From positions 1 to 64,000 of the forward strand of contig MWCV01000006.1 of assembly GCA_002070215.1 (NCBI GenBank): a stretch of DNA of 64,000 nucleotides, given 5' to 3'. Numbering within the stretch: the stretch's first letter is position 1; each line of letters starts with the position of its first letter. The translations under genes were made by a program, and so were the position numbers. Of this stretch, positions 1 to 64,000 are shown piece by piece. The DNA comes from Chloroflexi bacterium ADurb.Bin180. GTDB taxonomy: Bacteria > Chloroflexota > Anaerolineae > UBA2200. Under the pieces are notes generated by a model, which had not been told where the DNA came from, ran no database searches, and saw only the letters and a program-made list of their open reading frames with translations.

Positions 1-331
1 CCGCCACTCTCGCTTCGCCCCCCTGGCCTCGACCGAGTTCACGGTAGGCATCGGCCAGCTCGCGGCGCGCCTTCGCCGGCAGGCGGCCCTGGCGAAAAGC
101 ACTCTGCAGGAACCCGGTCTGCTCAGCACTGCCTTCCTGTTGCCGAGCTCTCTCAACTGCCTCTGCAAGTTGGTTCTCACGCACAAAGAGCTCGTAGGCC
201 TCCGTGGTCAGGCAAAAGGCGGCCGGCACCTCCAGGCCCAACGAAGAGACCAGCGCCAGATTGGCCGCTTTGGCGCCAACCCTGGTGCGGTTCGATTCAC
301 CTATGTCAGCAAGCCAGACAACTAAAGGCAT
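1..331 (-). CDS. Phosphoenolpyruvate synthase-like protein, N-terminal part (cut by window edge)
   Basis: Reading the minus strand from an ATG at 331 gives about 110 residues that stay open to the window edge. The segment GAKAANLALVSSLGLEVPA followed by TTEAYELFV is the typical beginning of the PEP/pyruvate-binding domain of PEP synthase, pyruvate phosphate dikinase and rifampicin phosphotransferase, the ATP-grasp-like part that phosphorylates a swivelling histidine domain. The catalytic His domain and the PEP-binding barrel would lie outside the window, so the exact member of the family cannot be decided. It is divergent from the Cys-rich gene starting at 359, with only 27 bases between the start codons. 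Confidence 0.82.
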   Translation of the reverse strand, partial: MPLVVWLADIGESNRTRVGAKAANLALVSSLGLEVPAAFCLTTEAYELFVRENQLAEAVERARQQEGSAEQTGFLQSAFRQGRLPAKARRELADAYRELGRGQGGEARVA

Positions 332-347
332 TGACTCACAACTGTGC

Positions 348-353
348 TAGAAT
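348..353 (+). promoter_or_regulatory. Extended -10 promoter for the Cys-rich gene, leaderless
   Basis: TGC-TAGAAT is an extended -10 element. Five bases separate it from the ATG at 359, so transcription should begin at or next to the start codon. No -35 box is seen at the right distance; TTGACT at 331-336 is only 11 bases away. Confidence 0.5.
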
Positions 354-358
354 CGGCC

Positions 359-1177
359 ATGGTCAAGCGACAAACCACTGAAAGGCTGGCCGGCCTACTC
401 GATTTCTCCCGGCACAGTCTACCTCAACCCTACGGCCAGTGGTTCCTGCGCCGGGTGCTCCTACGTCATCCGCTGCGTTCGATCAGCGGCATCTGGCGTT
501 ACCTGCGGCAGCCACAGCCAGACGCAGGACAGCATCAACTAACTGACAGCGCCAACACCGGTTTTGTTCCCGGCGCGGCGGCTGACCCCACCCGGCTGCT
601 GGTGGCCACTGGCTTTTGTGAGAAACCTTTGCCCCTTCCTGGCAGACACAACGGTTGCCCGGCAGGGCGGTTCAACCACGATTGTCTGTACCTCGATCAC
701 CTGCGGCTCGGCCCTCCCGCCGAGGCCACGGGCGAACCAGCCTGCGAGGATTGCCTGGTTCGGGTCCTCGGCCAGGCGGCCTTGCGAGCTGGAGCCTGTT
801 TTGCCATTCTTACCTCGGCGCTCGACATCGCCAAGGACGTGCTGCTCCCTGCTCTCGAGGAGCAACGCTTTACGCGCTGCCTGATAACCCTGTGCCTTTA
901 CTCGCTGGAGCCGATGGCCCTCGCGCTGAGCATCTGCCATATGGACGGTTATGTCATGGCTTTCGACACGGGCACCTGCGCTGACTTTCATCAGTGGCTG
1001 CGCGCCGACCAGGGCATCAAGTTGGAGCAGACAACGCTCCCAGAAGAGCGAGTCAGAAAGATCTTTCATCTGCTGAACTCGGTCGCCCAGCTCACTCCGT
1101 GTCCTCGCGAGTCGGCCTTCTTCGAGCGCAAGGGCAACATCTACCAGCCCGGAGCGCCCGGCTCTCTGAAGCAGTAG
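359..1177 (+). CDS. Cysteine-rich protein of unknown function
   Basis: I do not recognise this 272-residue protein. It has no signal peptide and no clear membrane segment. It contains 11 cysteines, most in the central part: one after VATGF, then GCPAG and DCLYL, a CEDC pair, and further single cysteines within the hydrophobic helices LITLCLYSLEPMALALSICH. The spacing suggests metal or Fe-S binding, but it matches no ferredoxin pattern I know. Codon use and length argue that it is real, and the opposite-strand reading is a shadow. I prefer the ATG at 359 over the GTG at 344 because the -10 box lies just before 359. It stands alone, 84 bases before maf. Confidence 0.6.
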   Translation: MVKRQTTERLAGLLDFSRHSLPQPYGQWFLRRVLLRHPLRSISGIWRYLRQPQPDAGQHQLTDSANTGFVPGAAADPTRLLVATGFCEKPLPLPGRHNGCPAGRFNHDCLYLDHLRLGPPAEATGEPACEDCLVRVLGQAALRAGACFAILTSALDIAKDVLLPALEEQRFTRCLITLCLYSLEPMALALSICHMDGYVMAFDTGTCADFHQWLRADQGIKLEQTTLPEERVRKIFHLLNSVAQLTPCPRESAFFERKGNIYQPGAPGSLKQ

Positions 1178-1248
1178 GCCCCTCGCCGTTGGACCATCAA
1201 CAGGTTGCCCACGGCCGGCGGGGCTTTTTCGCCGCGCTGCAAGTGGGC

Positions 1249-1254
1249 TATAAT
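1249..1254 (+). promoter_or_regulatory. Promoter -10 (TATAAT) of maf, leaderless
   Basis: A perfect TATAAT lies seven bases before the maf ATG at 1262, so the transcript should start at the A of the start codon or one base from it. There is no purine-rich ribosome-binding site in between. The -35 region is a T-run (1225-1230) and only weakly consensus. Confidence 0.65.
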
Positions 1255-1261
1255 CGCCCGC

Positions 1262-1930
1262 ATGCACTCAACCAGCCTACACCTCTTGCTGGCATCCGGG
1301 TCTCCCAGGCGCAGAGACCTCGTGGCCCTCCTGGGTTTGCCCTTTGTGGTGCAGCCTTCCGCTGCTGATGAGCAGACCCTCGCCTCAGAGTCCGCTTCTG
1401 ATATGGTCCTGCGGCTCTCTCGTGCCAAGGCGCAAGCTCTGTTGCCACGGGCTGATGGCAAGTTGATCCTCGCAGCCGACACCACCGTCGCCTTTCGCGG
1501 CCAGGTTCTCGGAAAGCCAGTCGACCGGCAAGACGCCGTGCTGATGCTGCGCCAGCTCAGAGGGCACACGCACACCGTGTACAGCGGGATCACGTTGCTC
1601 GACTCTGCCACCGGCGAAACCAGGGTCCAGCTTGTCGAGAGCCGCGTTGTCATGCGGCAGTACACCGACCAGGAAATCGCGGCCTATGTTGCCACCGGCG
1701 ACCCGCTGGACAAGGCGGGCTCCTACGCCATTCAGTATGCGCAATTCAGGCCCGTCGCGCGCATCAGCGGCTGCTATGCGAATGTGATGGGCCTCCCCCT
1801 GTGTCACGTCTACTGTCTGCTGCGCGACCTGAACCTGGCCCCGGCGGAGACACCACAGCGCTCCTGCGACCATTTCAACCATCGCCGATGCCGCGTCGCG
1901 CGGCAGATTCTGGCAGCGCACTGCGGCTAA
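1262..1930 (+). CDS. maf: Maf-family nucleoside triphosphate pyrophosphatase
   Basis: Maf proteins hydrolyse non-canonical or excess nucleoside triphosphates (dTTP, UTP, modified nucleotides) to the monophosphate plus pyrophosphate. The 222-residue product shows the family signatures LLLASGSPRRRDL near the N-terminus, LAADTTV in the middle, and DKAGSYAIQ with VARISGCYANVMGLPL towards the end. The last 30 residues after HVYCLLRDL go beyond the usual length of about 190-200 and look like an unconserved tail. An upstream in-frame ATG at 1205 exists, but the TATAAT at 1249 and the SPRR motif position point to 1262. The next gene follows after 48 bases. Confidence 0.93.
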   Translation: MHSTSLHLLLASGSPRRRDLVALLGLPFVVQPSAADEQTLASESASDMVLRLSRAKAQALLPRADGKLILAADTTVAFRGQVLGKPVDRQDAVLMLRQLRGHTHTVYSGITLLDSATGETRVQLVESRVVMRQYTDQEIAAYVATGDPLDKAGSYAIQYAQFRPVARISGCYANVMGLPLCHVYCLLRDLNLAPAETPQRSCDHFNHRRCRVARQILAAHCG

Positions 1931-1978
1931 CCCGATTACCGGCCAACCGCGCACTTCCCGAGAAAGGCTCATCAGCTC

Positions 1979-2845
1979 ATGCCACAACCCTACGGGAGCC
2001 AGAGTATGGTCGATACACTGCGCCGCGTGGTCGTTCGCCGGCCCGAGGAGGCTTTTGCCTCGGCCGATCCAGTGGCCTGGCACTATGCCGGCAGACCCGA
2101 CCTCGACATCGCTCGCCAGGAGCACGACGCGCTTGTGGCCGTGCTCATCCAGGCAGGCGCCGAGGTGTTGTACCAGGACGAGCCCTCGGCCAACCTGGCA
2201 GACGCTATCTTTGTTCACGACCCAGCGATTGTCACCTCTGCCGGAGCCATCATCCTGCGAATGGGCAAGGTTTTGCGGCGCGGCGAGGAGGCAGCCATGG
2301 CGCGCTGCTTTTCCCGGGCTGGCGTCCCGCTCCTGTACACCCTCCACGGCGAGGCGACAGCCGAAGGCGGCGACCTGCTGTGGCTCGATCACCATACCCT
2401 CGCCGTCGGCCAGGGTTTTCGCACCAACGCCGCGGGGCTGGCCCAGCTCTGTGAGGCACTCGCAGGCCTGAAAGTTGAGGTTGTTCCCGTCCCCCTGCCC
2501 TGCTTCGGAGGAGCGGATGCCTGCCTGCACCTCATGTCGCTGATCAGTGTGATTGACCACGACCTGGCAGTGGTCTACTCGCGGCTCTTGCCGGTGCCTT
2601 TCTGGAAGCTGCTGCGCGAGCGAGGGTTCAACCTGATTGAGGTTCCAGATGAGGAGTTTCCCACAATGGGGCCCAATGTCCTGGCCCTGTCTCCGGGCAA
2701 CTGCGTCATGCTGGAGGGCAACCCGCTCACGAGGCAACGTCTGGAAAAAGCCGGCTGTCAGGTGAGTACTATCGCTGGCCGCGAGATGTCGTTCAAGGCG
2801 GAGGGCGGGCCAACCTGCCTGACCCGCCCGGTGTGGCGAGCCTGA
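1979..2845 (+). CDS. Dimethylarginine dimethylaminohydrolase-like / amidinotransferase-fold hydrolase
   Basis: The 288-residue protein belongs to the guanidino-group modifying superfamily (DDAH, arginine deiminase, amidinotransferases), which use Cys-His-Glu/Asp to attack a guanidinium carbon. Visible landmarks are FVHDPAIV (the family F-x-x-D region), EGGDLLWLD, the histidine region GADACLHLMSLIS, and the probable nucleophile in GGPTCLTRP close to the C-terminus. The substrate could be methylarginine, arginine or another guanidino compound; the sequence does not settle this. It follows maf on the same strand and ends one base before the convergent adenine deaminase stop. Confidence 0.85.
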   Translation: MPQPYGSQSMVDTLRRVVVRRPEEAFASADPVAWHYAGRPDLDIARQEHDALVAVLIQAGAEVLYQDEPSANLADAIFVHDPAIVTSAGAIILRMGKVLRRGEEAAMARCFSRAGVPLLYTLHGEATAEGGDLLWLDHHTLAVGQGFRTNAAGLAQLCEALAGLKVEVVPVPLPCFGGADACLHLMSLISVIDHDLAVVYSRLLPVPFWKLLRERGFNLIEVPDEEFPTMGPNVLALSPGNCVMLEGNPLTRQRLEKAGCQVSTIAGREMSFKAEGGPTCLTRPVWRA

Positions 2846-2846
2846 A

Positions 2847-4556
2847 CTATGCCTCGAACAGAGGCACAAAGCGGAACTGTGTCACATCCACCAGACCACG
2901 ATCTGTGAGCTTGAGTGCCGGGATCACTGGCAGGGCCAGGAACGACAACGTCATAAACGGATCGTGCAAATCCGACCCGAGATCGTGCGCTGCTGTCAGC
3001 AGGACCTGGAGTCCATGGTTGACTTCTTCGTAGGGCCGGTCCGACACCAGCCCGGCGATGGGCAGCGGCAGAGCCGCCTGTATGTTGCCCTCGTCTACTA
3101 CCACTAGCCCACCGCGCATGCGTTCGATCTCTCGTGCCGCCAGAAGCATATCGGCGTCGTTTGTCCCCACCACGATCACGTTATGTGAATCGTGAGCCAC
3201 CGACGAGCCAAGCGCACCACGGCGCAGCTTGAGGCCCTTGACAAAGCCCAGACCCACATTGCCCGATGACAGGTGGCGCTCGATTACGGCCATCTTGAGG
3301 ATGTCCCGTTCCGGGTCGGCCACGGCCAGGTCGCCCTCGATCGTGACCTCTTCAATCAGACTGTCCGTGACGATCGAGTCAGGAATCACCCCGATCACCT
3401 TGGCGTGGGTGCCGGCAGCGGGAATTCGCAGGTCGCGCGCATTGTGCCAGTTGATGTTCATCGAGCTGCGCAGAGGCACGTCTTTGGGCTTGACCGGAAG
3501 GGGCAGCAGTTTGCCATCCTGCGCTACGAGCTGGCCGCGGCGGTACACCCGACGCACGGATACCTCGCGCAGGTCATCCAGCACCACCAGATCCGCACTC
3601 ATGCCCGGGCCAATTCCGCCCTTGTCCTTCAGACCAAAATAGCGCGCAGTGTTGATGGTGGCCATTTGAATGGCCGTTACAGGATCCAGTCCCAGTCGGA
3701 TGGCCTCGCGCACGATATAGTTGATATGCCCTTCTTCCAGAAGGTCCGGCAAATGGCGGTCGTCAGTCACGAACATGCAGTTGGCCGAATTGCCCGGGGT
3801 GACAGCAGGCAGAAGGTCGCGGAGATTACGCGCCGTAGTCCCCTCTCGAATCATCAAGTGCATGCCCAGTTGCAGCTTTTCGGTGGCTTCGCTGGCCGTG
3901 GTGCACTCGTGGTCCGACCCGATGCCGGCGGCCACATAGGCGCACAGGTCGTGGCCGGTCAACCCGGGCGCATGCCCATCGATGGCCTTGCCGGCGGCAG
4001 CACGGATCTTGTTCATGACCTCGGCGTCGCGAAAGATCACGCCGGGATAGTTCATCACCTCGCCGAGACCCAGTACCCACTCGCTGCCGAACATAGCCAA
4101 GAGATCCTCAGCGGTCAGCCGCGAGCCAGCGGTCTCCATTTCGGTAGAAGGTACGCAAGAGGGCAGCATGATGTAGACGCTAAAAGGGGTGCGTTTGCTC
4201 GACTCGAGGATGTACCTGATGCCGTCGAGACCCAGTACGTTCGCCATTTCGTGGGGGTCGCAGATGACGGTAGTCGTACCCTGAGGAACGACGACGCGGG
4301 CGAACTCGGCCACGCGCAGCATCGAGCTTTCGAGGTGCATGTGCCCATCGATGAACCCGGGGCACAGGTATTGCCCGTTCAGGTCCACGACCTGACGGGC
4401 CCTGTACTCTCCAAAGCCAACCACCCGATCCTGATGGACAGCCACGTCCGCCGGGTGGATCTGACCGGAGAAGACATTGACCAATTGAGCGTTCTTGAGC
4501 AGCAGGTCGACTTCTACTTCGCCGCGTGCGACCTGTACGAGCTCTTCAAGAAGCAT
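2847..4556 (-). CDS. ade: Adenine deaminase
   Basis: The enzyme converts adenine to hypoxanthine and ammonia in purine salvage. The 569-residue product has the amidohydrolase metal motif PGFIDGHMHLESSML, the conserved CDPHEMANVLG, IDGHAPGL with SDHECTT, and VTDDRHLPDL, all in the order found in bacterial adenine deaminases, followed by the family C-terminal domain (GVIPDSIVTDSLIEE). I chose the ATG at 4556 because it has a GGGG-rich ribosome-binding site and starts LLEELVQVARGEVEVDLL as in relatives. The upstream TTG at 4583 overlaps the -10 box. With the nucleoside transporter at 10-17 kb and udk at 20 kb, it fits purine use. Confidence 0.95.
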   Translation of the reverse strand: MLLEELVQVARGEVEVDLLLKNAQLVNVFSGQIHPADVAVHQDRVVGFGEYRARQVVDLNGQYLCPGFIDGHMHLESSMLRVAEFARVVVPQGTTTVICDPHEMANVLGLDGIRYILESSKRTPFSVYIMLPSCVPSTEMETAGSRLTAEDLLAMFGSEWVLGLGEVMNYPGVIFRDAEVMNKIRAAAGKAIDGHAPGLTGHDLCAYVAAGIGSDHECTTASEATEKLQLGMHLMIREGTTARNLRDLLPAVTPGNSANCMFVTDDRHLPDLLEEGHINYIVREAIRLGLDPVTAIQMATINTARYFGLKDKGGIGPGMSADLVVLDDLREVSVRRVYRRGQLVAQDGKLLPLPVKPKDVPLRSSMNINWHNARDLRIPAAGTHAKVIGVIPDSIVTDSLIEEVTIEGDLAVADPERDILKMAVIERHLSSGNVGLGFVKGLKLRRGALGSSVAHDSHNVIVVGTNDADMLLAAREIERMRGGLVVVDEGNIQAALPLPIAGLVSDRPYEEVNHGLQVLLTAAHDLGSDLHDPFMTLSFLALPVIPALKLTDRGLVDVTQFRFVPLFEA

Positions 4557-4582
4557 CCTTGCCCCCCTGACAGCTTTTCGCA

Positions 4583-4588
4583 ATTATA
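4583..4588 (-). promoter_or_regulatory. Promoter -10 (TATAAT) of ade
   Basis: A perfect TATAAT on the minus strand predicts a transcript start near 4576 and a leader of about 20 bases with a G-rich ribosome-binding site before the ATG at 4556. The -35 is poor (TTTTTG at 17 bases). Confidence 0.5.
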
Positions 4589-4677
4589 CACAGGAGTGGC
4601 AGGCACAAAAATGGGAGACACTCCGTGGCTTCCGGGAGAGGCAGTGGTCTGAAAGCGGCCCTGTCAGGCTAGCCGAC

Positions 4678-5787
4678 CTAGCTCTGTCTGGCAAACATAG
4701 TCTGAATCCAGTACTCGGGCAGCTCGTGATCTGCCCAGTAGTGGTCGGTCAGGTCAGGGCGGTAGAGCTGCTCCACCTGTCCTGCATCAAAAGTGGTCTG
4801 AGGCTGGATCACGACCGGCGTCACGCTTTCGCCCGAGAGCACCAATGACACGACGTCGATTGCTTTGCGCCCGAGTTTGGTGCTGCCCCCAAAGCCCAGG
4901 AAGGTTACCTCATGCTCCCGCGCTGTTCGCAGCCAGCCATTGTTGTCATCGGCACCGGCCACCGGAGGAATGGCCAGACCCCGCTCCACCAACGCCTCGA
5001 CCGCGCCTTGCGCCACGGTGCCGTGGTTCACCACCAGTCCGGCCGGGGCAGGCCCATTGGACAGAGCCACGAGCATCGCTCTCTTTGCTTCGGCGGGTGT
5101 CCAAAAACTGGTGAGATAGTCTACCTGCAGCGCAGTGGACTTGCTCAGCGCACTGCGAGCGCTCTTGAGCCAGGCCGGGCCGCTGCCCTGACACGGCTCA
5201 CTCTGAATCACCACGACCCTGCCCCCCGGCACCCGCTCGAGCAGCCACGCGACACTGGCCCTGGCGCGTTCCTCTTCATCTGTGGTGACCCAGGCAACGG
5301 TCTTGGCCCCTTCGAGCGGACCAGAAGCCAGAACCACCGGCAGGCCACGATCTGATGCCTGGTTGACTGCCGAAGCTACATACGGCGAGTTCATTGGCTC
5401 CACCAGAAGCAGATGAATACCCTGGCCTGCGAGCTGCTCGATATCCAGGGCCTGCTTGTCTGCATCCCAGTTGGCAGAGAGCGCCAGCCCGCCCCAGAAC
5501 CGGCCCTGGTGCAGCTCCTTCATGGCATATTCCAGGTGAGCACTGTACATGATCCACCACGACGACAGGTCTCCCAGTGCCGACCGGCCGATTCGCCAGG
5601 GCGGCGTTTGCCGATACCCCTGCGGGCCGGTCGTAGGAGTAGACACCGGCGTGGCCGGCGGTTCGGTGCTACGACAGCCTCCCAGCAGGGTGCAGAGGCC
5701 GGCCGCACCCAGCCCGACCAGAAAATCCCGCCGACTCAGTTCGGCATTACCTGCCGTCCTCACTTTGTCGCCTCGTGCGCGTGCCAT
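4678..5787 (-). CDS. Tat-exported lipoprotein, periplasmic-binding-protein type 1 (ribose-binding-like)
   Basis: The N-terminus has a twin-arginine signal (SRRDFLVGLGAAG) followed by a lipobox (LLGGC), so the protein should be folded in the cytoplasm, exported by Tat and lipid-anchored. A short Thr/Pro-rich linker then leads into a two-lobe sugar-binding-protein fold: WWIMYSAHLEYAMKEL, the DADKQALDIEQLAGQGIHLL type hinge region, GADDNNGWLRTA and FGGSTKLGRKAIDVV. The ligand is unknown; relatives bind sugars or autoinducers. No ABC permease or ATPase lies beside it, so it is an orphan binding protein or a sensor part. Its promoter (TTGACA-N17-CATAAT) ends 8 bases before the ATG. Confidence 0.82.
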   Translation of the reverse strand: MARARGDKVRTAGNAELSRRDFLVGLGAAGLCTLLGGCRSTEPPATPVSTPTTGPQGYRQTPPWRIGRSALGDLSSWWIMYSAHLEYAMKELHQGRFWGGLALSANWDADKQALDIEQLAGQGIHLLLVEPMNSPYVASAVNQASDRGLPVVLASGPLEGAKTVAWVTTDEEERARASVAWLLERVPGGRVVVIQSEPCQGSGPAWLKSARSALSKSTALQVDYLTSFWTPAEAKRAMLVALSNGPAPAGLVVNHGTVAQGAVEALVERGLAIPPVAGADDNNGWLRTAREHEVTFLGFGGSTKLGRKAIDVVSLVLSGESVTPVVIQPQTTFDAGQVEQLYRPDLTDHYWADHELPEYWIQTMFARQS

Positions 5788-5795
5788 AGACCGCC

Positions 5796-5824
5796 ATTAT
5801 GCCAGCAAGCACAAGGGCTGTCAA
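5796..5824 (-). promoter_or_regulatory. Promoter of the Tat-lipoprotein gene, near leaderless
   Basis: On the minus strand TTGACA (5824-5819), a 17-base spacer and CATAAT (5801-5796) are followed 8 bases later by the ATG at 5787. The -35 boxes of this promoter and the divergent one at 5835 are only 10 bases apart. Confidence 0.7.
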
Positions 5825-5834
5825 TCATTTTGCA

Positions 5835-5863
5835 TTGACAAGCGCCCTGGCCTGTGATAGAAT
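5835..5863 (+). promoter_or_regulatory. Strong promoter of the structured leader / PIN-TRAM operon
   Basis: TTGACA (5835-5840), exactly 17 bases, then TAGAAT (5858-5863). Expected transcript start near 5870, some 290 bases before the first start codon. Confidence 0.75.
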
Positions 5864-5869
5864 CCTGAC

Positions 5870-6162
5870 AAGCGCTGGCCAGTAGGTTCGTGTTTGCTTT
5901 CTGGCACTGGCCGCGGCGGCGCCTTGTACCTCTGCTGACTGCAACACGACCGCCCCGGCTGGCTACACAGAACTCGCGTTGGAGCTTGCTGGCGCGGCGC
6001 CGCTGATGCTCCTATACCACATCGGAGGGCGCCCAGCTCGGTGCGCTCTCTTGCTTATCCGGCTCCCCCTCTCGGGAAAGGAGGTGAGCTCAGGGAGTCC
6101 GGCTCTCTGCCCGACCAGGCGGCCGGGTGACCGACAACTGATCGTATTATCCAGGAGGATTC
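5870..6162 (+). promoter_or_regulatory. Long structured 5' leader with four successive hairpins
   Basis: This 290-base stretch holds no convincing gene. Hairpin 1 pairs GGCCAGT (5877-5883) with ACTGGCC (5906-5912). Hairpin 2 pairs GGAGC (5981-5985) with GCTCC (6008-6012) and encloses a GGCG/CGCC stem. Hairpin 3 pairs GAGGGCGC (6025-6032) with GCGCTCTC (6043-6050). Hairpin 4 pairs CCGGCTCCC (6059-6067) with GGGAG-T-CCGG (6093-6102) and encloses CCTC/GAGG. A good ribosome-binding site (AGGAGG, 6153-6158) ends the leader. It could be a cis-regulatory RNA or a separate small RNA. I cannot assign it to a riboswitch class, and it lacks the SRP-RNA and T-box signature sequences. Confidence 0.5.
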
Positions 6163-7245
6163 ATGAAGATCGAACTCATCGCCCGAATTATCGGGGCATT
6201 AGTCTTGTCCTTTGCAGCATGGCGGCTCGGCTACGCTGTTACCAGCGAGGCACAGCCTCTCTATCAGTACATTACCAGGTGGCTTGGCGAGACGGGGGTC
6301 ATCTTCCTTCCCTATCTCTTTGGTGTCGTCGGAGCCACTATCGGCATGCTGTTCACGCCTCACCTCACCACGCGGCCCTTCTTCTGGCTGCGCGGCAAGA
6401 TTCGTCAACTGCCCGTGCCGACGCTGGTCGCTGCCCTTGTCGGACTGGTCATCGGGCTCATCATCTCGGCGTTGCTCGCACTTCCTCTCTCGGTTCTGCC
6501 CACCCCACTCGGCGAGATCCTTCCCTTTGCCTCCGCGGTGCTGTGCAGCTATCTCGGGGTCATGGTCATGGTCACTCGCGAGAAAGAGATCTTTGGTCTG
6601 CTGGGAGTCCGCTTCCTCAAGGACCGGCTCTCCCGCAAAGAGAAGGAAGAAACGGTACTGCTCGATACGAGTGTCATCATCGATGGGCGCATCGCCGATA
6701 TCAGCCAGACGGGCTTTATCCACGGCACGGTCGTCATCCCGCGGTTTGTTTTGAACGAACTGCAGCACATTGCCGACTCGCCCGATGTCTTGCGACGAAA
6801 CAGAGGGCGCCGCGGTCTGGACATGCTCAACAAGCTGCAGAAGGAATCCAAGGCTCCGATCAAGATCAGCGATGTCGACGTGCCGGAAGCCAGGGAAGTC
6901 GACAGCAAGCTGGTGCGCCTGGCCAAGGATCTCGGCTGTCCCATTATCACCAATGACTATAACCTGAACCGTGTCGCCGAGCTGGAGGGCATCCGCGTTC
7001 TGAACATCAACGAGCTGGCCAATGCGGTCAAGACCGTTGTCCTCCCCGGAGAGAGTCTGACCGTCAACATCATCCAGGAAGGCAAGGAGCTCGGCCAGGG
7101 AGTGGGCTACCTCGATGACGGCACGATGGTCGTCATTGAGGATGGCCGCCGGTACATCGACCAGACCATTGAAGTAACTGTCACTCGCGTCCTGCAGACC
7201 GTCGCCGGTCGGATGATCTTTGCGCAGTTAACCGGCCGGCGTTAA
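6163..7245 (+). CDS. YacL-type membrane protein with PIN and TRAM domains
   Basis: The first 140 residues hold four membrane segments; then comes a PIN nuclease-type domain beginning ETVLLDTSVIIDGRIADI, with later acidic residues in the DVPEAREVDSKLVRLAKDL and IITNDYNLNRVAEL regions. The C-terminus (GESLTVNIIQEGKELGQGV) is a TRAM RNA-binding domain. The arrangement and the 360-residue length match the YacL/PilT-TRAM family found beside cysS and rlmB in many Gram-positive bacteria and Chloroflexi. The role is probably RNA cleavage or binding at the membrane, but no substrate is established. It heads an operon with the next three genes. Confidence 0.9.
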   Translation: MKIELIARIIGALVLSFAAWRLGYAVTSEAQPLYQYITRWLGETGVIFLPYLFGVVGATIGMLFTPHLTTRPFFWLRGKIRQLPVPTLVAALVGLVIGLIISALLALPLSVLPTPLGEILPFASAVLCSYLGVMVMVTREKEIFGLLGVRFLKDRLSRKEKEETVLLDTSVIIDGRIADISQTGFIHGTVVIPRFVLNELQHIADSPDVLRRNRGRRGLDMLNKLQKESKAPIKISDVDVPEAREVDSKLVRLAKDLGCPIITNDYNLNRVAELEGIRVLNINELANAVKTVVLPGESLTVNIIQEGKELGQGVGYLDDGTMVVIEDGRRYIDQTIEVTVTRVLQTVAGRMIFAQLTGRR

Positions 7246-7276
7246 GCTCTAGCCTGGCAAAGGGCGGTGATAGACT

Positions 7277-8008
7277 GTGCCAATCGTCACGCTGTCGAGA
7301 CAACTTGGCGCCGGCGGCTCGGAAATCGCTGCCGGGGTGGCAAAGGCTCTTGGCCTGCGCATCATCGACGGCACGGCCATCGACGAGGCAGCTCGCAAGT
7401 GCGGAGTGCCAGAGCTGGCGCTCGATGAGCTCGGTTTCGAAGGTCGCCGCGGCCTGATTCAGCGCATCCTTGACGCGCTCAAAGCCTCTCCTGCCGTCCC
7501 CAGTCTGGTAGAGATGGAACGACGCGAGTCATTGCTGCCCATCTCCGCGTCACCGCCGCGCGGCGCCTTCACTCCGGCTTTGCCGCTGCTCAGCACGGCG
7601 ATGGATGACTATGTGCGTATGATGGGCATCGTCATCCAGGACATGGCGCGGGAGAACAACGTACTGATCATCGGACGGGCCAGTCAAATGCTGCTCCGCG
7701 ACAACCCGCAGGCTCTACACCTGCAAGTGGTCGCGCCGCTAGCCCGCCGCGTCGCCAAACTCATGGCTCAGAGCACTCTTGGCCAAAGAGAGGCCACCCA
7801 GCGCATCCTGGCCAGCGATGAGGCCCGCCGCGAGTTCCTGCGACGCTACTATGCAGTGAACTGGCTCGACCCGCAGCTCTATGACCTGGTCATCAACACG
7901 GGGCGGGTATCCATTGCTACCGCAGTGCAACTCGCCGTGATGACCCAGGTCCAGCGACTCGTGCCAGAGGCTTCCCCTACCGAAAGGAGACCTGACCTTG
8001 GCTCTTAG
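7277..8008 (+). CDS. Cytidylate-kinase-like family protein
   Basis: The protein begins with a P-loop variant (VTLSRQLGAGGSEIAAGVAKALG) typical of the AAK6 cytidylate-kinase-like family, in which the usual GKS is replaced by GGSE. It then has IIGRASQMLLRD and a C-terminal part with RRYYAVNWLDPQLYDLVINTGRVS, all family hallmarks. The 243-residue length is normal. It probably phosphorylates a small nucleotide-like substrate, but no member of this subfamily that I can name fixes the substrate. The start is GTG at 7277 with a weak GGGCGG site. It overlaps the cysS start by 11 bases, so translation is likely coupled. Confidence 0.8.
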   Translation: MPIVTLSRQLGAGGSEIAAGVAKALGLRIIDGTAIDEAARKCGVPELALDELGFEGRRGLIQRILDALKASPAVPSLVEMERRESLLPISASPPRGAFTPALPLLSTAMDDYVRMMGIVIQDMARENNVLIIGRASQMLLRDNPQALHLQVVAPLARRVAKLMAQSTLGQREATQRILASDEARREFLRRYYAVNWLDPQLYDLVINTGRVSIATAVQLAVMTQVQRLVPEASPTERRPDLGS

Positions 8009-9398
8009 GATCTACAGTACTCTGTCCAGGCAGAAGGAGGATTTCGTTACCCTGGAGGCCGGCGTGGTCAAGATGTACGTCTGCGGACCGAACCTGTACG
8101 GTCCGGCTCACGTTGGCCATGCCATGTCCTACATCATCTTTGACACTATCCGCCGATACCTGCAGTACCGTGGGTACCGGGTCAAGTACGTGCAGAACTT
8201 TACCGACATCGAGGACCGCATCATTGAGATGGCTCGTTCGCTCAATACCACCGTCCAGGAACTTGCGGAAAAGTACATCGCGCGCTTTTACGCCGAGATG
8301 GACGCACTCAACGTCCTGCGTGCCGACTATAACCCCAGGGCAACAGGGGTCATCCCCAAGATCATCGAAATCGTTGCTGGCCTCGTGGAAAAGGGCTATG
8401 CCTACCCGGTTGACGGCGATGTCTATTTCCGTGTGACGCGCATGCCCGATTACGGCAAGCTTTCACACCGTGCGCTGGATGGCATGGAGGCCGGTGCCCG
8501 CATTGAGGTAGACGAACGTAAAGAACACCCGATGGACTTTGCCCTGTGGAAGGCCTCCAAGCCGGGTGAACCAGCCTGGGACAGCCCCTGGGGCAAGGGC
8601 CGCCCCGGCTGGCATATCGAGTGCTCCGCTATGTCGATGCAGTACCTCGGCGAGCAGCTCGACATCCATGGCGGCGGTCACGACGTGATCTTTCCTCACC
8701 ACGAGAACGAGATCGCCCAGTCTGAAGCCTTCACCGGCAAGGTACCCTTCGTCCGGTACTGGGTGCACAATGCCCTCTTGCGCTTGCACGAAGGCGAGGA
8801 AAAAATGACGCGCCACCTGGGCAATATCGTCAGCATCCAGGAGGCTCTGGACAGGTACAGCAGCGACGCGATCCGGCTGTTCATCCTCTCCTCTCACTAT
8901 CGCAGTCCGCTGACGTGGAAGGATGAGAACATCCTGGCTGCCGAGCGCGGAGTCGAACGCATCAAGGTAGCACTCAAGGACTGGACCGGCCATCCGCAGC
9001 AGAGCCCCGGAGACGCCCTGTGTGAGGAGGCCGACCGGGCACGCGACGAGTTCATTGCCGGAATGGACGACGATTTCAACTCTCCGCGTGCCATTGCCCA
9101 GGTCTATGAGCTGGCCCGGCTGATCAATGCCGCTCGCGATGCCCAGGCGCCAGCCGAGTCAGTCGCCTACGCACAGGGCATCCTTCACGAGCTCACCGGG
9201 GTGCTGGGCCTGACGCTCAAGGGAAGGGCTGCACCCAGTGAGGTCGAGCCTTTCATTGCCTTGCTGGTCTTGACCAGAAACGAGCTGCGGGCGGCCAAGC
9301 AGTTTGCCCTTGCGGATCAGATTCGCAACCGCCTGGCTGGTCTTGGCGTGGTGCTCGAGGACAGTGCGGACGGCACCGCCTGGAAATACACCGGGTAG
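7998..9398 (+). CDS. cysS: Cysteinyl-tRNA synthetase
   Basis: Class I aminoacyl-tRNA synthetase that charges tRNA-Cys. The 466-residue protein shows the zinc-binding cysteine 29 in YVCGPNLYG, the HIGH equivalent HVGH at 38-41, the zinc ligands HIECSAMS and HHENEIAQSEA, and then EEKMTRHLGN in place of the usual KMSKS-LGN loop. The start is a TTG at 7998 preceded by AAAGGAGA; it gives the family start (ALRIYSTLSRQKEDF). The KMTRH loop keeps the basic character (R for K) but is atypical. The gene lies between the kinase-like gene and rlmB, a common synteny. Confidence 0.96.
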   Translation: MALRIYSTLSRQKEDFVTLEAGVVKMYVCGPNLYGPAHVGHAMSYIIFDTIRRYLQYRGYRVKYVQNFTDIEDRIIEMARSLNTTVQELAEKYIARFYAEMDALNVLRADYNPRATGVIPKIIEIVAGLVEKGYAYPVDGDVYFRVTRMPDYGKLSHRALDGMEAGARIEVDERKEHPMDFALWKASKPGEPAWDSPWGKGRPGWHIECSAMSMQYLGEQLDIHGGGHDVIFPHHENEIAQSEAFTGKVPFVRYWVHNALLRLHEGEEKMTRHLGNIVSIQEALDRYSSDAIRLFILSSHYRSPLTWKDENILAAERGVERIKVALKDWTGHPQQSPGDALCEEADRARDEFIAGMDDDFNSPRAIAQVYELARLINAARDAQAPAESVAYAQGILHELTGVLGLTLKGRAAPSEVEPFIALLVLTRNELRAAKQFALADQIRNRLAGLGVVLEDSADGTAWKYTG

Positions 9399-9413
9399 AG
9401 ACTGGCATTCACC

Positions 9414-10160
9414 ATGCTGCAGATACTCTACGGGCGCAATGCGGTTCTGGAGGCCCTGCGGGCCAATCGCCGCCGTTGCACCAACATCACCATCGCTGAA
9501 GGCGTACACGAGCGGGGTTCTGCCGAGGCAATTCTCGCCCTGGCGGCGGAGCGAGGAGTGCCGGTCAAGCGCGTTCCGCGTGGTCAGTTGGACGACCTCG
9601 GACCAATCAACCATCAAGGCGTTGCCGGGCAGTTCGAGTCCTATCCCTACGTCGATCTGTCAGAGATACTCGGCGTATCTCGCGACACGGGAGAACCCCC
9701 TTTCCTGCTGCTGCTTGACTCACTTCAAGACCCGCAGAATCTGGGCACTCTTCTGCGTACGGCCGAGGTCGTCGGCGTACACGGTGTGGTGATCCCGCGC
9801 CACCGTGCCGCTGAGATCACCCCTGCGGTGAGCAATGCCTCGGCGGGAGCTGTAGAGCACCTGCACATCGCCCAGGTCACCAACCTGGTCAGGGCAATGG
9901 AGGAGCTGAAGGAAGCGGGGGTCTGGATAGTCGGCGTGGAGAACCTACCCGAGGCAGAGGACTATCACGCCGCCAGGCTCAACATGCCACTGGCGCTGGT
10001 GATCGGCAGCGAAGGCCACGGTCTGGGTCATCTGGTGCGCGAGCGCTGCGACCTGTGGATCAAGTTGCCGATGAAGGGCAAGATTCAATCACTGAATGCC
10101 GCTGTCGCCGGATCGATTGTGCTCTACGAAGGATGGCGGCAGCGCCAGGGCGCGCGCTGA
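9414..10160 (+). CDS. rlmB: 23S rRNA 2'-O-methyltransferase, TrmH/SpoU family
   Basis: The 248-residue product has the N-terminal ribosomal-protein-L30e-like substrate-binding domain (ILYGRNAVLEALRA) and the knotted SpoU methyltransferase domain with the three usual motifs: LDSLQDPQNLGTLLRTAE, LVIGSEGHGLGHLVRE and IKLPMKGKIQSLNAAVA. Members of this subtype methylate G2251 of 23S rRNA (RlmB), although tRNA-modifying relatives look similar. It begins 15 bases after cysS and ends the operon, 31 bases before an intrinsic terminator. Confidence 0.92.
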   Translation: MLQILYGRNAVLEALRANRRRCTNITIAEGVHERGSAEAILALAAERGVPVKRVPRGQLDDLGPINHQGVAGQFESYPYVDLSEILGVSRDTGEPPFLLLLDSLQDPQNLGTLLRTAEVVGVHGVVIPRHRAAEITPAVSNASAGAVEHLHIAQVTNLVRAMEELKEAGVWIVGVENLPEAEDYHAARLNMPLALVIGSEGHGLGHLVRERCDLWIKLPMKGKIQSLNAAVAGSIVLYEGWRQRQGAR

Positions 10161-10191
10161 GGATACATTGCTGGCTCTGCGTTACACAGAG

Positions 10192-10228
10192 AACGGCTCC
10201 GGTAAGGATGTAGCCCGGAGCCGTTTTT
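10192..10228 (+). terminator. Intrinsic terminator after rlmB
   Basis: AACGGCTCCG (10192-10201) pairs perfectly with CGGAGCCGTT (10216-10225), followed by a T-run. It sits between the convergent rlmB and permease genes, and could stop transcription from both sides. Confidence 0.85.
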
Positions 10229-10259
10229 GTATCAACGGGCAGCCTTCGCGCCTGACGGC

Positions 10260-11489
10260 CTACTTCTCGTAAGGCTTGCCTTCCGCAGCAGGCGGGGTAG
10301 TGCGGCCGATCAACCCGGCCAGAACCACCATCGTCACCAGGTAAGGCGCCATTCCCAGGAACTGGTAAGGCAGCTTCACGCCCAGGATTTGCAGCTTGAT
10401 CTGCAAAGCGTCGGTAAAACCAAAGAGCAACGAACCCAGGAACGCCCCAATCGGGTTCCAGTTACCAAAGATCATGGCCGCCAGGGAGATGAAGCCTTTG
10501 CCGCCAGTCATCACGTCCTCAAAACTGCCCACGGTCTCTAGCGAGAACCACGCGCCGGCCAGACCAGCAATCATTCCCGCCAGGATCACGTTCACGTACT
10601 GCACCTTGTAGACGTTCACTCCGACCGTATCGGCTGCTCGCGGATGTTCGCCTACGGCGCGAGTCCTCAGCCCCCACGGTGTGTAGAAGAGCATCAAGTA
10701 GACCAGCGGTACCAGAATCAGCATGAGGTACACGATTGGCTGGCTGCGGAAGAGCAGCGTACCCAGCACCGGAATCTGCGACAGGAAGGGGATCTTGATA
10801 ATGGGCAGCGTGCTGCCAACAAAGTACGCCTTGACCAGATAGGCCCGGCGTAGAAAACCTGATGCGCCTACTGCAAGGATATTGATGGCCGTGCCGCTGA
10901 TGATCTGGTCGGTCTTGAAGCGGATGCACATCAGCGCATGAATCAATGCCATCAGTCCACCGACCAGGATCGCGACCAGCACACCGATCCAGATGTTCTT
11001 AAAGTACAAGTTGGCGCCAAAGCCAAAGGCCGCCGCGGCCAGCATCATGCCTTCGATGCCAATGTTCACGATGCCGGAACGCTCGCAGAGGATCCCGGCC
11101 AGCGCACCCAGGGCGATAGGCGTGCACATGCGCAGGCTCGAGGCCAGCATGCCCACGATATCGATGCTTCCACCCTGTGCCAGCGCCGTCAACGAGGCCA
11201 GGATGGCCAGCAGGATGCCCAACACTACCGCAACGACCGATATCTTGGGACGTCTGGGATAGATTACCAGCGCCACTCCGGCCAGGAATGCGATCATCCA
11301 GCCTATGGACTTGACTGTCGACCTGGTTAGCACAGCCTTCTCACCCAGCTTTTCAAAGCCCAGGGTCGACAACCTGTCGGCAGGGATCTTGGCTGAGAAG
11401 TAGAGCGCAAAGGCGAGTCCAACCACCAGCACGAGCAGTGCCAGGACCACCGGGCGGGATAGACGGAACTTGGGCTCTTTCATGACCAT
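10260..11489 (-). CDS. Nucleoside-type ABC transporter permease 2 (NupQ/YufQ-like)
   Basis: The 409-residue membrane protein has about ten hydrophobic segments and the BPD_transp_2 signature ALGALAGILCERSGIVNIGIEGMMLA, followed by GGKGFISLAAMIFGNWNPIGAFLGSLLFG. These are hallmarks of the second permease in Bmp-dependent guanosine/purine nucleoside importers. An unusually long N-terminus (first 130 residues) adds extra membrane segments. It is the last gene of the minus-strand cluster, 5 bases after the partner permease, and ends before the rlmB terminator. Confidence 0.9.
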   Translation of the reverse strand: MVMKEPKFRLSRPVVLALLVLVVGLAFALYFSAKIPADRLSTLGFEKLGEKAVLTRSTVKSIGWMIAFLAGVALVIYPRRPKISVVAVVLGILLAILASLTALAQGGSIDIVGMLASSLRMCTPIALGALAGILCERSGIVNIGIEGMMLAAAAFGFGANLYFKNIWIGVLVAILVGGLMALIHALMCIRFKTDQIISGTAINILAVGASGFLRRAYLVKAYFVGSTLPIIKIPFLSQIPVLGTLLFRSQPIVYLMLILVPLVYLMLFYTPWGLRTRAVGEHPRAADTVGVNVYKVQYVNVILAGMIAGLAGAWFSLETVGSFEDVMTGGKGFISLAAMIFGNWNPIGAFLGSLLFGFTDALQIKLQILGVKLPYQFLGMAPYLVTMVVLAGLIGRTTPPAAEGKPYEK

Positions 11490-11494
11490 TCCTC

Positions 11495-12610
11495 CTATCT
11501 ACCCCAGCCGCGGGTAAAGACAATGTCGCGAATCTGGTCTTTGCTGCGCTTGATACGGTACAGTCCGCGGATGATCTCGTCAGCAGCGATAAAGATAATC
11601 ACCAGCCCTTGAACGATGTTGATCAAGTCGATGGAAATCCCCGCCCGAACCTGCATCAGCCCTGCTCCGTTGCGCAGGGCCGCCCACAAGAACGCTGCCG
11701 GGAAGATTCCCAAGGGATGGTTCTTGGCAATCAGAGCGATGGCAATGCTGTCAAAGCCGTATCCGGAGATAAAGGCCGCGGGAAGGGTGCGATTTGTTCC
11801 CAGCACCTCTCCCGTACCAGCCAGACCGGCCAACGCCCCGCTCAGCACCATGGCCAGGACAAAGTTGCGCGTCACACTGATGCCTGCGTAGTGGGCGGCA
11901 TCGGGGTTGGCGCCAACGGTGCGGATCTCAAAGCCGACCGTGGTTTTCCACAGCAGCCAGTAAACCACAAAGACAGCAGCAATCGCGATGAGCAAGCCTG
12001 CATGCACACGATGATCCGTCAGCAAACGCGGCAGGGTCGCCGTAGGGAGGATGTAGGGTGTACGGGGGATAGTCGACGTTCTATCTCTGAAGGGGTTCTT
12101 GACCACATAGTCCACGACCTTGACCGCGATATAGTTGAGCATGATCGCGTTGGTCACCTCGTGGGCGCCCAGCTTGGCCTTCAGGATGCCAGGAATGGCT
12201 CCCCACACCGCACCACCCAGTGCGCCGGCCAGCACTGCCAGAGGCAGATGCACCACCGCAGGAAGCCCTTTCACCGAGAAACCGACATAGACCGCGAACA
12301 GTGCTCCCATGTAGAACTGGCCTTCGGCACCGATGTTGAACAGGCCGCAACGCGATGCCAGGGCCACCGCCAGTCCGGCCAGAGTGTAGGGTGTGGCAAT
12401 AACCAGCGTCTCGGTAAAGTTGGTTACTCCGAACAGAGCGCCCTCGATCAACCCGCGATAGGCTTTCACTACGCTGGCCTTGGTGGCCCAGATGACAATA
12501 GCACCAATGGCCAGCGCGGTTACCACTGCCAGGACCGGAATGAGTTTCTCAGGGAGGCTACTCAACCACGAGGCAAAAGCCCGAGGTTCCTTCTTGGCTT
12601 CAGCGGTCAC
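11495..12610 (-). CDS. Nucleoside-type ABC transporter permease 1 (NupP/YufP-like)
   Basis: This 371-residue permease of the same family as its neighbour has the signature TLAGLAVALASRCGLFNIGAEGQFYMGA and AKLGAHEVTNAIMLNYIA, and GVSVTRNFVLAM-type sequence (GISVTRNFVLAMVLSGALAG). It would form the heterodimeric channel with the next gene. It starts with GTG at 12610, and the GTGA overlaps the stop of the ATPase gene by 4 bases, so translation is coupled. Confidence 0.92.
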   Translation of the reverse strand: MTAEAKKEPRAFASWLSSLPEKLIPVLAVVTALAIGAIVIWATKASVVKAYRGLIEGALFGVTNFTETLVIATPYTLAGLAVALASRCGLFNIGAEGQFYMGALFAVYVGFSVKGLPAVVHLPLAVLAGALGGAVWGAIPGILKAKLGAHEVTNAIMLNYIAVKVVDYVVKNPFRDRTSTIPRTPYILPTATLPRLLTDHRVHAGLLIAIAAVFVVYWLLWKTTVGFEIRTVGANPDAAHYAGISVTRNFVLAMVLSGALAGLAGTGEVLGTNRTLPAAFISGYGFDSIAIALIAKNHPLGIFPAAFLWAALRNGAGLMQVRAGISIDLINIVQGLVIIFIAADEIIRGLYRIKRSKDQIRDIVFTRGWGR

Positions 12611-14130
12611 TGTGCCGCCTCCTTCTTGATGCCAGCCATCAGCAGACCCAGTCGTTCGGGAGTCGCCTCCGCTGCCGGCAACGTATCGATGATTTGACCT
12701 TTGTAAAGTACGGCAATCCGGTCCGCCAGGGAGAGGATCTCATCCAGCTCCACCGAGATGAGGAGAATGGCCGCACCGGCGTCTCTTTGCTGAACCAGAC
12801 GCTGATGGATGAACTCGGTCGATCCGACGTCGAGACCGCGCGTCGGCTGAGCGGCGACAACCAGCTTGCTCTGGCGTGAGAACTCGCGGGCAACGATCAC
12901 CTTCTGCTGGTTGCCGCCGGAGAGATTGCCTGCCTGGGTGTATTCGCTCGGGGTCCTGATATCGTACTCGACTACCAATTTCCGCCCGTTCGCGTCGATT
13001 GCCTTGTTGTCCAGTAGGAATGCGTTTCTACAGAAGGGCTTGCGGTAATAGGTGCTCAGCACCAGGTTATCGACCAGAGGGTAGCTGAGCACAAGGCCGT
13101 GCTTCTGCCTGTCCTCGGGGACGTGAGCAACGCCCCGTTCAATGATCTCACGAGGTGAATACCTGGTGGTATCCTGGTTGAGTATCTCGATCTTGCCACC
13201 GGTAGCCGTGCGCAGCCCAGTGATGGCCTCCACCAGCTCCGTCTGCCCGTTGCCCTGCACGCCGGCGACACCCAGTATCTCGCCAGCGCGCACTTCAAGG
13301 CAAAGGCCGTCCACGCACATAAAGTGCCTCTCGTCCATTACCTGCAGATTCTCCACCCTGAGTACCACGTCACCGGTCCTGGGCGGTTTCTTCTCCACAG
13401 TGAGCAATACCTCGCGCCCGACCATCATCGAGGCCAATTCAGCCTCCGTCGCCTTGTCTGGCGTCGTGCTGCCGGCGACCTTGCCGCCGCGAAGAACGGT
13501 GATTCGATCGGCAACAGCAAAGACTTCCTTGAGCTTGTGGGTGATAAAGATGATGGACTTGCCCTGCGCTGCCAGTGCGCGCATCACCCGGAACAGCTCG
13601 TTTGCTTCTTGCGGAGTCAGGACCGCTGTGGGTTCATCCAGAATGAGGATATCGGCTCCGCGGTAGAGCGCCTTCACGATCTCCACCCGTTGCTGCACAC
13701 CCACGGGCAGGTCCTTGACCAGCGCGCCCGGGTCTATTTCCATCCCGAACTGGTGTGCGAATTCCTTGATTTTCCTGGACGCCGTCGCGCGGTCCAGGAG
13801 CCCATTGCGCGTCGTCTCCATACCGAGCATGATGTTCTCGGCCACAGTGAAAACCGGGATAAGCATAAAGTGCTGGTGAACCATGCCGATGCCCATACGA
13901 ATGGCATCTTTGGATTCGCGAATCTTGACCTCTTCCCCGTTGAGCAAGATCTGCCCCTCGTCGGGATGATAGAGGCCGTAAAGGATATTCATCAACGTGC
14001 TCTTGCCGGCGCCGTTCTCACCCAGCAGAGCGTGGATCTCGCCCTTCTCGAGCTCAAAGTCAATGTGATCGTTGGCCTGAACGCCGGGGAAGGCTTTGCT
14101 GATGCCACGGACTTCGAGGGCTAGAGTCAT
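12607..14130 (-). CDS. Nucleoside-type ABC transporter ATPase with two nucleotide-binding domains (NupO/YufO-like)
   Basis: The 507-residue protein contains two ABC domains. The first has Walker A GENGAGKSTLMNILYG, the Q-loop VHQHFML, a DLPVGVQQRVEIVKAL signature and Walker B ILILDEPTAVLTPQEA. The second has a degenerate P-loop (GVAGVQGNGQTELVEAITG), the signature NLSGGNQQKVIVAREF and QPTRGLDVGS. This is the normal design of RbsA/YufO-type importers for sugars or nucleosides. It follows the fused binding-protein gene after 177 bases that include a strong hairpin. Confidence 0.93.
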   Translation of the reverse strand: MTLALEVRGISKAFPGVQANDHIDFELEKGEIHALLGENGAGKSTLMNILYGLYHPDEGQILLNGEEVKIRESKDAIRMGIGMVHQHFMLIPVFTVAENIMLGMETTRNGLLDRATASRKIKEFAHQFGMEIDPGALVKDLPVGVQQRVEIVKALYRGADILILDEPTAVLTPQEANELFRVMRALAAQGKSIIFITHKLKEVFAVADRITVLRGGKVAGSTTPDKATEAELASMMVGREVLLTVEKKPPRTGDVVLRVENLQVMDERHFMCVDGLCLEVRAGEILGVAGVQGNGQTELVEAITGLRTATGGKIEILNQDTTRYSPREIIERGVAHVPEDRQKHGLVLSYPLVDNLVLSTYYRKPFCRNAFLLDNKAIDANGRKLVVEYDIRTPSEYTQAGNLSGGNQQKVIVAREFSRQSKLVVAAQPTRGLDVGSTEFIHQRLVQQRDAGAAILLISVELDEILSLADRIAVLYKGQIIDTLPAAEATPERLGLLMAGIKKEAAQ

Positions 14131-14247
14131 ACCTCTCTCCTTCGGCCGTCGATGTCGCCGACGGGCTCCACCGGGCCGTCAGTTGTCATAGCCGCACACG
14201 CATTGGTGAAGAGCCGGGGCCTCTGCCCCGCCTGTGTAATGTACAAA

Positions 14248-14284
14248 GATGGGTGCTGTATCGCTCAGCGGTACAGCACCCATC
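14248..14284 (-). terminator. Strong hairpin between the fused binding-protein gene and the ATPase gene
   Basis: GATGGGTGCTGTA and TACAGCACCCATC form a perfect 13-bp stem around an 11-base loop. On the minus strand it is followed by only TTTGT. Hairpins at this place in ABC operons usually stabilise the binding-protein mRNA or let only some polymerases through, giving excess binding protein over membrane parts. Full termination is possible but the short T-tract makes it less likely. Confidence 0.65.
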
Positions 14285-14307
14285 TCACTTCTTCCTAGGC
14301 TACAAGA

Positions 14308-17300
14308 CTAGAGCTTGACGCCGCTCGTAACCTTGCCCGCCTTCATCTCGGCGGCGATGTGCGTGAGCTGGTCCTTCACGGCCTGAGGAATCGCGCTCTC
14401 AGTGTCGTGATACGGCGCAAGCCCTACGCCATCGTTCTTCGACTCAAACAGTACGTTGCCGCCCTGCCACTTGTCCATGGCAGCGTTCTTGATGGCGTCG
14501 TACACTGCGACATCGACTCTCTTCATGGCGCTGGACAGCAGCTTGTTCGCCCCAGCTACACTGCCCTTGCCAAAGGTCGTCAGGTATTCGTCCTGGTCTA
14601 CTCCAATGACCCAGACACCCTGCGCCGCAGCACCCATGATGCCACCAGACCCGGTCGGCCCACCGGCGCCAAAGATCACGTCAGCCTTCTCCGCAATCTG
14701 GGACAGAGCAGCTTCCTTACCTCGTGCCGGATCAGTGAAGCTGTCAATGTACACACCCAGTACCTTTGCGTTCGGGTTGACGTGCTTCACACCGTTCTGA
14801 TAGCCACGGCGGAACTTGATCACCGGCGGAATCTCCATACCAGCCACAATGCCCACTACGTTGCTCTTGGTCATCAGGCCAGCCAGACACCCCGCCAGGA
14901 AGCCAGACTGGTCTTCGGAGAACACCAGACCGGCAAAGTTCGGCTGATCCGAGCCCTCATCCACACCGGCAAACTTGATGTTCGGGTACTTCTTGGCCAT
15001 CGCGGTCGTGGCATCATTGATCATGAAGCCGACCGTGATGATCATGTCGTACTTTTCCTTGGCGAACTGCTCGATGTTCTTCTCATAGTCGGTCGGAGCC
15101 AGCGTCTCGATGAAAGCGGTCGTCAGCTCCATCTCTTCCGCGGCCTTCATCATGCCTTTGTAGGCAAACTCGTTGAACGTACCGTCATTGACCTTGCCTA
15201 CGTCCGTGACCAGACCGACCTTGATCTTCTTGGCCATGAGGGTCTCGGCATTGACGCCACTCGTCACAGTACCAGCCTTCATATCAGCAGCAATCTGCGT
15301 GAGCTTGTCCTTTACGGCCTGAGGAATCGCGCTCTCCGTGTCGTGATACGGCGCAAGCCCTACGCCATCGTTCTCCGCCTCGAACAGTACGTTGCCGCCC
15401 TGCCACAGATCGATCACGGCATTGCGAATCGCACTGTACACGGCAACGTCGACTCTCTTCATGGCGCTGGACAGCAGCTTGTTCGCCCCAGCTACACTGC
15501 CCTTGCCAAAGGTCGTCAGGTATTCGTCCTGGTCTACTCCAATGACCCAGACACCCTGCGCCGCAGCACCCATGATGCCACCAGACCCGGTCGGCCCACC
15601 GGCGCCAAAGATCACGTCAGCCTTCTCCGCAATCTGGGACAGAGCAGCTTCCTTACCTCGTGCCGGATCAGTGAAGCTGTCAATGTACACACCCAGTACC
15701 TTTGCGTTCGGGTTGACGTGCTTCACACCGTTCTGATAGCCACGGCGGAACTTGATCACCGGCGGAATCTCCATACCAGCCACAATGCCCACTACGTTGC
15801 TCTTGGTCATCAGGCCAGCCAGACACCCCGCCAGGAAGCCAGACTGGTCTTCGGAGAACACCAGACCGGCAAAGTTCGGCTGATCCGAGCCCTCATCCAC
15901 ACCGGCAAACTTGATGTTCGGGTACTTCTTGGCCATCGCGGTCGTGGCATCATTGATCATGAAGCCGACCGTGATGATCATGTCGTACCCTTCCTTGGCG
16001 AACTGCTCGATGTTCTTCTCATAGTCGGTCGGCGCGAGCGTCTCAATGAAGGCGGACTGCAGGCCGAACTCTTCGACGGCCTTCATCATGCCCTTGTAGG
16101 CAAACTCGTTGAACGTGCCATCATTGACCTTGCCTACGTCGGTAACCAGACCGACCTTGATCTTTTTCTTGGGACCCAGCCCGGCTTCCTTGATGCAGCG
16201 ATCCGCATCTTCCTGCATCTTGACTGCTGCCTCAGCAGCGCTGATGCTTCCCGCGATGACGCCCTGCTGGCCCGGTCGTGCCGGATCCCAGAAGCAGCGC
16301 AACTGCGGGGCAGCGGGCATACCACGGCCGTGCGACAATTGTGCCGCGGAGCCCTGCAGGATTGGGTCGGACTGGATGATGGGCGACTCGGCGACCTTCT
16401 TGTTCGAGGGCAGTACCTTGAACTTTTCCAGCCACATTTGCTGGGCCTTCTCACCGCACAGGAACTCGACGAGCTTCTTGACCGCCTCGAACTTGGGCGT
16501 GCCCTTCTTCACCTCATTGCTAACCATGTAGTACTTCCCGGAGGTCATCGGCGAAGGATACTTGCCGGTTTCCTTGATCACCGGCATAGCAGCGGTGCCA
16601 TAGTTCAGCCCCGCCTCGGTGTAGCCACCGAGCGACCAGTCGCCATTGATCAAGAACGCGGCTTTGCCTTCCTTGAACAGTGTGTCGGCGGTGTTATAGT
16701 CGCAGCCGGGCGGCACGATTTTGTGCTTGTTGCTCAGGTCGGCCATGAACTGCAGTGCTTTGACCATCTCGGGGGTGTTCAGGGTCGGCATGTCCGTAGC
16801 GTCATCCAGCGCCCAGCCACCGAAACCGCCCAGGAACGGCGCCAGCCAGAAGGGCTCCTGAGTGTTGTAGACCAGGCCCCAGGTGCCGGCCGCTTCGTTG
16901 GTCTGAGCCTTGGCCGTAGCGATCAGCTCGTCCCAGTCCGCCGGCACTTTGGTAACCAGGTTCTTGTTGTAGAGCAGCATCAGGTGGTTGCCCGATGAAT
17001 CGGGGACGCCCCACAGGGTGCCAGCCACCACGCCGCCAGCCACTGCGCCCGGCAGGAGCGTGTCCAGGTAAGCCTGGTCCAACAGATCCTTGATGGGCAT
17101 GACAATGCCCATGGTGCTGAATGGGCCGGCAAAATCGTTGGGGCACCGAACTACTTCGGGGGCCTGGCCAGCCAGAGAGGCGGTCTGGAACTGCGTGCGC
17201 AGCTCCTCGTTCCCGTAGTGGGTCATCTCCACTAGGATGCCGGGGTTGGCGGCCATGAACTCGTTCAGCAGGGGGAGTAGAGCGCCGCTATCGCGGTCCT

Positions 17301-17484
17301 CCGCTTCCTGCTCCCACAGCGTGATGGTTACCTTGTCCGCCGGCTTGGGCGTGGCGGTAGGTGCTGTGGGGGGCTTGACTGTCGGCGGGGGTACTGCCGT
17401 CGGTGTCGCCGTGGGTTTGCACGACGTCACCAGCATGCCCAGCACGACGGCCAGCACAACTAGGGTCGAAAACCATTTACGCAT
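14308..17484 (-). CDS. Triple-domain lipoprotein: MalE-type binding domain fused to two Bmp (nucleoside-type) binding domains
   Basis: One open frame of 1058 residues. The start ATG at 17484 has AAGGAGG upstream and gives a lipoprotein signal (VVLGMLVTSC, lipid cysteine about 22) and a Thr/Pro-rich linker to residue 55. Residues about 55-430 are a family-1 extracellular solute-binding domain (VTITLWEQEAEDRD, EAAGTWGLVYNTQEPF, FKEGKAAFLINGDWSLGG). At about 439, with no new signal and almost no linker, a Bmp/PnrA-type domain begins (KVGLVTDVGKVNDGTFNEFA) and runs to about 748. A second copy follows at about 750-1058. Bmp domains bind purine nucleosides in known members; the MalE-like ligand is probably a carbohydrate. 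The gene lies between MalFG-type permeases and a nucleoside-type ABC transporter, so it joins the receptors of both. Separate binding proteins are the norm; a mis-assembly is the main alternative. Confidence 0.88.
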   Translation of the reverse strand: MRKWFSTLVVLAVVLGMLVTSCKPTATPTAVPPPTVKPPTAPTATPKPADKVTITLWEQEAEDRDSGALLPLLNEFMAANPGILVEMTHYGNEELRTQFQTASLAGQAPEVVRCPNDFAGPFSTMGIVMPIKDLLDQAYLDTLLPGAVAGGVVAGTLWGVPDSSGNHLMLLYNKNLVTKVPADWDELIATAKAQTNEAAGTWGLVYNTQEPFWLAPFLGGFGGWALDDATDMPTLNTPEMVKALQFMADLSNKHKIVPPGCDYNTADTLFKEGKAAFLINGDWSLGGYTEAGLNYGTAAMPVIKETGKYPSPMTSGKYYMVSNEVKKGTPKFEAVKKLVEFLCGEKAQQMWLEKFKVLPSNKKVAESPIIQSDPILQGSAAQLSHGRGMPAAPQLRCFWDPARPGQQGVIAGSISAAEAAVKMQEDADRCIKEAGLGPKKKIKVGLVTDVGKVNDGTFNEFAYKGMMKAVEEFGLQSAFIETLAPTDYEKNIEQFAKEGYDMIITVGFMINDATTAMAKKYPNIKFAGVDEGSDQPNFAGLVFSEDQSGFLAGCLAGLMTKSNVVGIVAGMEIPPVIKFRRGYQNGVKHVNPNAKVLGVYIDSFTDPARGKEAALSQIAEKADVIFGAGGPTGSGGIMGAAAQGVWVIGVDQDEYLTTFGKGSVAGANKLLSSAMKRVDVAVYSAIRNAVIDLWQGGNVLFEAENDGVGLAPYHDTESAIPQAVKDKLTQIAADMKAGTVTSGVNAETLMAKKIKVGLVTDVGKVNDGTFNEFAYKGMMKAAEEMELTTAFIETLAPTDYEKNIEQFAKEKYDMIITVGFMINDATTAMAKKYPNIKFAGVDEGSDQPNFAGLVFSEDQSGFLAGCLAGLMTKSNVVGIVAGMEIPPVIKFRRGYQNGVKHVNPNAKVLGVYIDSFTDPARGKEAALSQIAEKADVIFGAGGPTGSGGIMGAAAQGVWVIGVDQDEYLTTFGKGSVAGANKLLSSAMKRVDVAVYDAIKNAAMDKWQGGNVLFESKNDGVGLAPYHDTESAIPQAVKDQLTHIAAEMKAGKVTSGVKL
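14513..15052 (-). repeat. 540-bp identical repeat, copy in the third (C-terminal) domain
   Basis: By eye I find no mismatch between this stretch and 15449-15988 (offset 936 bases = 312 codons). Outside the block the two Bmp domains differ at many positions, including amino acid changes (for example VEEFGLQ against AEEMELT). Confidence 0.85.
15449..15988 (-). repeat. 540-bp identical repeat, copy in the second (middle) domain
   Basis: Direct repeat of 14513-15052 in the same orientation and reading frame. The abrupt change from identity to clear divergence at both ends suggests gene conversion after an older duplication. Confidence 0.85.
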
Positions 17485-17608
17485 TGTCTTTCTCTCCTCC
17501 TTAGGAAATGTAAGGTGATAGCGGAATACAAGCTGCAACTGTGCGGCTGCCTCCTCCACCTCCTTTCGTCAGGCGAGCTGTGATCAGCGTATTGGGTATG
17601 TCCGTGTG

Positions 17609-17637
17609 AGTATAGGCCAGTTGCCGAGAGGTGTCAA
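17609..17637 (-). promoter_or_regulatory. Consensus promoter for the fused binding-protein gene
   Basis: TTGACA (17637-17632), 17 bases, TATACT (17614-17609) on the minus strand, starting 5 bases after the malG-type stop codon. Expected start near 17602 gives a leader of about 118 bases. The receptor gene can thus be transcribed apart from the MalFG genes. Confidence 0.75.
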
Positions 17638-17641
17638 CTTG

Positions 17642-18523
17642 CTAGCCTTTGACACCGCCCAGCGTGAGCCCGGACACCAGCCACTTGGATGAATAGAGAA
17701 ACAGAGCCATTGACGGTACAGCGAGCAGCATCGAGGCAGCCGCGAATCGGCCGGCCGCCAGGGTGTATTGCCCGGCATAGGTAAAAATACCCAGAGGCCA
17801 GGTGTACATGGCCGCCTTCTGCAAGACCACCCTCGCCACCAGGTACTCGCTCCAACCACTGGTAAAGTTGAACAGGAAGGCCACGGCGAGCGAGGGGGTT
17901 GACAACGGCAGAATCACCCGGTAGAAGGCCCCTAGCCGCGATGTGCCATCGATCATGGCCGCCTCCTCGAGATCCGGTGGAATCGTGTCAAAGTACCCCT
18001 TGAGGATCCAGATGGTGAACGGCACAGACGTGACCGAGTAGGCGATGATCAGACCCAGATAAGTGTTGATCAGCTTGAGGCGCGTGAGCATCATGTAGAG
18101 TGGTAACAGCAGCATACCCGCCGGGATCATCTGGGTGGTTAGCAGGAAGATCAACCCGGGTGAGCGTCCCGGGAACTTGAACCGCGAGAAGGCGTATGCC
18201 GCCGACGACGCCAGGATGACGCCAATACACGCCGTGGTCAGGGTGATCAGCAGGCTGTTCCACAGCCACAGGAAGAAATCGGACTTGCGCTTGGTGGCCG
18301 GATCACCAAACAGCACCTGGCGGTAGCTGTTGAGCGTAGCGTTCTTGGGGATAATGCTCAAGTCGGTCGACAGCAGTTTGTCACCCGGTCGAATTGAGAT
18401 GGTAAAGATGCGCAGGATCGGGTAGATGGCCACGATGCAGGCGGCGATAAGTATGACATGGATCAGCAGCCGCTTGAATCCGCTGTCGCCGCGCGTGCGA
18501 TGGAAGAAGGTGTGCCAGTCCAT
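17642..18523 (-). CDS. MalG-type ABC transporter permease
   Basis: The 293-residue inner-membrane protein has six predicted membrane segments and the binding-protein-dependent EAA loop EEAAMIDGTSRLGAFYRVILPLSTPSLA, which contacts the ATPase. The family pairs with MalF-type proteins in carbohydrate importers. A Shine-Dalgarno AAAGGAG lies before the ATG at 18523. It follows the MalF-type gene by 28 bases. No MalK-type ATPase is in this cluster; the one at 35.9-37.0 kb is the only candidate in the window. Confidence 0.94.
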   Translation of the reverse strand: MDWHTFFHRTRGDSGFKRLLIHVILIAACIVAIYPILRIFTISIRPGDKLLSTDLSIIPKNATLNSYRQVLFGDPATKRKSDFFLWLWNSLLITLTTACIGVILASSAAYAFSRFKFPGRSPGLIFLLTTQMIPAGMLLLPLYMMLTRLKLINTYLGLIIAYSVTSVPFTIWILKGYFDTIPPDLEEAAMIDGTSRLGAFYRVILPLSTPSLAVAFLFNFTSGWSEYLVARVVLQKAAMYTWPLGIFTYAGQYTLAAGRFAAASMLLAVPSMALFLYSSKWLVSGLTLGGVKG

Positions 18524-18551
18524 AATGAGCTCCTTTCGGTTCAGCCGCCGA

Positions 18552-19745
18552 TTACTCGTAGGCTGCCTTCAGGCCGCCTGAAGCCCTGACGTAGATGAGA
18601 CTGAACAGGAACAGGAAAGCAAAGATCACCAGCGCGAACGCGGCGGCAAAGCCATAGCGGTAAAAGTCAAAGGCCGCCTTGTACAGCGACGAAACCAGGA
18701 TGTCCGTCTTTTCCTGCGGGTTGCCATTCGTAATCAGGAAGATCACGTTCAAGGCGTTGAACGTCCACACAGCGCCCAGGATAATGGACGGGGTCGTTAC
18801 CGGTCTGAGGAGCGGAATCGTGATGTGGCGGAACTGCTGCCAGCCAGACGCACCATCGATCTCGGCGGCCTCATAGTACTCGGAGGAGATGCTCTGCAAC
18901 CCACCCAGCAGGATCACCATCATGAACGGAATGCCCAGCCAGACATTGGAGATGACCACGGCAACGAACGCCCAGAACCCATCGGTGAGCCACGGAATGG
19001 GTTTGAGCCCGATGGTGCGCAGGATCACGTTGGGAAATCCATACTGAAAGTTGAATTCGTTGCGCAGCGCCATACAGGCAATGGTCTGCGGGATGGCCCA
19101 CGGAAACACGAGGAGCGTCCGGTAGATTCCTCTAAAGCGCATCTTGCGGTTCAGCAGCAACGCCAGTCCCATGCCACCCGCCACGTGAAAGACGACATTG
19201 ATGACCGTCCAGGCGATGCTCCGCCCCAGGACCTGCCAAAACGTCGCGTCGTGGGCCACCACACCGGTAAAGACGGCCCTAAAGTTGTTCAAGCCGTTTT
19301 GCAAGCTAAAGGTATAGGTCCTGATGGTGGTCATGGCCATGTTCGTGAACGCCAGATAGACGTTGTAGGCAAAGGGGTAGATCACCAGCCCGCTGATGCC
19401 GATAAAAGCCGGGGCCAGCAAGAGATAGGCGATGCCAAGCCGTGATAACCGTTCACGAGTGGTCAGCCAGTAAAAGCCTACGTCGGCCAGCAGCATGGCC
19501 ACACCGTAGATCACCTTTGTGGATTGCACAATGGCCGGCGACGGCCAGATTCTGCGAACAAAGACATAGCCCAGAGCTACTGTAACGACCAGAGCAAGCA
19601 GTCCGAGCAGAAGGTTCTTGGGGCGACGGTGAAAGAGGGTGTAGAGCGTGATCTCGACCAGTGCAAGTACGGCGATGATGAGCAACAGAAAGCGCACAAC
19701 GGTGACGAATGAGCTGCTCATCATCTGCGGAGTCAGACTAATCAT
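18552..19745 (-). CDS. MalF-type ABC transporter permease with extended N-terminus
   Basis: The 397-residue protein carries the EAA loop (YEAAEIDGASGWQQFRHITIPLLRP) and the usual six-segment permease core from about residue 100 (LGIAYLLLAPAFIGISGLVIYPF). The first 100 residues add about three membrane segments before the core, making it longer than typical sugar permeases of about 300 residues, though E. coli MalF also has extra N-terminal segments. The ATG at 19745 has an excellent AAAGGAGGT site. It is the first gene of the minus-strand transport locus. Confidence 0.93.
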   Translation of the reverse strand: MISLTPQMMSSSFVTVVRFLLLIIAVLALVEITLYTLFHRRPKNLLLGLLALVVTVALGYVFVRRIWPSPAIVQSTKVIYGVAMLLADVGFYWLTTRERLSRLGIAYLLLAPAFIGISGLVIYPFAYNVYLAFTNMAMTTIRTYTFSLQNGLNNFRAVFTGVVAHDATFWQVLGRSIAWTVINVVFHVAGGMGLALLLNRKMRFRGIYRTLLVFPWAIPQTIACMALRNEFNFQYGFPNVILRTIGLKPIPWLTDGFWAFVAVVISNVWLGIPFMMVILLGGLQSISSEYYEAAEIDGASGWQQFRHITIPLLRPVTTPSIILGAVWTFNALNVIFLITNGNPQEKTDILVSSLYKAAFDFYRYGFAAAFALVIFAFLFLFSLIYVRASGGLKAAYE

Positions 19746-19775
19746 AGTCCGGTGACCTCCTTTCCGAGTGCGCCC

Positions 19776-19804
19776 ATTCTAGTGGAGAAGCACAATTCGT
19801 GCAA
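19776..19804 (-). promoter_or_regulatory. Promoter of the malF-malG transport operon
   Basis: TTGCAC (19804-19799), 17 bases, TAGAAT (19781-19776) on the minus strand; expected start near 19769, about 24 bases before the malF-type ATG. Confidence 0.7.
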
Positions 19805-19842
19805 GTTCGCTCCTGTTTCCATCGCGGTAATGCCGCTCTCAC

Positions 19843-19871
19843 TTGGCAGGAGGCTTGCCTTGTGCTATACT
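19843..19871 (+). promoter_or_regulatory. Promoter of tRNA-Arg
   Basis: TTGGCA (19843-19848), 17 bases, TATACT (19866-19871), 14 bases before the mature tRNA 5' end. Confidence 0.7.
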
Positions 19872-19885
19872 CGTCTTGTCAGTTC

Positions 19886-19957
19886 GCCCCTGTAGCTCAG
19901 CGGACAGAGCGAGCGCGTCCTAAGTGCTGCGTCGGGGGTTCGAGTCCCTCCAGGGGC
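19886..19957 (+). tRNA. tRNA-Arg (anticodon CCT)
   Basis: A full cloverleaf can be drawn: acceptor GCCCCTG/CAGGGGC, D stem GCTC/GAGC, anticodon stem AGCGC/GTGCT with loop GTCCTAA (anticodon CCT at its centre, reading AGG), and T arm GGGGG-TTCGAGT-CCCTC with one G-T pair. The 3' CCA is not encoded (the next bases are GCT), so CCA must be added after transcription. Confidence 0.95.
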
Positions 19958-20013
19958 GCTGTGTGGCCAGTGTGGCCTGCCGCGCAAATCTCATTTCTTT
20001 CCGGAGGTGTACC

Positions 20014-20202
20014 GTGGCGAAACGTAAGGGATTCTCCCTTTCCGCACCCAAGACCGCAACCTGGCTGATCTGCCTCGTTCTGGGTGTAGTCGCGCTTCTT
20101 GGCAGCATTGCCAAGGTCGGCGTCCTGGCCGACTACTCGTTCTGGCTCCTGGCCGTAGCCTGGGCCTTGCTGATCCTCGCCACCGCCCTCCAAGGCCTGT
20201 AG
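20014..20202 (+). CDS. Small two-segment membrane protein, unknown function
   Basis: A 62-residue protein starting at GTG 20014 with GGAGGTG 7-12 bases upstream. It has a basic N-terminus (AKRKGFSLSAPK) and two hydrophobic segments (TWLICLVLGVVALLGSI and FWLLAVAWALLILATAL) with a short loop. It has no recognisable domain. It begins 57 bases after the tRNA-Arg and no terminator separates them, so both may come from the tRNA promoter. The strong ribosome-binding site and the clean two-helix design support a real gene. Confidence 0.65.
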   Translation: MAKRKGFSLSAPKTATWLICLVLGVVALLGSIAKVGVLADYSFWLLAVAWALLILATALQGL

Positions 20203-20230
20203 TTCCTTCGCCTCTCTGCGGCGCCCATAG

Positions 20231-20256
20231 AGCCGGACCAGAGCAGCGGTTCGGCT
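20231..20256 (+). terminator. Probable terminator after the small membrane protein
   Basis: AGCCGGACC (20231-20239) pairs with GGTTCGGCT (20248-20256, one G-T pair), followed by a pyrimidine-rich stretch with a weak T-tract. Confidence 0.5.
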
Positions 20257-20274
20257 TCTGGGTTTCTCCTGCGC

Positions 20275-20304
20275 TTGTACCGCTCCAGTCCTTTGCGATA
20301 TACT
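20275..20304 (+). promoter_or_regulatory. Promoter of udk
   Basis: TTGTAC (20275-20280), 18 bases, TATACT (20299-20304); start near 20311, leaving a short leader with GAGGAG before the ATG at 20334. Confidence 0.6.
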
Positions 20305-20333
20305 CCGTGCATCTTGGGCAGAGGAGCCGGGTC

Positions 20334-21008
20334 ATGGCTAAACCCACGTCGAGCGGTCCGTCTGGTCACCCTATCCTCGTCATTGGTGTAGCCGGAGGAA
20401 CCGCGTCAGGCAAGTCCACCGTTGTTCAGGCAATCCTCGACCGCGTCGGCCGGGAGCGCATTGCCCACATCCAGCACGATTCTTACTACCGCGACCTGAG
20501 CCACCTGCCCCTGGAAGAGCGCCGAGCATTCAACTTTGACCATCCCAATTCCCTCGACACGCCGCTCTTGGTGCAGCACCTTCGCCGCCTGCGGCACGGA
20601 CACCCAATCGAAGTTCCCACCTATGACTTTTCGACCTACTGCCGTCTCCCGGCCACGCGACGGATAGAGCCGCGACCCGTGGTTATTCTCGATGGCATCC
20701 TCATCCTCGCCGAACCCGAACTGCGCGAGTTGATCGACGTCAAGCTCTATGTCGATACAGACGCCGACTTGCGCCTGATCCGACGTATGACCCGCGACGT
20801 CGCCGAACGGGGGCGCACCGTCGAGTCGGTGATCAACCAGTACCTTTCTACAGTGCGTCCGATGCACCTCGAGTTCGTGGAGCCTTCCAAGCGCTACGCT
20901 GATGTCATCATTCCACAAGGCGGCCAGAACGTAGCCGCGTTGGAGCTGGTGACGGCACGCATACTGTCGCTGCTGGATCAGGCGGAGCTACCTGCTCGTG
21001 GCTCCTGA
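20334..21008 (+). CDS. udk: Uridine kinase
   Basis: It phosphorylates uridine and cytidine to their monophosphates in pyrimidine salvage. The 224-residue product has the P-loop GVAGGTASGKSTVV, the DSYYRDLSHLPLEER region, NFDHPNSLDTPLL, PTYDFSTYCR and the RRMTRDVAERGRTVESVINQYL motif, as in E. coli Udk. The ATG at 20334 is preceded by GAGGAG; an earlier in-frame GTG at 20307 overlaps the promoter region. It fits with the nucleoside-type importer encoded just before. Confidence 0.95.
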   Translation: MAKPTSSGPSGHPILVIGVAGGTASGKSTVVQAILDRVGRERIAHIQHDSYYRDLSHLPLEERRAFNFDHPNSLDTPLLVQHLRRLRHGHPIEVPTYDFSTYCRLPATRRIEPRPVVILDGILILAEPELRELIDVKLYVDTDADLRLIRRMTRDVAERGRTVESVINQYLSTVRPMHLEFVEPSKRYADVIIPQGGQNVAALELVTARILSLLDQAELPARGS

Positions 21009-21082
21009 AGGCGCATTTTCATGCTTGTGCTTGACGCAGGCATTTGGCACATAGGTATTCGCACCACTTCCCCGGAGGTCTG

Positions 21083-22501
21083 ATGCCGCTCACAATGACC
21101 AGTTCCCTGTCCCTGTGGAGCATTCTGGCACTCCTGGTGCCTGTTGGCCTGGCTTTGCTGGCCGTTGGTGCCGCTCAGGAAGAGCGGGCCGAAGAAGTAG
21201 CTGCTGCCAGTGTGATCGCCCTGGCAGCAGCCGTGCTGGCCTACTGGCTGTGCGGTTTTGCCTTCCAGTTCGGCGGAGTGGCCTTTGTGTCCGGGCTGCC
21301 GGGTCTGCAGAGCCTGACGGCAGAGTGGTCGCCGCTCGACGTGGCCTGGGGCTCCGGGTGGGGATTGCTGGGTTTGCGTGGCTTTCTGCTCAGCGGTGAG
21401 GCGTATCACCCCGACGTGTACGCCCTCTTTCTGGCGCATTTGCCCGTGGTGACGACGGTTGTGCTGGGCGTCCTGCTCATCCTCTGCCAGCAGGTAAAGA
21501 GGGTAGTGTTGCTGGCCATCGGGTGTCTGGTGGCCGGGTTCATCTATCCGCTGGCGGCAAACTGGGTATGGGGCGGTGGCTGGCTGGCCAATCTCAGGTT
21601 GACCGCTGGTCTGGGCCACGGGTTCGTAGATGCCGGCGGCTCGGGGCTTGCCTTTCTCTTCTGTGCCCTGGTTGCTCTCAGTGTGCTGGCCATCCTTCGG
21701 CCGCGGCGCCAGGCCGACGCTGGCCCGGCACGGCTGCCTCCTGTCCACTTCCCATTGCTGATGATCCTGGGATGCTTCATCGCCTGGATCGGCTGGGCCG
21801 GCCTGGTGCTGGGGAACCCCCTGGCCGCAGGACTCATCGACCCGGCCGTGACCACCCTGAACTTGATTCTAGGGGCTGCCGGCGCCGCAATGGCCGTTAC
21901 GGCCTATACCTGGTTCGTGACCACGCGGCCAGATGCTATGGCCGTTGGGCGCGGCGTCGTGGCCGGCCTGGTCGCGGTTAGTTCAGCAAGCCCATTTGTT
22001 CCCTCCTGGGCGGCCATCTTGATCGGAGCTGTGGGGGGGCTGTTGTTCCTGTTCGGGTTGTACTTCTGGGAGCAGAGGGTCCGGTTGGACGACCCCAGTG
22101 GTCTGGTCGCGACGCTGGGGGCACCAGGCGTTTGGGGAGTGCTGTCCGTAGCTCTGTTTGCCGATGGCCGCTGGGGTGCTGGCTGGAACGGTGTGGGAGA
22201 GGCGGCACAGGGAGTCACCGGTCTGCTCAGCCGGCAATCACCAGCGCCCACCGGCGTTGGTCAGTTCCAGGCCCAACTGGTGGGTCTGGGGGCATTGCTG
22301 GTCGCCGGGTGGCTGCTGCCGTGGCTATTCTTCAAATTACTGCTTTGGCTGCGAGAGCAGCTCCGTCGAGCAAAGGCAGCGCATGCCGCGGCCGATGCCG
22401 CCGCTGGCGCGAGCACCTCAAGCGGTGAGGCACCACCTGAGGAGCCACAGCCAACCGAGGCTGCCGCCCACGATCCGGAGGAGACCCCCGCCGCTGGCTA
22501 G
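21083..22501 (+). CDS. Ammonium-transporter (Amt) family protein lacking the pore histidines
   Basis: The 472-residue protein has about eleven membrane segments and an Amt-like order of motifs: WVWGGGWLANL at 161-171, then AGGSG near 184-188, TTLNLILGAAGAAMAV at 257-272 and DDPSG with GAPGVWGVLSVALFADG at 336-362. In canonical Amt proteins a histidine follows FAGGxVV and another lies in GVHGVGG; here the aligned residues are alanine (about 190) and proline (about 348), so neither twin pore histidine is present. The last 60 residues are a low-complexity Ala/Glu/Pro cytoplasmic tail. The ATG at 21083 has CCGGAGG upstream. Ammonium conduction is doubtful; a sensor or another substrate is possible. 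No glnB is adjacent. Confidence 0.75.
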   Translation: MPLTMTSSLSLWSILALLVPVGLALLAVGAAQEERAEEVAAASVIALAAAVLAYWLCGFAFQFGGVAFVSGLPGLQSLTAEWSPLDVAWGSGWGLLGLRGFLLSGEAYHPDVYALFLAHLPVVTTVVLGVLLILCQQVKRVVLLAIGCLVAGFIYPLAANWVWGGGWLANLRLTAGLGHGFVDAGGSGLAFLFCALVALSVLAILRPRRQADAGPARLPPVHFPLLMILGCFIAWIGWAGLVLGNPLAAGLIDPAVTTLNLILGAAGAAMAVTAYTWFVTTRPDAMAVGRGVVAGLVAVSSASPFVPSWAAILIGAVGGLLFLFGLYFWEQRVRLDDPSGLVATLGAPGVWGVLSVALFADGRWGAGWNGVGEAAQGVTGLLSRQSPAPTGVGQFQAQLVGLGALLVAGWLLPWLFFKLLLWLREQLRRAKAAHAAADAAAGASTSSGEAPPEEPQPTEAAAHDPEETPAAG

Positions 22502-23196
22502 CCGGCCGAGTTCTGCGGAGTCTCGCTGGCGCCGGCGTCTCTGCTGGAACCCTTGAGTAGTGCAGCGCGGTCCTGCAGCAAACGCACGACCTGCTCGTCT
22601 TCTGTCTGGTCAAACTCGGCGTAGAATGCCCCTACTGCCCAGAACATCTCCGGGGCATAGAGGCAGACCACCTCGTCCGCTTCCTGTGCCAGTTGCCGTA
22701 TGGTTTCGGCCGGTCCGACGGGTACGGCCAGCACGAGCCGCGCCGGCCGCTGCTGGCGCAGCGCTTTCAGTGCAGCCCTCACTGTTGCTCCCGTCGCCAC
22801 CCCGTCGTCGACCAGGACCACAGTCTTGTCTGAGACCACCGGTTCCTCCAACCTGCCCCGGTAGGCCTGGAGGCGGCGCTGAATCTCCCGTTTCTGGCGT
22901 TCGGTCTCTGCCTCAAGATAGTCCTCAGGGACCTGCAGCCGGGAGATCAGGTTGTGATCGAGCACTACCGTACCATCGCCCGCCACGGCTCCGATGGCCA
23001 GTTCGGGATTGTAAGGAGCGCCAATCTTGCGCGTGATGTAGACGTCCAGCGGTGCGCCGAGGGCTACGGCCACCTCATAGGCCACCACAACTCCACCGCG
23101 TGGCAGGCCGAGCACGAGCAGGTTGTGGCTGCCCTTGAGGTGGTCCATCCTCGCCGCCAACAGCTTGCCCGCTTCACTGCGGTCACGGAACAGCAT
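22498..23196 (-). CDS. Phosphoribosyltransferase family protein
   Basis: The 232-residue protein has the type I phosphoribosyltransferase fold with the PRPP loop VVLVDDGVATGATVRAALKAL, preceded by LVLGLPRGGVVVAYEVA. This family of stand-alone proteins is often annotated as predicted phosphoribosyltransferases, and it usually includes GAPYNPELAIGAVA as here. The base or other acceptor is not known. The stop codon overlaps the convergent Amt stop within a shared CTAG. Confidence 0.87.
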   Translation of the reverse strand: MLFRDRSEAGKLLAARMDHLKGSHNLLVLGLPRGGVVVAYEVAVALGAPLDVYITRKIGAPYNPELAIGAVAGDGTVVLDHNLISRLQVPEDYLEAETERQKREIQRRLQAYRGRLEEPVVSDKTVVLVDDGVATGATVRAALKALRQQRPARLVLAVPVGPAETIRQLAQEADEVVCLYAPEMFWAVGAFYAEFDQTEDEQVVRLLQDRAALLKGSSRDAGASETPQNSAG

Positions 23197-23223
23197 CTTC
23201 AGCCTCCACCCACGATATCGGGC

Positions 23224-23805
23224 TCAGCCGAGGGGTGCCACAGCCAGCGACGTGTACACCGCACCGGTGGGGCGCAGGTCGCTGCGGATCAGGTGCACCT
23301 CCCGTACCAGCATCCGGGGCTGCTCATCCACCTGCGTCGCCAGGACGCGCTTGGCCAGTTCCTCGCGCTCGGCCGGTCGGGCAAAATCGCGGACTCGGCC
23401 AAGCGTCAGATGCGGCTGGAACCCGCGCCCCTCCGGCCGAAAGCCGAGCGAATTCATACCACCTTCCACAGCTCTCTGCAGACGATTCAGCTCATCCACC
23501 GCCCCCGCAAGGCCCACCCACACGACCCGCAGGCGATGCGCATCGGGGAAAAAGCCAGTGTGAGACAGGGTCAATTCGAACGGGCTGAGCGCCCGGCAGG
23601 TCTCTGAAAGCGCACGCGCGATCTCGTCCACCCGGCTCGGTGATATGTCGCCCAGGAACTTGAGTGTCAGATGAATGCCTTCGGGCGCCACCCAGCGGAC
23701 CAGTCGACCGGCCGGCGCTCGCTTCAAGCCTTCCTGAACTCGTACCAGGGTGCCCTTGAAGGCATCGCTCAACTCGATTGCCACAAAGGTGCGGATCATT
23801 TCCAT
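23224..23805 (-). CDS. thpR: RNA 2',3'-cyclic phosphodiesterase / 2'-5' RNA ligase-like
   Basis: The 193-residue protein of the 2H phosphoesterase superfamily carries both catalytic H-x-T-x motifs, HLTLKFLGD and HLTLGRVRD, and begins IRTFVAIELSDAF like ThpR/LigT. Such enzymes open 2',3'-cyclic phosphates and can reversibly join tRNA halves in vitro. The start at 23805 has GGGAG upstream; the frame opens earlier, but that part looks unlike the family. It follows divergently from secG. Confidence 0.9.
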   Translation of the reverse strand: MEMIRTFVAIELSDAFKGTLVRVQEGLKRAPAGRLVRWVAPEGIHLTLKFLGDISPSRVDEIARALSETCRALSPFELTLSHTGFFPDAHRLRVVWVGLAGAVDELNRLQRAVEGGMNSLGFRPEGRGFQPHLTLGRVRDFARPAEREELAKRVLATQVDEQPRMLVREVHLIRSDLRPTGAVYTSLAVAPLG

Positions 23806-23848
23806 AGTCACGACTCCCAGGGCATTGAGAGATTCCACGTCCGTAGCC

Positions 23849-23877
23849 ATTTTGTGCCACCCGCAGACCAAAGTCAA
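23849..23877 (-). promoter_or_regulatory. Promoter of thpR
   Basis: TTGACT (23877-23872), 17 bases, CAAAAT (23854-23849) on the minus strand; start near 23842, giving a leader of about 37 bases. Confidence 0.55.
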
Positions 23878-23903
23878 ACACACGCGCCGGTGTGGCACGG
23901 CGT

Positions 23904-23931
23904 TTGCTATGATCAAGAAAAGTACTATAAT
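23904..23931 (+). promoter_or_regulatory. Promoter of secG
   Basis: TTGCTA (23904-23909), 16 bases, TATAAT (23926-23931). An in-frame ATG at 23930 overlaps this -10 box, which argues for the downstream TTG start at 23960. Confidence 0.65.
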
Positions 23932-23959
23932 GCTCCCAGCTTCAGGGGAGGTTGGTTCT

Positions 23960-24178
23960 TTGGCAAGGTACTTTAATCTGGTTCAGATCATCTTGTCGGT
24001 CGGGTTGATCACGCTGGTCATCCTGCAGAGCAAGGGCGGCAGCTTGAACCGCATGTTCGGCGGCGAGGGCGGGGTCTACAAGACCCGCCGCGGTTTCGAA
24101 AAGACCCTCTTCAACGTCACTATCCTCGTGATCGTGGCCTTTTTCGTGTTCGCCCTGCTGAGCGTGATGTTCCAGTAG
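23960..24178 (+). CDS. secG: Preprotein translocase subunit SecG
   Basis: SecG is the small accessory subunit of the SecYEG channel. The 72-residue product has two membrane segments (NLVQIILSVGLITLVILQ and FNVTILVIVAFFVFALLSV) around the conserved cytoplasmic loop SKGGSLNRMFGGEGGVYKTRRG. The start is a TTG at 23960 with GGGGAGG 9 bases upstream. The gene is alone, between thpR and the OppA-like gene. Confidence 0.93.
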   Translation: MARYFNLVQIILSVGLITLVILQSKGGSLNRMFGGEGGVYKTRRGFEKTLFNVTILVIVAFFVFALLSVMFQ

Positions 24179-24306
24179 AGCAACACCGGGATACACTTTT
24201 CTACGGAGCACACCGTCAGCGCCCCCAGTCACCGCGAGCGAGCTCGCCTTCCGCGGGGACGCTGCGCCATGTTGGCTTACCCTCTGCACATCACGTTGTC
24301 TTTGAC

Positions 24307-25956
24307 ATGCGCTGGCAAACCCTGATCGCCGTCGTAGCCATTCTAGCCGTCCTGGTCCTGGCCGGGCTGGGTGCCTACCGTGCCACGACCGTCCTCGTTC
24401 CTGATTCCGGCGGTGTCTACCGCGAGGGTGTCGCCGGCAGCCCGCGCTACCTCAATCCTGTACTCGCAGCAGGCAACGACGTCGACCGGGACATCGTCGC
24501 TCTGGTGTTTGAGGGGCTCACTGTCGCCGATTCCAAGGGACAGATCCAGCCCAGACTGGCCACCTCCTGGGAGGTGTCCTCTGACAGCCTCCGCTACACC
24601 TTCCACCTGCGCGAGGATGTACGTTGGCAGGATGGTGTCCCCCTCACCGCGGATGACGTGGTCTTTACCGTAGGCCTGATGCGCTCGCCTGATCTCAATG
24701 GGCGTCAGTCCGCTGTCGACCTGTGGAACGCGGTGCAGGTGGAGCGCCCCGACGCTCATACGGTGGTCCTGGTTCTCCAGGAGCCCTTTGCACCGTTCTT
24801 GCACTTGACGACCTTTGGCCTTTTGCCCGCTCACCTGCTCAAGGACGTGCCGCCGGCAGATCTCGCCAGTCATTCCTTCAACCTCCACCCGGTAGGAACG
24901 GGCCCCTTCATGGTCCGCGAGGTCACCGACCAGCACGTACTCCTGGGTGTAAACGGTTCCTATTACGGCACCAGACCCTATCTGGATGCGGTCGAGATTC
25001 TGCTCTATCCTGACTATGCCAGTGTCTACGCTGCCTACACGCGCGGCGAGATACAGGGCATCAGTCATCTCAGCGCGACAGACGCCGACAAGGCCGCCGC
25101 CAACCCGAGCCTGAACCTGTTTTGTACTCCCCTGTCTGGCTACGGACTGGTCTTTCTGAACCTGGAGCACCCCATCTTTCAAGAGCGAGAAGTCCGCCTA
25201 GCGTTGCTGCTGGCCACTGATCGTCAGCTTCTTGTTTCGCACATCCTGCACCATCAAGCCATCGTGGCTGATGGACCGGTGCCCGTGACCTCGTGGGCCT
25301 ACTCGGCGAGCGCAACCAGCTACACTTATGATCCTCAGGCGGCCATCGTCCTCCTCGAGAAGGCGGGATGGGTCGACCAGGACGGCGACGGGGTGCGCGA
25401 GAAGGGTCGGCTCAAGCTCGAGTTTGCGCTTCTCACCAACGATGACGAGACGCGCATTCAGCTCATCAACGAACTGACACGCCAGTGGGCCAGGATTGGT
25501 GTCCGGGCCATCCCTCAGACCGTTGGCGTGGCTGGCCTGGTGCGCGACTTTTTGCAGCCACGCAACTATGATGCCTTGCTCTATGCGTGGCAGCGCCTGC
25601 CCACCGACCCGGACCCCTACACTCAGTGGCACTCGACCCAGAAGCAGGGAACGGGACAGAACTATACCGGTTACACCAGCGTCGAGGCTGACCTGCTGAT
25701 GGAGCAAGCCAGAAAGACCGCCGATGAGAGTCAGCGAGCGGCACTCTATCGCCAGGTTTGGGACATCCTCGCCGACGATGTCCCGGCTATCCCGCTCTAT
25801 CAACCGGTCTACTGCTACGCTGTAGACAAGCAAGTACACGATGTGCGTCTGGGCCCGCTGTACGACTATCCCGACCGCTTGCGCACGTTGACCGACTGGT
25901 ACATCAACCAGCGCCGCGTGCTGGTCAGCGAAGAACCGCTCTGGAGCCAGCGCTAG
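24307..25956 (+). CDS. ABC transporter substrate-binding protein, family 5 (OppA/DppA-like)
   Basis: The 549-residue protein starts with an uncleaved-looking hydrophobic segment (residues 7-24) and no lipobox cysteine, so it is probably membrane-anchored. The family 5 features are REGVAGSPRYLNPVLA, FEGLTVADSKGQIQPRLATSW, LREDVRWQDGVPLTADDVVFT and, near the end, YRQVWDILADDVPAIPLYQP. Known members bind peptides, nickel or sugars. No permeases or ATPases lie beside it, so its transporter must be encoded elsewhere. The ribosome-binding site is weak. Confidence 0.9.
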   Translation: MRWQTLIAVVAILAVLVLAGLGAYRATTVLVPDSGGVYREGVAGSPRYLNPVLAAGNDVDRDIVALVFEGLTVADSKGQIQPRLATSWEVSSDSLRYTFHLREDVRWQDGVPLTADDVVFTVGLMRSPDLNGRQSAVDLWNAVQVERPDAHTVVLVLQEPFAPFLHLTTFGLLPAHLLKDVPPADLASHSFNLHPVGTGPFMVREVTDQHVLLGVNGSYYGTRPYLDAVEILLYPDYASVYAAYTRGEIQGISHLSATDADKAAANPSLNLFCTPLSGYGLVFLNLEHPIFQEREVRLALLLATDRQLLVSHILHHQAIVADGPVPVTSWAYSASATSYTYDPQAAIVLLEKAGWVDQDGDGVREKGRLKLEFALLTNDDETRIQLINELTRQWARIGVRAIPQTVGVAGLVRDFLQPRNYDALLYAWQRLPTDPDPYTQWHSTQKQGTGQNYTGYTSVEADLLMEQARKTADESQRAALYRQVWDILADDVPAIPLYQPVYCYAVDKQVHDVRLGPLYDYPDRLRTLTDWYINQRRVLVSEEPLWSQR

Positions 25957-25981
25957 GAGCAATCGAACGCGCGCCAGTGAT

Positions 25982-26010
25982 TTGACAAATCAAACTGAGC
26001 CGCGTAAACT
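25982..26010 (+). promoter_or_regulatory. Promoter of tRNA-Leu
   Basis: TTGACA (25982-25987), 17 bases, TAAACT (26005-26010), 14 bases before the tRNA, the same distance as for tRNA-Arg. Confidence 0.75.
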
Positions 26011-26024
26011 GGGCGCGCATTCCC

Positions 26025-26111
26025 GCCGGGGTGGCGAAATTGGCAGACGCGCTAGGTTCAGGGCTTAGTGGGCCAACGCCCATGTGGGTTCAAGTCCCAC
26101 CCTCGGCACCA
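26025..26111 (+). tRNA. tRNA-Leu (anticodon CAG)
   Basis: A class II tRNA with acceptor GCCGGGG/CCTCGGC, anticodon stem CTAGG/CTTAG around TTCAGGG (anticodon CAG, reading CUG), a long variable arm and T loop TTCAAGT. It encodes ACCA at its 3' end, unlike the tRNA-Arg at 19886. Confidence 0.95.
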
Positions 26112-26117
26112 AAACAT

Positions 26118-26155
26118 GAGCTCACAGCATCTTGTCGCTGTGGGCTCTTTGTTTT
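26118..26155 (+). terminator. Intrinsic terminator after tRNA-Leu
   Basis: GAGCTCACAG (26118-26127) pairs with CTGTGGGCTC (26138-26147) with one G-T pair, followed by TTTGTTTTG. Confidence 0.8.
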
Positions 26156-26171
26156 GTGTGCGCCGGGCTCC

Positions 26172-27212
26172 TTACCGGCCGATGGAAGCGAGCAGTTTCT
26201 CCGGTCGCCGCCGGTACTCTTCCCACGACAGCCGCCCCTCAACCAGACCAAGTAGGGTCTCGACAAGGGCCTTGTTCACCGGCGTCTGAACGTTCAATCG
26301 GGCACCCTCCACCGCCACTGCTCCATTCAGGTAACGAACTTCTGACTGGTGCCGGCCCCTGGTCAGATCCAATTGCAGCGAGGGTTTCTTGTCCCCACGG
26401 CCCGATGCGACAACCCTGGTCATCAAAGGCCGTAGGAGTGGTGCTGGCATGTGTTGCATGGCCCAGGCCAGCAGCTTGACCGGGTAATTGGGAAAACCAA
26501 CAACCTCGAGTCCGAGAGCGCTCATCACAGCGAGAGCCTCCAGAAAGGCCCTCCTCTCCAGCTCAAAGACAGCCGGAGCGCGGTAGGCTTCGCCAGGGCT
26601 GATGTCCAGGATCGCCGGTACTGCGTTGGCCAGCAGGTTCAGCAACAGCTTGGACCACTTCATCGACCGATAGTCATCGTAAAGGGCAACCCGCAGGCCA
26701 GTGCAGGAAAGAAGGGCCTCTGCGACCGCGGGCCATGGCTGCTTTCCAACAGGAGCGAGGTTGAGACTGCCAGAAGACGTCTCCTGCCTGAGCTGCCCCG
26801 GCTCCTCCATCGACACGGACATGGTGAGCACCCCCGAAATCAGGGGAGTGTCGGGCAGACACTGCGCGGCCAGCTCTTCGCCTCCGACTCCGTTCTGTAC
26901 CAGCAGCACTGGAGTGCCGCCGGGCAGATACGGCGCCAGCATGCGGCTGGCCTCTTTGGTATCATAGACCTTCACCGTGAGGAGGACCAGCTCCCAGTTG
27001 CGTTCTTCCGGAGGTGTCGCGGCGATAGTGGTTGCCGCTTGCGGCCGCACAACAGCGGAGGCGGGGTTCTTCCCGCTGAGGCTCAGGCCGTGTTCACGCA
27101 CTGCCGCCACCAGAACCGGTCGGCCAATCAGGGTCACGCGGTGACCGGACTCGGCCAGCCGGTGCCCCAGGAAGCACCCGATGGCTCCCGCACCAAACAT
27201 CAGGACCCGCAT
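26172..27212 (-). CDS. panE: Ketopantoate reductase family protein (2-dehydropantoate 2-reductase)
   Basis: Ketopantoate reductase makes pantoate with NADPH for coenzyme A synthesis. The 346-residue product has the Rossmann motif FGAGAIGCFLGHRLAESGH at the N-terminus, LLVQNGVGGEELAA in the middle and the C-terminal helical domain with WSKLLLNLLANAVPAI, which carries the catalytic lysine. It is slightly longer than PanE of about 300 residues. It lies directly behind DUF1667 in the glycerol cluster, which is not a usual place for pan genes, so a related substrate cannot be ruled out. Confidence 0.83.
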   Translation of the reverse strand: MRVLMFGAGAIGCFLGHRLAESGHRVTLIGRPVLVAAVREHGLSLSGKNPASAVVRPQAATTIAATPPEERNWELVLLTVKVYDTKEASRMLAPYLPGGTPVLLVQNGVGGEELAAQCLPDTPLISGVLTMSVSMEEPGQLRQETSSGSLNLAPVGKQPWPAVAEALLSCTGLRVALYDDYRSMKWSKLLLNLLANAVPAILDISPGEAYRAPAVFELERRAFLEALAVMSALGLEVVGFPNYPVKLLAWAMQHMPAPLLRPLMTRVVASGRGDKKPSLQLDLTRGRHQSEVRYLNGAVAVEGARLNVQTPVNKALVETLLGLVEGRLSWEEYRRRPEKLLASIGR

Positions 27213-27216
27213 AGAT

Positions 27217-27585
27217 CTACTCGAGCCGGGCGATGTCTCTGCTGGCCAGCACCCTCACTCCGGTGCCGAGAGCGTCAACCATCACCACTTGCCCCGCCTT
27301 GATCGGCGCTGTCACGGTAATGCGGCTCAGGGCCGATACCAGCTCGGTCACCCTGGCTTTGGCGAGCGGGGCTTCGCTGTAGACCGGCAGAAGCGAATGT
27401 ACTCCATTGCTCACCGCCACCGTCGTGGTCACAACGCGACGAGGATCGCTGATTTCGTCAGCGGCGTAGGCCACTCCGCGCTTGCAGCCATGCCCCTCCA
27501 CGGCCAGTACCCGGTCACCCGCCACCGCCACTTCCAGGGCACAGCCCATCGGGCAGGTCACGCAGATCAGGGATTTCGAGGTCAT
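27217..27585 (-). CDS. DUF1667 protein with four cysteines
   Basis: A 122-residue DUF1667 protein, usually found next to GlpA and a NAD(P)/FAD oxidoreductase. The N-terminal cysteines 8, 11, 15 and 34 (LICVTCPMGC and GHGCKRG) are arranged for an Fe-S cluster. The C-terminal half (SALSRITVTAPIKAGQVVM) is a small beta domain. It overlaps the oxidoreductase gene by 4 bases (ATGA), which supports a common complex. The cluster probably passes electrons between the flavoproteins and an acceptor; this is inference. Confidence 0.9.
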   Translation of the reverse strand: MTSKSLICVTCPMGCALEVAVAGDRVLAVEGHGCKRGVAYAADEISDPRRVVTTTVAVSNGVHSLLPVYSEAPLAKARVTELVSALSRITVTAPIKAGQVVMVDALGTGVRVLASRDIARLE

Positions 27586-28856
27586 TGCTTCACCACACTC
27601 ACGCGCAATTCATGGGCCGACCGCAGCCGACCGGCGAGGTCCTGCGCCAGCCTGACCGTTATCATCTCGCCTGGCCGGACATAGCGCTCTGTCTTGCGCA
27701 CCACCTCTTCTCCATCGGCTGAGACAACCACCTTTACCTTCTCCTCAACCGGTGACCGCACTCTAAGTTGAAGCTGCTGCGGCCCTTCCTCCAGGCTGTT
27801 GGGATCGAGCCACTGTGGTACGACGTAGCGCACGTTCTCTCCAGCGACGGTGCGCACGCGGGCTTGTACTGGCCGGCGCCTGCCAAGAGCATAGTCGGCA
27901 GCGCTTCTCCCTGCCACCTCGCCGGCCAGACTCACCCAGTCCACCAGGTCGTAGACGTGGACCACATTCCCGGCGGCAAAAAAGCCGGACAGAGACGTGC
28001 CCATACCCTCATCTACCACCGGGCCGCCCGTCACCGGGTCAAGCGCGATCCCCAGCCGGCGCGACAGTTCGTTCTCAGGAATGAGCCCAACCGACAGCAG
28101 CAGCGTGTCACAGGGAATGGTTTCCTCGGTGCCCGGGATGGGCTGCATGGCCTCGTCCACCGCTGAGCTCACCACTGCTTCCACCCTGTTGGTCCCTTTG
28201 ATCTCGCTGACGGTGCGCTTGAGCTGCAACGGGATGTCGAAATCCAGCAGGCACTGCACCAGGTTGCGCTTCAAGCCCGAGAGGTAGGGCATAATCTCCA
28301 GCACTCGTTCCACATGAGCACCTTCGAGGGTCAGACGACGCGCCATAATCATGCCAATGTCACCCGATCCCAGCACAACAAAGCGTCTGCCGGGCATGAA
28401 CCCCTCAATGTTGACCAGGCGCTGTGCCGTGCCAGCAGTGAAGACGCCAGCCGGCCTGGTGCCGGGGATAGCCAGAGCACCCCTGGTGCGCTCCCGGCAA
28501 CCCATGCCGAAAACGACGGCACCGGCCTCTACCTCCAGCACACCCTGCCGTGAGTTGGAGGCCAAGATGTGGCGGCCGGGGGTCACCTCAAGCACCATCG
28601 TGTCCAGCAAGCCCTCCACGCCAACGGCACTGGCCCGCTCCATGAAACGCTGTGCATAGGCCGGCCCGGGCAGGTCCTCCCCCAGCGCCTCCAGACCAAA
28701 GCCGTTGTGAATGCACTGCTGAAGGATGCCGCCGAGTTCCTCGGCACGCTCGATCACCAGCACCCGGGCCGCGCCGCGCTCACGCGCCGCGATCGCCGCG
28801 GCGAGACCGCCAGGCCCGCCGCCAATCACCGCAACATCGCAACAGAGCGTCTCCAA
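27582..28856 (-). CDS. FAD-dependent NAD(P)-disulfide-type oxidoreductase of the anaerobic glycerol cluster
   Basis: The 424-residue flavoprotein begins with a dinucleotide-binding motif (VAVIGGGPGGLAAAIAARE), has a second one in VVLGSGDIGMIMARRL, and a late FAD motif (GFFAAGNVVHVYDLVDW). It resembles the subunit encoded after GlpA in many anaerobes and the NADH/sarcosine-oxidase-alpha-like family. It probably shuttles electrons from glycerol-3-phosphate dehydrogenase to a carrier or NAD. The start is a TTG at 28856. It sits between glpA and DUF1667 on one transcript. Confidence 0.85.
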   Translation of the reverse strand: METLCCDVAVIGGGPGGLAAAIAARERGAARVLVIERAEELGGILQQCIHNGFGLEALGEDLPGPAYAQRFMERASAVGVEGLLDTMVLEVTPGRHILASNSRQGVLEVEAGAVVFGMGCRERTRGALAIPGTRPAGVFTAGTAQRLVNIEGFMPGRRFVVLGSGDIGMIMARRLTLEGAHVERVLEIMPYLSGLKRNLVQCLLDFDIPLQLKRTVSEIKGTNRVEAVVSSAVDEAMQPIPGTEETIPCDTLLLSVGLIPENELSRRLGIALDPVTGGPVVDEGMGTSLSGFFAAGNVVHVYDLVDWVSLAGEVAGRSAADYALGRRRPVQARVRTVAGENVRYVVPQWLDPNSLEEGPQQLQLRVRSPVEEKVKVVVSADGEEVVRKTERYVRPGEMITVRLAQDLAGRLRSAHELRVSVVKQ

Positions 28857-28903
28857 ATCAGCACCGCCTAGTCAGGAGAGCCGCGCACCCCGCGGGGCTG
28901 CTG

Positions 28904-30379
28904 CTATTCCTGTTGTTCATCGGTGCCCACCATTTCGACTTCCTTTGTCCCGCGCGACAGAAACTCGGAGCCCTTGCCTCGCTTGCTCACGCCGGTCCGT
29001 TGAACGCCCAGCTCGCGGGCCAGGATGTTGATCACACGCGGCGTATCGAACCCGCCCTGACAGCGACCGGCGCCCAGTCGCGTGCGCCGCTTGAGGCCAT
29101 CGTAGGTGCGAGCAGGAACCGGCGCATGGATCGCGGCCACGATCTCGCCTTCGGTAACCATCTCACAGCGGCACACCACACGCCCGTAGCGCGGGTCACG
29201 CTCGATCAGCTCCTGTTGCTGCCGGTGCGACAACTCGGCGAAGCGGGGTGCAGCGTGTCGCTCGGGGTTGAAAGATCGTTTCGGCGTCAGCGCAAGCCCG
29301 CTCTCTCTCAGCAGGTCCACCACCCGCTCGGCGATGGCTGGCGCCGCGGTAAAACCAGGGGACTCGATGCCGCCAAGGTTCACCAGCCCGGGTACCTCAT
29401 CAGGAGCTTCGATGAGAAAATCCCCCGTGCTGCCAGCCGCTCTCAGGCCGGCAAAGACGGCAATCACATCTCGTTTGTCCAGCGACGGCACCAGACGCTG
29501 TGCCCCTTCAAAGACCTCCTCCAGACCCTGTTTGGTAACCACAACGTCATCACGAAGGTCCGTGTTGACGGCATTGGGCCCAACAAGGGTATTGCCGTGG
29601 CTGGTTGGCGTGACCACGATGCCCTTGCTCACCGGCGTGGGGCAGGGAAATAGCACCTGCCTGACCTGGCTCTTCTCCCGGTCCAGTACATAGTACTCGC
29701 CTTTGCGTGGCTTGATACAAAAACCGCCCAGGCCGGCCATGGCCATGATCCGGTCTGAGTAGAGTCCGGCAGAGTTGACCACATAGTTACCGGCGAACAC
29801 ACCACGCTGCGTCTTGACGCCCACCACGCGACCCTGACGCAGCTCCAGCCCCGTCACCTCAGTGTCCAGGCCCAGCTCAACGCCATTCTCCACCGCGTTC
29901 TCGGCCGCCGCGATGGTCATCATGAACGGATCGACGATGCCTCCTGTCTCGGCAAAGAGGCCCCCCCTGGTCTGCTCACTCAACAGAGGCTCTGCCTTGC
30001 GCATCTGCTCGGCGGAGATAATGCTCAGCCCTGGCACTCCATTGCGTATGCCCCGCTCGCGGAGCTCCTCCAGGGTATGCCTGTCTTCATCTTCGAGCGC
30101 CACCACGTAGGTGCCATTCCTCTCAAAGAGCACCCCCAGCTCGCCGCATACCTGGTTGTACATTCGGTTGCCGGCCACGTTGAGTGCTGCTTTGAGAGAA
30201 CCGGGTCTGGCATCATAGCCCGCGTGGATGATGGCTGTGTTGGCCTTGGAGGTGCCAGAGCAAACGTCGGCTTCGCGCTCGAGCAAGAGGATCCTGAGCT
30301 GGTAGCGCGATAGAGCTCGCGCCGTCAGGCAGCCCACTACCCCGCCGCCAATGACAATGACATCGTAGCTGCTGGTCAT
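28904..30379 (-). CDS. glpA: Glycerol-3-phosphate dehydrogenase (GlpA-type) with C-terminal BFD [2Fe-2S] domain
   Basis: The 491-residue FAD protein starts with VIVIGGGVVGCLTARAL and has the DAO fold (GGIVDPFMMTIAAAENAVENG, KPRKGEYYVLDRE, GGIESPGFTAAPAIAERVVD). From about residue 400 it carries a bacterioferritin-associated-ferredoxin-like domain with CRCEMVTEGE and GAGRCQGGF, giving four cysteines for a [2Fe-2S] cluster. The reaction is oxidation of glycerol 3-phosphate to dihydroxyacetone phosphate. Position after glpK (13 bases) supports this. Confidence 0.9.
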   Translation of the reverse strand: MTSSYDVIVIGGGVVGCLTARALSRYQLRILLLEREADVCSGTSKANTAIIHAGYDARPGSLKAALNVAGNRMYNQVCGELGVLFERNGTYVVALEDEDRHTLEELRERGIRNGVPGLSIISAEQMRKAEPLLSEQTRGGLFAETGGIVDPFMMTIAAAENAVENGVELGLDTEVTGLELRQGRVVGVKTQRGVFAGNYVVNSAGLYSDRIMAMAGLGGFCIKPRKGEYYVLDREKSQVRQVLFPCPTPVSKGIVVTPTSHGNTLVGPNAVNTDLRDDVVVTKQGLEEVFEGAQRLVPSLDKRDVIAVFAGLRAAGSTGDFLIEAPDEVPGLVNLGGIESPGFTAAPAIAERVVDLLRESGLALTPKRSFNPERHAAPRFAELSHRQQQELIERDPRYGRVVCRCEMVTEGEIVAAIHAPVPARTYDGLKRRTRLGAGRCQGGFDTPRVINILARELGVQRTGVSKRGKGSEFLSRGTKEVEMVGTDEQQE

Positions 30380-30392
30380 CGGCTGTTTCCGC

Positions 30393-31898
30393 CTAGGCCC
30401 ACTTCATGGCGCGCTGCACCGCTTTGCGCCAGCCGGCATATCCCGTGTCGCGCCGATCAGCGCTCCATTGAGGCTCAAAGACCCTCTCTACGGCCCAGTT
30501 CGACTTGAGCTCATCGAGGTTCTGCCAGACTCCTGTGGCCAGTCCGGCAGCATAGGCTGCGCCCAGCGCCGTGGTCTCGCGTACCGTCGGGCGCACCACC
30601 GGCACGCCCAGGATATCCGCCTGGAGCTGCATCAAAAAGTCGTTGACCACAGCCCCTCCGTCCACCTTGAGTGCTGACAGTTGAAGCCCCGCATCGGCGT
30701 TCATCGCTTCCAGCACCTCTCTGGTCTGATAGCAGATGGACTCGAGGGTCGCCCGCACAATATGGGCTCTGGTCACGTAGCGCGTCAGGCCAACGATGAC
30801 GCCCCGCGCGTCCATATCCCAGTAGGGAGCGAACAGCCCGGAGAAGGCAGGCACAAAGTAGATGCCGCCAGCATCCTCGACCGAGCTGGCGATAGCCTCG
30901 GTCTCTGCTGCGCTCTTGATCAGACCCAGATTGTCGCGCAGCCACTGCACTGCCGCACCGGTGATGGCGATCGACCCTTCCAGCGCATAGCTGCAGCGGC
31001 CCGCCGACAGGCCATAGGCAGCAGTTGTCAGCAAGCCCTGTGTGGATTGAACTATCTCGCTGCCCGTGTTCAGGAGCATGAAGCAGCCAGTGCCGTAGGT
31101 ATTCTTGGCCTCGCCCGGGAGGAAACATGTTTGGCCTACCAGAGCGGCTTGCTGGTCTCCCAGGTCGCCGCACACGGGAACGCCGGCCAGAGTGCTTCCC
31201 GACGCTACTCTCCCAAAGTAGCCGGTGTCGCTGGAGGGCCGGATGGAAGGTAGCATGCTTCGCGGGATATCGAGGGCATCCAGGATCTCCTGATCCCAGT
31301 CCAACGTGCGCAGATTCATCAGCAGGGTGCGCGAAGCGTTCGTATAGTCGGTCACGTGCGCTCCGCCGTGCGGGCCACCAGTGAGATTCCAGATCAGCCA
31401 TGTATCAATGTTGCCGAACAAGGCCTGACCCCGCTCGGCCTTTTCGCGCACCCCCGGGACGTTGTCCAGGATCCATCTGATCTTGGGACCAGAGAAGTAC
31501 GTGGCCACGACCAGGCCAGTGCGGTCGCGGAGCAACGGCTCCAGGCCGCGGGAGAGCAGCTCCTGGCAGAGCTCTCTGGTGCGGGTGCACTGCCACACAA
31601 TGGCGTTGTACAGCGGTTGGCCACTGTCTCTATCCCAGACCACAGTGGTCTCGCGCTGATTGGTTACTCCCAGGCCAATCAGTTGCTGGGGTCGCAGACC
31701 GCTGGCTTTCAGCGCCTCGGCCATTACGCTGGTGGTCACGGTCAAGATTTCGAGGGGGTCGTGCTCGACCCACCCGGGCTGAGGGTAGATCTGTCTGTGC
31801 TCCCGATAGGCCGAGCTCACCACCCTGCCATCGCGGGTAAAGATCATGAACCGTGTGCCCGTTGTACCCTGATCTATCGCGCCGATATAGGCAGTCAT
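30393..31898 (-). CDS. glpK: Glycerol kinase
   Basis: It phosphorylates glycerol with ATP. The 501-residue protein starts at ATG 31898 (GAGG upstream) with [14 protein letters not shown] and has the FGGY-kinase motifs [47 protein letters not shown] and [20 protein letters not shown]. No glycerol facilitator gene is nearby, so glycerol uptake is by other means or encoded elsewhere. It is the first gene of a minus-strand operon glpK-glpA-FAD oxidoreductase-DUF1667-panE. Confidence 0.96.
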
Positions 31899-31942
31899 GG
31901 GATGAACCTCTTTCGTGGTCGTTGCCTCGCGAGGACAGGAAG

Positions 31943-31971
31943 ATGGTACCCCATTTCGCAAGGTCGGTCAA
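31943..31971 (-). promoter_or_regulatory. Promoter of the glpK operon
   Basis: TTGACC (31971-31966), 17 bases, TACCAT (31948-31943) on the minus strand. Start near 31936, about 38 bases before the ATG. It faces the divergent promoter at 32013. Confidence 0.65.
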
Positions 31972-32012
31972 GGAATCGATAACGACCCTGAGCGCAATCA
32001 CCAGCTCGCCAT

Positions 32013-32041
32013 TTGCCATAAGTGGCAGCCGCAATTACAAT
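32013..32041 (+). promoter_or_regulatory. Promoter of the methyltransferase-like gene
   Basis: TTGCCA (32013-32018), 17 bases, TACAAT (32036-32041); start near 32048, about 64 bases before the ATG at 32112. Confidence 0.65.
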
Positions 32042-32111
32042 TACGGTAAAGAGCGTGTCGCTCCCACTGGCGGGCCAGCTTTGACCCGCCCTGGCAGTTC
32101 GAGGGAGCCAG

Positions 32112-34403
32112 ATGATGTCAACCATCGACTTCTGGGTGCCAGATTCGCAGAGCACGGGCCAGAGGCGGGCCATTGCCGCCTACCTGCAGGCCTTCACTGA
32201 AGAAGGCAGCCTGGTCCTTGAGCCGTTCTGTCGTTCCGACGCACTCACCTCTCTGGCAGCGGGTGAGGGGCGACGCGTCCTCGCCGTGTCATTCAATCGC
32301 CTCGATGCCCTGCGCGCTCGAGTCGCACTGCTCACCATTCCCAAGCGCGAGCTGGACTCGGCACTGACGCGCATTGCCGACTCACCCAAGTCCAGCCTCA
32401 CCCTGCGAGAGCATCTTTCGCGCCTCTACCGAACCACCTGTCTCCGCTGCCGCCAGGAGGCTCAGGCCGACTACTATGTGTGGGAGCGCTCAGGGACGCT
32501 GCCGATTCAGGTCCGCTTTGTCTGCCCGGCCTGTGGCGAAAGCGGGCTCAAGGCAACGGACGATTTCGACGAGCAGATTCTGAAGGAGATTCCGGCGCGA
32601 GGGCTGCACTACTGGCACCTATTGGATCGCATCGCCCCGCAGGAAGGCAATGCCCGCAAGGTAGCCACCGATTCGCTCGAGCTCTACTCACCACGCAGCC
32701 TCTACGTCATATCCAACCTTCAGCTCAAGATCGATGCCCTGTTCTCCGCTTCACCGCTCTGCGACCTGTTCCGTTTTGCGCTGCTCGAGGCGATGCAGCG
32801 CGGCACCAAGCTGAACGCCGTGCCAGGCGATCCTCCGACATCTCATTCCTCGGGTCTGCGCCCGCTGCAGCGCTATGCGGAGTGGAATATCTGGCGCTTG
32901 TTTGAGCGGGCAGCACGTGCGCTTGGCGGACAGCAGCCCTCCCCTCCCGTGCTGCTCGAGTCCAAACCGGACAAGGTAGCCTCGCCTGAATCGACTTCTG
33001 GCTGCTTTGTGGGCCATCTCACCGTGCGCAAACTCGCTGCCACCGTACCCAAGGCCAGCGCTCATCTGGTGTGGGTGGAGGCTCCCCCGCTCGGACGAAC
33101 GCACTGGGCACTGCCTTACCTCTGGACCGGTTGCCTCTTCGGCAGACGGGCTGCTGCAGCACTCTGGCCCCTCGTTCGCCGGCGCAGCTCGGACTGGTCA
33201 TGGTACCTGTCGGCCATGCGCTCTGCTCTGGCGGCTCTCGCGACTACCCTCCGCCAGGATGGTCACCTTGTGCTCGTGGGACCAAGTAAGGGGGCGGCTT
33301 TTCACGAAACAGTGACCATGGCCGCTGCCAGCGCAGGTCTCCAGCCAGAAACGTCCGTCTACCGCGCTCTGGAGCCAGAGCTGCCAACCAAGCCCTTTGG
33401 TGGCCTGCTGGGGGACTATCGCTCCACCTGGCGCGCAGGTACTGCCGGGCCGCAATGGCCAATGGAGACGCCGGAACTGTTGACCAACTGCCGTGCCGCT
33501 GCCGTTCAGGCGGCCAAAGAGCTACTAGCAGCGCGCGCCGAGCCAGTACCTTACGCACGGCTGCAGGCCCATATCTGGGAGACACTGGCCAGACGCAGCC
33601 TGCTACAGCGCACCCTGCTGATTCAAGACCTCGGGGCACCACTCGACTGGGTCCGACAACAGGTGAGTATGGCCCTGCAGAGCGCCGTTGGCACGGTCCT
33701 GGTCCAGCTATGGAAGGATGAGGAGAAGGAGGAGTGTCTCTGGTGGCTGGCACGTCCGCAAGAGGCCACGCCCCTGACAGAGCGTGTGGAGGCAGCAGTG
33801 GCCACCCTCCTCGAGCAACACTCGCCCGTAGACCTCACGGACCTGTTGTCCCAGGTCTACCAGTCCTTTCCAGGCGTCTTGACCCCGGACGAGGCCTGGA
33901 TCCTGGCCTGCATCAAGTCGTACGCCTCTCCCCTAGAAGGGGGCCAATGGTTGATGAACCAGGCCGACCACGCCCAGGTTCGCAGCGCAGCGCGCAACGA
34001 CCTGCTCTCGCTGCTCGTGTCGCTCGGCCAGAAGGGGGGCTACGACTGCCGTGTGGATCAGAACCACGGCACTGTCTACTGGGCACAGGGAGGACGAGAG
34101 ACAGCCGCGCTGATGGTGCTCGACTCGGGCTCGCTCAGCTCGTTGCTCTACCAGCCCATTCCTGCTGCCGTCACGCGTGCTTTCGCCATCCTTCCCGAGG
34201 CGCGGCTCGACCTGATCAAAGCGAGGTTCGAACGCTCACCCAACCTGCGTCAGGAGCTGGCCGCCAGACACTGGCAGTTCATTCACGATCAGGACCTGTT
34301 GCTGTGGGCAACCGGGAATGAGACAAGGCCGGATGGTCTCTCCTCGCTGGTGAGTCCCGAGCCATTCACCACCCAGGGACCGGGGCAGTTGTCACTGCTA
34401 TAG
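32112..34403 (+). CDS. DNA-methyltransferase-like protein with zinc ribbon, apparently missing catalytic motifs
   Basis: A 763-residue protein I can place only by architecture. Residues 33-72 look like a methyltransferase motif I region (LVLEPFCRSDALTSLAAGE, then FNRLDALRARVALL), but the usual DPFCGSGT is changed to EPFCRSDA. A zinc ribbon follows, with cysteines 110, 113, 138 and 141. Residues 190-230 (ELYSPRSLYVISNLQLKI) match the spacer in N6-adenine methyltransferases. Where DPPY is expected, HLVWVEAPPLG (319-329) is found. The C-terminal 350 residues are unique to my eye. It is probably an inactive or repurposed relative, and no restriction enzyme gene is adjacent. Confidence 0.6.
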   Translation: MMSTIDFWVPDSQSTGQRRAIAAYLQAFTEEGSLVLEPFCRSDALTSLAAGEGRRVLAVSFNRLDALRARVALLTIPKRELDSALTRIADSPKSSLTLREHLSRLYRTTCLRCRQEAQADYYVWERSGTLPIQVRFVCPACGESGLKATDDFDEQILKEIPARGLHYWHLLDRIAPQEGNARKVATDSLELYSPRSLYVISNLQLKIDALFSASPLCDLFRFALLEAMQRGTKLNAVPGDPPTSHSSGLRPLQRYAEWNIWRLFERAARALGGQQPSPPVLLESKPDKVASPESTSGCFVGHLTVRKLAATVPKASAHLVWVEAPPLGRTHWALPYLWTGCLFGRRAAAALWPLVRRRSSDWSWYLSAMRSALAALATTLRQDGHLVLVGPSKGAAFHETVTMAAASAGLQPETSVYRALEPELPTKPFGGLLGDYRSTWRAGTAGPQWPMETPELLTNCRAAAVQAAKELLAARAEPVPYARLQAHIWETLARRSLLQRTLLIQDLGAPLDWVRQQVSMALQSAVGTVLVQLWKDEEKEECLWWLARPQEATPLTERVEAAVATLLEQHSPVDLTDLLSQVYQSFPGVLTPDEAWILACIKSYASPLEGGQWLMNQADHAQVRSAARNDLLSLLVSLGQKGGYDCRVDQNHGTVYWAQGGRETAALMVLDSGSLSSLLYQPIPAAVTRAFAILPEARLDLIKARFERSPNLRQELAARHWQFIHDQDLLLWATGNETRPDGLSSLVSPEPFTTQGPGQLSLL

Positions 34404-34407
34404 GCCT

Positions 34408-34436
34408 TTGCAGCGTCCAGCATCCCGTGATATGAT
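34408..34436 (+). promoter_or_regulatory. Promoter of the MATE gene
   Basis: TTGCAG (34408-34413), 17 bases, TATGAT (34431-34436), starting 5 bases after the upstream stop codon. In-frame TTG and ATG codons within it are therefore not the start. Confidence 0.6.
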
Positions 34437-34479
34437 GCTGGCCGTTTCTCCATTCTCCTTCCACGAGAGACCCACGCCA

Positions 34480-35901
34480 ATGAGCTCAGTACCACAAGCA
34501 ACGGTTACCATTGCTGGCGGGCCGCCGGTGACTCGCGAAAACCTGCCCCGCACCATCGCGAGACTGGCCCTCCCTGCCGTCGGCGAGAATCTGCTCACGA
34601 CCATGGTCTTCCTGGTCGACACTCTGTTGGTCGGCTGGCTCAAGGATCCGGCAGCCCTGGCAGCGGTCAGCCTCGGTGGCATGTTCCTCAACATTGCCAA
34701 TCAGCTCTTTACTGCCGTGTCCGTGGCGGCGACAGCAATGGTAGCCCATGCCTGGGGAGCCCACGAGCAGGAACGGGCCAGGCGCATCGCCGCTAACGGC
34801 ATGCTGGTGGGGGTGATCTTTGCCGCCCTGGCCATCCTGGCGATGTGGCCTTCGGCTGGCTCCCTGCTTACCCTGATGGGCGCGTCAGAGCGGGCCACGT
34901 TCCTCGGCAGCCAGTACATGCGCATCATTCTGCTCACATCGCTGCTTGGTTTCCCAATGGTAGTGCTGAACGGCATTATGCGGGGGTCCGGAGACACCCG
35001 CACGCCGATGCTGATCACCCTGGCCATGAACCTTTGGAATGTCGTGGTGTCAATCGTACTCACCTTTGGCCTGGGCCTCGTGCCTGCCCTTGGATTGGTT
35101 GGTGCGGCCTGGGGAACTGCCTCGGCCCGGCTCCTTGGTGGGGCGATAGCCTTGTACCTGGTAATGAGTGGAAAGCGTTTCCTTCGCCTGCGCTGGCGTG
35201 ATATTCTCCAGCCCGACCGGGCCACGTTCGCTCAGATGTTGCGGCTGAGTCTACCGGCGGGTGGCGAGTCGATCATCATGCGACTGGGATTTGTCCTGTT
35301 CATGCGTATCGTATCCAGCCTCGGTGAAGCACCCCTGGCTGCGCATCAAATCGCCGTCAACGTCGAGTCGCTATCCTACATGCCCGGTTTCGGGCTGTCG
35401 GTTGCCAGCACCACCCTCGTGGGCCAGTCACTGGGGGCCAGGAGACCCGACCTGGCGGAGGAGAGCATCCGCGTCTCAATGCGCGTTGCTCTGGTCGTGA
35501 TGGGCGTGCTCGGCTGCATTTTCGCCCTGTTCGGCCCGGCCCTGGCCGCCCTCTTTGGCAGCACGCCTGAGGTCGTAGCGCTGGCTGGCAGCGCCATCAG
35601 GATCGGCGCTCTGGAACAGCTCCCTATTGCCATACAGATGGTCATATCCGGCAGTCTGAGGGGAGCAGGTGACACCAGGACCCCGATGTACGCCACCCTT
35701 CTGGGAGTGCTCCTTTTTCGGGTGCCGGCGGTGTACTTTTTCGCCGTCCTACTGAGGCTGGGGCTGAATGGTGTCTGGCTGGGAACGGCGCTCGACTGGG
35801 CCGCCAGGGCCGGGGTACTGTACTGGCTATTCCGTCGCGGCACGTGGAAGAGGACCTCTCTCTGGAACAAACCAGGGGGGCAGGGTGCCCCCCTGGTTTG
35901 A
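34480..35901 (+). CDS. MATE-family multidrug/cation exporter
   Basis: The 473-residue protein has twelve predicted membrane segments in two related halves, starting IARLALPAVGENLLTTMVFLVDTLLVGWL. The conserved MATE elements include GDTRTPMLITLAMNLWN in the first half and GAGDTRTPMYATLLGVLLF in the second, plus LPAGGESIIMRLGFVLFMRI. Such proteins expel drugs or metabolites in exchange for sodium or protons. The ATG at 34480 lies after the promoter. Its last codons form the left arm of a terminator hairpin. Confidence 0.93.
   Translation: MSSVPQATVTIAGGPPVTRENLPRTIARLALPAVGENLLTTMVFLVDTLLVGWLKDPAALAAVSLGGMFLNIANQLFTAVSVAATAMVAHAWGAHEQERARRIAANGMLVGVIFAALAILAMWPSAGSLLTLMGASERATFLGSQYMRIILLTSLLGFPMVVLNGIMRGSGDTRTPMLITLAMNLWNVVVSIVLTFGLGLVPALGLVGAAWGTASARLLGGAIALYLVMSGKRFLRLRWRDILQPDRATFAQMLRLSLPAGGESIIMRLGFVLFMRIVSSLGEAPLAAHQIAVNVESLSYMPGFGLSVASTTLVGQSLGARRPDLAEESIRVSMRVALVVMGVLGCIFALFGPALAALFGSTPEVVALAGSAIRIGALEQLPIAIQMVISGSLRGAGDTRTPMYATLLGVLLFRVPAVYFFAVLLRLGLNGVWLGTALDWAARAGVLYWLFRRGTWKRTSLWNKPGGQGAPLV
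35869..35899. terminator. Bidirectional terminator hairpin inside the MATE C-terminus
   Basis: AAACCAGGGGGGCA (35869-35882) pairs perfectly with TGCCCCCCTGGTTT (35886-35899). Its last base is the first base of the MATE stop codon, so the final residues (NKPGGQGAPLV) are encoded by the hairpin. It lies 12 bases from the convergent malK stop and likely serves both genes. Confidence 0.75.
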
Positions 35902-35911
35902 GTTGTTTGCA

Positions 35912-37012
<1,101 letters not shown>

Positions 37013-37263
37013 CGTGCAAGCCTCCAACGGAAGATATCTTGCCTGGCTCTCGAGGAGACAGGCGCAACGCGCCAGGGACAGAACTGTTCGGTCGTCCTCT
37101 CAGGGACGGGCACAAAGGCCTAAACCGCTTCCTGGCACGCCGTCAAGGCGCGGTTACCCGTTGTCAGTGACCAATCACCTCCCGTCTGCGGCAGTACAGG
37201 CGAACTCGGGTCAGGTTCCCGAGCTTGGCCGTGTCCGCTGTTGGAGTGCTCTATGTCGGAGCC

Positions 37264-37292
37264 ATTCTACCACAGGTAGCTCTTTTGTCCAA
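37264..37292 (-). promoter_or_regulatory. Promoter of the malK-type ATPase gene
   Basis: TTGGAC (37292-37287), 17 bases, TAGAAT (37269-37264) on the minus strand; start near 37257, giving a leader of about 245 bases. Confidence 0.65.
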
Positions 37293-37307
37293 CCACCTCG
37301 GGCGATT

Positions 37308-37335
37308 TTGCTTTTGGCACCAATCGTGCTACAAT
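37308..37335 (+). promoter_or_regulatory. Promoter of rpsF-rpsR
   Basis: TTGCTT (37308-37313), 16 bases, TACAAT (37330-37335); start near 37342, about 100 bases before rpsF. Confidence 0.6.
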
Positions 37336-37348
37336 CGCCGCTCTAACC

Positions 37349-37411
37349 AAAGGTTCGCCTATGGCAAACCTTTCCGCTCCAGGCTGCTCTGTTCCTCAGA
37401 CAGGCCAGTCC
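37349..37411 (+). promoter_or_regulatory. Hairpin leader upstream of rpsF (possible S6:S18 autoregulatory site)
   Basis: AAAGGTT (37349-37355) pairs with AACCTTT (37367-37373), with an inner GCC/GGC pair. A second stem, CAGG..CTG with CAG..CCTG, follows at about 37379-37411. Ribosomal-protein leaders that bind the S6:S18 complex exist in many bacteria. I see CCG just after the first stem, but cannot verify the known consensus. Confidence 0.35.
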
Positions 37412-37442
37412 TGCAGCAATCCCAAGGAAAGGAGGTGTGGCG

Positions 37443-37754
37443 ATGGCAGGGTACGAACTGGTCTTCATCGTCCAGCCTGAACTGGAAGAAGAGCCCCGGA
37501 ACGCGCTGGTCAGCAAGGTAACGCAGACCATCAGCGATCTCAAGGGTCAGGTGATCAAGCTTGATCCCTGGGGCAAGCGACGACTGGCATATCCCATCAA
37601 GAAGCACCACGAAGGCTTTTATGTTGTGGTGCAGATGGATCTGCCCCCCGCGGCTGAGCGCTCATTGGAGCGAGCCATCAGGCTCATGGAAGACATCATC
37701 CGCTATCTCGTCGTGCGCAAGGAGATCGCGCCGCCGGCGGAACCGCAGCAGTAG
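37443..37754 (+). CDS. rpsF: 30S ribosomal protein S6
   Basis: The 103-residue small-subunit protein has the S6 pattern YELVFIVQPELEEE, LDPWGKRRLAYPIKKHHEGFYVV and IRLMEDIIRYLVVRK, which pairs with S18 on 16S rRNA. The ATG at 37443 has AAAGGAGG seven bases upstream. A GTG two codons earlier is too close to that site. In many bacteria ssb lies between rpsF and rpsR; here only 36 bases separate them. Confidence 0.97.
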   Translation: MAGYELVFIVQPELEEEPRNALVSKVTQTISDLKGQVIKLDPWGKRRLAYPIKKHHEGFYVVVQMDLPPAAERSLERAIRLMEDIIRYLVVRKEIAPPAEPQQ

Positions 37755-37790
37755 TCACGTGTAACTGCATTACAAGGAGGTTGATTCGTT

Positions 37791-38108
37791 ATGGCTTCGC
37801 AAGCAAGATCAGACGGACCGCGCCCCCGGCGGTACGGTAGTTCCGATGATGACCGCCGCGGCGGCCGGCGCGGCTACGGCCCGCCGGCTGCACGGCGCAA
37901 GTGCGCCTTTTGCGCGAACAAGACGCTGGAGCTCGACTACAAGAAGGTCGATATGCTCCACAACTATGTCACCGAGCGTGGCAAGATCGGCACCAGGCGG
38001 CACAGTGGTCTGTGTGCTCGTCACCAGCGAGACATGTCTCTCGCGATCAAACGGGCCCGCCACCTAGCCCTGCTGCCCTACACCGCCGAACACGTGCGCA
38101 AGGGCTAG
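37791..38108 (+). CDS. rpsR: 30S ribosomal protein S18 (zinc-binding form) with Arg/Gly-rich N-terminus
   Basis: S18 binds next to S6 on the platform of the small subunit. The 105-residue product has the core [20 protein letters not shown] and [22 protein letters not shown]; the C-x2-C and later C-x2-H make a likely zinc site. The first 33 residues are a charged Arg/Gly-rich tail ([18 protein letters not shown]), longer than in E. coli S18 (75 residues). The site GGAGG lies 9 bases before the ATG. rplI is not next to it. Confidence 0.97.
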
Positions 38109-38123
38109 CTCTCCAGTTCACCA

Positions 38124-38152
38124 ATCCAGAGAGCAGTTGATGCTCTCTGGAT
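38124..38152 (+). terminator. Perfect 12-bp hairpin after rpsR, without T-tract
   Basis: ATCCAGAGAGCA (38124-38135) pairs perfectly with TGCTCTCTGGAT (38141-38152) around a GTTGA loop. No T-run follows, so it may be an mRNA-processing or stability hairpin, or a factor-assisted stop. Confidence 0.45.
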
Positions 38153-38188
38153 GACCTGCCATGCGCAATCAGAAGCAAAGGATCAGCA

Positions 38189-39277
38189 ATGCCCAAAGTC
38201 AAACCGACTGAGCCAATTACGAAGAAGCAGCTCTCGCGCCGAGAGCAGGAAAGGCGGCAGCAGCGCATTCTCGGCATTGTCTTTGGCTTGACAGCCGCCG
38301 CCGTCTTGTTTGTTCTCGGTTTCGGCTGGTACCAGGAATACGTGGCCAAGCCATCGGCCCCGGTCGCTACCGTGAACGGCAAAGCAATCAGTACGCGCGA
38401 CTATCAGGCCATGGTCAAGTACAACGACTATGAGCTCCGCAGCACCATTGCCCGAGCCCAGAGCCAGCTGGACTCGCTGGATGCGACTAACGAGGACCAA
38501 ACCTTCCTGGTATCGTACATGCAGCAGCAGATCCAGCAACTGCGGACCAAACGTAGCTCGGTGGGCCTCGATACCTACGATCAAATGGTGGACGACGAGT
38601 TGATACGGCAGGAGGCCTATGACCGCAATCCTCCTACTCCAACTCCGACTCCCATCACGGCCACAGTGGATAGCTCAGTCACCCCTCAGCCAACCAGGGC
38701 CCCGATGACTCAGACCGAGTTCGAGACCAACTATGGCAGCTACGTTGCGGCCCTGCGCAAGAACCTCGCTTTCAGCGAGCAGACTTTCCGCCGTCTCTTC
38801 GAGTCCAGCCTGTACCACACCAAGTTGCAGGAGGCATTGGCACTTGAGGTGTCCGCCTCAGAGGAGCAGGTGCACGCACGCCACATCCTGGTCGCAACCG
38901 AGGATGAGGCCAACAAGGTCCTCGAACGGCTTCACGCGGGAGAGGATTTTGCCGCGCTGGCCAAGGAGCTCTCGACCGACACCGGAAGCAAGGAGGAGGG
39001 TGGAGATCTCGGCTGGTTCCCGCGTGGCATGATGGTAACCGAGTTCGAAAATGCCGCCTTTGCTCTGCAGCCGGGGCAAACGAGCGAGCCGGTCAAGACC
39101 AGCTTTGGCTATCACATCATCAACGTGATCGAGCGCGATGCCAACCGGCCGCTCGACGAGGCCACGCTCGATCAGAAAAAGTCGCGTGCCCTTGACAACT
39201 GGCTAACTACGCAGCGCAATTCTGGCACGGTTATCGGCTATTGGAGCAGCGCCAAGGTGCCGAACCTGAGCCAGTAG
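38189..39277 (+). CDS. Membrane-anchored parvulin-type peptidyl-prolyl isomerase (PrsA/SurA-like)
   Basis: The 362-residue protein has a basic cytoplasmic start with one membrane helix (residues 27-46) and a SurA-type N-terminal domain (VATVNGKAISTRDYQAMV), interrupted by a Thr/Pro linker (PPTPTPTPIT). The parvulin domain follows from about 230: HARHILVATEDEANKVLERL, then DTGSKEEGGDLGWFPRG and FGYHIINVIE. It should help extracellular proteins fold, working beside secreted proteins. It ends 20 bases before a strong terminator. Confidence 0.9.
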   Translation: MPKVKPTEPITKKQLSRREQERRQQRILGIVFGLTAAAVLFVLGFGWYQEYVAKPSAPVATVNGKAISTRDYQAMVKYNDYELRSTIARAQSQLDSLDATNEDQTFLVSYMQQQIQQLRTKRSSVGLDTYDQMVDDELIRQEAYDRNPPTPTPTPITATVDSSVTPQPTRAPMTQTEFETNYGSYVAALRKNLAFSEQTFRRLFESSLYHTKLQEALALEVSASEEQVHARHILVATEDEANKVLERLHAGEDFAALAKELSTDTGSKEEGGDLGWFPRGMMVTEFENAAFALQPGQTSEPVKTSFGYHIINVIERDANRPLDEATLDQKKSRALDNWLTTQRNSGTVIGYWSSAKVPNLSQ

Positions 39278-39296
39278 CACGATATTAGCAAGACCC

Positions 39297-39336
39297 AAGA
39301 GCGGATGAGTGACTCACACTCATCCGCTCTTTTGGT
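39297..39336 (+). terminator. Intrinsic terminator after the isomerase gene
   Basis: AAGAGCGGATGAGT (39297-39310) pairs with ACTCATCCGCTCTT (39318-39331) around GACTCAC, with a T-run overlapping the right arm. It separates the gene from convergent rel. Confidence 0.85.
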
Positions 39337-39359
39337 TATTGTGGCCGGCAGTGCACGCC

Positions 39360-41495
39360 TCAGAGGTTCTCGCGGCGTATCTCCAGGATATCCCGCAATC
39401 CCTCGAGTTTGACCAGTACATCGCGGAGCTGTTCCACCCTGGCAATCAGCAACACCACCTGCACCGTAGCTGTATTGTCAGGGTGCATCGAGACGTTCGC
39501 CGAGGCCATATTGATGCCCATATCGGCGACGATGGCAGCGATGTCACGCAAGAGGCCCTGACGATCAAACGCCTCAATGCGAATGCCGACCGGATAGGCT
39601 TGCCTCTCAGTTCCCCATTCTACTTCGATGAGGCGTTCCACATCCGATAGCGCCTTGATATTGGGGCAGTCTGTTCTGTGTACCGTGACCCCGGTTCCGC
39701 GGGTGGTGTAGCCAATGATTGGATCCCCTGGCACAGGCGAACAGCACTTGGCCAAACGGGTGAGCAAGTCGCCCACGCCCTTCACCCGTACGCCAACCAC
39801 CGCGGTTGATGGGAGGCCCACTCCTGGTAGCCACTGCCGCTGCACCACGATATCAGCCAGCTTGGTGGCAATTTGCTGAGGCCCAATGTCGCCATATCCG
39901 ATAGCGGCCAGAAAGTTGTCCACGTTGTCATACTTGAAGACAGCCGCGACCTCTTCAAACGGTTTCTGTTCCAGAGCGAGACGGCGCAGCTCCTTTTCCA
40001 GCAGTTCCCGGCCTTGAGCGATATTGGTCTCGCGCTCTTGCTGCCGGAACCACTGGCGCACCTTCTCCCGAGCGCGACCGGTAGTCAGATAGCCTTGGTC
40101 AGGATTCAGCCAATCGCGGCTCGGCCCGCTTTTCTTGGCAGTGAGAATCTCGACCTGCTCGCCAGTACATAGACGATAATTCAGTGGCACCAGTCGACCG
40201 TTCACCCTGGCACCACGACAGCGGTGACCGATCTCGGTGTGAATCTGGTAGGCAAAGTCCACCGGTGTCGCACCCTGCGGCAGGTCTACAATGTCGCCCT
40301 TGGGGCTAAATACATAGACCCGCTCAGGAAAGACATCGCTCTTTAGTGTCTCAACAAACTGCCCCGCATCCTTGACTTCTTGTCGCCACTCTGAGGCCTG
40401 ACGAAGCCAGGAGATCTTGGCCTCCAAGTTCAGGTCTCTTCTGGCCTGCTCCTTGTATCGCCAGTGGGCCGCGATGCCATATTCGGCCACATAGTGCATC
40501 TCCCGCGTACGAATCTGTACCTCAAGGGGCAACCCCTCCGGACCAATCACCGCCGTGTGCAGTGACTGATACAGGTTGTCTTTGGGCATAGCAATATAGT
40601 CATCGAACTGGCCCTGCACCGGCTTCCACATACTGTGAATGATGCCCAGAACGGCATAACAGTCCTTGACCTCATCCACAATGATGCGCACTCCACGCAC
40701 ATCATAGATCTCTCCAAAGTCGCGATCCTTCTGCTTCATCTTGTGGTAGATCGAGTAGAGATGCTTGGGTCGACCGCTGACCTCGGCCTTTAGACCCTCC
40801 TGCTCCAGACGCTGTCGGAGGATGGTGATAACCCGCTCGACGTATTCCTCGCGTTCCTTGCGCTTTTCCGCTAAGAGTCCGGCGAGGCGGTGGTACTCTG
40901 CCGGATCCAGATGCAGCAGCGCCAGGTCCTCCAGCTGCCATTTCAGTTCCCAGATGCCCAGGCGGTTTGCCAGCGGGGCATAGATGTCCAGCGTTTCGTG
41001 GGCTATGCGCACTTGCTTCTCCGGCGGCAGTGCGCTCAGCGTGCGCATGTTGTGCAGCCGGTCGGCAAGCTTGATCATGATGACGCGGATGTCATCGACC
41101 ATCGCCAGAAAGATCTTGCGGATGTTCTCTGCCTGGGCCTCGGCCAGTCCTCCCTCCTGGCTGCGACTGAGGTCACGCAGGCGCTCCAGTTTGGTGACTC
41201 CGTCGACCAGTCTGGAGATCTCATCACCAAAGCCAGAGCGCACCTCATCGAGTTTGGTGGCTGTGTCTTCCGGCACGTCGTGGAGCAAAGCTGCGGCCAG
41301 AGAGGGGACGTCCATACGGAGATCAGCCAGAATGTCGGCGACGGCCACGGGGTGGGAAATGTAAGGCTCGCCTGACTTGCGGGCCTGTCCTTCGTGCGCC
41401 GCCAGCGCAGCCTCGTACGCCCGCCGCAGCAATGCAAGGTCGGCGTCTGGTGCGTACTGTCGCACTTTATCGAGAAGCTGCTCGAATGATTCCAA
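39360..41495 (-). CDS. rel: Bifunctional (p)ppGpp synthetase/hydrolase (RSH family)
   Basis: The 711-residue long RSH protein makes and breaks (p)ppGpp in the stringent response. From the N-terminus it shows the HD hydrolase domain (SHPVAVADILADL, LLHDVPEDTATKL), the synthetase domain (DRDFGEIYDVRGVRIIV and DNLYQSLHTAV), a TGS domain (VYVFSPKGDIVDLPQGATPV), a middle CC domain (RLAKCCSPVPGDPIIGYTTRG), and a C-terminal ACT domain. The intact HDVPEDT suggests both activities. The start is a TTG at 41495, as the frame begins like relatives there (SFEQLLDKVRQYAPDADL). It is divergent from sbcC. Confidence 0.95.
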   Translation of the reverse strand: MESFEQLLDKVRQYAPDADLALLRRAYEAALAAHEGQARKSGEPYISHPVAVADILADLRMDVPSLAAALLHDVPEDTATKLDEVRSGFGDEISRLVDGVTKLERLRDLSRSQEGGLAEAQAENIRKIFLAMVDDIRVIMIKLADRLHNMRTLSALPPEKQVRIAHETLDIYAPLANRLGIWELKWQLEDLALLHLDPAEYHRLAGLLAEKRKEREEYVERVITILRQRLEQEGLKAEVSGRPKHLYSIYHKMKQKDRDFGEIYDVRGVRIIVDEVKDCYAVLGIIHSMWKPVQGQFDDYIAMPKDNLYQSLHTAVIGPEGLPLEVQIRTREMHYVAEYGIAAHWRYKEQARRDLNLEAKISWLRQASEWRQEVKDAGQFVETLKSDVFPERVYVFSPKGDIVDLPQGATPVDFAYQIHTEIGHRCRGARVNGRLVPLNYRLCTGEQVEILTAKKSGPSRDWLNPDQGYLTTGRAREKVRQWFRQQERETNIAQGRELLEKELRRLALEQKPFEEVAAVFKYDNVDNFLAAIGYGDIGPQQIATKLADIVVQRQWLPGVGLPSTAVVGVRVKGVGDLLTRLAKCCSPVPGDPIIGYTTRGTGVTVHRTDCPNIKALSDVERLIEVEWGTERQAYPVGIRIEAFDRQGLLRDIAAIVADMGINMASANVSMHPDNTATVQVVLLIARVEQLRDVLVKLEGLRDILEIRRENL

Positions 41496-41515
41496 CCTTC
41501 TGCCCGCCTGAGTTC

Positions 41516-41544
41516 AGTATAGGGAACAGCCCTGGTCGCGGCAA
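41516..41544 (-). promoter_or_regulatory. Promoter of rel
   Basis: TTGCCG (41544-41539), 17 bases, TATACT (41521-41516) on the minus strand; start near 41509, only about 14 bases before the TTG start. Confidence 0.6.
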
Positions 41545-41578
41545 ATCATCACCCCGAACGCTGGCCCCGCTGGCTGGC

Positions 41579-41608
41579 TTGGCGTGCCTACCCGCATCAT
41601 GGTAAGAT
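41579..41608 (+). promoter_or_regulatory. Promoter of sbcC
   Basis: TTGGCG (41579-41584), 18 bases, TAAGAT (41603-41608); start near 41615 with GGGGAG before the ATG at 41644. Confidence 0.5.
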
Positions 41609-41643
41609 AGCTGCGCCTCGCTGGCATTGAAGGGGAGCCGGTC

Positions 41644-44193
41644 ATGATTCCACTTCGACTCTGCTTGCGCAACTTTATGTGTTACCGCCAAGCCCAGACC
41701 CTGGACCTGCAGGGGATCCATCTGGCCTGTCTGGCGGGAGATAACGGGCACGGCAAATCAGCCCTGCTCGATGCCATCACCTGGGCGTTGTGGGGCAAGG
41801 CCCGTTCTCATTCTGATGATGAGCTCGTCGCCCATGGAACGACCGATATGGGCGTCGATTTCGAGTTTCTGCTCGGCGACGCGTGTTACCGGGTCATTCG
41901 CAAGCGCTCCCTCGGGCGCACCAGCAAGGGCGCCCTCGAATTCCAGATCCGCGACAGCGATGGATTTCGCCCGCTCACTGCCGCAACCCAGCGCGACACG
42001 CAGGCGCGCATCACGGACACCCTGCACCTCGACTATGACACGTTTGTCAACTCGGCGTTACTCTTGCAGGGGCGCGCCGACGAGTTCACCGTGAAGGCAC
42101 CGGGCGAGCGCAAGCGAATCCTGGCCGACATCCTGGGCCTGGCCGCCTATGACGAATACGAGCAGCGCGCCAAAGACAAGGCCAGAGAGCGTGAGATCAG
42201 CCAGCGCGAAGCTGCCGCCCGCATCCAGGAGATCGAGCGGGAGCTCGTGCGCCGGCCCGAGTATGTCGCCGAGCTGGACGCAGCCAGGGTCGAGCTTGGT
42301 CGCCTCTCCGCAGAGACCAGAGAGGCGGACGCCGCTCTGCTCACTCTGCGAGACCGGTCGCGAGCGCTGCAGGCACAGCAGGAACAGGCCCTGGAGGTCA
42401 ACCGGCGCATCGCCGAGGCGGAGAAGCAGCTTGCCAACCTTACCGCGCAGCTCGACAAGCTCGGCAGCCGCATTGCCGCCTGCCAGGGCATTGTCGACCG
42501 CCGCGACGAAATCACTTCGGCTCACGCCAGGCTGTTGCAGGCACGGGAGCAGGAAGCAGCCCTCGGCGCGAGGCTGGCTCAGCTCCTCGAGCTCAATGAG
42601 GAGCGAAACGAACTCGAAAAGCGCGTCGCCCAGGCGCGCCAGGCTTTGGAGATGGAGATTCGCATCCTCACCGACCGACTGCGCGAACTGGACAGTCAGG
42701 CCGGTGAGTCGACCGCTCTAACCGCCGAGCAGCACAAGACCCGCTCTGAACTCGATGCGCTGGCCGAGCGACAGTCTCAGGCGGAGCAGCACCGCGAGAC
42801 CCTGCGCGGTCTCGCCAGTGAGGCTGCAACGCTGGCCGCCCGCAACGCTCAGCTCAAGGCCGACATGGCCGCCGCCAAAGACAAGCTCGTCCTGCTGCAA
42901 CAACCAGGGGCCGACTGTCCGCTGTGCGGCCAGGATCTGGCCGAGGCGGAGCGGACCCGTTTGCTCAACGACCTGTCACAAAGCGGCGCTGAGCAGGCCA
43001 GCTCTTATCGCGCCAACAGTGCTCGGATGAAGGAAATCGACCAGCAGACCCGTGCCGCCGAGACCGAACTGGCGGAGATCGAGCGTGACCTGCGCCGCCT
43101 GCCCGCACTTCAGGGGAGGCTGGCTACCCTGATCCAGGCGCTGCAAGATGCTTCCACCGCGGCTAACCGGCGTGCCGAACAGCAACCTCAATTGGCTGCC
43201 CTGGAGCTCCAGCTAAAGCAGCACTCTTATGCGACAGCCGAGCAAGAACAACTCGAGGCGCTGAGCAGCCGCATTGCCGCTCTGGCTTACGACAAGGCCG
43301 AGCACGAAAAGCTGCGCCTTTTGGTGAGCACCCTCAGCAAGGCAGACGAGGCCAAGTCTGAGCTCGAGCGTTCGGAGCAAATGCTGGCCCAGCTCCTGGA
43401 GAACAGAGCACAATTGCTTCAGACTCGGGAGCAGCTATCGGCCAGCACCCTGGCCGACAGAGAGCGGCAGGCCGAATTGGCCAGCGCACTGGAGAGTGCA
43501 CAGGCCATCGAGCAGCAGCTTGAGAACCAGGTACAGGTAGCGAACCAGCTTCACGCTCGGGAGGGCCGGGCACGACAGTCCGTAGGGGCGGCGCAGCAAA
43601 AGCTCGACACGTGTCGCTACCTTGAAACACAGCACCAGGAGCGCACGGCCGAGTTGGCCAGACTGGTGGAGGAACGAGCGCTGTTTGAGGAACTGCAGTT
43701 GGCCTTTGGCAAGAAAGGCCTGCAGGCGCTCATCATCGAGACGGCGATACCCGAACTCGAGGAAGAGGCGAACCGCCTTCTCGGCCGCATGACCGACGGC
43801 CGCATGAACCTTCGCTTTGACACGCAGCGAGATACTCGCAGCCATAGCACCGTCGAGACTCTCGACATCAAGGTCGCTGACGAGACCGGGACTCGCAGCT
43901 ATGAAATGTTCTCGGGGGGCGAGGCCTTCCGCATCAACCTGGCCGTGCGCATAGCTTTGAGCAAACTGCTGGCCAGACGCTCCGGCGCGCAGTTGCAGAC
44001 GCTGATCGTCGATGAGGGTTTCGGTACCCAGGACGCCGATGGACGGATCAAGTTGGTGGAAGCTATCAACTCGATCCGCGATGACTTTGCGCTGATACTG
44101 GTTATCACCCATATTGATGAGCTGAAGGATGCCTTCCCGGTGCGCATCGACGTTGTCAAGACGGCCACCGGATCACAAATATCAATGGTTTGA
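41644..44193 (+). CDS. sbcC: SbcC/Rad50-type ATPase of DNA repair
   Basis: The 849-residue SMC-like protein has Walker A GDNGHGKSALLDAI at 32-45, two long coiled coils (rich in Glu, Ala, Arg, Leu) and, at about 426-429, the zinc-hook CPLCGQ. The C-terminus holds the signature MFSGGEAFRINLAVRIALSK at about 755 and Walker B TLIVDEGFGTQD. In known systems SbcC and the nuclease SbcD open hairpins and process DNA ends. sbcD, normally adjacent, is absent from the 2.6 kb on each side, so it must be elsewhere or replaced. The ATG has GGGGAG upstream. Confidence 0.92.
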   Translation: MIPLRLCLRNFMCYRQAQTLDLQGIHLACLAGDNGHGKSALLDAITWALWGKARSHSDDELVAHGTTDMGVDFEFLLGDACYRVIRKRSLGRTSKGALEFQIRDSDGFRPLTAATQRDTQARITDTLHLDYDTFVNSALLLQGRADEFTVKAPGERKRILADILGLAAYDEYEQRAKDKAREREISQREAAARIQEIERELVRRPEYVAELDAARVELGRLSAETREADAALLTLRDRSRALQAQQEQALEVNRRIAEAEKQLANLTAQLDKLGSRIAACQGIVDRRDEITSAHARLLQAREQEAALGARLAQLLELNEERNELEKRVAQARQALEMEIRILTDRLRELDSQAGESTALTAEQHKTRSELDALAERQSQAEQHRETLRGLASEAATLAARNAQLKADMAAAKDKLVLLQQPGADCPLCGQDLAEAERTRLLNDLSQSGAEQASSYRANSARMKEIDQQTRAAETELAEIERDLRRLPALQGRLATLIQALQDASTAANRRAEQQPQLAALELQLKQHSYATAEQEQLEALSSRIAALAYDKAEHEKLRLLVSTLSKADEAKSELERSEQMLAQLLENRAQLLQTREQLSASTLADRERQAELASALESAQAIEQQLENQVQVANQLHAREGRARQSVGAAQQKLDTCRYLETQHQERTAELARLVEERALFEELQLAFGKKGLQALIIETAIPELEEEANRLLGRMTDGRMNLRFDTQRDTRSHSTVETLDIKVADETGTRSYEMFSGGEAFRINLAVRIALSKLLARRSGAQLQTLIVDEGFGTQDADGRIKLVEAINSIRDDFALILVITHIDELKDAFPVRIDVVKTATGSQISMV

Positions 44194-44206
44194 GAGAGGC
44201 GGTGCG

Positions 44207-45235
44207 ATGAAAGCGGTAAGGTTGGTCAAGGTTGGAGCCCCGCTTGAGCTCCAGGAAATCCCGCTCCCTGAGGTCGGCGACAATGACGTGCTCGTTCAGG
44301 TCGCCGCAGCAGGAATCTGCCACTCGGACGTCCACTATCGCGCCGGGGTGTCGCCCACCAGGCCGCTGCCGGTTACACTGGGGCACGAGGTAGCCGGCAC
44401 CGTCGCAAGCATCGGGGCCAAAGTAAGTGGCCTCCGACCCGGTGACCGGGTCTGCCTGCACTATCTAGCCACCTGCGGCAAGTGCCAGTACTGCAAGGCC
44501 GGTCACGAGCAATTCTGCGTCAGCGGACAGATGATTGGCAAACACCGCGACGGCGGGTACGCTGAGTATATCTGCGTGCCGGCCGAGAGCGCGCTGCCCC
44601 TCCCTGACAGCGTCTCCTTTGCACACGGCGCGGTGATGATGTGCTCTTCGGCCACGGCACTACATGCACTGCGCAAGGGGCGCCTCGTTGCTGGCGAGTC
44701 CGTTGCCGTGTTCGGCGCTGGCGGGCTGGGCATCTCGGCGGTGCAACTGGCCAGGCTCCTCGGGGCTCTGGATGTCTTTGCCGTGGACATCAAGCCCGCC
44801 AAGCTCGAGCTGGCGGCCCAATACGGGGCAATTCCTGTGAACGCCAGCCAGTCCGATCCGGTGGAGCAGATACGTCGGGATACGGGAGGCAGAGGAGTGG
44901 ATGTGGCAGTGGAGCTGATTGGACTGCCCCAGACCATGCAGCAGTCGGTGCGGTCACTGGCGGTCCTGGGCCGCGCCGTGTGGGTAGGCATCACCTCGCG
45001 GCCAGTTTCGCTCAACCCCTACAGCGACGTGCTGGGGCCAGAGGCAGAGATCATCGGCTCAGACGACCACCTGGTGGGCGAGCTGCGGCTGCTCATCGAA
45101 TACGCGCGTCGTGGACAACTTGATCTCTCCAACGTGGTCACCGGCAGCGTAGCGCTCAATGCCAATGCCATCAACAACGTCATGGACAAACTGGAGCGCT
45201 TTGAGGGTGAGGTGCGTACCGTCATCACCCCCTGA
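44207..45235 (+). CDS. Zinc-dependent alcohol dehydrogenase family protein
   Basis: The 342-residue medium-chain dehydrogenase has the catalytic-zinc motif AAGICHSDVHYRAG, GHEVAGTVASIGAKVSGLRP GDR-like sequence, and the structural-zinc cysteines CGKCQYCKAGHEQFC. The NAD(P)-binding region is AVFGAGGLGISAVQLARLLGA. The substrate (primary or secondary alcohol, or polyol) is not evident. The ATG at 44207 has GAGAGAGG-like site upstream, and it follows sbcC by only 13 bases. Confidence 0.92.
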   Translation: MKAVRLVKVGAPLELQEIPLPEVGDNDVLVQVAAAGICHSDVHYRAGVSPTRPLPVTLGHEVAGTVASIGAKVSGLRPGDRVCLHYLATCGKCQYCKAGHEQFCVSGQMIGKHRDGGYAEYICVPAESALPLPDSVSFAHGAVMMCSSATALHALRKGRLVAGESVAVFGAGGLGISAVQLARLLGALDVFAVDIKPAKLELAAQYGAIPVNASQSDPVEQIRRDTGGRGVDVAVELIGLPQTMQQSVRSLAVLGRAVWVGITSRPVSLNPYSDVLGPEAEIIGSDDHLVGELRLLIEYARRGQLDLSNVVTGSVALNANAINNVMDKLERFEGEVRTVITP

Positions 45236-45264
45236 GTGAGACAGCCCGTGGAGACGTTGCTGGT

Positions 45265-46365
45265 TCAGGTGGTCCTGTGCTCGAGCGGGCACTTGCAGCT
45301 AATGCCTACCCCTTCTGCCTCGGCCCAGCAGCGGCCACCGGAGATGCAGGACGAACGCGTCTGCTGGCCTGTGCGCAGCCGCTGAGGCAGGTCAGGCTCA
45401 CAAATCAATGGCCGGCTCATCGAAATCAGGTCGGCATCACCACTGGCCAGCACGTCTTCCATCACCGCCCGTGACCTCATCCCGCCCACGAGCAGAATTG
45501 GCAGGCGCGTCCTTTGTCGGGCCTGGCGAGACCAGTCTCGGAAGTAAGCTTCGTCTCCTTCCCGGCGAATCCCGGGCCAGATGGAGGCACTCTTCTTGCC
45601 GCCGATGCCGGCGCTGATCTCGACCGCGTCAAGGCCCATTTCCTCCAGTGCCGCGACCACTTGCAGCCCCTCGGCCAGGGCAAGCCCGCCTTCAATTCTG
45701 TCGGCCAGACCCAGCTTGGTGATCACCGGATAGTCGGGGCCAACCTGGTCTCTCACTCTGGAGCAGATTCGGCGCAGGAGCAGCATTCGCCCCTCGATGT
45801 CGCCGCCCCACCGGTCGGTGCGACGATTCACCGCCGGTGAAAGGAACTGGCTGACCAAATAGCCGTGTGCGGCGTGAATCTGCACCCCATCGAGCCCTGC
45901 CCGCTGCGCGCGCCGTGCCGCGGCCGCGTAGGCCTCGATCACTTCGTCAATCTCTGCGTCGGTCATCGCCCGGGCCGGTCGTTTGAGCCACTCGGCCTCG
46001 AAAGATGAGGGGGCCATCGGGTCGTGCACCGAGTCGGCAGAGGCGTCCATTCCTCCGTGGTTGATCTGCGCAATCACCAGACCGCCCAGAGCGTGTACAC
46101 CGTCCGCCAGCGTCCGCAGGTCGGGAATGAGCTCATCGGTGTAGATGCCGGTCATCTCATTGTGGCATTTGCCGGCCGGGTGAACGTACATATGCCCGGT
46201 GATAATCAGTCCCACTCCGCCGCGCACTAGGTCGGCATAGAGCCGGCCAAGCTGTTCCCGTGGCCGGCCCGCCTCATCAGCCATGTGTTCGGCGGTCGCC
46301 GAGCGGACCAGGCGATTCGGAAGGGCTAGTGAGCCAATTGTGCAATTGGTGAACAGACGGTCCAT
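45265..46365 (-). CDS. NADH:flavin oxidoreductase, Old Yellow Enzyme family
   Basis: The 366-residue TIM-barrel FMN enzyme begins MDRLFTNCTIGSLALPNRLV and has VSQFLSPAVNRRTDRWGGDIEGR, which marks the FMN-binding family, and ILLVGGMRSRAVMEDVLASG near the end. It is close to the reductases of enoate and aromatic compounds, without the C-terminal Fe-S and FAD domains of 2,4-dienoyl-CoA reductase, although a CISGGRCW sequence ends the protein. The start at 46365 has AAAGGAG upstream. It converges with the alcohol dehydrogenase. Confidence 0.9.
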   Translation of the reverse strand: MDRLFTNCTIGSLALPNRLVRSATAEHMADEAGRPREQLGRLYADLVRGGVGLIITGHMYVHPAGKCHNEMTGIYTDELIPDLRTLADGVHALGGLVIAQINHGGMDASADSVHDPMAPSSFEAEWLKRPARAMTDAEIDEVIEAYAAAARRAQRAGLDGVQIHAAHGYLVSQFLSPAVNRRTDRWGGDIEGRMLLLRRICSRVRDQVGPDYPVITKLGLADRIEGGLALAEGLQVVAALEEMGLDAVEISAGIGGKKSASIWPGIRREGDEAYFRDWSRQARQRTRLPILLVGGMRSRAVMEDVLASGDADLISMSRPLICEPDLPQRLRTGQQTRSSCISGGRCWAEAEGVGISCKCPLEHRTT

Positions 46366-46413
46366 CAGTCTCCTTTCCATTCTGCTGCTGAGCTCCGCTC
46401 CACCAGGATACAG

Positions 46414-46451
46414 AAAAAAACCGTGGAGGCAAAGCATTTGTGCCTCCACGG
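46414..46451 (-). terminator. Intrinsic terminator of the cytochrome gene
   Basis: CCGTGGAGGCA (46451-46441 on the minus strand) pairs with TGCCTCCACGG (46431-46421) and is followed by seven T residues (46420-46414). Confidence 0.9.
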
Positions 46452-46470
46452 CTTTCTGGCCATGGGAAGA

Positions 46471-47580
46471 CTACTGCGGCCGCAGCAGGCCCGACATATC
46501 GACCGTGACGGCCTGACCCAGGTCACTCAGCGTGTCATAGGTGACCTGCATCAGATATTTGGCGTTGTGTACAAAGCCGCCCGGATCCTTGTGGGCAAAC
46601 TGATAGTTGTAGGTGGCGCGCAGCAACCGCGGGCTCCACAGGGTGTACTGGTTGGGAAAGATGGACTCGGAACCATCGGCAATTCCATTATTGTTGGTAT
46701 CGATGAACCAGTAAGGGTATGCCGCTTCGTTGTAGGCAATTGGCGTGCCCAGCTTTTCTGCTGCATAGAGCTGAATCGCCCGCAGCAATCGTTCACCATA
46801 AGCGTCCAGCTCGTACGCGATGCCTTCAGTCAGGTTGCCGTCGCCGTCATAGTCCACCTTGCTCTGGCGCACATCGCGCAAGTCACGGACCGTCACCACA
46901 TTGGAGTGGCACGGGCTGCACGTCTTGGGGTCAATCTCGAGGCTGTGTGGGTCGTGGCATTGATTGCAGGTGCGCATGGTCGTGGTGTGTTCAAAGCGCC
47001 CCACGTAGGTCTGCCCATCATACTGATATGCGCCCTGAACCAGGCCTCCGGCCTGCGTGGCTGCCGCCGGGAAGTAGTGCGGATTAATAAAGCTCTGCTT
47101 CTCAAGCGGCACATCCAATGGCTTGCCAGCGATAACCTTGTCAACGCTGACCGTAGACTCGAGTCCATGGTGACAGGTCACACATGCCGCTTCAGGACCC
47201 AGGTTGCTGAGCTTGACGCCCGAGGGGAACTCAACCGTCTTGTAGGAAGGCGCTGCCGGGTTGTGGCAAGTATTGCAGTAGAGGACGCTGCCGGTTTTGG
47301 CCTCCTGGTCGATCTTGCCCACGGTGCTGCCGTCCACTCCAAGGTAATCCATGAACCCATAATAGCTGTGGCACGTGGCACACTCAACGGGCACCGCCGG
47401 AGGATCTGTATCATCCCAATAGGTAAAGGGCAGCGATTTGGCATCGGCATGTCCCGAAGCGAACCAGTCGTCGGTGATCTGGGCCACACTGGGCCTGGCG
47501 GCCTGCGCTCGCAGAGCAAAGACCACCAGCAAGAGCAAAAAGGTCAACGTCATGGCGATCAGAACGTTTTTTGATGTCAT
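46471..47580 (-). CDS. Secreted pentaheme c-type cytochrome
   Basis: The 369-residue protein starts at ATG 47580 with a signal/anchor (NVLIAMTLTFLLLLVVFALR). Five C-x-x-C-H heme sites are visible: CATCH, CNTCH, CVTCH, CNQCH and CSPCH. The middle ones are separated by His-rich stretches able to provide the second iron ligand. The arrangement resembles NapC/NrfH-like or doubled-CxxCH cytochromes but matches no catalytic type. It is divergent from a ferric-reductase-like gene with back-to-back promoters, so the two may be co-expressed. Confidence 0.9.
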   Translation of the reverse strand: MTSKNVLIAMTLTFLLLLVVFALRAQAARPSVAQITDDWFASGHADAKSLPFTYWDDTDPPAVPVECATCHSYYGFMDYLGVDGSTVGKIDQEAKTGSVLYCNTCHNPAAPSYKTVEFPSGVKLSNLGPEAACVTCHHGLESTVSVDKVIAGKPLDVPLEKQSFINPHYFPAAATQAGGLVQGAYQYDGQTYVGRFEHTTTMRTCNQCHDPHSLEIDPKTCSPCHSNVVTVRDLRDVRQSKVDYDGDGNLTEGIAYELDAYGERLLRAIQLYAAEKLGTPIAYNEAAYPYWFIDTNNNGIADGSESIFPNQYTLWSPRLLRATYNYQFAHKDPGGFVHNAKYLMQVTYDTLSDLGQAVTVDMSGLLRPQ

Positions 47581-47678
47581 CGTCCGAACACCCCCGGTTT
47601 GCTGTAATAGGCCTGCCGCTTGCTCTGGCCGCGGCCCCGCCGGCCCAGTGTACTCAACTTCCCCATTCTGGACAAATC

Positions 47679-47706
47679 GCACTATTCAGACCTTTTGTGG
47701 TGTCAA
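47679..47706 (-). promoter_or_regulatory. Promoter of the cytochrome gene
   Basis: TTGACA (47706-47701), 16 bases, TAGTGC (47684-47679) on the minus strand; 13 bases from the -35 box of the divergent promoter. Confidence 0.5.
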
Positions 47707-47719
47707 TTCTCATTCCAGT

Positions 47720-47748
47720 TTGACCCTCCAGCGGCATTGCAGTAGACT
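47720..47748 (+). promoter_or_regulatory. Promoter of the ferric-reductase-like gene
   Basis: TTGACC (47720-47725), 17 bases, TAGACT (47743-47748); start near 47755, leader about 32 bases with GGAGG. Confidence 0.65.
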
Positions 47749-47786
47749 AATCGTATCCAAGTTCTCCCGATGGAGGTGCGTTCGAG

Positions 47787-49103
47787 ATGAAGTCGTCAGC
47801 CAAAGCTGCGCTATGGATAGCCTTCTATCTTTTCATGATCTTTTCACCGCTTATCATCATTCTGGTCGCGCCCAGGCCCGCCGGACGCGAGTTCTGGCGC
47901 GAGTTTGCTGTGGGACTGGGGTTCATCGGACTCTCGCTGATGGGTCTTCAGTTTGTTCCCACGGCGCGTCTCCCGTTTCTCTGCTGCGTGTTCCCGATGG
48001 ACACGGTCTATTTCCTGCACCACGCCACGTCGGTGGCTTCACTGGCTTTTGTACTGGCTCATCCGCTCATTCTTCTGTTCGACAACCCGAACATTGCGCA
48101 GTTCTTTAACCCAGCGGTCACTCCCTGGAGAGTGTTGTCCGGCGTCATTGCGGCGGCACTTGCCTTCCTTCTCGTTGCCAGCTCAGTGTATCGCAAGAGC
48201 TTGAACTTTATCTACGAGCCCTGGCGGATGACACATGGCATCCTGTCGGTTATTGTCCTTGTGCTTTCACTCATCCACATCTTCCAGGTGAACCACTACA
48301 CGGCCATGCCGCTGCAGCGGGCCCTGTGGATTGTCCTGCCAGTTCTCTGGTTGGCGATGATTGTCTACGCTCGTGGCATCAAACCGGCAATGATGCTCAA
48401 AAAGCCCTACGAGCTGAAAGAAGTGCGAGAAGAGCACGGCGGCTCCTGGACCCTGGCTGTTGCTCCTGTCGGTCACCCTGGCCTGACCTTCAAACCCGGA
48501 CAGTTTGCCTGGCTCGCTGTCCAGAGATCGCCCTTTGACATTCGACAGCACCCCTTCTCATTCTCTTCCAGTGCCGAGCGCAAAGGATGGCTCGAGTTCA
48601 CCATCAAGGATCTCGGGGACTTTACGCATACGGTCAAGGATATTCCAGCCGGAGCCAGATTGTACGTTGACGGCCCTTACGGAATGTTCGGCCCGGATTT
48701 CCACCCGGCACCCGGCTATGTTCTGCTGGCCGGCGGTGTGGGTGCCACCCCCATCATGAGTATGCTTCGCACCCTGGCCGACCGCGGCGACCAGACGCCA
48801 TTGATCTTCTTTTACGGCAGTCCATCCTGGGATGAGATAATCTACCGCGAAGAGTTGGAGCAGTTGAAGAAGAGACTGAACCTCAAGCTGGTGCACGTCC
48901 TGGAGCATCCTCACAAGGACTGGACTGGTGAAAAGGGCTACATCTCTGCTGCGCTGCTCGAGTACTATCTGCCTGAGGACAGGGCCAGGTGGCAGTACTT
49001 TATGTGCGGGCCTTTGCCAATGATCCAGAACGTCGAGCCGGCCCTTATCAAGGTCGGCGTGCCCCCCAGCCACGTGCACTCAGAACGCTACGAGATGGCC
49101 TAG
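47787..49103 (+). CDS. Membrane oxidoreductase with ferric-reductase-like heme domain and FAD/NAD domain
   Basis: The 438-residue protein has about six N-terminal membrane segments, with histidines in FLHHATSVASLAFVLAHPLI and RMTHGILSVIVLVLSLIHIF that can hold two hemes, as in ferric reductases and NADPH oxidases. From about 210 it has a ferredoxin-reductase-type FAD domain (FDIRQHPFSFSSSAER) and an NAD domain (YVLLAGGVGATPIMSML, CGPLPMI). It should carry electrons from NAD(P)H inside to an acceptor outside; the divergent pentaheme cytochrome is a natural acceptor, by inference. Confidence 0.88.
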   Translation: MKSSAKAALWIAFYLFMIFSPLIIILVAPRPAGREFWREFAVGLGFIGLSLMGLQFVPTARLPFLCCVFPMDTVYFLHHATSVASLAFVLAHPLILLFDNPNIAQFFNPAVTPWRVLSGVIAAALAFLLVASSVYRKSLNFIYEPWRMTHGILSVIVLVLSLIHIFQVNHYTAMPLQRALWIVLPVLWLAMIVYARGIKPAMMLKKPYELKEVREEHGGSWTLAVAPVGHPGLTFKPGQFAWLAVQRSPFDIRQHPFSFSSSAERKGWLEFTIKDLGDFTHTVKDIPAGARLYVDGPYGMFGPDFHPAPGYVLLAGGVGATPIMSMLRTLADRGDQTPLIFFYGSPSWDEIIYREELEQLKKRLNLKLVHVLEHPHKDWTGEKGYISAALLEYYLPEDRARWQYFMCGPLPMIQNVEPALIKVGVPPSHVHSERYEMA

Positions 49104-49125
49104 GCCATCCAGAGGGAAAAAGACC

Positions 49126-49218
49126 ATGATGAGGGATTATGCCATCCGCTTGCTCGCAGGCATCATCGCGCTGGGTATCCTTCTCTCCGCACTGGTTGCC
49201 TGGCGGCAAGCTTTCTAG
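49126..49218 (+). CDS. Tiny single-helix membrane protein behind the oxidoreductase
   Basis: An open frame of 30 residues, too short for standard gene calling: a basic start (MMRDYAIR), one helix (LLAGIIALGILLSALVAW) and RQAF. GAGGG lies 9 bases before the ATG, and it begins 22 bases after the oxidoreductase stop. Its form recalls small helper subunits of membrane complexes. Proof of expression is missing. Confidence 0.5.
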   Translation: MMRDYAIRLLAGIIALGILLSALVAWRQAF

Positions 49219-49230
49219 CAGCAAAGAACG

Positions 49231-49264
49231 CGGCTGCGAGCCAGCTAACGTTGGCTCGCAGCCG
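49231..49264. terminator. Perfect 13-bp hairpin between convergent genes
   Basis: CGGCTGCGAGCCA (49231-49243) pairs with TGGCTCGCAGCCG (49252-49264). No T-run follows on the plus strand; on the minus strand it is followed by a T-rich CGTTCTTTG, so it may mainly stop the kinase transcript. Confidence 0.6.
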
Positions 49265-49298
49265 CACTCGTATCCGTCCCCAACAGGCTAAGCTACTC

Positions 49299-50705
49299 CT
49301 AGCCCTCTGGTACCCTCGGCAGAGTGAAGTGAAACCGTGACCCCTCGCCGACGGTGCTTTCGGCCCAGATCTTGCCTCCCTGCGCTCTGAGCAGACTCTG
49401 GGCAATGGACAGTCCCAACCCCGTTCCGCCTGCCCCTTGCTCATTCCAGGCTCGCGCTCGGTCCGCTTTCCAGAAGCGATCAAAGACGTGCGCCAGCTCC
49501 TCAGGGGCGATGCCTTTGCCCGTATCAGCAACGGTCACCTGAATAGCGCCGTCGCCGGCGACGGCCGCCACATCAATCCGTCCGCCCTCCGACGTGAAAC
49601 GAAAGGCATTGGCCAGCAGGTTGTGCAACACCTGACCTACGCGATCGGAATCGGCCATCACGCGCGGCAGGTTGTCCGGCACGTTGACCGTCAGTGTGAG
49701 TCTCTCCGCCTCGGCTACCGCGGCAAGTTGGTCGCAGGTGGTGTGTATCAGGGCCCCGAGGTCCACTGGCTGCAGGTTCAATTGCAGCTTGCCCGCATCA
49801 GCCAGGGCCAACTGGCGCAGGTCTTCGACCAATCGGCTGACCAGACGGGTTTCGTCGTACAGGCGGCAGATCTCGCCCTTGTCCAGCGGGTACACATCAT
49901 CCAGAATGGCCTGGAGATTGCCCTGCACGACGCTTAGCGGCGTTCGCAGTTCGTGAGCCACGTCGGCCATCAGGTTGCGGCGCAGCCGTTCTCCTTCGTC
50001 CAGCGCTGCCGTCATCTCGTTAAAGGCCTGACCGACCTCGGCCATCTCCCGGCTGCCGCCAACCTCGACGCGGCTGCCAAAGTCCCGCCTGGCAACAGCG
50101 CGGGCGGCCAGTGCCAGCCGTTGCAGCGGCGCCGACAGCGTTCGGCTAACCGCCACGCCGAGCAGCGTTCCGAGAAGGCCAGCGATGACCGCACCCGCCA
50201 GGAGCATTTCGCGCACCCGCTCAAAAAAGCGCCGCTCGAGTGGCCCAATCAGATCCTGGCGCACAGGCACGGCAACGACGAGCTTGCCCACCGCAACCCC
50301 ATTGATTTGGATGGTCACCGCCGCCGCTGCTTCGTCCTTCGTCAGCCTGCGGCCTGTGCGTTGCTGAACCCGGTCGTATAGCACCACGCTCTTGCTGTCG
50401 GCGAGCACCACCTGCGGTCTGGCGTCTTCGCCACCACCAAAAAAGCCGGGCCGGTTGGTCATCATCGACATGGGCGAAGCCACCGCGCGGTCGAGCACTG
50501 CGGATACCCCGTCCCAGCTTCCCGTGGTGACATAGTAGGAGCCAAGCATCTCCACCAGCGGCTGGTAACGCGAGGGCTCGCTGTACGACAGGTAAAGACG
50601 GAATGCTTCGCTCGCCCGCAGGTTGATGAGCACAGCAACGATGCCCAGAGTCACTACAGTGACCAGAGTGAAAGCCAGCGTGAGGCGGACCCAGAGCCGG
50701 TTCAT
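49299..50705 (-). CDS. Sensor histidine kinase
   Basis: The 468-residue kinase has an N-terminal membrane helix, an external sensor segment (residues about 35-165), a second helix (GAVIAGLLGTLLGVAVSRTL), a HAMP domain and the His box DVAHELRTPLSVVQGNL around residue 248. The ATPase part shows N box HNLLANAFRFT, VADTGKGIAPEEL and GGTGLGLSIAQSLL. The signal is not known. It overlaps the regulator by 4 bases. The pair follows the MacAB-type operon on the same strand, so it may control it. Confidence 0.93.
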   Translation of the reverse strand: MNRLWVRLTLAFTLVTVVTLGIVAVLINLRASEAFRLYLSYSEPSRYQPLVEMLGSYYVTTGSWDGVSAVLDRAVASPMSMMTNRPGFFGGGEDARPQVVLADSKSVVLYDRVQQRTGRRLTKDEAAAAVTIQINGVAVGKLVVAVPVRQDLIGPLERRFFERVREMLLAGAVIAGLLGTLLGVAVSRTLSAPLQRLALAARAVARRDFGSRVEVGGSREMAEVGQAFNEMTAALDEGERLRRNLMADVAHELRTPLSVVQGNLQAILDDVYPLDKGEICRLYDETRLVSRLVEDLRQLALADAGKLQLNLQPVDLGALIHTTCDQLAAVAEAERLTLTVNVPDNLPRVMADSDRVGQVLHNLLANAFRFTSEGGRIDVAAVAGDGAIQVTVADTGKGIAPEELAHVFDRFWKADRARAWNEQGAGGTGLGLSIAQSLLRAQGGKIWAESTVGEGSRFHFTLPRVPEG

Positions 50706-51427
50706 GCTCGGACCTTTGCCTCGTCTGGTTCGGCGCGCATACGATAGCCGACACCAAACACGGTCTCGATTAATTGTGCCCCGTAGCCTGCTCCACCTGG
50801 TTCATCCAGCTTGCGGCGCAAGTTCTTCACGTGGCTGTCCATGGTCCGGTCGAGGCCCTCGTAGCCATAGCCCAGCCCCTTCTCGATGAGTTCCATGCGT
50901 GTCAGGGCGCGACCGACCTGCCCGGCCAGCGCCTCTAGAATGTTGAACTCGGTCGGAGTAAGGTGCACCACCTGGCCTGCCACCCGGACCTCGTGCCCGT
51001 CCACATCGATGCGCAGGTGCCCCACCTCGATTACCTTGGGCATGACCGGTTCGCCGCGAGAACGTCGCAGCACGGCCCGCACCCGAGCCAGTACCTCGCG
51101 CGGATTAAAGGGCTTGACCACATAATCGTCCGCACCGATTTCCAGCCCGACAATCTTATCCTGGTCCTCAACCCTCGCCGTGAGCATAATGACCGGTATC
51201 TGTGCCAGACCCGGGTCGGCGCGCATAATGCGGGTCACTTCCCAGCCGTCGCGGCCTGGCATCATCAGGTCCAACAGAACCAGGTCCGGTCGTTCGGCGC
51301 GCACCAGTTGCAGCGCACGTGTGCCATCTTCGGCCGTGAGCACTCGATAGCCATCCTTCTCCAAATAGGCGCGCAGGAGACGCACGATCTCCCGGTCATC
51401 GTCCACTACGAGGATTCTGTACGCCAC
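50702..51427 (-). CDS. OmpR/PhoB-type response regulator
   Basis: The 241-residue regulator has a receiver domain (YRILVVDDDREIVRLL, phosphorylation aspartate in LVLLDLMMPGRDG, and GADDYVVKPFNPREVLARV) and a winged-helix DNA-binding domain (LTPTEFNILEALAGQVGRAL, VDSHVKNLRRKL-like RTMDSHVKNLRRKLD). I prefer the GTG at 51427 with AGGGG 7 bases upstream over the GTG at 51433, which is too close to that site. It is the partner of the kinase behind it. Confidence 0.94.
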   Translation of the reverse strand: MAYRILVVDDDREIVRLLRAYLEKDGYRVLTAEDGTRALQLVRAERPDLVLLDLMMPGRDGWEVTRIMRADPGLAQIPVIMLTARVEDQDKIVGLEIGADDYVVKPFNPREVLARVRAVLRRSRGEPVMPKVIEVGHLRIDVDGHEVRVAGQVVHLTPTEFNILEALAGQVGRALTRMELIEKGLGYGYEGLDRTMDSHVKNLRRKLDEPGGAGYGAQLIETVFGVGYRMRAEPDEAKVRA

Positions 51428-51467
51428 AATCACACCCCTGATTCGAACGCGCCGCTAACCATACGCA

Positions 51468-51473
51468 ATTATA
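51468..51473 (-). promoter_or_regulatory. Extended -10 promoter of the two-component genes
   Basis: TGC-TATAAT on the minus strand, start near 51461. The -35 is poor, as is common when an extended -10 is present. Confidence 0.6.
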
Positions 51474-51508
51474 GCATAGTGACTTGCGCACCGCAGGCAG
51501 CGCATCGA

Positions 51509-52738
51509 CTACTCGCGCCGCAAGGCGTCAATCGGGTTGAGCGCCGCGGCCCGGCCCGCCGGGTAGATGCCGAAGAAAAGACCCACGGCGATGGACACAG
51601 TCAGCGCCATGATCACGCTGGATGAGGTGACCACCGCCCTGGTAGCACCCAGCAACGGAGTGACCACCTGTGCTCCTGCATAACCCGCCAGGACGCCCAT
51701 CACCCCTCCGGCCAGGCTCATTACCACTGCCTCGACCAGGAACTGGGTCAAGATGTCACTCCTCCTGGCACCGACCGCCTTGCGGATGCCTATCTCGCGG
51801 GTTCTCTCCGTTACCGACACCAGCATGATGTTCATAATGCCAATTCCGCCGACAATGAGCGAAATCGCGGCAATGCTTCCCAGGAGCATGGTAAAGGTCT
51901 GTGATGTCTGCTGCACCATTTGCACGAGCTGTGTCTGATTCTGCACGCTAAAGCTGCTGGTCTGGCTCGATGTCAGCCCTCGACGCGTCTTCAGGATAGC
52001 CGTGAGTTGCGCCTCGGCCAGGTCCATCTGCTCCCCCGATACTGCCTGCGCGCTGATAGACGTGATCTGGGAGTTACCAGCCCCTCCAAAGCGCCGCTGC
52101 GCGGTGCTGAGCGGGATAAAGACCATGTCGTCCTGGTTCTCAAAGCCGCCGGCCGCGCCCTTGCTGACCATCGTACCGATCACCAGATAGTTCTGGCGAT
52201 TGATCTTGACCGTTTTGCCCAGAGGATCGACGGTGGTGCCAAACAGGTCGGTAACAACCGAGGCACCCAGAGCAACCACCCTGGCCTGTGTATTGTTGTC
52301 CAGCGCATCAATGAAGCGGCCGCGCTCGACGTGGTAGTTGCGCACTGTAAGGTACTCGGCGGTCACGCCATAGATACTGGTACGCGTGTTCTTGCTTCGG
52401 TAGACAACGGTGCTCTGCGTCGAGTACTCGGGGGCAACAGCGGCCACCGCTGACGCTAGGGCCGAAATGGCGTCCACATCGTCGATGGTGAGACTCTGGG
52501 CGCTCGAAGAACCCTGAGAGACTCCTCTGAAAAAGCTCATCCCCGGTGAGACGACCAGAAGATTCGAACCGAGGCTGGTGAACCTCTCGGCGACCTGAGC
52601 CTGTGCGCCAGCGCCGGCTGCCACCAGCGCGATCACCGCGCCCACGCCGATAATGATGCCCAGCATGGTTAGGACCGAGCGCAGTTTGTTCGCCGCCAGG
52701 GCCCTCAAGGCAATTTGAAAGCTTTCAATGACGTTCAT
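51509..52738 (-). CDS. macB: MacB-type ABC transporter permease (FtsX family)
   Basis: The 409-residue permease has a first membrane helix (KLRSVLTMLGIIIGVGAVIAL), a large external MacB core domain (residues 45-280, rich in Gln and Ser) and three C-terminal segments (ISLIVGGIGIMNIMLVSVTERTREIG, VEAVVMSLAGGVMGVLAGY, IMALTVSIAVGLFFGIYPAGRAAALNPIDALR). The LNPIDALRRE end is typical. It works with the separate ATPase at 56432 and an HlyD-type adaptor to expel compounds or signals. It overlaps the adaptor gene by 4 bases. Confidence 0.93.
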   Translation of the reverse strand: MNVIESFQIALRALAANKLRSVLTMLGIIIGVGAVIALVAAGAGAQAQVAERFTSLGSNLLVVSPGMSFFRGVSQGSSSAQSLTIDDVDAISALASAVAAVAPEYSTQSTVVYRSKNTRTSIYGVTAEYLTVRNYHVERGRFIDALDNNTQARVVALGASVVTDLFGTTVDPLGKTVKINRQNYLVIGTMVSKGAAGGFENQDDMVFIPLSTAQRRFGGAGNSQITSISAQAVSGEQMDLAEAQLTAILKTRRGLTSSQTSSFSVQNQTQLVQMVQQTSQTFTMLLGSIAAISLIVGGIGIMNIMLVSVTERTREIGIRKAVGARRSDILTQFLVEAVVMSLAGGVMGVLAGYAGAQVVTPLLGATRAVVTSSSVIMALTVSIAVGLFFGIYPAGRAAALNPIDALRRE

Positions 52739-54309
52739 TGGCCCCGCCTTCCCGATCCGCCGATGACGGTTCCACCCATTCCGCCGCCGCGGAAAAAGAA
52801 CTGCCCATTGTTCGACGATGCCGTGTAGGCGACCAGCACCTTGTCGCCTTCGTTGAGCCCTCGCACGACCTCTACGTACGTCCCGTTGCTCAACCCCACC
52901 TGCACCGGTACCGTCTCATTGCTCCCCTCCAACGTTACTACATCCCCACTGTCATCCTGCGCTATCGCCAGCGCTGGCAGCAACAACGCATTCTGCCTCT
53001 GCCCCACCACAATCGTTACGTTCGCCGTCATCCCGGGCAGCAAGGACTCTCCCCCGGATCCCTCCAGACTCAACACTACATCGTAGCTGACTACATTCTG
53101 CACCAACTGACCCGCCAGCGGTACCTCTACAACCTTTCCTGTGAATTTGGCCCCGCTCAGCGCGTCAAAGGTAATGCTCGCACTCTGCCCTACTTTCACC
53201 TGGTTGATCTCCGTCTCGTCCACCGTCGCCACTACCTCTAGCTTGCTCAGATCAGCCAGCGTTACCACCCTTGTCCCCGAGGACACCAGGTCTCCTACCG
53301 CCACGCCCACTGAGGTCACTGTGCCATCAAACGGCGCTACCATCGTGGCCGACTCCAGCGTCGCCTGGGCCTGCTCCAGCGCCGCCTTCGCCGAGTCGCA
53401 CCGCGCCTGGGCCAGTTGCACCGTCTTGGCATCGGCGCCTGCTTCCATTGTCTTGAGCGTATTCTGAGCCCTGGCCAGGTTGTATTCCGCCTGGGCCATC
53501 TTGTTTTGCACTTCTTTGGTCGCCAGCTCACTGCCACCGGCCTTGAGGGCGGCCAGGCTCTGCTCGGCCTCGCGCACCCTGTCCTGAGCGTTCAGCAGGT
53601 TCAGAGCTGCCCGCGCCCTGGCCGAATCGAACGCATCCTTGGCGTCCATCATGCGATTGTAGGCCAGGACCTCACGGTCACGCCCCTCTTCCGTGGTGAT
53701 GGGGCCTTCCAGCATTTTGCCATGCTCCACTTCGGCCATATTCGCCTGCCACTGCAACCGATCAATCTGGTCTGCAACCGTGGCATCGTTCTGCAATGCG
53801 GCGAGTTGCGCTCTGGCATCTTCAAGAGTTCGTTTGGCCTCACCGATGACGTCAGCCACAGTTTGCTGCCCAGCCTGCGTCAGGGCCACCTCCGCCTGCG
53901 CCACATCGAGCCGGGCCTTCTGCAGGTCCAATGCTGTGTATGGCTCCTTCGCACTCACCAGGGCCTCCTCCGCCGATAGCAGGTTCGCCTTTGCCTGCTC
54001 CACCGCGCGTTCCAGGCTCGACGGATCGATCTTGACCAGTACGTCGCCCTTCTTCACTCTCTGCCCGCTCGCAACCAGCACTTCCGTCACCGGCAGACGA
54101 CTGACGTCCAAGCCTAGCACCACTTGCTCCTGCGATCCCACTTGACCCGTTGGCGATACCGTCGCCGTCAGGTTGCCCCGGGTCACCGCCACTACCTGAG
54201 TGAGCGCGGTGCTGTCGGACGTCTTGCTGCGCGACCTCCACAGCAGAACACCTCCAACCACGGCCACCGCTACAACGACGAGCCCAATAAGTACCTTGAG
54301 GTTCTTCAT
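52735..54309 (-). CDS. HlyD/MacA-type efflux adaptor, copy A
   Basis: The 524-residue protein starts at ATG 54309 with one membrane helix (VLIGLVVVAVAVVGGVLLW), then a lipoyl/barrel-sandwich half (GNLTATVSPTGQVGSQEQVVLGL), a long helical hairpin (residues about 100-290) that differs from copy B, and the returning beta barrel and membrane-proximal domains (VTSVGVAVGDLVSSGTRVV, SITFDALSGAKFTGKV). In known MacAB systems the adaptor links permease and outer parts. The C-terminal half is nearly identical in DNA to the next gene. Confidence 0.9.
   Translation of the reverse strand: MKNLKVLIGLVVVAVAVVGGVLLWRSRSKTSDSTALTQVVAVTRGNLTATVSPTGQVGSQEQVVLGLDVSRLPVTEVLVASGQRVKKGDVLVKIDPSSLERAVEQAKANLLSAEEALVSAKEPYTALDLQKARLDVAQAEVALTQAGQQTVADVIGEAKRTLEDARAQLAALQNDATVADQIDRLQWQANMAEVEHGKMLEGPITTEEGRDREVLAYNRMMDAKDAFDSARARAALNLLNAQDRVREAEQSLAALKAGGSELATKEVQNKMAQAEYNLARAQNTLKTMEAGADAKTVQLAQARCDSAKAALEQAQATLESATMVAPFDGTVTSVGVAVGDLVSSGTRVVTLADLSKLEVVATVDETEINQVKVGQSASITFDALSGAKFTGKVVEVPLAGQLVQNVVSYDVVLSLEGSGGESLLPGMTANVTIVVGQRQNALLLPALAIAQDDSGDVVTLEGSNETVPVQVGLSNGTYVEVVRGLNEGDKVLVAYTASSNNGQFFFRGGGMGGTVIGGSGRRGQ
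52837..53439 (-). repeat. 603-bp near-identical repeat, copy in adaptor A
   Basis: Matches 54447-55049 (offset 1610) with one mismatch seen by eye (53403 G against 55013 A). It covers the C-terminal beta domains of the adaptor. Confidence 0.85.
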
Positions 54310-54326
54310 CTTCTCGCCCCTCAACC

Positions 54327-55919
54327 CTATCTTCCCCCAGGCGGAGCCTGTGGAGGTGCACCACCGCCGCCTATCTCAACCATTACCCCCATGCCTGCAC
54401 CAGGAAAGCGCGTGCTGTCGCTACTGGTGGACGAGTAGGCAATAACCACCTTGTCGCCTTCGTTGAGCCCTCGCACGACCTCTACGTACGTCCCGTTGCT
54501 CAACCCCACCTGCACCGGTACCGTCTCATTGCTCCCCTCCAACGTTACTACATCCCCACTGTCATCCTGCGCTATCGCCAGCGCTGGCAGCAACAACGCA
54601 TTCTGCCTCTGCCCCACCACAATCGTTACGTTCGCCGTCATCCCGGGCAGCAAGGACTCTCCCCCGGATCCCTCCAGACTCAACACTACATCGTAGCTGA
54701 CTACATTCTGCACCAACTGACCCGCCAGCGGTACCTCTACAACCTTTCCTGTGAATTTGGCCCCGCTCAGCGCGTCAAAGGTAATGCTCGCACTCTGCCC
54801 TACTTTCACCTGGTTGATCTCCGTCTCGTCCACCGTCGCCACTACCTCTAGCTTGCTCAGATCAGCCAGCGTTACCACCCTTGTCCCCGAGGACACCAGG
54901 TCTCCTACCGCCACGCCCACTGAGGTCACTGTGCCATCAAACGGCGCTACCATCGTGGCCGACTCCAGCGTCGCCTGGGCCTGCTCCAGCGCCGCCTTCG
55001 CCGAGTCGCACCACGCCTGGGCCAGTTGCACCGTCTTGGCATCGGCGCCAGTCTCTACCTTGCTCAGGCTATCCTTCGCCCTGGCCAGGTTGTACTCGGC
55101 CAGCGCCACCTTGTTGTTCCAGTTGGCCAGGGCAACACTCTTGGCTCCAGCACGCAGATCCGCCAGGGTCTTCTCTGCCTCGGTCACTCTGGTCTGAGCT
55201 GCGCTAATGGCCGCACTGGCCGTGGCCTGAGCGACAGATAGCTGCGCCTGTGCCCTGGACAAGGCCTGCTCAGCCTCAGTTACGTCATTAGCTGTCGCCT
55301 TCCCCTGACTGAGCTGGACTCGCAGGTTACTGACATTGCGCTCGTGCCAGGCCGTGGTGTACTGCAGGTCTCGCACCGTCTTACCGGCACTGCTGCCGCT
55401 GGTAGTCAGAATGAGATTCAGCCTGGCGCTCTCGAGGCCCGACTCGGCCTGCCTGATCAGCTCTGCCGAGTCGTTCTGGCTGACCTCCGCCAGGGCCGCC
55501 TCAGCCTGTGCCACGTCAAGCCGGGCCTTTTGCAGGTCCAACGCCGTGTACGGCTCCTTCGCCCTCGCCAGAGCCTCCTCCGCCGACAGCAGGTTCGCTT
55601 TTGCCTGCTCCACTGCACGTTCCAGGCTCGACGGATCGATCTCGACCAGAACATCGCCTTTCTTTACTTCCTGACCACTCGCTACCAGCACTTCCGTCAC
55701 GGGCAACCGGCTGACATCAAAGGTCAGGTCCGCTTGGTGCTGCGATGCTACTTGCCCCGTAGGCGACACGGTCGCCGTCAGATTGCCCCGGGTCACCGCC
55801 ACTACCTGGGTGAGCTCGGATGACTGCGTGCTGCTACTGCGCAGCTTGCATGCGCCAAAGACCACAGCCCCGGCCAGAACAACGCCGGCCACCCACTTCA
55901 GACCAACTCTGCGACGCAT
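54327..55919 (-). CDS. HlyD/MacA-type efflux adaptor, copy B (lipoprotein)
   Basis: The 530-residue paralogue of copy A starts at ATG 55919 (AAGGGGAG upstream). Its signal ends VVFGACKL, a lipobox, so unlike copy A it may be lipid-anchored. The lipoyl half is similar, the helical hairpin (VTEAEQALSRAQAQLSVAQ) is clearly different, and from about residue 290 the two are practically the same protein. An ATG at 55937 that overlaps the upstream stop as TAATG is an alternative start. The two adaptors may serve different outer partners with one permease. Confidence 0.9.
   Translation of the reverse strand: MRRRVGLKWVAGVVLAGAVVFGACKLRSSSTQSSELTQVVAVTRGNLTATVSPTGQVASQHQADLTFDVSRLPVTEVLVASGQEVKKGDVLVEIDPSSLERAVEQAKANLLSAEEALARAKEPYTALDLQKARLDVAQAEAALAEVSQNDSAELIRQAESGLESARLNLILTTSGSSAGKTVRDLQYTTAWHERNVSNLRVQLSQGKATANDVTEAEQALSRAQAQLSVAQATASAAISAAQTRVTEAEKTLADLRAGAKSVALANWNNKVALAEYNLARAKDSLSKVETGADAKTVQLAQAWCDSAKAALEQAQATLESATMVAPFDGTVTSVGVAVGDLVSSGTRVVTLADLSKLEVVATVDETEINQVKVGQSASITFDALSGAKFTGKVVEVPLAGQLVQNVVSYDVVLSLEGSGGESLLPGMTANVTIVVGQRQNALLLPALAIAQDDSGDVVTLEGSNETVPVQVGLSNGTYVEVVRGLNEGDKVVIAYSSTSSDSTRFPGAGMGVMVEIGGGGAPPQAPPGGR
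54447..55049 (-). repeat. 603-bp near-identical repeat, copy in adaptor B
   Basis: Direct repeat of 52837-53439, same frame and strand, ending sharply at both sides. Confidence 0.85.
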
Positions 55920-55936
55920 AAAGTCTCCCCTTCCCA

Positions 55937-56407
55937 TTACTGGCCGGGCTGAGTCAGTGCCCGCTGCCGCATAGACTGGATGGATCTCGCGGTGTAGCTG
56001 CCATCATCGTTCTTGGAGCCGGATACCATCACACTCTCGCCAACGGCCAGCTCACCTACTCCGACGCTGACGTTCTTCTCGATGAGCGTGCTGTCAGTCG
56101 TCTTGACGGCTATGGAACCCTGATCGGTCTTGATCACTACAGTGCTTCCGCTGACGCTCTCGATGGTGCCAGCCAGACCACCACCCTGGAACTGCATTCC
56201 GCCGCGGTCCCCTGTTGGCGCTCCGTCCTGTCCAGGAAACTGACCATCAATCCGAATCTGCCCTCCCTGGCCCCCCATCCGCTGAAAGACCAGAGACGGA
56301 TTGTTCACCACCTTCTGCTCACCCGCCCTCATTCCCAGAAAGTAACCACCAGCGCCTACGCCGGCCACAACCAGTACCGCTATCAGCGCGATCATCCATT
56401 TCTTCAT
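55937..56407 (-). CDS. Secreted protein with a DUF5666-like domain
   Basis: The 156-residue protein starts at ATG 56407 (GGGAGG upstream) with one helix (MIALIAVLVVAGVGAGGYFLG), a Gly/Gln-rich middle, and a C-terminal small barrel (GGLAGTIESVSGSTVVIKT, GELAVGESVMVSG) typical of DUF5666. It is encoded between ATPase and adaptor genes of the efflux operon, which suggests an external part or a sensor of the pump. No function is established. Confidence 0.75.
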   Translation of the reverse strand: MKKWMIALIAVLVVAGVGAGGYFLGMRAGEQKVVNNPSLVFQRMGGQGGQIRIDGQFPGQDGAPTGDRGGMQFQGGGLAGTIESVSGSTVVIKTDQGSIAVKTTDSTLIEKNVSVGVGELAVGESVMVSGSKNDDGSYTARSIQSMRQRALTQPGQ

Positions 56408-56431
56408 GATGCCTGTACCTCCCAACATTAG

Positions 56432-57091
56432 CTAGTCTGATATCTGCCCATCGCGAATGTGAACGATCCGGTCGGCACAAGCGCCCACGTCCGGGTCGTG
56501 CGTAACCATTACAATGCTCATTCCGCGCTCGCGGTTGAGGGTGCGGAATATGTCCAGAATCTCACCACCGGCCTTGGAATCAAGGTTGCCGGTCGGCTCG
56601 TCGGCCAGGATGATCTGGGGAGAATTCACCAATGCTCGCGCGATACCCACCCGCTGCTGCTCACCGCCAGACAACTGGTTGGGACGGTGATTGGCTCGTT
56701 CGGCGAGTCCGACCGACGCCAGCGCATCGAGAGCCTTCTGGTGTCGGTTCGGCGCCCGACCGTAGATCATCGGTAGCTCTACGTTGGACAGCGCCGTCGT
56801 ACGAGGAAGAAGATTGTAGGTCTGAAAGACAAAGCCAATCTTGCGATTGCGGATCTCAGCCAGTTGGTCATCAGTCAGTGTCTCAACCTCAATGCCATCC
56901 AACTGGTAACTACCCGAGGTTGGCTGGTCGAGGCAGCCAATCACGTTCATCAGCGTCGACTTGCCCGATCCCGAAGGCCCCATTATCGCCACCCACTCTC
57001 CTGCCTGGATCGAGAGAGAAACGCCACGCAGAGCCTGGACCTCAACGCTGCCCATCTTGTAGACTTTGGTTACATCTGTGATCTCTATCAC
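56432..57091 (-). CDS. MacB/LolD-type ABC ATPase
   Basis: The 219-residue ATPase has Walker [17 protein letters not shown]-loop [12 protein letters not shown], signature [16 protein letters not shown], Walker [15 protein letters not shown] and the H-loop VTHDPDVG. Together with the FtsX-type permease it forms a MacAB/LolCDE-like mechanotransmission machine that does not import. The start is GTG at 57091 with GGAG upstream. It heads the efflux operon, directly after the terminator of the DUF2680-like gene. Confidence 0.95.
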
Positions 57092-57115
57092 TGCTTGCTC
57101 CTGCCCCGAGTCTCA

Positions 57116-57149
57116 AAAAGTGAGGGGCGGAAATGCCTTTCCGCCCCTC
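57116..57149 (-). terminator. Intrinsic terminator after the DUF2680-like gene
   Basis: GAGGGGCGGAAA and TTTCCGCCCCTC (57122-57133 with 57138-57149) form a perfect stem, followed on the minus strand by TTTTT (57120-57116). Confidence 0.85.
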
Positions 57150-57165
57150 AGTCTTGCGGCTGAGC

Positions 57166-57963
57166 CTAGTAGCTACCGCGACTCAACCTGCCCGAGAATC
57201 GCCCCCAGGTCGAGGTTCCCCCGGTACTATCATCGGTCTTGTTGTCCGAAGGAGGAGAACCATGGAAACCACCCTGCGGGAACCCCTGCCTGTAGCCCTG
57301 GTGACTGCCGCAGCCGGCCGGGATCTTGCTTTCGAGCTGCTTCTGCACCTGCTCCTTGAGGCTGGCCAGCATGGTGTCAGCCTTGGCCTGAGTGATACGC
57401 CCAGCAGCAACCAGACTCTTCAACTCTTCGGTCCGCTGAGCCACTGCTGCGTCAACGATGACCGCGACGTCAACGCCTTTCTCTTTGGCCACATCGGCGA
57501 TGGACTTGTCGGTACCCATTGCCTTGACCAATTCCTCAACGGTCATGCCCAGCTTCTCGGCCGCAACGGACATGATGGAAACACCTCCCCTCATGCCCAT
57601 CTCCCAGTCCGGTCCGCCGCTGCCACCGTGGCCTCGCCCGCCAGGCATACCAAAGCCCATCATCCCCTGACCGTCAGCCCAACGCTCGGCCATTTGATCG
57701 GCCTGCTCCTGCGTCAGCAGGCCTTCCTCCACGGCCTGCTTGAGCACATCGCCCTGCGCCGTCGAGACGGCCGAGTCATACTGCTCGACCGTGATGCCCA
57801 GCGCCTTGGCAATGGCCTGGTGCATCCGCTCCCACAGGTCGGTGATCTTGTTGCCCGTCTGTGGCGTGGGCGTTGCGCTCTGCGCTGACGCTGCAGCCAC
57901 TGCTGCCAGGGCGACTACCACAACCAGAGCCGCGATGCCACCTATCTTGAGAATCTTGCTCAT
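57166..57963 (-). CDS. Secreted DUF2680-like helical protein
   Basis: The 265-residue exported protein has a signal (IGGIAALVVVVALAAVAAASAQS) and helical segments of the type DVLKQAVEEGLLTQEQADQM and LKSLVAAGRITQAKADTMLA, repeats known from DUF2680 proteins. The region between them is Gly/Met-rich (GQGMMGFGMPGGRGHGG), and the tail is Gly/Ser/His-rich. It has its own terminator, so it is a separate unit upstream of the efflux operon. Metal binding by the Met/His stretch is possible but unproven. Confidence 0.75.
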   Translation of the reverse strand: MSKILKIGGIAALVVVVALAAVAAASAQSATPTPQTGNKITDLWERMHQAIAKALGITVEQYDSAVSTAQGDVLKQAVEEGLLTQEQADQMAERWADGQGMMGFGMPGGRGHGGSGGPDWEMGMRGGVSIMSVAAEKLGMTVEELVKAMGTDKSIADVAKEKGVDVAVIVDAAVAQRTEELKSLVAAGRITQAKADTMLASLKEQVQKQLESKIPAGCGSHQGYRQGFPQGGFHGSPPSDNKTDDSTGGTSTWGRFSGRLSRGSY

Positions 57964-58017
57964 CTACTACCTCCCTTTCTCTTGAGGCGAGTTGACCCCG
58001 CCTCAGCTTCTGAATCA

Positions 58018-58045
58018 AGCATAACAGCAAGTTGTGGAGATTCAA
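58018..58045 (-). promoter_or_regulatory. Promoter of the DUF2680-like gene
   Basis: TTGAAT (58045-58040), 16 bases, TATGCT (58023-58018) on the minus strand; start near 58011 with GGGAGG before the ATG. Confidence 0.45.
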
Positions 58046-58103
58046 TGAAGGCCGGCTGGACTTGATGCACTTCCTACACTCCAAAACCGGGGCGCGACTC
58101 GGT

Positions 58104-58132
58104 TTGTCTGCGCCACCCGGCGCCGGTAAAAT
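58104..58132 (+). promoter_or_regulatory. Promoter of comEC, near leaderless
   Basis: TTGTCT (58104-58109), 17 bases, TAAAAT (58127-58132), then 8 bases to the ATG at 58141. Confidence 0.65.
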
Positions 58133-58140
58133 CGCAACCG

Positions 58141-60519
58141 ATGACACTCGTCTACCTGGCCTCTGCCTGGCTGATGGGACTGTACATTGCCTCTCTGGTC
58201 AGCATTGCCCCCTGGCTGCCTGGAGTCATCGGCCTGCTCTGCTTTCTGGTAGCGCTCGCGCTGGTCCAACGTTTCCACACCCAACCAGAACAGGCATCGC
58301 TGCTTCGTCTGGTCTCGGCCTTGCTCATCTTTTTCGCTGCCGGCGTCTGGCGCTACCGGCTGGCCGAGCCAACCCTGCTGCCCGGGCCCCTTGCGGCGCT
58401 CAACGACGGCAAGCCGGTGTCCCTGCGGGGCGTCGTGGTCAACTACCCAACCGCTAAGGACCGCACTACTGAACTGCACGTGGCCGTATCAGCACGTGAC
58501 TTGGCAGACGGATGGGCGCCCAGCCGCGGCCTGGTGCTGGTTCAGGTGCCTAGCTTCTACGAGTATCACTATGGCGACGAGCTCGAGTTCCGGGGCACAC
58601 TGCGCACTCCCGGGGCACCGACAGCAGCGTTCTATCGGGACTGGCTGGCCAGGCAGGGCATTCACTCCACCATGAGCTACGCCAGCATCCGCGTGCTGGC
58701 CCACCACCGGGGCAATGCCTTGCTGGCCCTGCTCTATGCCATCAGGCTGCGCACCCACCAGTTCATCGCCTCGGCGCTGCCAGAACCGCAGGCCGCCCTG
58801 CTGAGCGGCATTCTGCTCGGCAGTGACGAGGGCATCCCCAGAACACTGATGGACCAGTTCGGCCGCGCTGGCACGGCCCATATCATTGCCATCTCCGGGT
58901 TCAACATCGCACTGGTTTCGGCAGCCCTGGTCAAAGTATCATCCCGCTTTCTCCAGCGTTATGTCGCCCTCGCCGTTTCAGTGGCTGCCATCGCCGTCTA
59001 TGCGATTCTGGTTGGCGCCGAGCCTCCGGTGGTGCGGGCGGCAATTATGGGCGGCCTGGCCGCCTTGGCGCTGATCGTCGGGCATCAGGCCGACGCACTG
59101 ACCAGCCTCTTTGCCTCGGCCTGGTTCATGACCCTCGCCCGGCCCTTTCTGCTGTGGGATATCAGCTTTCAGATTTCTTTTGCGGCAAGCCTCGGGCTGA
59201 TCCTCTACGGGGGCCGTCTGGCGTCTCTGGTCACCGCGGCACTGGCCAGAGTGACGTCGCTCCGGACCGCGGAACGTGTGGTTGCTCTGCTCAGCGACAC
59301 CGTGCTGACGACGGTCGCCGCACAGATCCTCGTGCTGCCGATCCTGGCCTACTACTTTGGCGGCGTCTCGCCGCTGGGGCTGCTGGCCAACCTGCTGGTT
59401 CTGCCGGTGCAACCGGCCATCGTCTACCTGGGCGGTTCGGCTGCCATGCTCGGGCAATTTCTGCGGCCGGTGGGCATTCTGCTGAGCTGGGCCGTCTGGG
59501 TTCCCCTCACCTACACCATTCGGGTTACGGAGACCATTGGCGGTTGGATTGGCAACCAGGCCTCGTCACAGACGGCATCGGCTGCTTCCGTGCTTGTCTA
59601 CTACTCCGTGCTGGCGATTCTGTCATTAGTGGTGAGCCGCCGGCAGCATCTGGTGGAGCAGGCACGCAAACTCATCGGTCAGCCTCGGGTGCGCAGAGGC
59701 ATGCTGGTCATTCTGGTAGCATTGCTCTGTCTGGTCTGGAGCGGGGTGGCGTCACTTCCCAGCCCCGTCCTGCGCGTGTCGTTTCTCGATGTCGGACAGG
59801 GCGACGCCATCTTGATACAGACCCCCTCTGGACAGCGGCTGCTGATTGACGGCGGGCCGAGCCCGGCGCAGCTTCTGGCAGCGCTGGGACGCCGTCTGCC
59901 TTTCTGGGATCGGCGCATCGACCTGGTCCTCTGCACCCACGCCCACGATGATCACTTGCGCGGTCTGCTGGCGGTGACGGATCGTTATCATGTGCGCACG
60001 GTGATCCGCGGGACCAGTGACTCCACTTCGGCCATTTCACTGGCCTGGCAAGCTCGGCTCAGGGAGCAAGAAATCGACGCTCTAGCCGTGAGCGATCCCA
60101 TTTGCATCGACCTGGGCGATGGTTTGAACCTGCAGGTCTGGCCAGTAGCCCAGCAAGATGGCTCCTGCCTCCTGGCGCGGTTGACCGGGCCAACGGCGCA
60201 GTTCCTCTTCACCGGCGACCTGGAGGCCGAGTCAATTCTGTCACTGGCCCGGGACGGCACGACACTGGCGAGCACAGTGCTCAAGGTGCCACACCATGGA
60301 AGCGCGCAGGGCCTCGACTCGCCTTTGCTCGATGCCGTGCAGCCGCAACTGGCGGTCATCTCGGTAGGCGCCGACAACAGGTTCGGCCATCCTGCCCCGT
60401 CGACGCTGGAGCTTCTCGCGGCACGGGCCATTCCTACCCTGCGCACCGACCTGTCGGGGGACATTGAGGTCACGGTAGACGCGCAAGGCTGGCATACCAG
60501 GACCGCTACTCGCCGGTAG
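58141..60519 (+). CDS. comEC: ComEC/Rec2 DNA-uptake channel protein
   Basis: The 792-residue competence protein has an N-terminal helix pair, an OB-like external domain (GVVVNYPTAKDRTTELHVAV), the Competence membrane domain (GTAHIIAISGFNIALVSAAL, VVRAAIMGGLAALALIVG) and a C-terminal metallo-beta-lactamase-type domain from about 540 (LDVGQGDAILIQTPSG, CTHAHDDHLRGLL, KVPHHGSAQG). In known species it passes single-stranded DNA across the inner membrane. comEA is not nearby. The DNA-degrading role of the last domain is inferred from the intact histidines. Confidence 0.94.
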   Translation: MTLVYLASAWLMGLYIASLVSIAPWLPGVIGLLCFLVALALVQRFHTQPEQASLLRLVSALLIFFAAGVWRYRLAEPTLLPGPLAALNDGKPVSLRGVVVNYPTAKDRTTELHVAVSARDLADGWAPSRGLVLVQVPSFYEYHYGDELEFRGTLRTPGAPTAAFYRDWLARQGIHSTMSYASIRVLAHHRGNALLALLYAIRLRTHQFIASALPEPQAALLSGILLGSDEGIPRTLMDQFGRAGTAHIIAISGFNIALVSAALVKVSSRFLQRYVALAVSVAAIAVYAILVGAEPPVVRAAIMGGLAALALIVGHQADALTSLFASAWFMTLARPFLLWDISFQISFAASLGLILYGGRLASLVTAALARVTSLRTAERVVALLSDTVLTTVAAQILVLPILAYYFGGVSPLGLLANLLVLPVQPAIVYLGGSAAMLGQFLRPVGILLSWAVWVPLTYTIRVTETIGGWIGNQASSQTASAASVLVYYSVLAILSLVVSRRQHLVEQARKLIGQPRVRRGMLVILVALLCLVWSGVASLPSPVLRVSFLDVGQGDAILIQTPSGQRLLIDGGPSPAQLLAALGRRLPFWDRRIDLVLCTHAHDDHLRGLLAVTDRYHVRTVIRGTSDSTSAISLAWQARLREQEIDALAVSDPICIDLGDGLNLQVWPVAQQDGSCLLARLTGPTAQFLFTGDLEAESILSLARDGTTLASTVLKVPHHGSAQGLDSPLLDAVQPQLAVISVGADNRFGHPAPSTLELLAARAIPTLRTDLSGDIEVTVDAQGWHTRTATRR

Positions 60520-60536
60520 CAGCAATCGCGGCCGCT

Positions 60537-60565
60537 TTGGCAAAGCCCGCAGCCAAAGGTATAAT
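60537..60565 (+). promoter_or_regulatory. Promoter of the SGNH-iorAB-pyrG unit
   Basis: TTGGCA (60537-60542), 17 bases, TATAAT (60560-60565). Ten bases separate it from the ATG at 60576, leaving a leader of only a few bases. Confidence 0.7.
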
Positions 60566-60575
60566 GTCTCCTGTC

Positions 60576-61526
60576 ATGGTCGCGTTGTGGTTGCTCGCTG
60601 GCTTCCTCTGTGCGGAGCTGCTTCTTCGCGCCCGCCACCGTACTCTGGACCTTGCCAGACCCACAGAGCTGAGGCCCGAGACACGCCAGTTGAGACCAGA
60701 GCAGACCCGTGCCGCCTTCAGCATTGTCTGCCTGGGCGATTCCAATACCTTCGGTGAGGCGCTGTCTTTCGAGCAAGCCTTTCCCGCGTTGCTGGAGGCC
60801 TTGCTCCGCAGCAAATCCCCTGGACCGGACATGGTCGTTGTCAATGCCGGCATCAGGGGAAACACGGCTGTGATGGGCCTGGAGCGCCTGACCACAGACG
60901 TACTCGCCTACAGGCCGCGCATCGTAATCAGCGCATTTGGAGCCAATGATGGTCACCTGGGAGAATGGCCTCTCGACAACTGCCGCGAGCAGCAGATGAC
61001 CCACAGAACTACTCCGCTCGGCCGGCTCGAAGCCTGGTTATTGCAGAGCCATCTTCTGCTGAGCCTGCGCACCCGCCTGAGCCGCACTCGGCGACCAGCA
61101 TCCGACGCCGCCTCCGCCGCTCTCGGCGATGGCGCTAGTCAGCCTCGCGTGTCTCTGCAGGGTTTTGCGCTGGCCCAGCGCCTGATCGCCGACCGGCTGC
61201 GGCGCGCTGGCTGCTCTGTCTTGTTCATGACCTCAACAGTACCCAACCCTGCCTGGACGAATCTGGTTGCCGCGGAACAGCATCAGGCATCGGTCTATGA
61301 GCAGTTCAACGAAACGGTCCGCACCCTGGCTGACGAACTGGCCGTACCGCTGATTGATCTGCAGAAGCTGCTCCAGCAGCAGACTCCCTCCGATTCGGCG
61401 ACGCTGATCGCTCCTGACGCGGTGCATCTGACGGCCAAGGGCCATCGTTTCGCCGCGGAACTCGTCCTGGAAACAATACAGCGCAGCGGTCTGCTGCCTG
61501 ATGACTCTACGGAGGCAGAGCAGTGA
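60576..61526 (+). CDS. SGNH/GDSL-type hydrolase, membrane-anchored
   Basis: The 316-residue protein has one N-terminal helix (MVALWLLAGFLCAELLL) and the SGNH blocks in order: I VCLGDSNTFGEAL (Ser), II NAGIRGNTAVM (Gly), III SAFGANDG (Asn), and V DAVHLTAKGH (Asp and His). Such enzymes cut esters of lipids or acetylated sugars at the cell surface. The ATG at 60576 follows the TATAAT; the ATG at 60564 overlaps it. It overlaps iorA by 4 bases (GTGA), though no functional link is obvious. Confidence 0.85.
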   Translation: MVALWLLAGFLCAELLLRARHRTLDLARPTELRPETRQLRPEQTRAAFSIVCLGDSNTFGEALSFEQAFPALLEALLRSKSPGPDMVVVNAGIRGNTAVMGLERLTTDVLAYRPRIVISAFGANDGHLGEWPLDNCREQQMTHRTTPLGRLEAWLLQSHLLLSLRTRLSRTRRPASDAASAALGDGASQPRVSLQGFALAQRLIADRLRRAGCSVLFMTSTVPNPAWTNLVAAEQHQASVYEQFNETVRTLADELAVPLIDLQKLLQQQTPSDSATLIAPDAVHLTAKGHRFAAELVLETIQRSGLLPDDSTEAEQ

Positions 61527-63331
61527 AACGATTCCTCTCTGGCAACGAAGCTGTCGCCTGGGGTGCCTGGGAGAGCGGGATAGTCGTAGCCGCCGCCTAT
61601 CCCGGCACTCCCAGCACAGAAATCCTCGAGACGCTGGCTCCCATGCCCGACGTCTACGCCGAGTGGTCGCCCAACGAGAAGGTAGCTATGGACGTTGCTA
61701 TCGGCGCAGCCTATGCTGGCAGCCGTGCCATGGCAGTGATGAAACACGTCGGCCTGAATGTGGCCGCCGATAGCTTCTTCTATGCCGCCATGACCGGGCT
61801 CGAGGCCGGGCTGGTCGTGGTCAATGCCGATGATCCGTTTATGCACAGCTCGCAGAACGAGCAGGACAACCGCCGCTACTGCAAGTTCGCCCGGGTGCCC
61901 TGTCTCGAGCCGACCGACAGCCAGGAGGCCCATGACCTCGTCGGTGCGGCTCTGAACATCAGCGAGCAGTTCGACACGCCGGTCATGCTGCGGTTGACCA
62001 CGCGCCTCTCCCATTCCAGCAGTGTGGTGGAACTCGAGGGAGTTCGGCCGCCACCACGCGCCGAAAGACCTACTTATCGCATTGATACCGCCAAGTACGT
62101 GATGGTCCCGGGGAACGCGCGCCGTCGTCACCCCGTCGCCGAGCAGCGTATCGCCCGGCTGGCCGAATTCGCCGAGACTTTCAGTTTCAATCAGCTCAAG
62201 ATGCGCGATACGAGCCTGGGCATTGTTTGCAGCGGCGTGGCCTACCAGTATGCCCGTGAAGTCTTTCCCGATGCCTCGGTACTCAAGCTTGGTATGACCT
62301 ACCCGATCCCTGCCAGGATGGTCCGTCAGTTCGCCAGACAGGTTGGTCGCCTCATCGTGATCGAAGAGTTGGACCCCTTCCTGGAGGAGGAAATCCGTTT
62401 GCTCGGCATTCCGGTGGAGGGCAAGAGCATCTTTCCCATCTGCGGTGAGTTGGACCAGTCCGTCGTTCGCGACAACGCGATCAAGGCCGGCCTCCTGCCG
62501 GCATCGGCTCTGATGCCCACGCCCCACCCCGACAAGATCCCTCTACCTCCGCGCCCGCCGATCCTCTGCCCGGGCTGCCCGCACCGCGGCGTACTCCATG
62601 TAGCCAACAAGCTTGGCCTGGTGGTCAACGGCGACATTGGCTGTTACACCCTGGCCTTTCTGCCACCGCTTGGCGCTGTACACACCTGCGGATGCATGGG
62701 GGCCAGCATTGGGGTAGCGCACGGCGTGGCCAAGGCCGGCATCTCCCAGCGCAATGTCGCCGTGCTGGGTGACTCGACCTTTTTCCACACCGGCCTGCCC
62801 GCCCTGCTGAACGTAGCCTACAACCGCAGCAACACCATCACCCTGATCCTGGACAACAGAACCACTGCTATGACCGGGCATCAACAGAACCCTGGCACCG
62901 GGCGCACCCTGCAGAATGCAGAGACAGCGCCGATTGACCTGGAGCCACTGGTCCATGCTCTGGGCATTGGCTTGGTGCACACTGTTGACTCATACGACCT
63001 CAAGGGGGTTGAGGCCGCCCTCAAGAACTGCCTCGACGCCAATGAGCCGGCGGTGATCATCGCCCGGCGCGAATGCGCGTTGATGCCAGAGGTCAGAAAG
63101 CAATGGGTGCCGCTGCGCGTCAACGCGGAGAAATGCAACGGCTGCGGGCTCTGTTTCCGCGTCGGCTGCCCGGCGGTGGTCAAGAGCGACGAAATCGACC
63201 CCAAGACCGGACGAGCCAAGGCTCGCATCGATAGTCAGCTCTGCACGGGCTGTGAGGTATGCGCGCAGGTCTGCGCTCGCAAAGCGATCCTGTTCCGGGC
63301 CCAACTGAATGAGGAAGGAGGAGAGAGATGA
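61523..63331 (+). CDS. iorA: Indolepyruvate:ferredoxin oxidoreductase, alpha subunit
   Basis: This subunit oxidises aryl pyruvates (from aromatic amino acids) to acyl-CoA with ferredoxin, using thiamine diphosphate. The 602-residue protein shows the pyrimidine-binding domain (AYPGTPSTEILETLA, EWSPNEKVAMDVAIG), a TPP domain (CPGCPHRGVLHVANK, GDIGCYTLAF, CGCMGASIGVAHG) and a C-terminal two-cluster ferredoxin (CNGCGLCFRVGCP, CTGCEVCAQVCARKA). The start is GTG at 61523. It overlaps iorB by 4 bases, as subunits of a complex. Confidence 0.95.
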   Translation: MKRFLSGNEAVAWGAWESGIVVAAAYPGTPSTEILETLAPMPDVYAEWSPNEKVAMDVAIGAAYAGSRAMAVMKHVGLNVAADSFFYAAMTGLEAGLVVVNADDPFMHSSQNEQDNRRYCKFARVPCLEPTDSQEAHDLVGAALNISEQFDTPVMLRLTTRLSHSSSVVELEGVRPPPRAERPTYRIDTAKYVMVPGNARRRHPVAEQRIARLAEFAETFSFNQLKMRDTSLGIVCSGVAYQYAREVFPDASVLKLGMTYPIPARMVRQFARQVGRLIVIEELDPFLEEEIRLLGIPVEGKSIFPICGELDQSVVRDNAIKAGLLPASALMPTPHPDKIPLPPRPPILCPGCPHRGVLHVANKLGLVVNGDIGCYTLAFLPPLGAVHTCGCMGASIGVAHGVAKAGISQRNVAVLGDSTFFHTGLPALLNVAYNRSNTITLILDNRTTAMTGHQQNPGTGRTLQNAETAPIDLEPLVHALGIGLVHTVDSYDLKGVEAALKNCLDANEPAVIIARRECALMPEVRKQWVPLRVNAEKCNGCGLCFRVGCPAVVKSDEIDPKTGRAKARIDSQLCTGCEVCAQVCARKAILFRAQLNEEGGER

Positions 63332-63939
63332 AAACGCTCAGCTTTCTCCTGGCTGGTGTAGGCGGGCAAGGAACCATCCTGGCCAGCGATGTGCTGGCAG
63401 CGGTAGGCCTTCACGCCGGCCACGACGTGAAAAAGTCAGAGGTGCACGGCATGGCTCAGCGCGGGGGCAGCGTGACGACCTACGTCCGCTGGGCCGACAC
63501 AGTGTATTCTCCTCTGATTGGCCCTGGCGAGGCGGACTATGTGCTCGCCTTTGAAAAGCTCGAAGTGCTGCGTTACGTGGAGATGATAAGCCCGGGCGGA
63601 GTCGTACTGGTCAATGACTATGTCATCTCGCCGCTTTCTGTGACCTCCGGCACCGACTCTTACCCCACTGACCAGCAGATCCTGACCATACTGGCGGCAG
63701 CCAGCTCCCAGGTTCATTTCGTGCCGGCCATGGCCCTGGCGGAGAGCCTGGGTAATCCGCGGGTGAACAACGTCGTGCTGCTGGGAGCTTTGTCTCATTT
63801 CCTCGGCGAGGTGCCGGTCGAAGCCTGGCTGCAAGCTCTCCGGGAGCGGGTGCCCCCCAGGCTGGTCGAGCTCAACGAGCGCGCCTTTTTGCTCGGCCGT
63901 AGCCAGTTTGGTGGCAACGACCCAGGGAAGACGCCATGA
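63328..63939 (+). CDS. iorB: Indolepyruvate:ferredoxin oxidoreductase, beta subunit
   Basis: The 203-residue gamma-domain type subunit has FLLAGVGGQGTILASDVLA, EVHGMAQRGGSVTTYVRW and AYVLAFEKLEVLRY-like DYVLAFEKLEVLRYVE, all family marks of IorB. It binds the alpha subunit. Its ATG overlaps the iorA stop (ATGA), and its stop overlaps the pyrG start in the same way. Confidence 0.95.
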   Translation: MKTLSFLLAGVGGQGTILASDVLAAVGLHAGHDVKKSEVHGMAQRGGSVTTYVRWADTVYSPLIGPGEADYVLAFEKLEVLRYVEMISPGGVVLVNDYVISPLSVTSGTDSYPTDQQILTILAAASSQVHFVPAMALAESLGNPRVNNVVLLGALSHFLGEVPVEAWLQALRERVPPRLVELNERAFLLGRSQFGGNDPGKTP

Positions 63940-64000
63940 CCAAGTACGTCTTTGTGACCGGTGGCGTGGTCAGCTCCGTGGGCAAAGGGGTCACCGCCGC
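63936..64000 (+). CDS. pyrG: CTP synthase, N-terminal part (cut by window edge)
   Basis: The visible 21 residues (TKYVFVTGGVVSSVGKGV and so on) match the very conserved start of CTP synthase, with its P-loop-like GGVVSSVGKG. The enzyme aminates UTP with glutamine. The ATG overlaps the iorB stop by 4 bases. Confidence 0.93.
   Translation, partial: MTKYVFVTGGVVSSVGKGVTA

Follow-up and report, generated by a model that had tools for sequence, protein, structure and literature searches.

ABC importers are usually described as pairing one kind of receptor with one kind of importer, and tandem receptor domains as serving a single importer. Like the protein analysed here, GlnPQ (PMC8025302) and OpuA (PMC11065425) carry at least two substrate-binding domains per assembly. 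In GlnPQ, these domains have different specificities, are connected by a short linker, and are both linked to the transmembrane domain of the one importer that they feed. They bind ligand independently, as the isolated domains do (PMC8025302). Two families of single receptors are also relevant: the MalE-type maltodextrin-binding proteins (for example the Bdellovibrio MalE domain, 6ffl) and the PnrA/Bmp nucleoside-binding lipoproteins (7x0r, Lbp; 6yab; 2fqw; BmpD).

We analysed a window of 64,000 nucleotides from Chloroflexi bacterium ADurb.Bin180 (Anaerolineae; genome G000), in which a gene read on the minus strand encodes a lipoprotein that joins both of these families in one chain (Table 1). 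An AAGGAGG-type ribosome site precedes the start codon. As in bacterial lipoproteins, the protein begins with a short hydrophobic signal and a lipobox read from the sequence (residues 1-22, LVTS-C22), after which a Pro/Thr-rich tether extends to about residue 47. The MalE-type domain (about 48-437), Bmp1 (441-750) and Bmp2 (752-1058) follow, and each of the two linkers that join them is about 5-10 residues long. The profile matches lie far above chance: Pfam SBP_bac_8 covers the N-terminal 400 or so residues (1.3e-33; 117.5 bits, cutoff 27), and Pfam Bmp matches two stretches (3.5e-112 jointly; 195.5 and 193.6 bits, cutoff 24.1). Because the NCBIfam MalE equivalog scores 108 bits, below its cutoff of 291, we refer to domain 1 as a MalE-like receptor and do not take its identity as MalE to be established. 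It shares its fold with 6ffl. Domains 2 and 3 resemble PnrA/Bmp lipoproteins by Pfam, sequence and fold, and their TD-G-VNDG-FN, GG-TG-G, IGVD-D and SAMKRVD stretches appear conserved and align with 7x0r.

The comparison with the described systems brings out several differences. Whereas the GlnPQ domains are covalently joined to a transmembrane domain, the window protein has a lipid anchor only, with no permease domain detected in its chain by Pfam, and its domains come from two receptor families with different permease types. Unlike 6ffl-type MalE proteins, it bears Bmp domains at the MalE C-terminus; unlike PnrA/Bmp lipoproteins, its Bmp domains lack their own signal peptide and lipid anchor and sit behind another receptor. 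A preliminary description of this locus had proposed a lipid-anchored MalE-Bmp-Bmp chain with almost no linker, with MalF/MalG-type permeases upstream and a nucleoside-type ATPase and its permeases downstream. Domain calls, anchor, short junctions and, by Pfam, genomic position all hold, and neither a stop codon nor a gap separates the domains in the window.

Table 1. Features of the receptor locus in the window.
Feature	Position	Strand	Basis and remarks
Permease Q	10260..11489	minus	Pfam BPD_transp_2
Permease P	11495..12610	minus	Pfam BPD_transp_2
Double-domain ATPase, nucleoside-type importer	12607..14130	minus	Two Pfam ABC_tran; downstream of receptor
Strong hairpin	14248..14284	minus	13 perfect pairs; receptor-ATPase gap; sequence and folding
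Fused receptor lipoprotein	14308..17484	minus	1058 aa, single uninterrupted frame; ATG at 17484, stop at 14308
Bmp/PnrA domain 2	14308..15231	minus	Tandem copy of domain 1, 94% aa identity
540-nt identical stretch, Bmp2 copy	14513..15052	minus	Identical to 15449-15988
Bmp/PnrA domain 1	15235..16164	minus	Pfam; closest solved structure 7x0r, Lbp with guanosine
540-nt identical stretch, Bmp1 copy	15449..15988	minus	Identical to 14513-15052
MalE-type (SBP_bac_8) domain	16174..17334	minus	Pfam; closest solved structure 6ffl
Promoter-like site TTGACA-17-TATACT	17609..17637	minus	MalG-receptor gap; 11/12 consensus matches
MalG-type permease	17642..18523	minus	Pfam BPD_transp_1; best NCBIfam match MalG, below cutoff
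MalF-type permease, sugar-type importer	18552..19745	minus	Pfam BPD_transp_1; best NCBIfam match MalF, below cutoff
Uridine kinase gene	20307..21008	plus	NCBIfam uridine kinase above cutoff; divergent neighbour, outside fusion

The genes downstream of the receptor form the set associated with Bmp receptors, a double ATPase and two BPD_transp_2 permeases; in NCBIfam, the ATPase scores best, though below cutoff, against double ATPases from importers of the B6 and sugar types. Elsewhere, the genome encodes ATPases of the MalK type with TOBE_2 domains. The assembly (95% complete) has no Bmp matches besides the two fused domains, and the nucleoside importer is therefore left with no other visible Bmp receptor there. 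The uridine kinase beside the operon, the MalK-type ATPases and the sole occurrence of Bmp in this protein speak for a shared receptor. The promoter-like site has comparable -35/-10 elements, judged by eye, in the MalG-receptor gap of three related loci (L033, L115 and L118). The hairpin in the receptor-ATPase gap recurs in L033 (G001) and, with a different sequence, in L115 and L118 (G002 and G005). The receptor gene thus seems to be expressed as a unit of its own, which would suit a receptor required in larger amounts than its permeases, and its own promoter-like site and terminal hairpin suggest that it is made in such excess.

MalE-Bmp proteins are encoded in four other genomes: G001 from the same genus, G002 and G005 from the same family, and G006 from another family of the same order. 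The five proteins align without a gap across the MalE-Bmp junction, and the S-C of the lipobox is retained in all four relatives. The genus-level relative has the same operon and a 744-aa protein; those of G002, G005 and G006 are about 770 aa each. MalF and MalG are kept beside MalE in four of the five genomes (in G001, G002 and G005, MalF orthologues, upstream of the fusion, are 76-78% identical and MalG orthologues 85-91%). In G006, the fusion gene stands alone among unrelated genes (L120:8612-10939), with no importer genes, those of the nucleoside type included, found within about 9 kb and MalF/MalG-like genes on a different contig; the operon layout is therefore not strictly conserved. At L242:10032-13212 of the same genome, two proteins, each combining a DapA/HpaI-type aldolase with a formaldehyde-activating-enzyme (Fae) domain, lie beside MalF/MalG-like genes. 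At the threshold used, two further members of the family, G003 and G004, yielded no close relative of MalE; in G004, Bmp is instead fused to an amino-acid-type receptor (SBP_bac_3). In several other families, MalE relatives without a fusion (about 54-59% identity) occupy MalE-MalF-MalG operons. A MalE-MalE tandem receptor of 845 aa is encoded downstream of MalF and MalG in G022 (L229:8218-10752). A search of annotated plasmids returned no record covering the fusion. Related genomes thus carry fused rather than separate genes. The three-domain order of the preliminary description does not extend to them, however: all four relatives have a single Bmp, and the conserved unit is MalE-Bmp.

Both halves of the protein are under purifying selection. 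Compared at synonymous distances near 1, dN/dS is 0.19 for MalE and 0.09 for Bmp between the window genome and G001, and 0.046 and 0.020, respectively, between G002 and G005. In the former pair, MalE changes faster than Bmp (dN 0.17 and 0.06). An AlphaFold2 model of the G001 protein (mean pLDDT 91.1, pTM 0.75) displays complete receptor folds for both MalE and Bmp, for which Foldseek returned 6ffl (MalE domain with maltotriose) and 7x0r (Bmp-type receptor with guanosine). VIA-align superposed residues 50-431 of the model on 6ffl (Z 47.3, 378 residues aligned), and the MalE domain is 38-39% identical to that structure.

The two halves have different histories. In the MalE tree, the four halves from the window's family group together (91/81), and the data neither establish nor reject a single clade of all five with G006 included (p 0.45). 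The MalE halves seem to be orthologues. The Bmp halves split into two distant subfamilies, G000/G001 and G002/G005/G006, and a single origin for all five is rejected (log-likelihood difference 316, AU p about 1e-32). The tree of the downstream ATPase agrees, placing G000/G001 with the stand-alone Bmp loci L037-L039 and G002/G005 with L177. Likewise, the G002 and G006 proteins are 92% identical in Bmp and just 62% in MalE. Rejection of one Bmp clade implies that either the module of Bmp and ATPase was replaced by that of another subfamily behind a fixed junction or fusion occurred twice at the same residue, and replacement would be the more economical path. Proteins in which a phosphonate-type receptor precedes Bmp have a constant 21-residue interdomain gap in seven of seven full-length examples, and one clade of their Bmp halves is also rejected (p about 1e-6). 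This is the same pattern as in MalE-Bmp.

The second Bmp is a recent tandem duplication, seen in the window genome only. Bmp1 and Bmp2 are sisters in the Bmp tree, with the G001 Bmp outside, and would have duplicated after the exchange. Their 540-nt core is 100% identical and its flanks differ by 12% and 19%; at the mean flank divergence of 15%, independent drift has essentially no chance of leaving 540 positions without a difference. The identical core would be best explained by recent gene conversion following the duplication. The count of two may reflect an assembly copy-number error, and the protein may contain one, two or more copies.

Bmp fusions extend well beyond MalE. The preliminary description took the combination of unrelated receptors to be undescribed, and in the open-access literature we found no fused receptors of different ABC classes. 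MalE-Bmp is no one-off, however, and we reject it as a unique design: in the class, Bmp is fused, judged by Pfam, to SBP_bac_8 and Phosphonate-bd (each in both orders), SBP_bac_5, SBP_bac_3 and Peripla_BP_6, besides occurring in Bmp-Bmp, triple Bmp and Bmp-permease arrangements. Bmp frames over 560 aa are present in at least roughly 40 of 113 genomes of the class (counted by eye), versus two seen in 30 genomes with Bmp matches from other classes of the phylum. The recurrent welding of Bmp onto the receptors of other importers in this class is apparently undescribed. Separately, L181:6199-9213 encodes a 1005-aa frame with Bmp at residues 697-997 and no Pfam match in the preceding ~690 residues, and a Bmp frame at L184:7443-9356, at the end of its contig, continues as a Fasciclin domain.

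At three loci (L117, L177 and L192), the genes for both importers cluster with that of a fused receptor. At L117:7716-15579 (G004, in the window's family), SBP_bac_3-Bmp is followed first by a nucleoside-type ATPase with two permeases and next by a BPD_transp_1 permease with a second ATPase; an amino-acid-type permease and ATPase there join the nucleoside-type ATPase and permeases. Bmp is paired with the phosphonate type at L177 and L192, and at L177:7262-17001 a Bmp-Bmp-Phosphonate-bd receptor (1061 aa) precedes an ATPase, a BPD_transp_1 permease protein, a double ATPase and, last, two permeases of the BPD_transp_2 kind. L190 has phosphonate-side genes with a nucleoside-type ATPase, and the Bmp-LivJ type at L170 adjoins two BPD_transp_2 permeases. 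At L041:3138-12110 and L057:7986-16922, a Bmp-SBP_bac_5 receptor, whose second part is of the peptide type, stands ahead of Opp-type permeases, ATPases and a hydantoinase-like gene, with no nucleoside permeases beside the receptor. A fused Bmp thus need not serve an adjacent importer.

Taken together, we consider it probable that the window encodes a genuine multi-receptor lipoprotein, in which a shared tether serves domains that each feed their own importer. One lipid anchor would carry the sugar-binding MalE-type domain, with the nucleoside-binding Bmp domains hanging from its C-terminus, and each domain would most likely bind its own ligand independently. MalE would dock on MalF/MalG, with a MalK-type ATPase from another locus as the power source, and Bmp on the importer formed by the downstream ATPase with permeases P and Q. 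The fusion would set the stoichiometry of both receptors and hold both at the membrane. The identity of the ligands and any benefit of tethering we infer rather than show.

A serious rival, to which we give a rather low probability, is that the fusion is neutral. With intergenic DNA and the signal peptide lost, the end of an upstream receptor gene may have merged with the beginning of bmp, leaving a tether without a role and a chain that performs like two separate receptors. The fusion is not needed, given how widely MalE orthologues occur unfused in MalE-MalF-MalG operons and Bmp genes on their own; the GlnPQ domains, for their part, bind alike in tandem and in isolation (PMC8025302). Bmp-Bmp, MalE-MalE and Bmp-permease tandems abound in the class, as if tolerated. 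Yet mere compaction sits uneasily with a junction retained in five genomes despite differing Bmp modules, and with long Bmp frames being common in this class and rare in the other sampled classes of the phylum.

Physical coupling is improbable. Here the shared tether would unite the two importers, so that a sugar and a nucleoside, for instance as parts of one polymer or of a nucleotide sugar, enter jointly. The placement of the receptor gene between both permease sets is consistent with this idea, as is the recurrence of operons encoding both importers with other receptor pairs; the lack of adjacent permeases in G006 argues against it. The partner receptor also varies widely between families, and no single substrate pair can therefore explain the fusions. 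Since tandem domains act independently in GlnPQ, we take independent action as the default and coupling as the claim that needs proof.

We regard it as very improbable that one half is a degenerate passenger, for instance MalE as no more than a spacer and anchor that holds Bmp, or Bmp as an appendage of a sugar receptor. The faster evolution of MalE would fit such decay, as would the missing matching permease near one half in some relatives. Both halves, however, have dN/dS far below 1 and predicted complete folds, and MalF and MalG have stayed with MalE in all but one of the genomes. Finally, an assembly artefact of this metagenome-derived genome can practically be discounted: short-read copy number can err across the identical 540 bases, but MalE-Bmp with the same junction in four other genomes is no chimera of this assembly, and the unique segment between the identical stretches, both of whose ends enter the repeat, would itself require a Bmp-Bmp junction.

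The preferred reading, a multi-receptor lipoprotein whose domains each feed their own importer, may have a wider counterpart. We put forward tentatively, as a possible if doubtful generalization, that Bmp is an exchangeable module in this class, repeatedly attached to receptors of other ABC classes, and that the resulting lipoproteins serve and functionally link two importers. The mixing of receptor families would surprise specialists. Exchange of Bmp behind a fixed junction, if true, would show how multi-receptor proteins evolve, and the presence of two unrelated receptor families on one anchor makes it a directly testable matter whether one receptor chain can serve several importers jointly or coordinate them.
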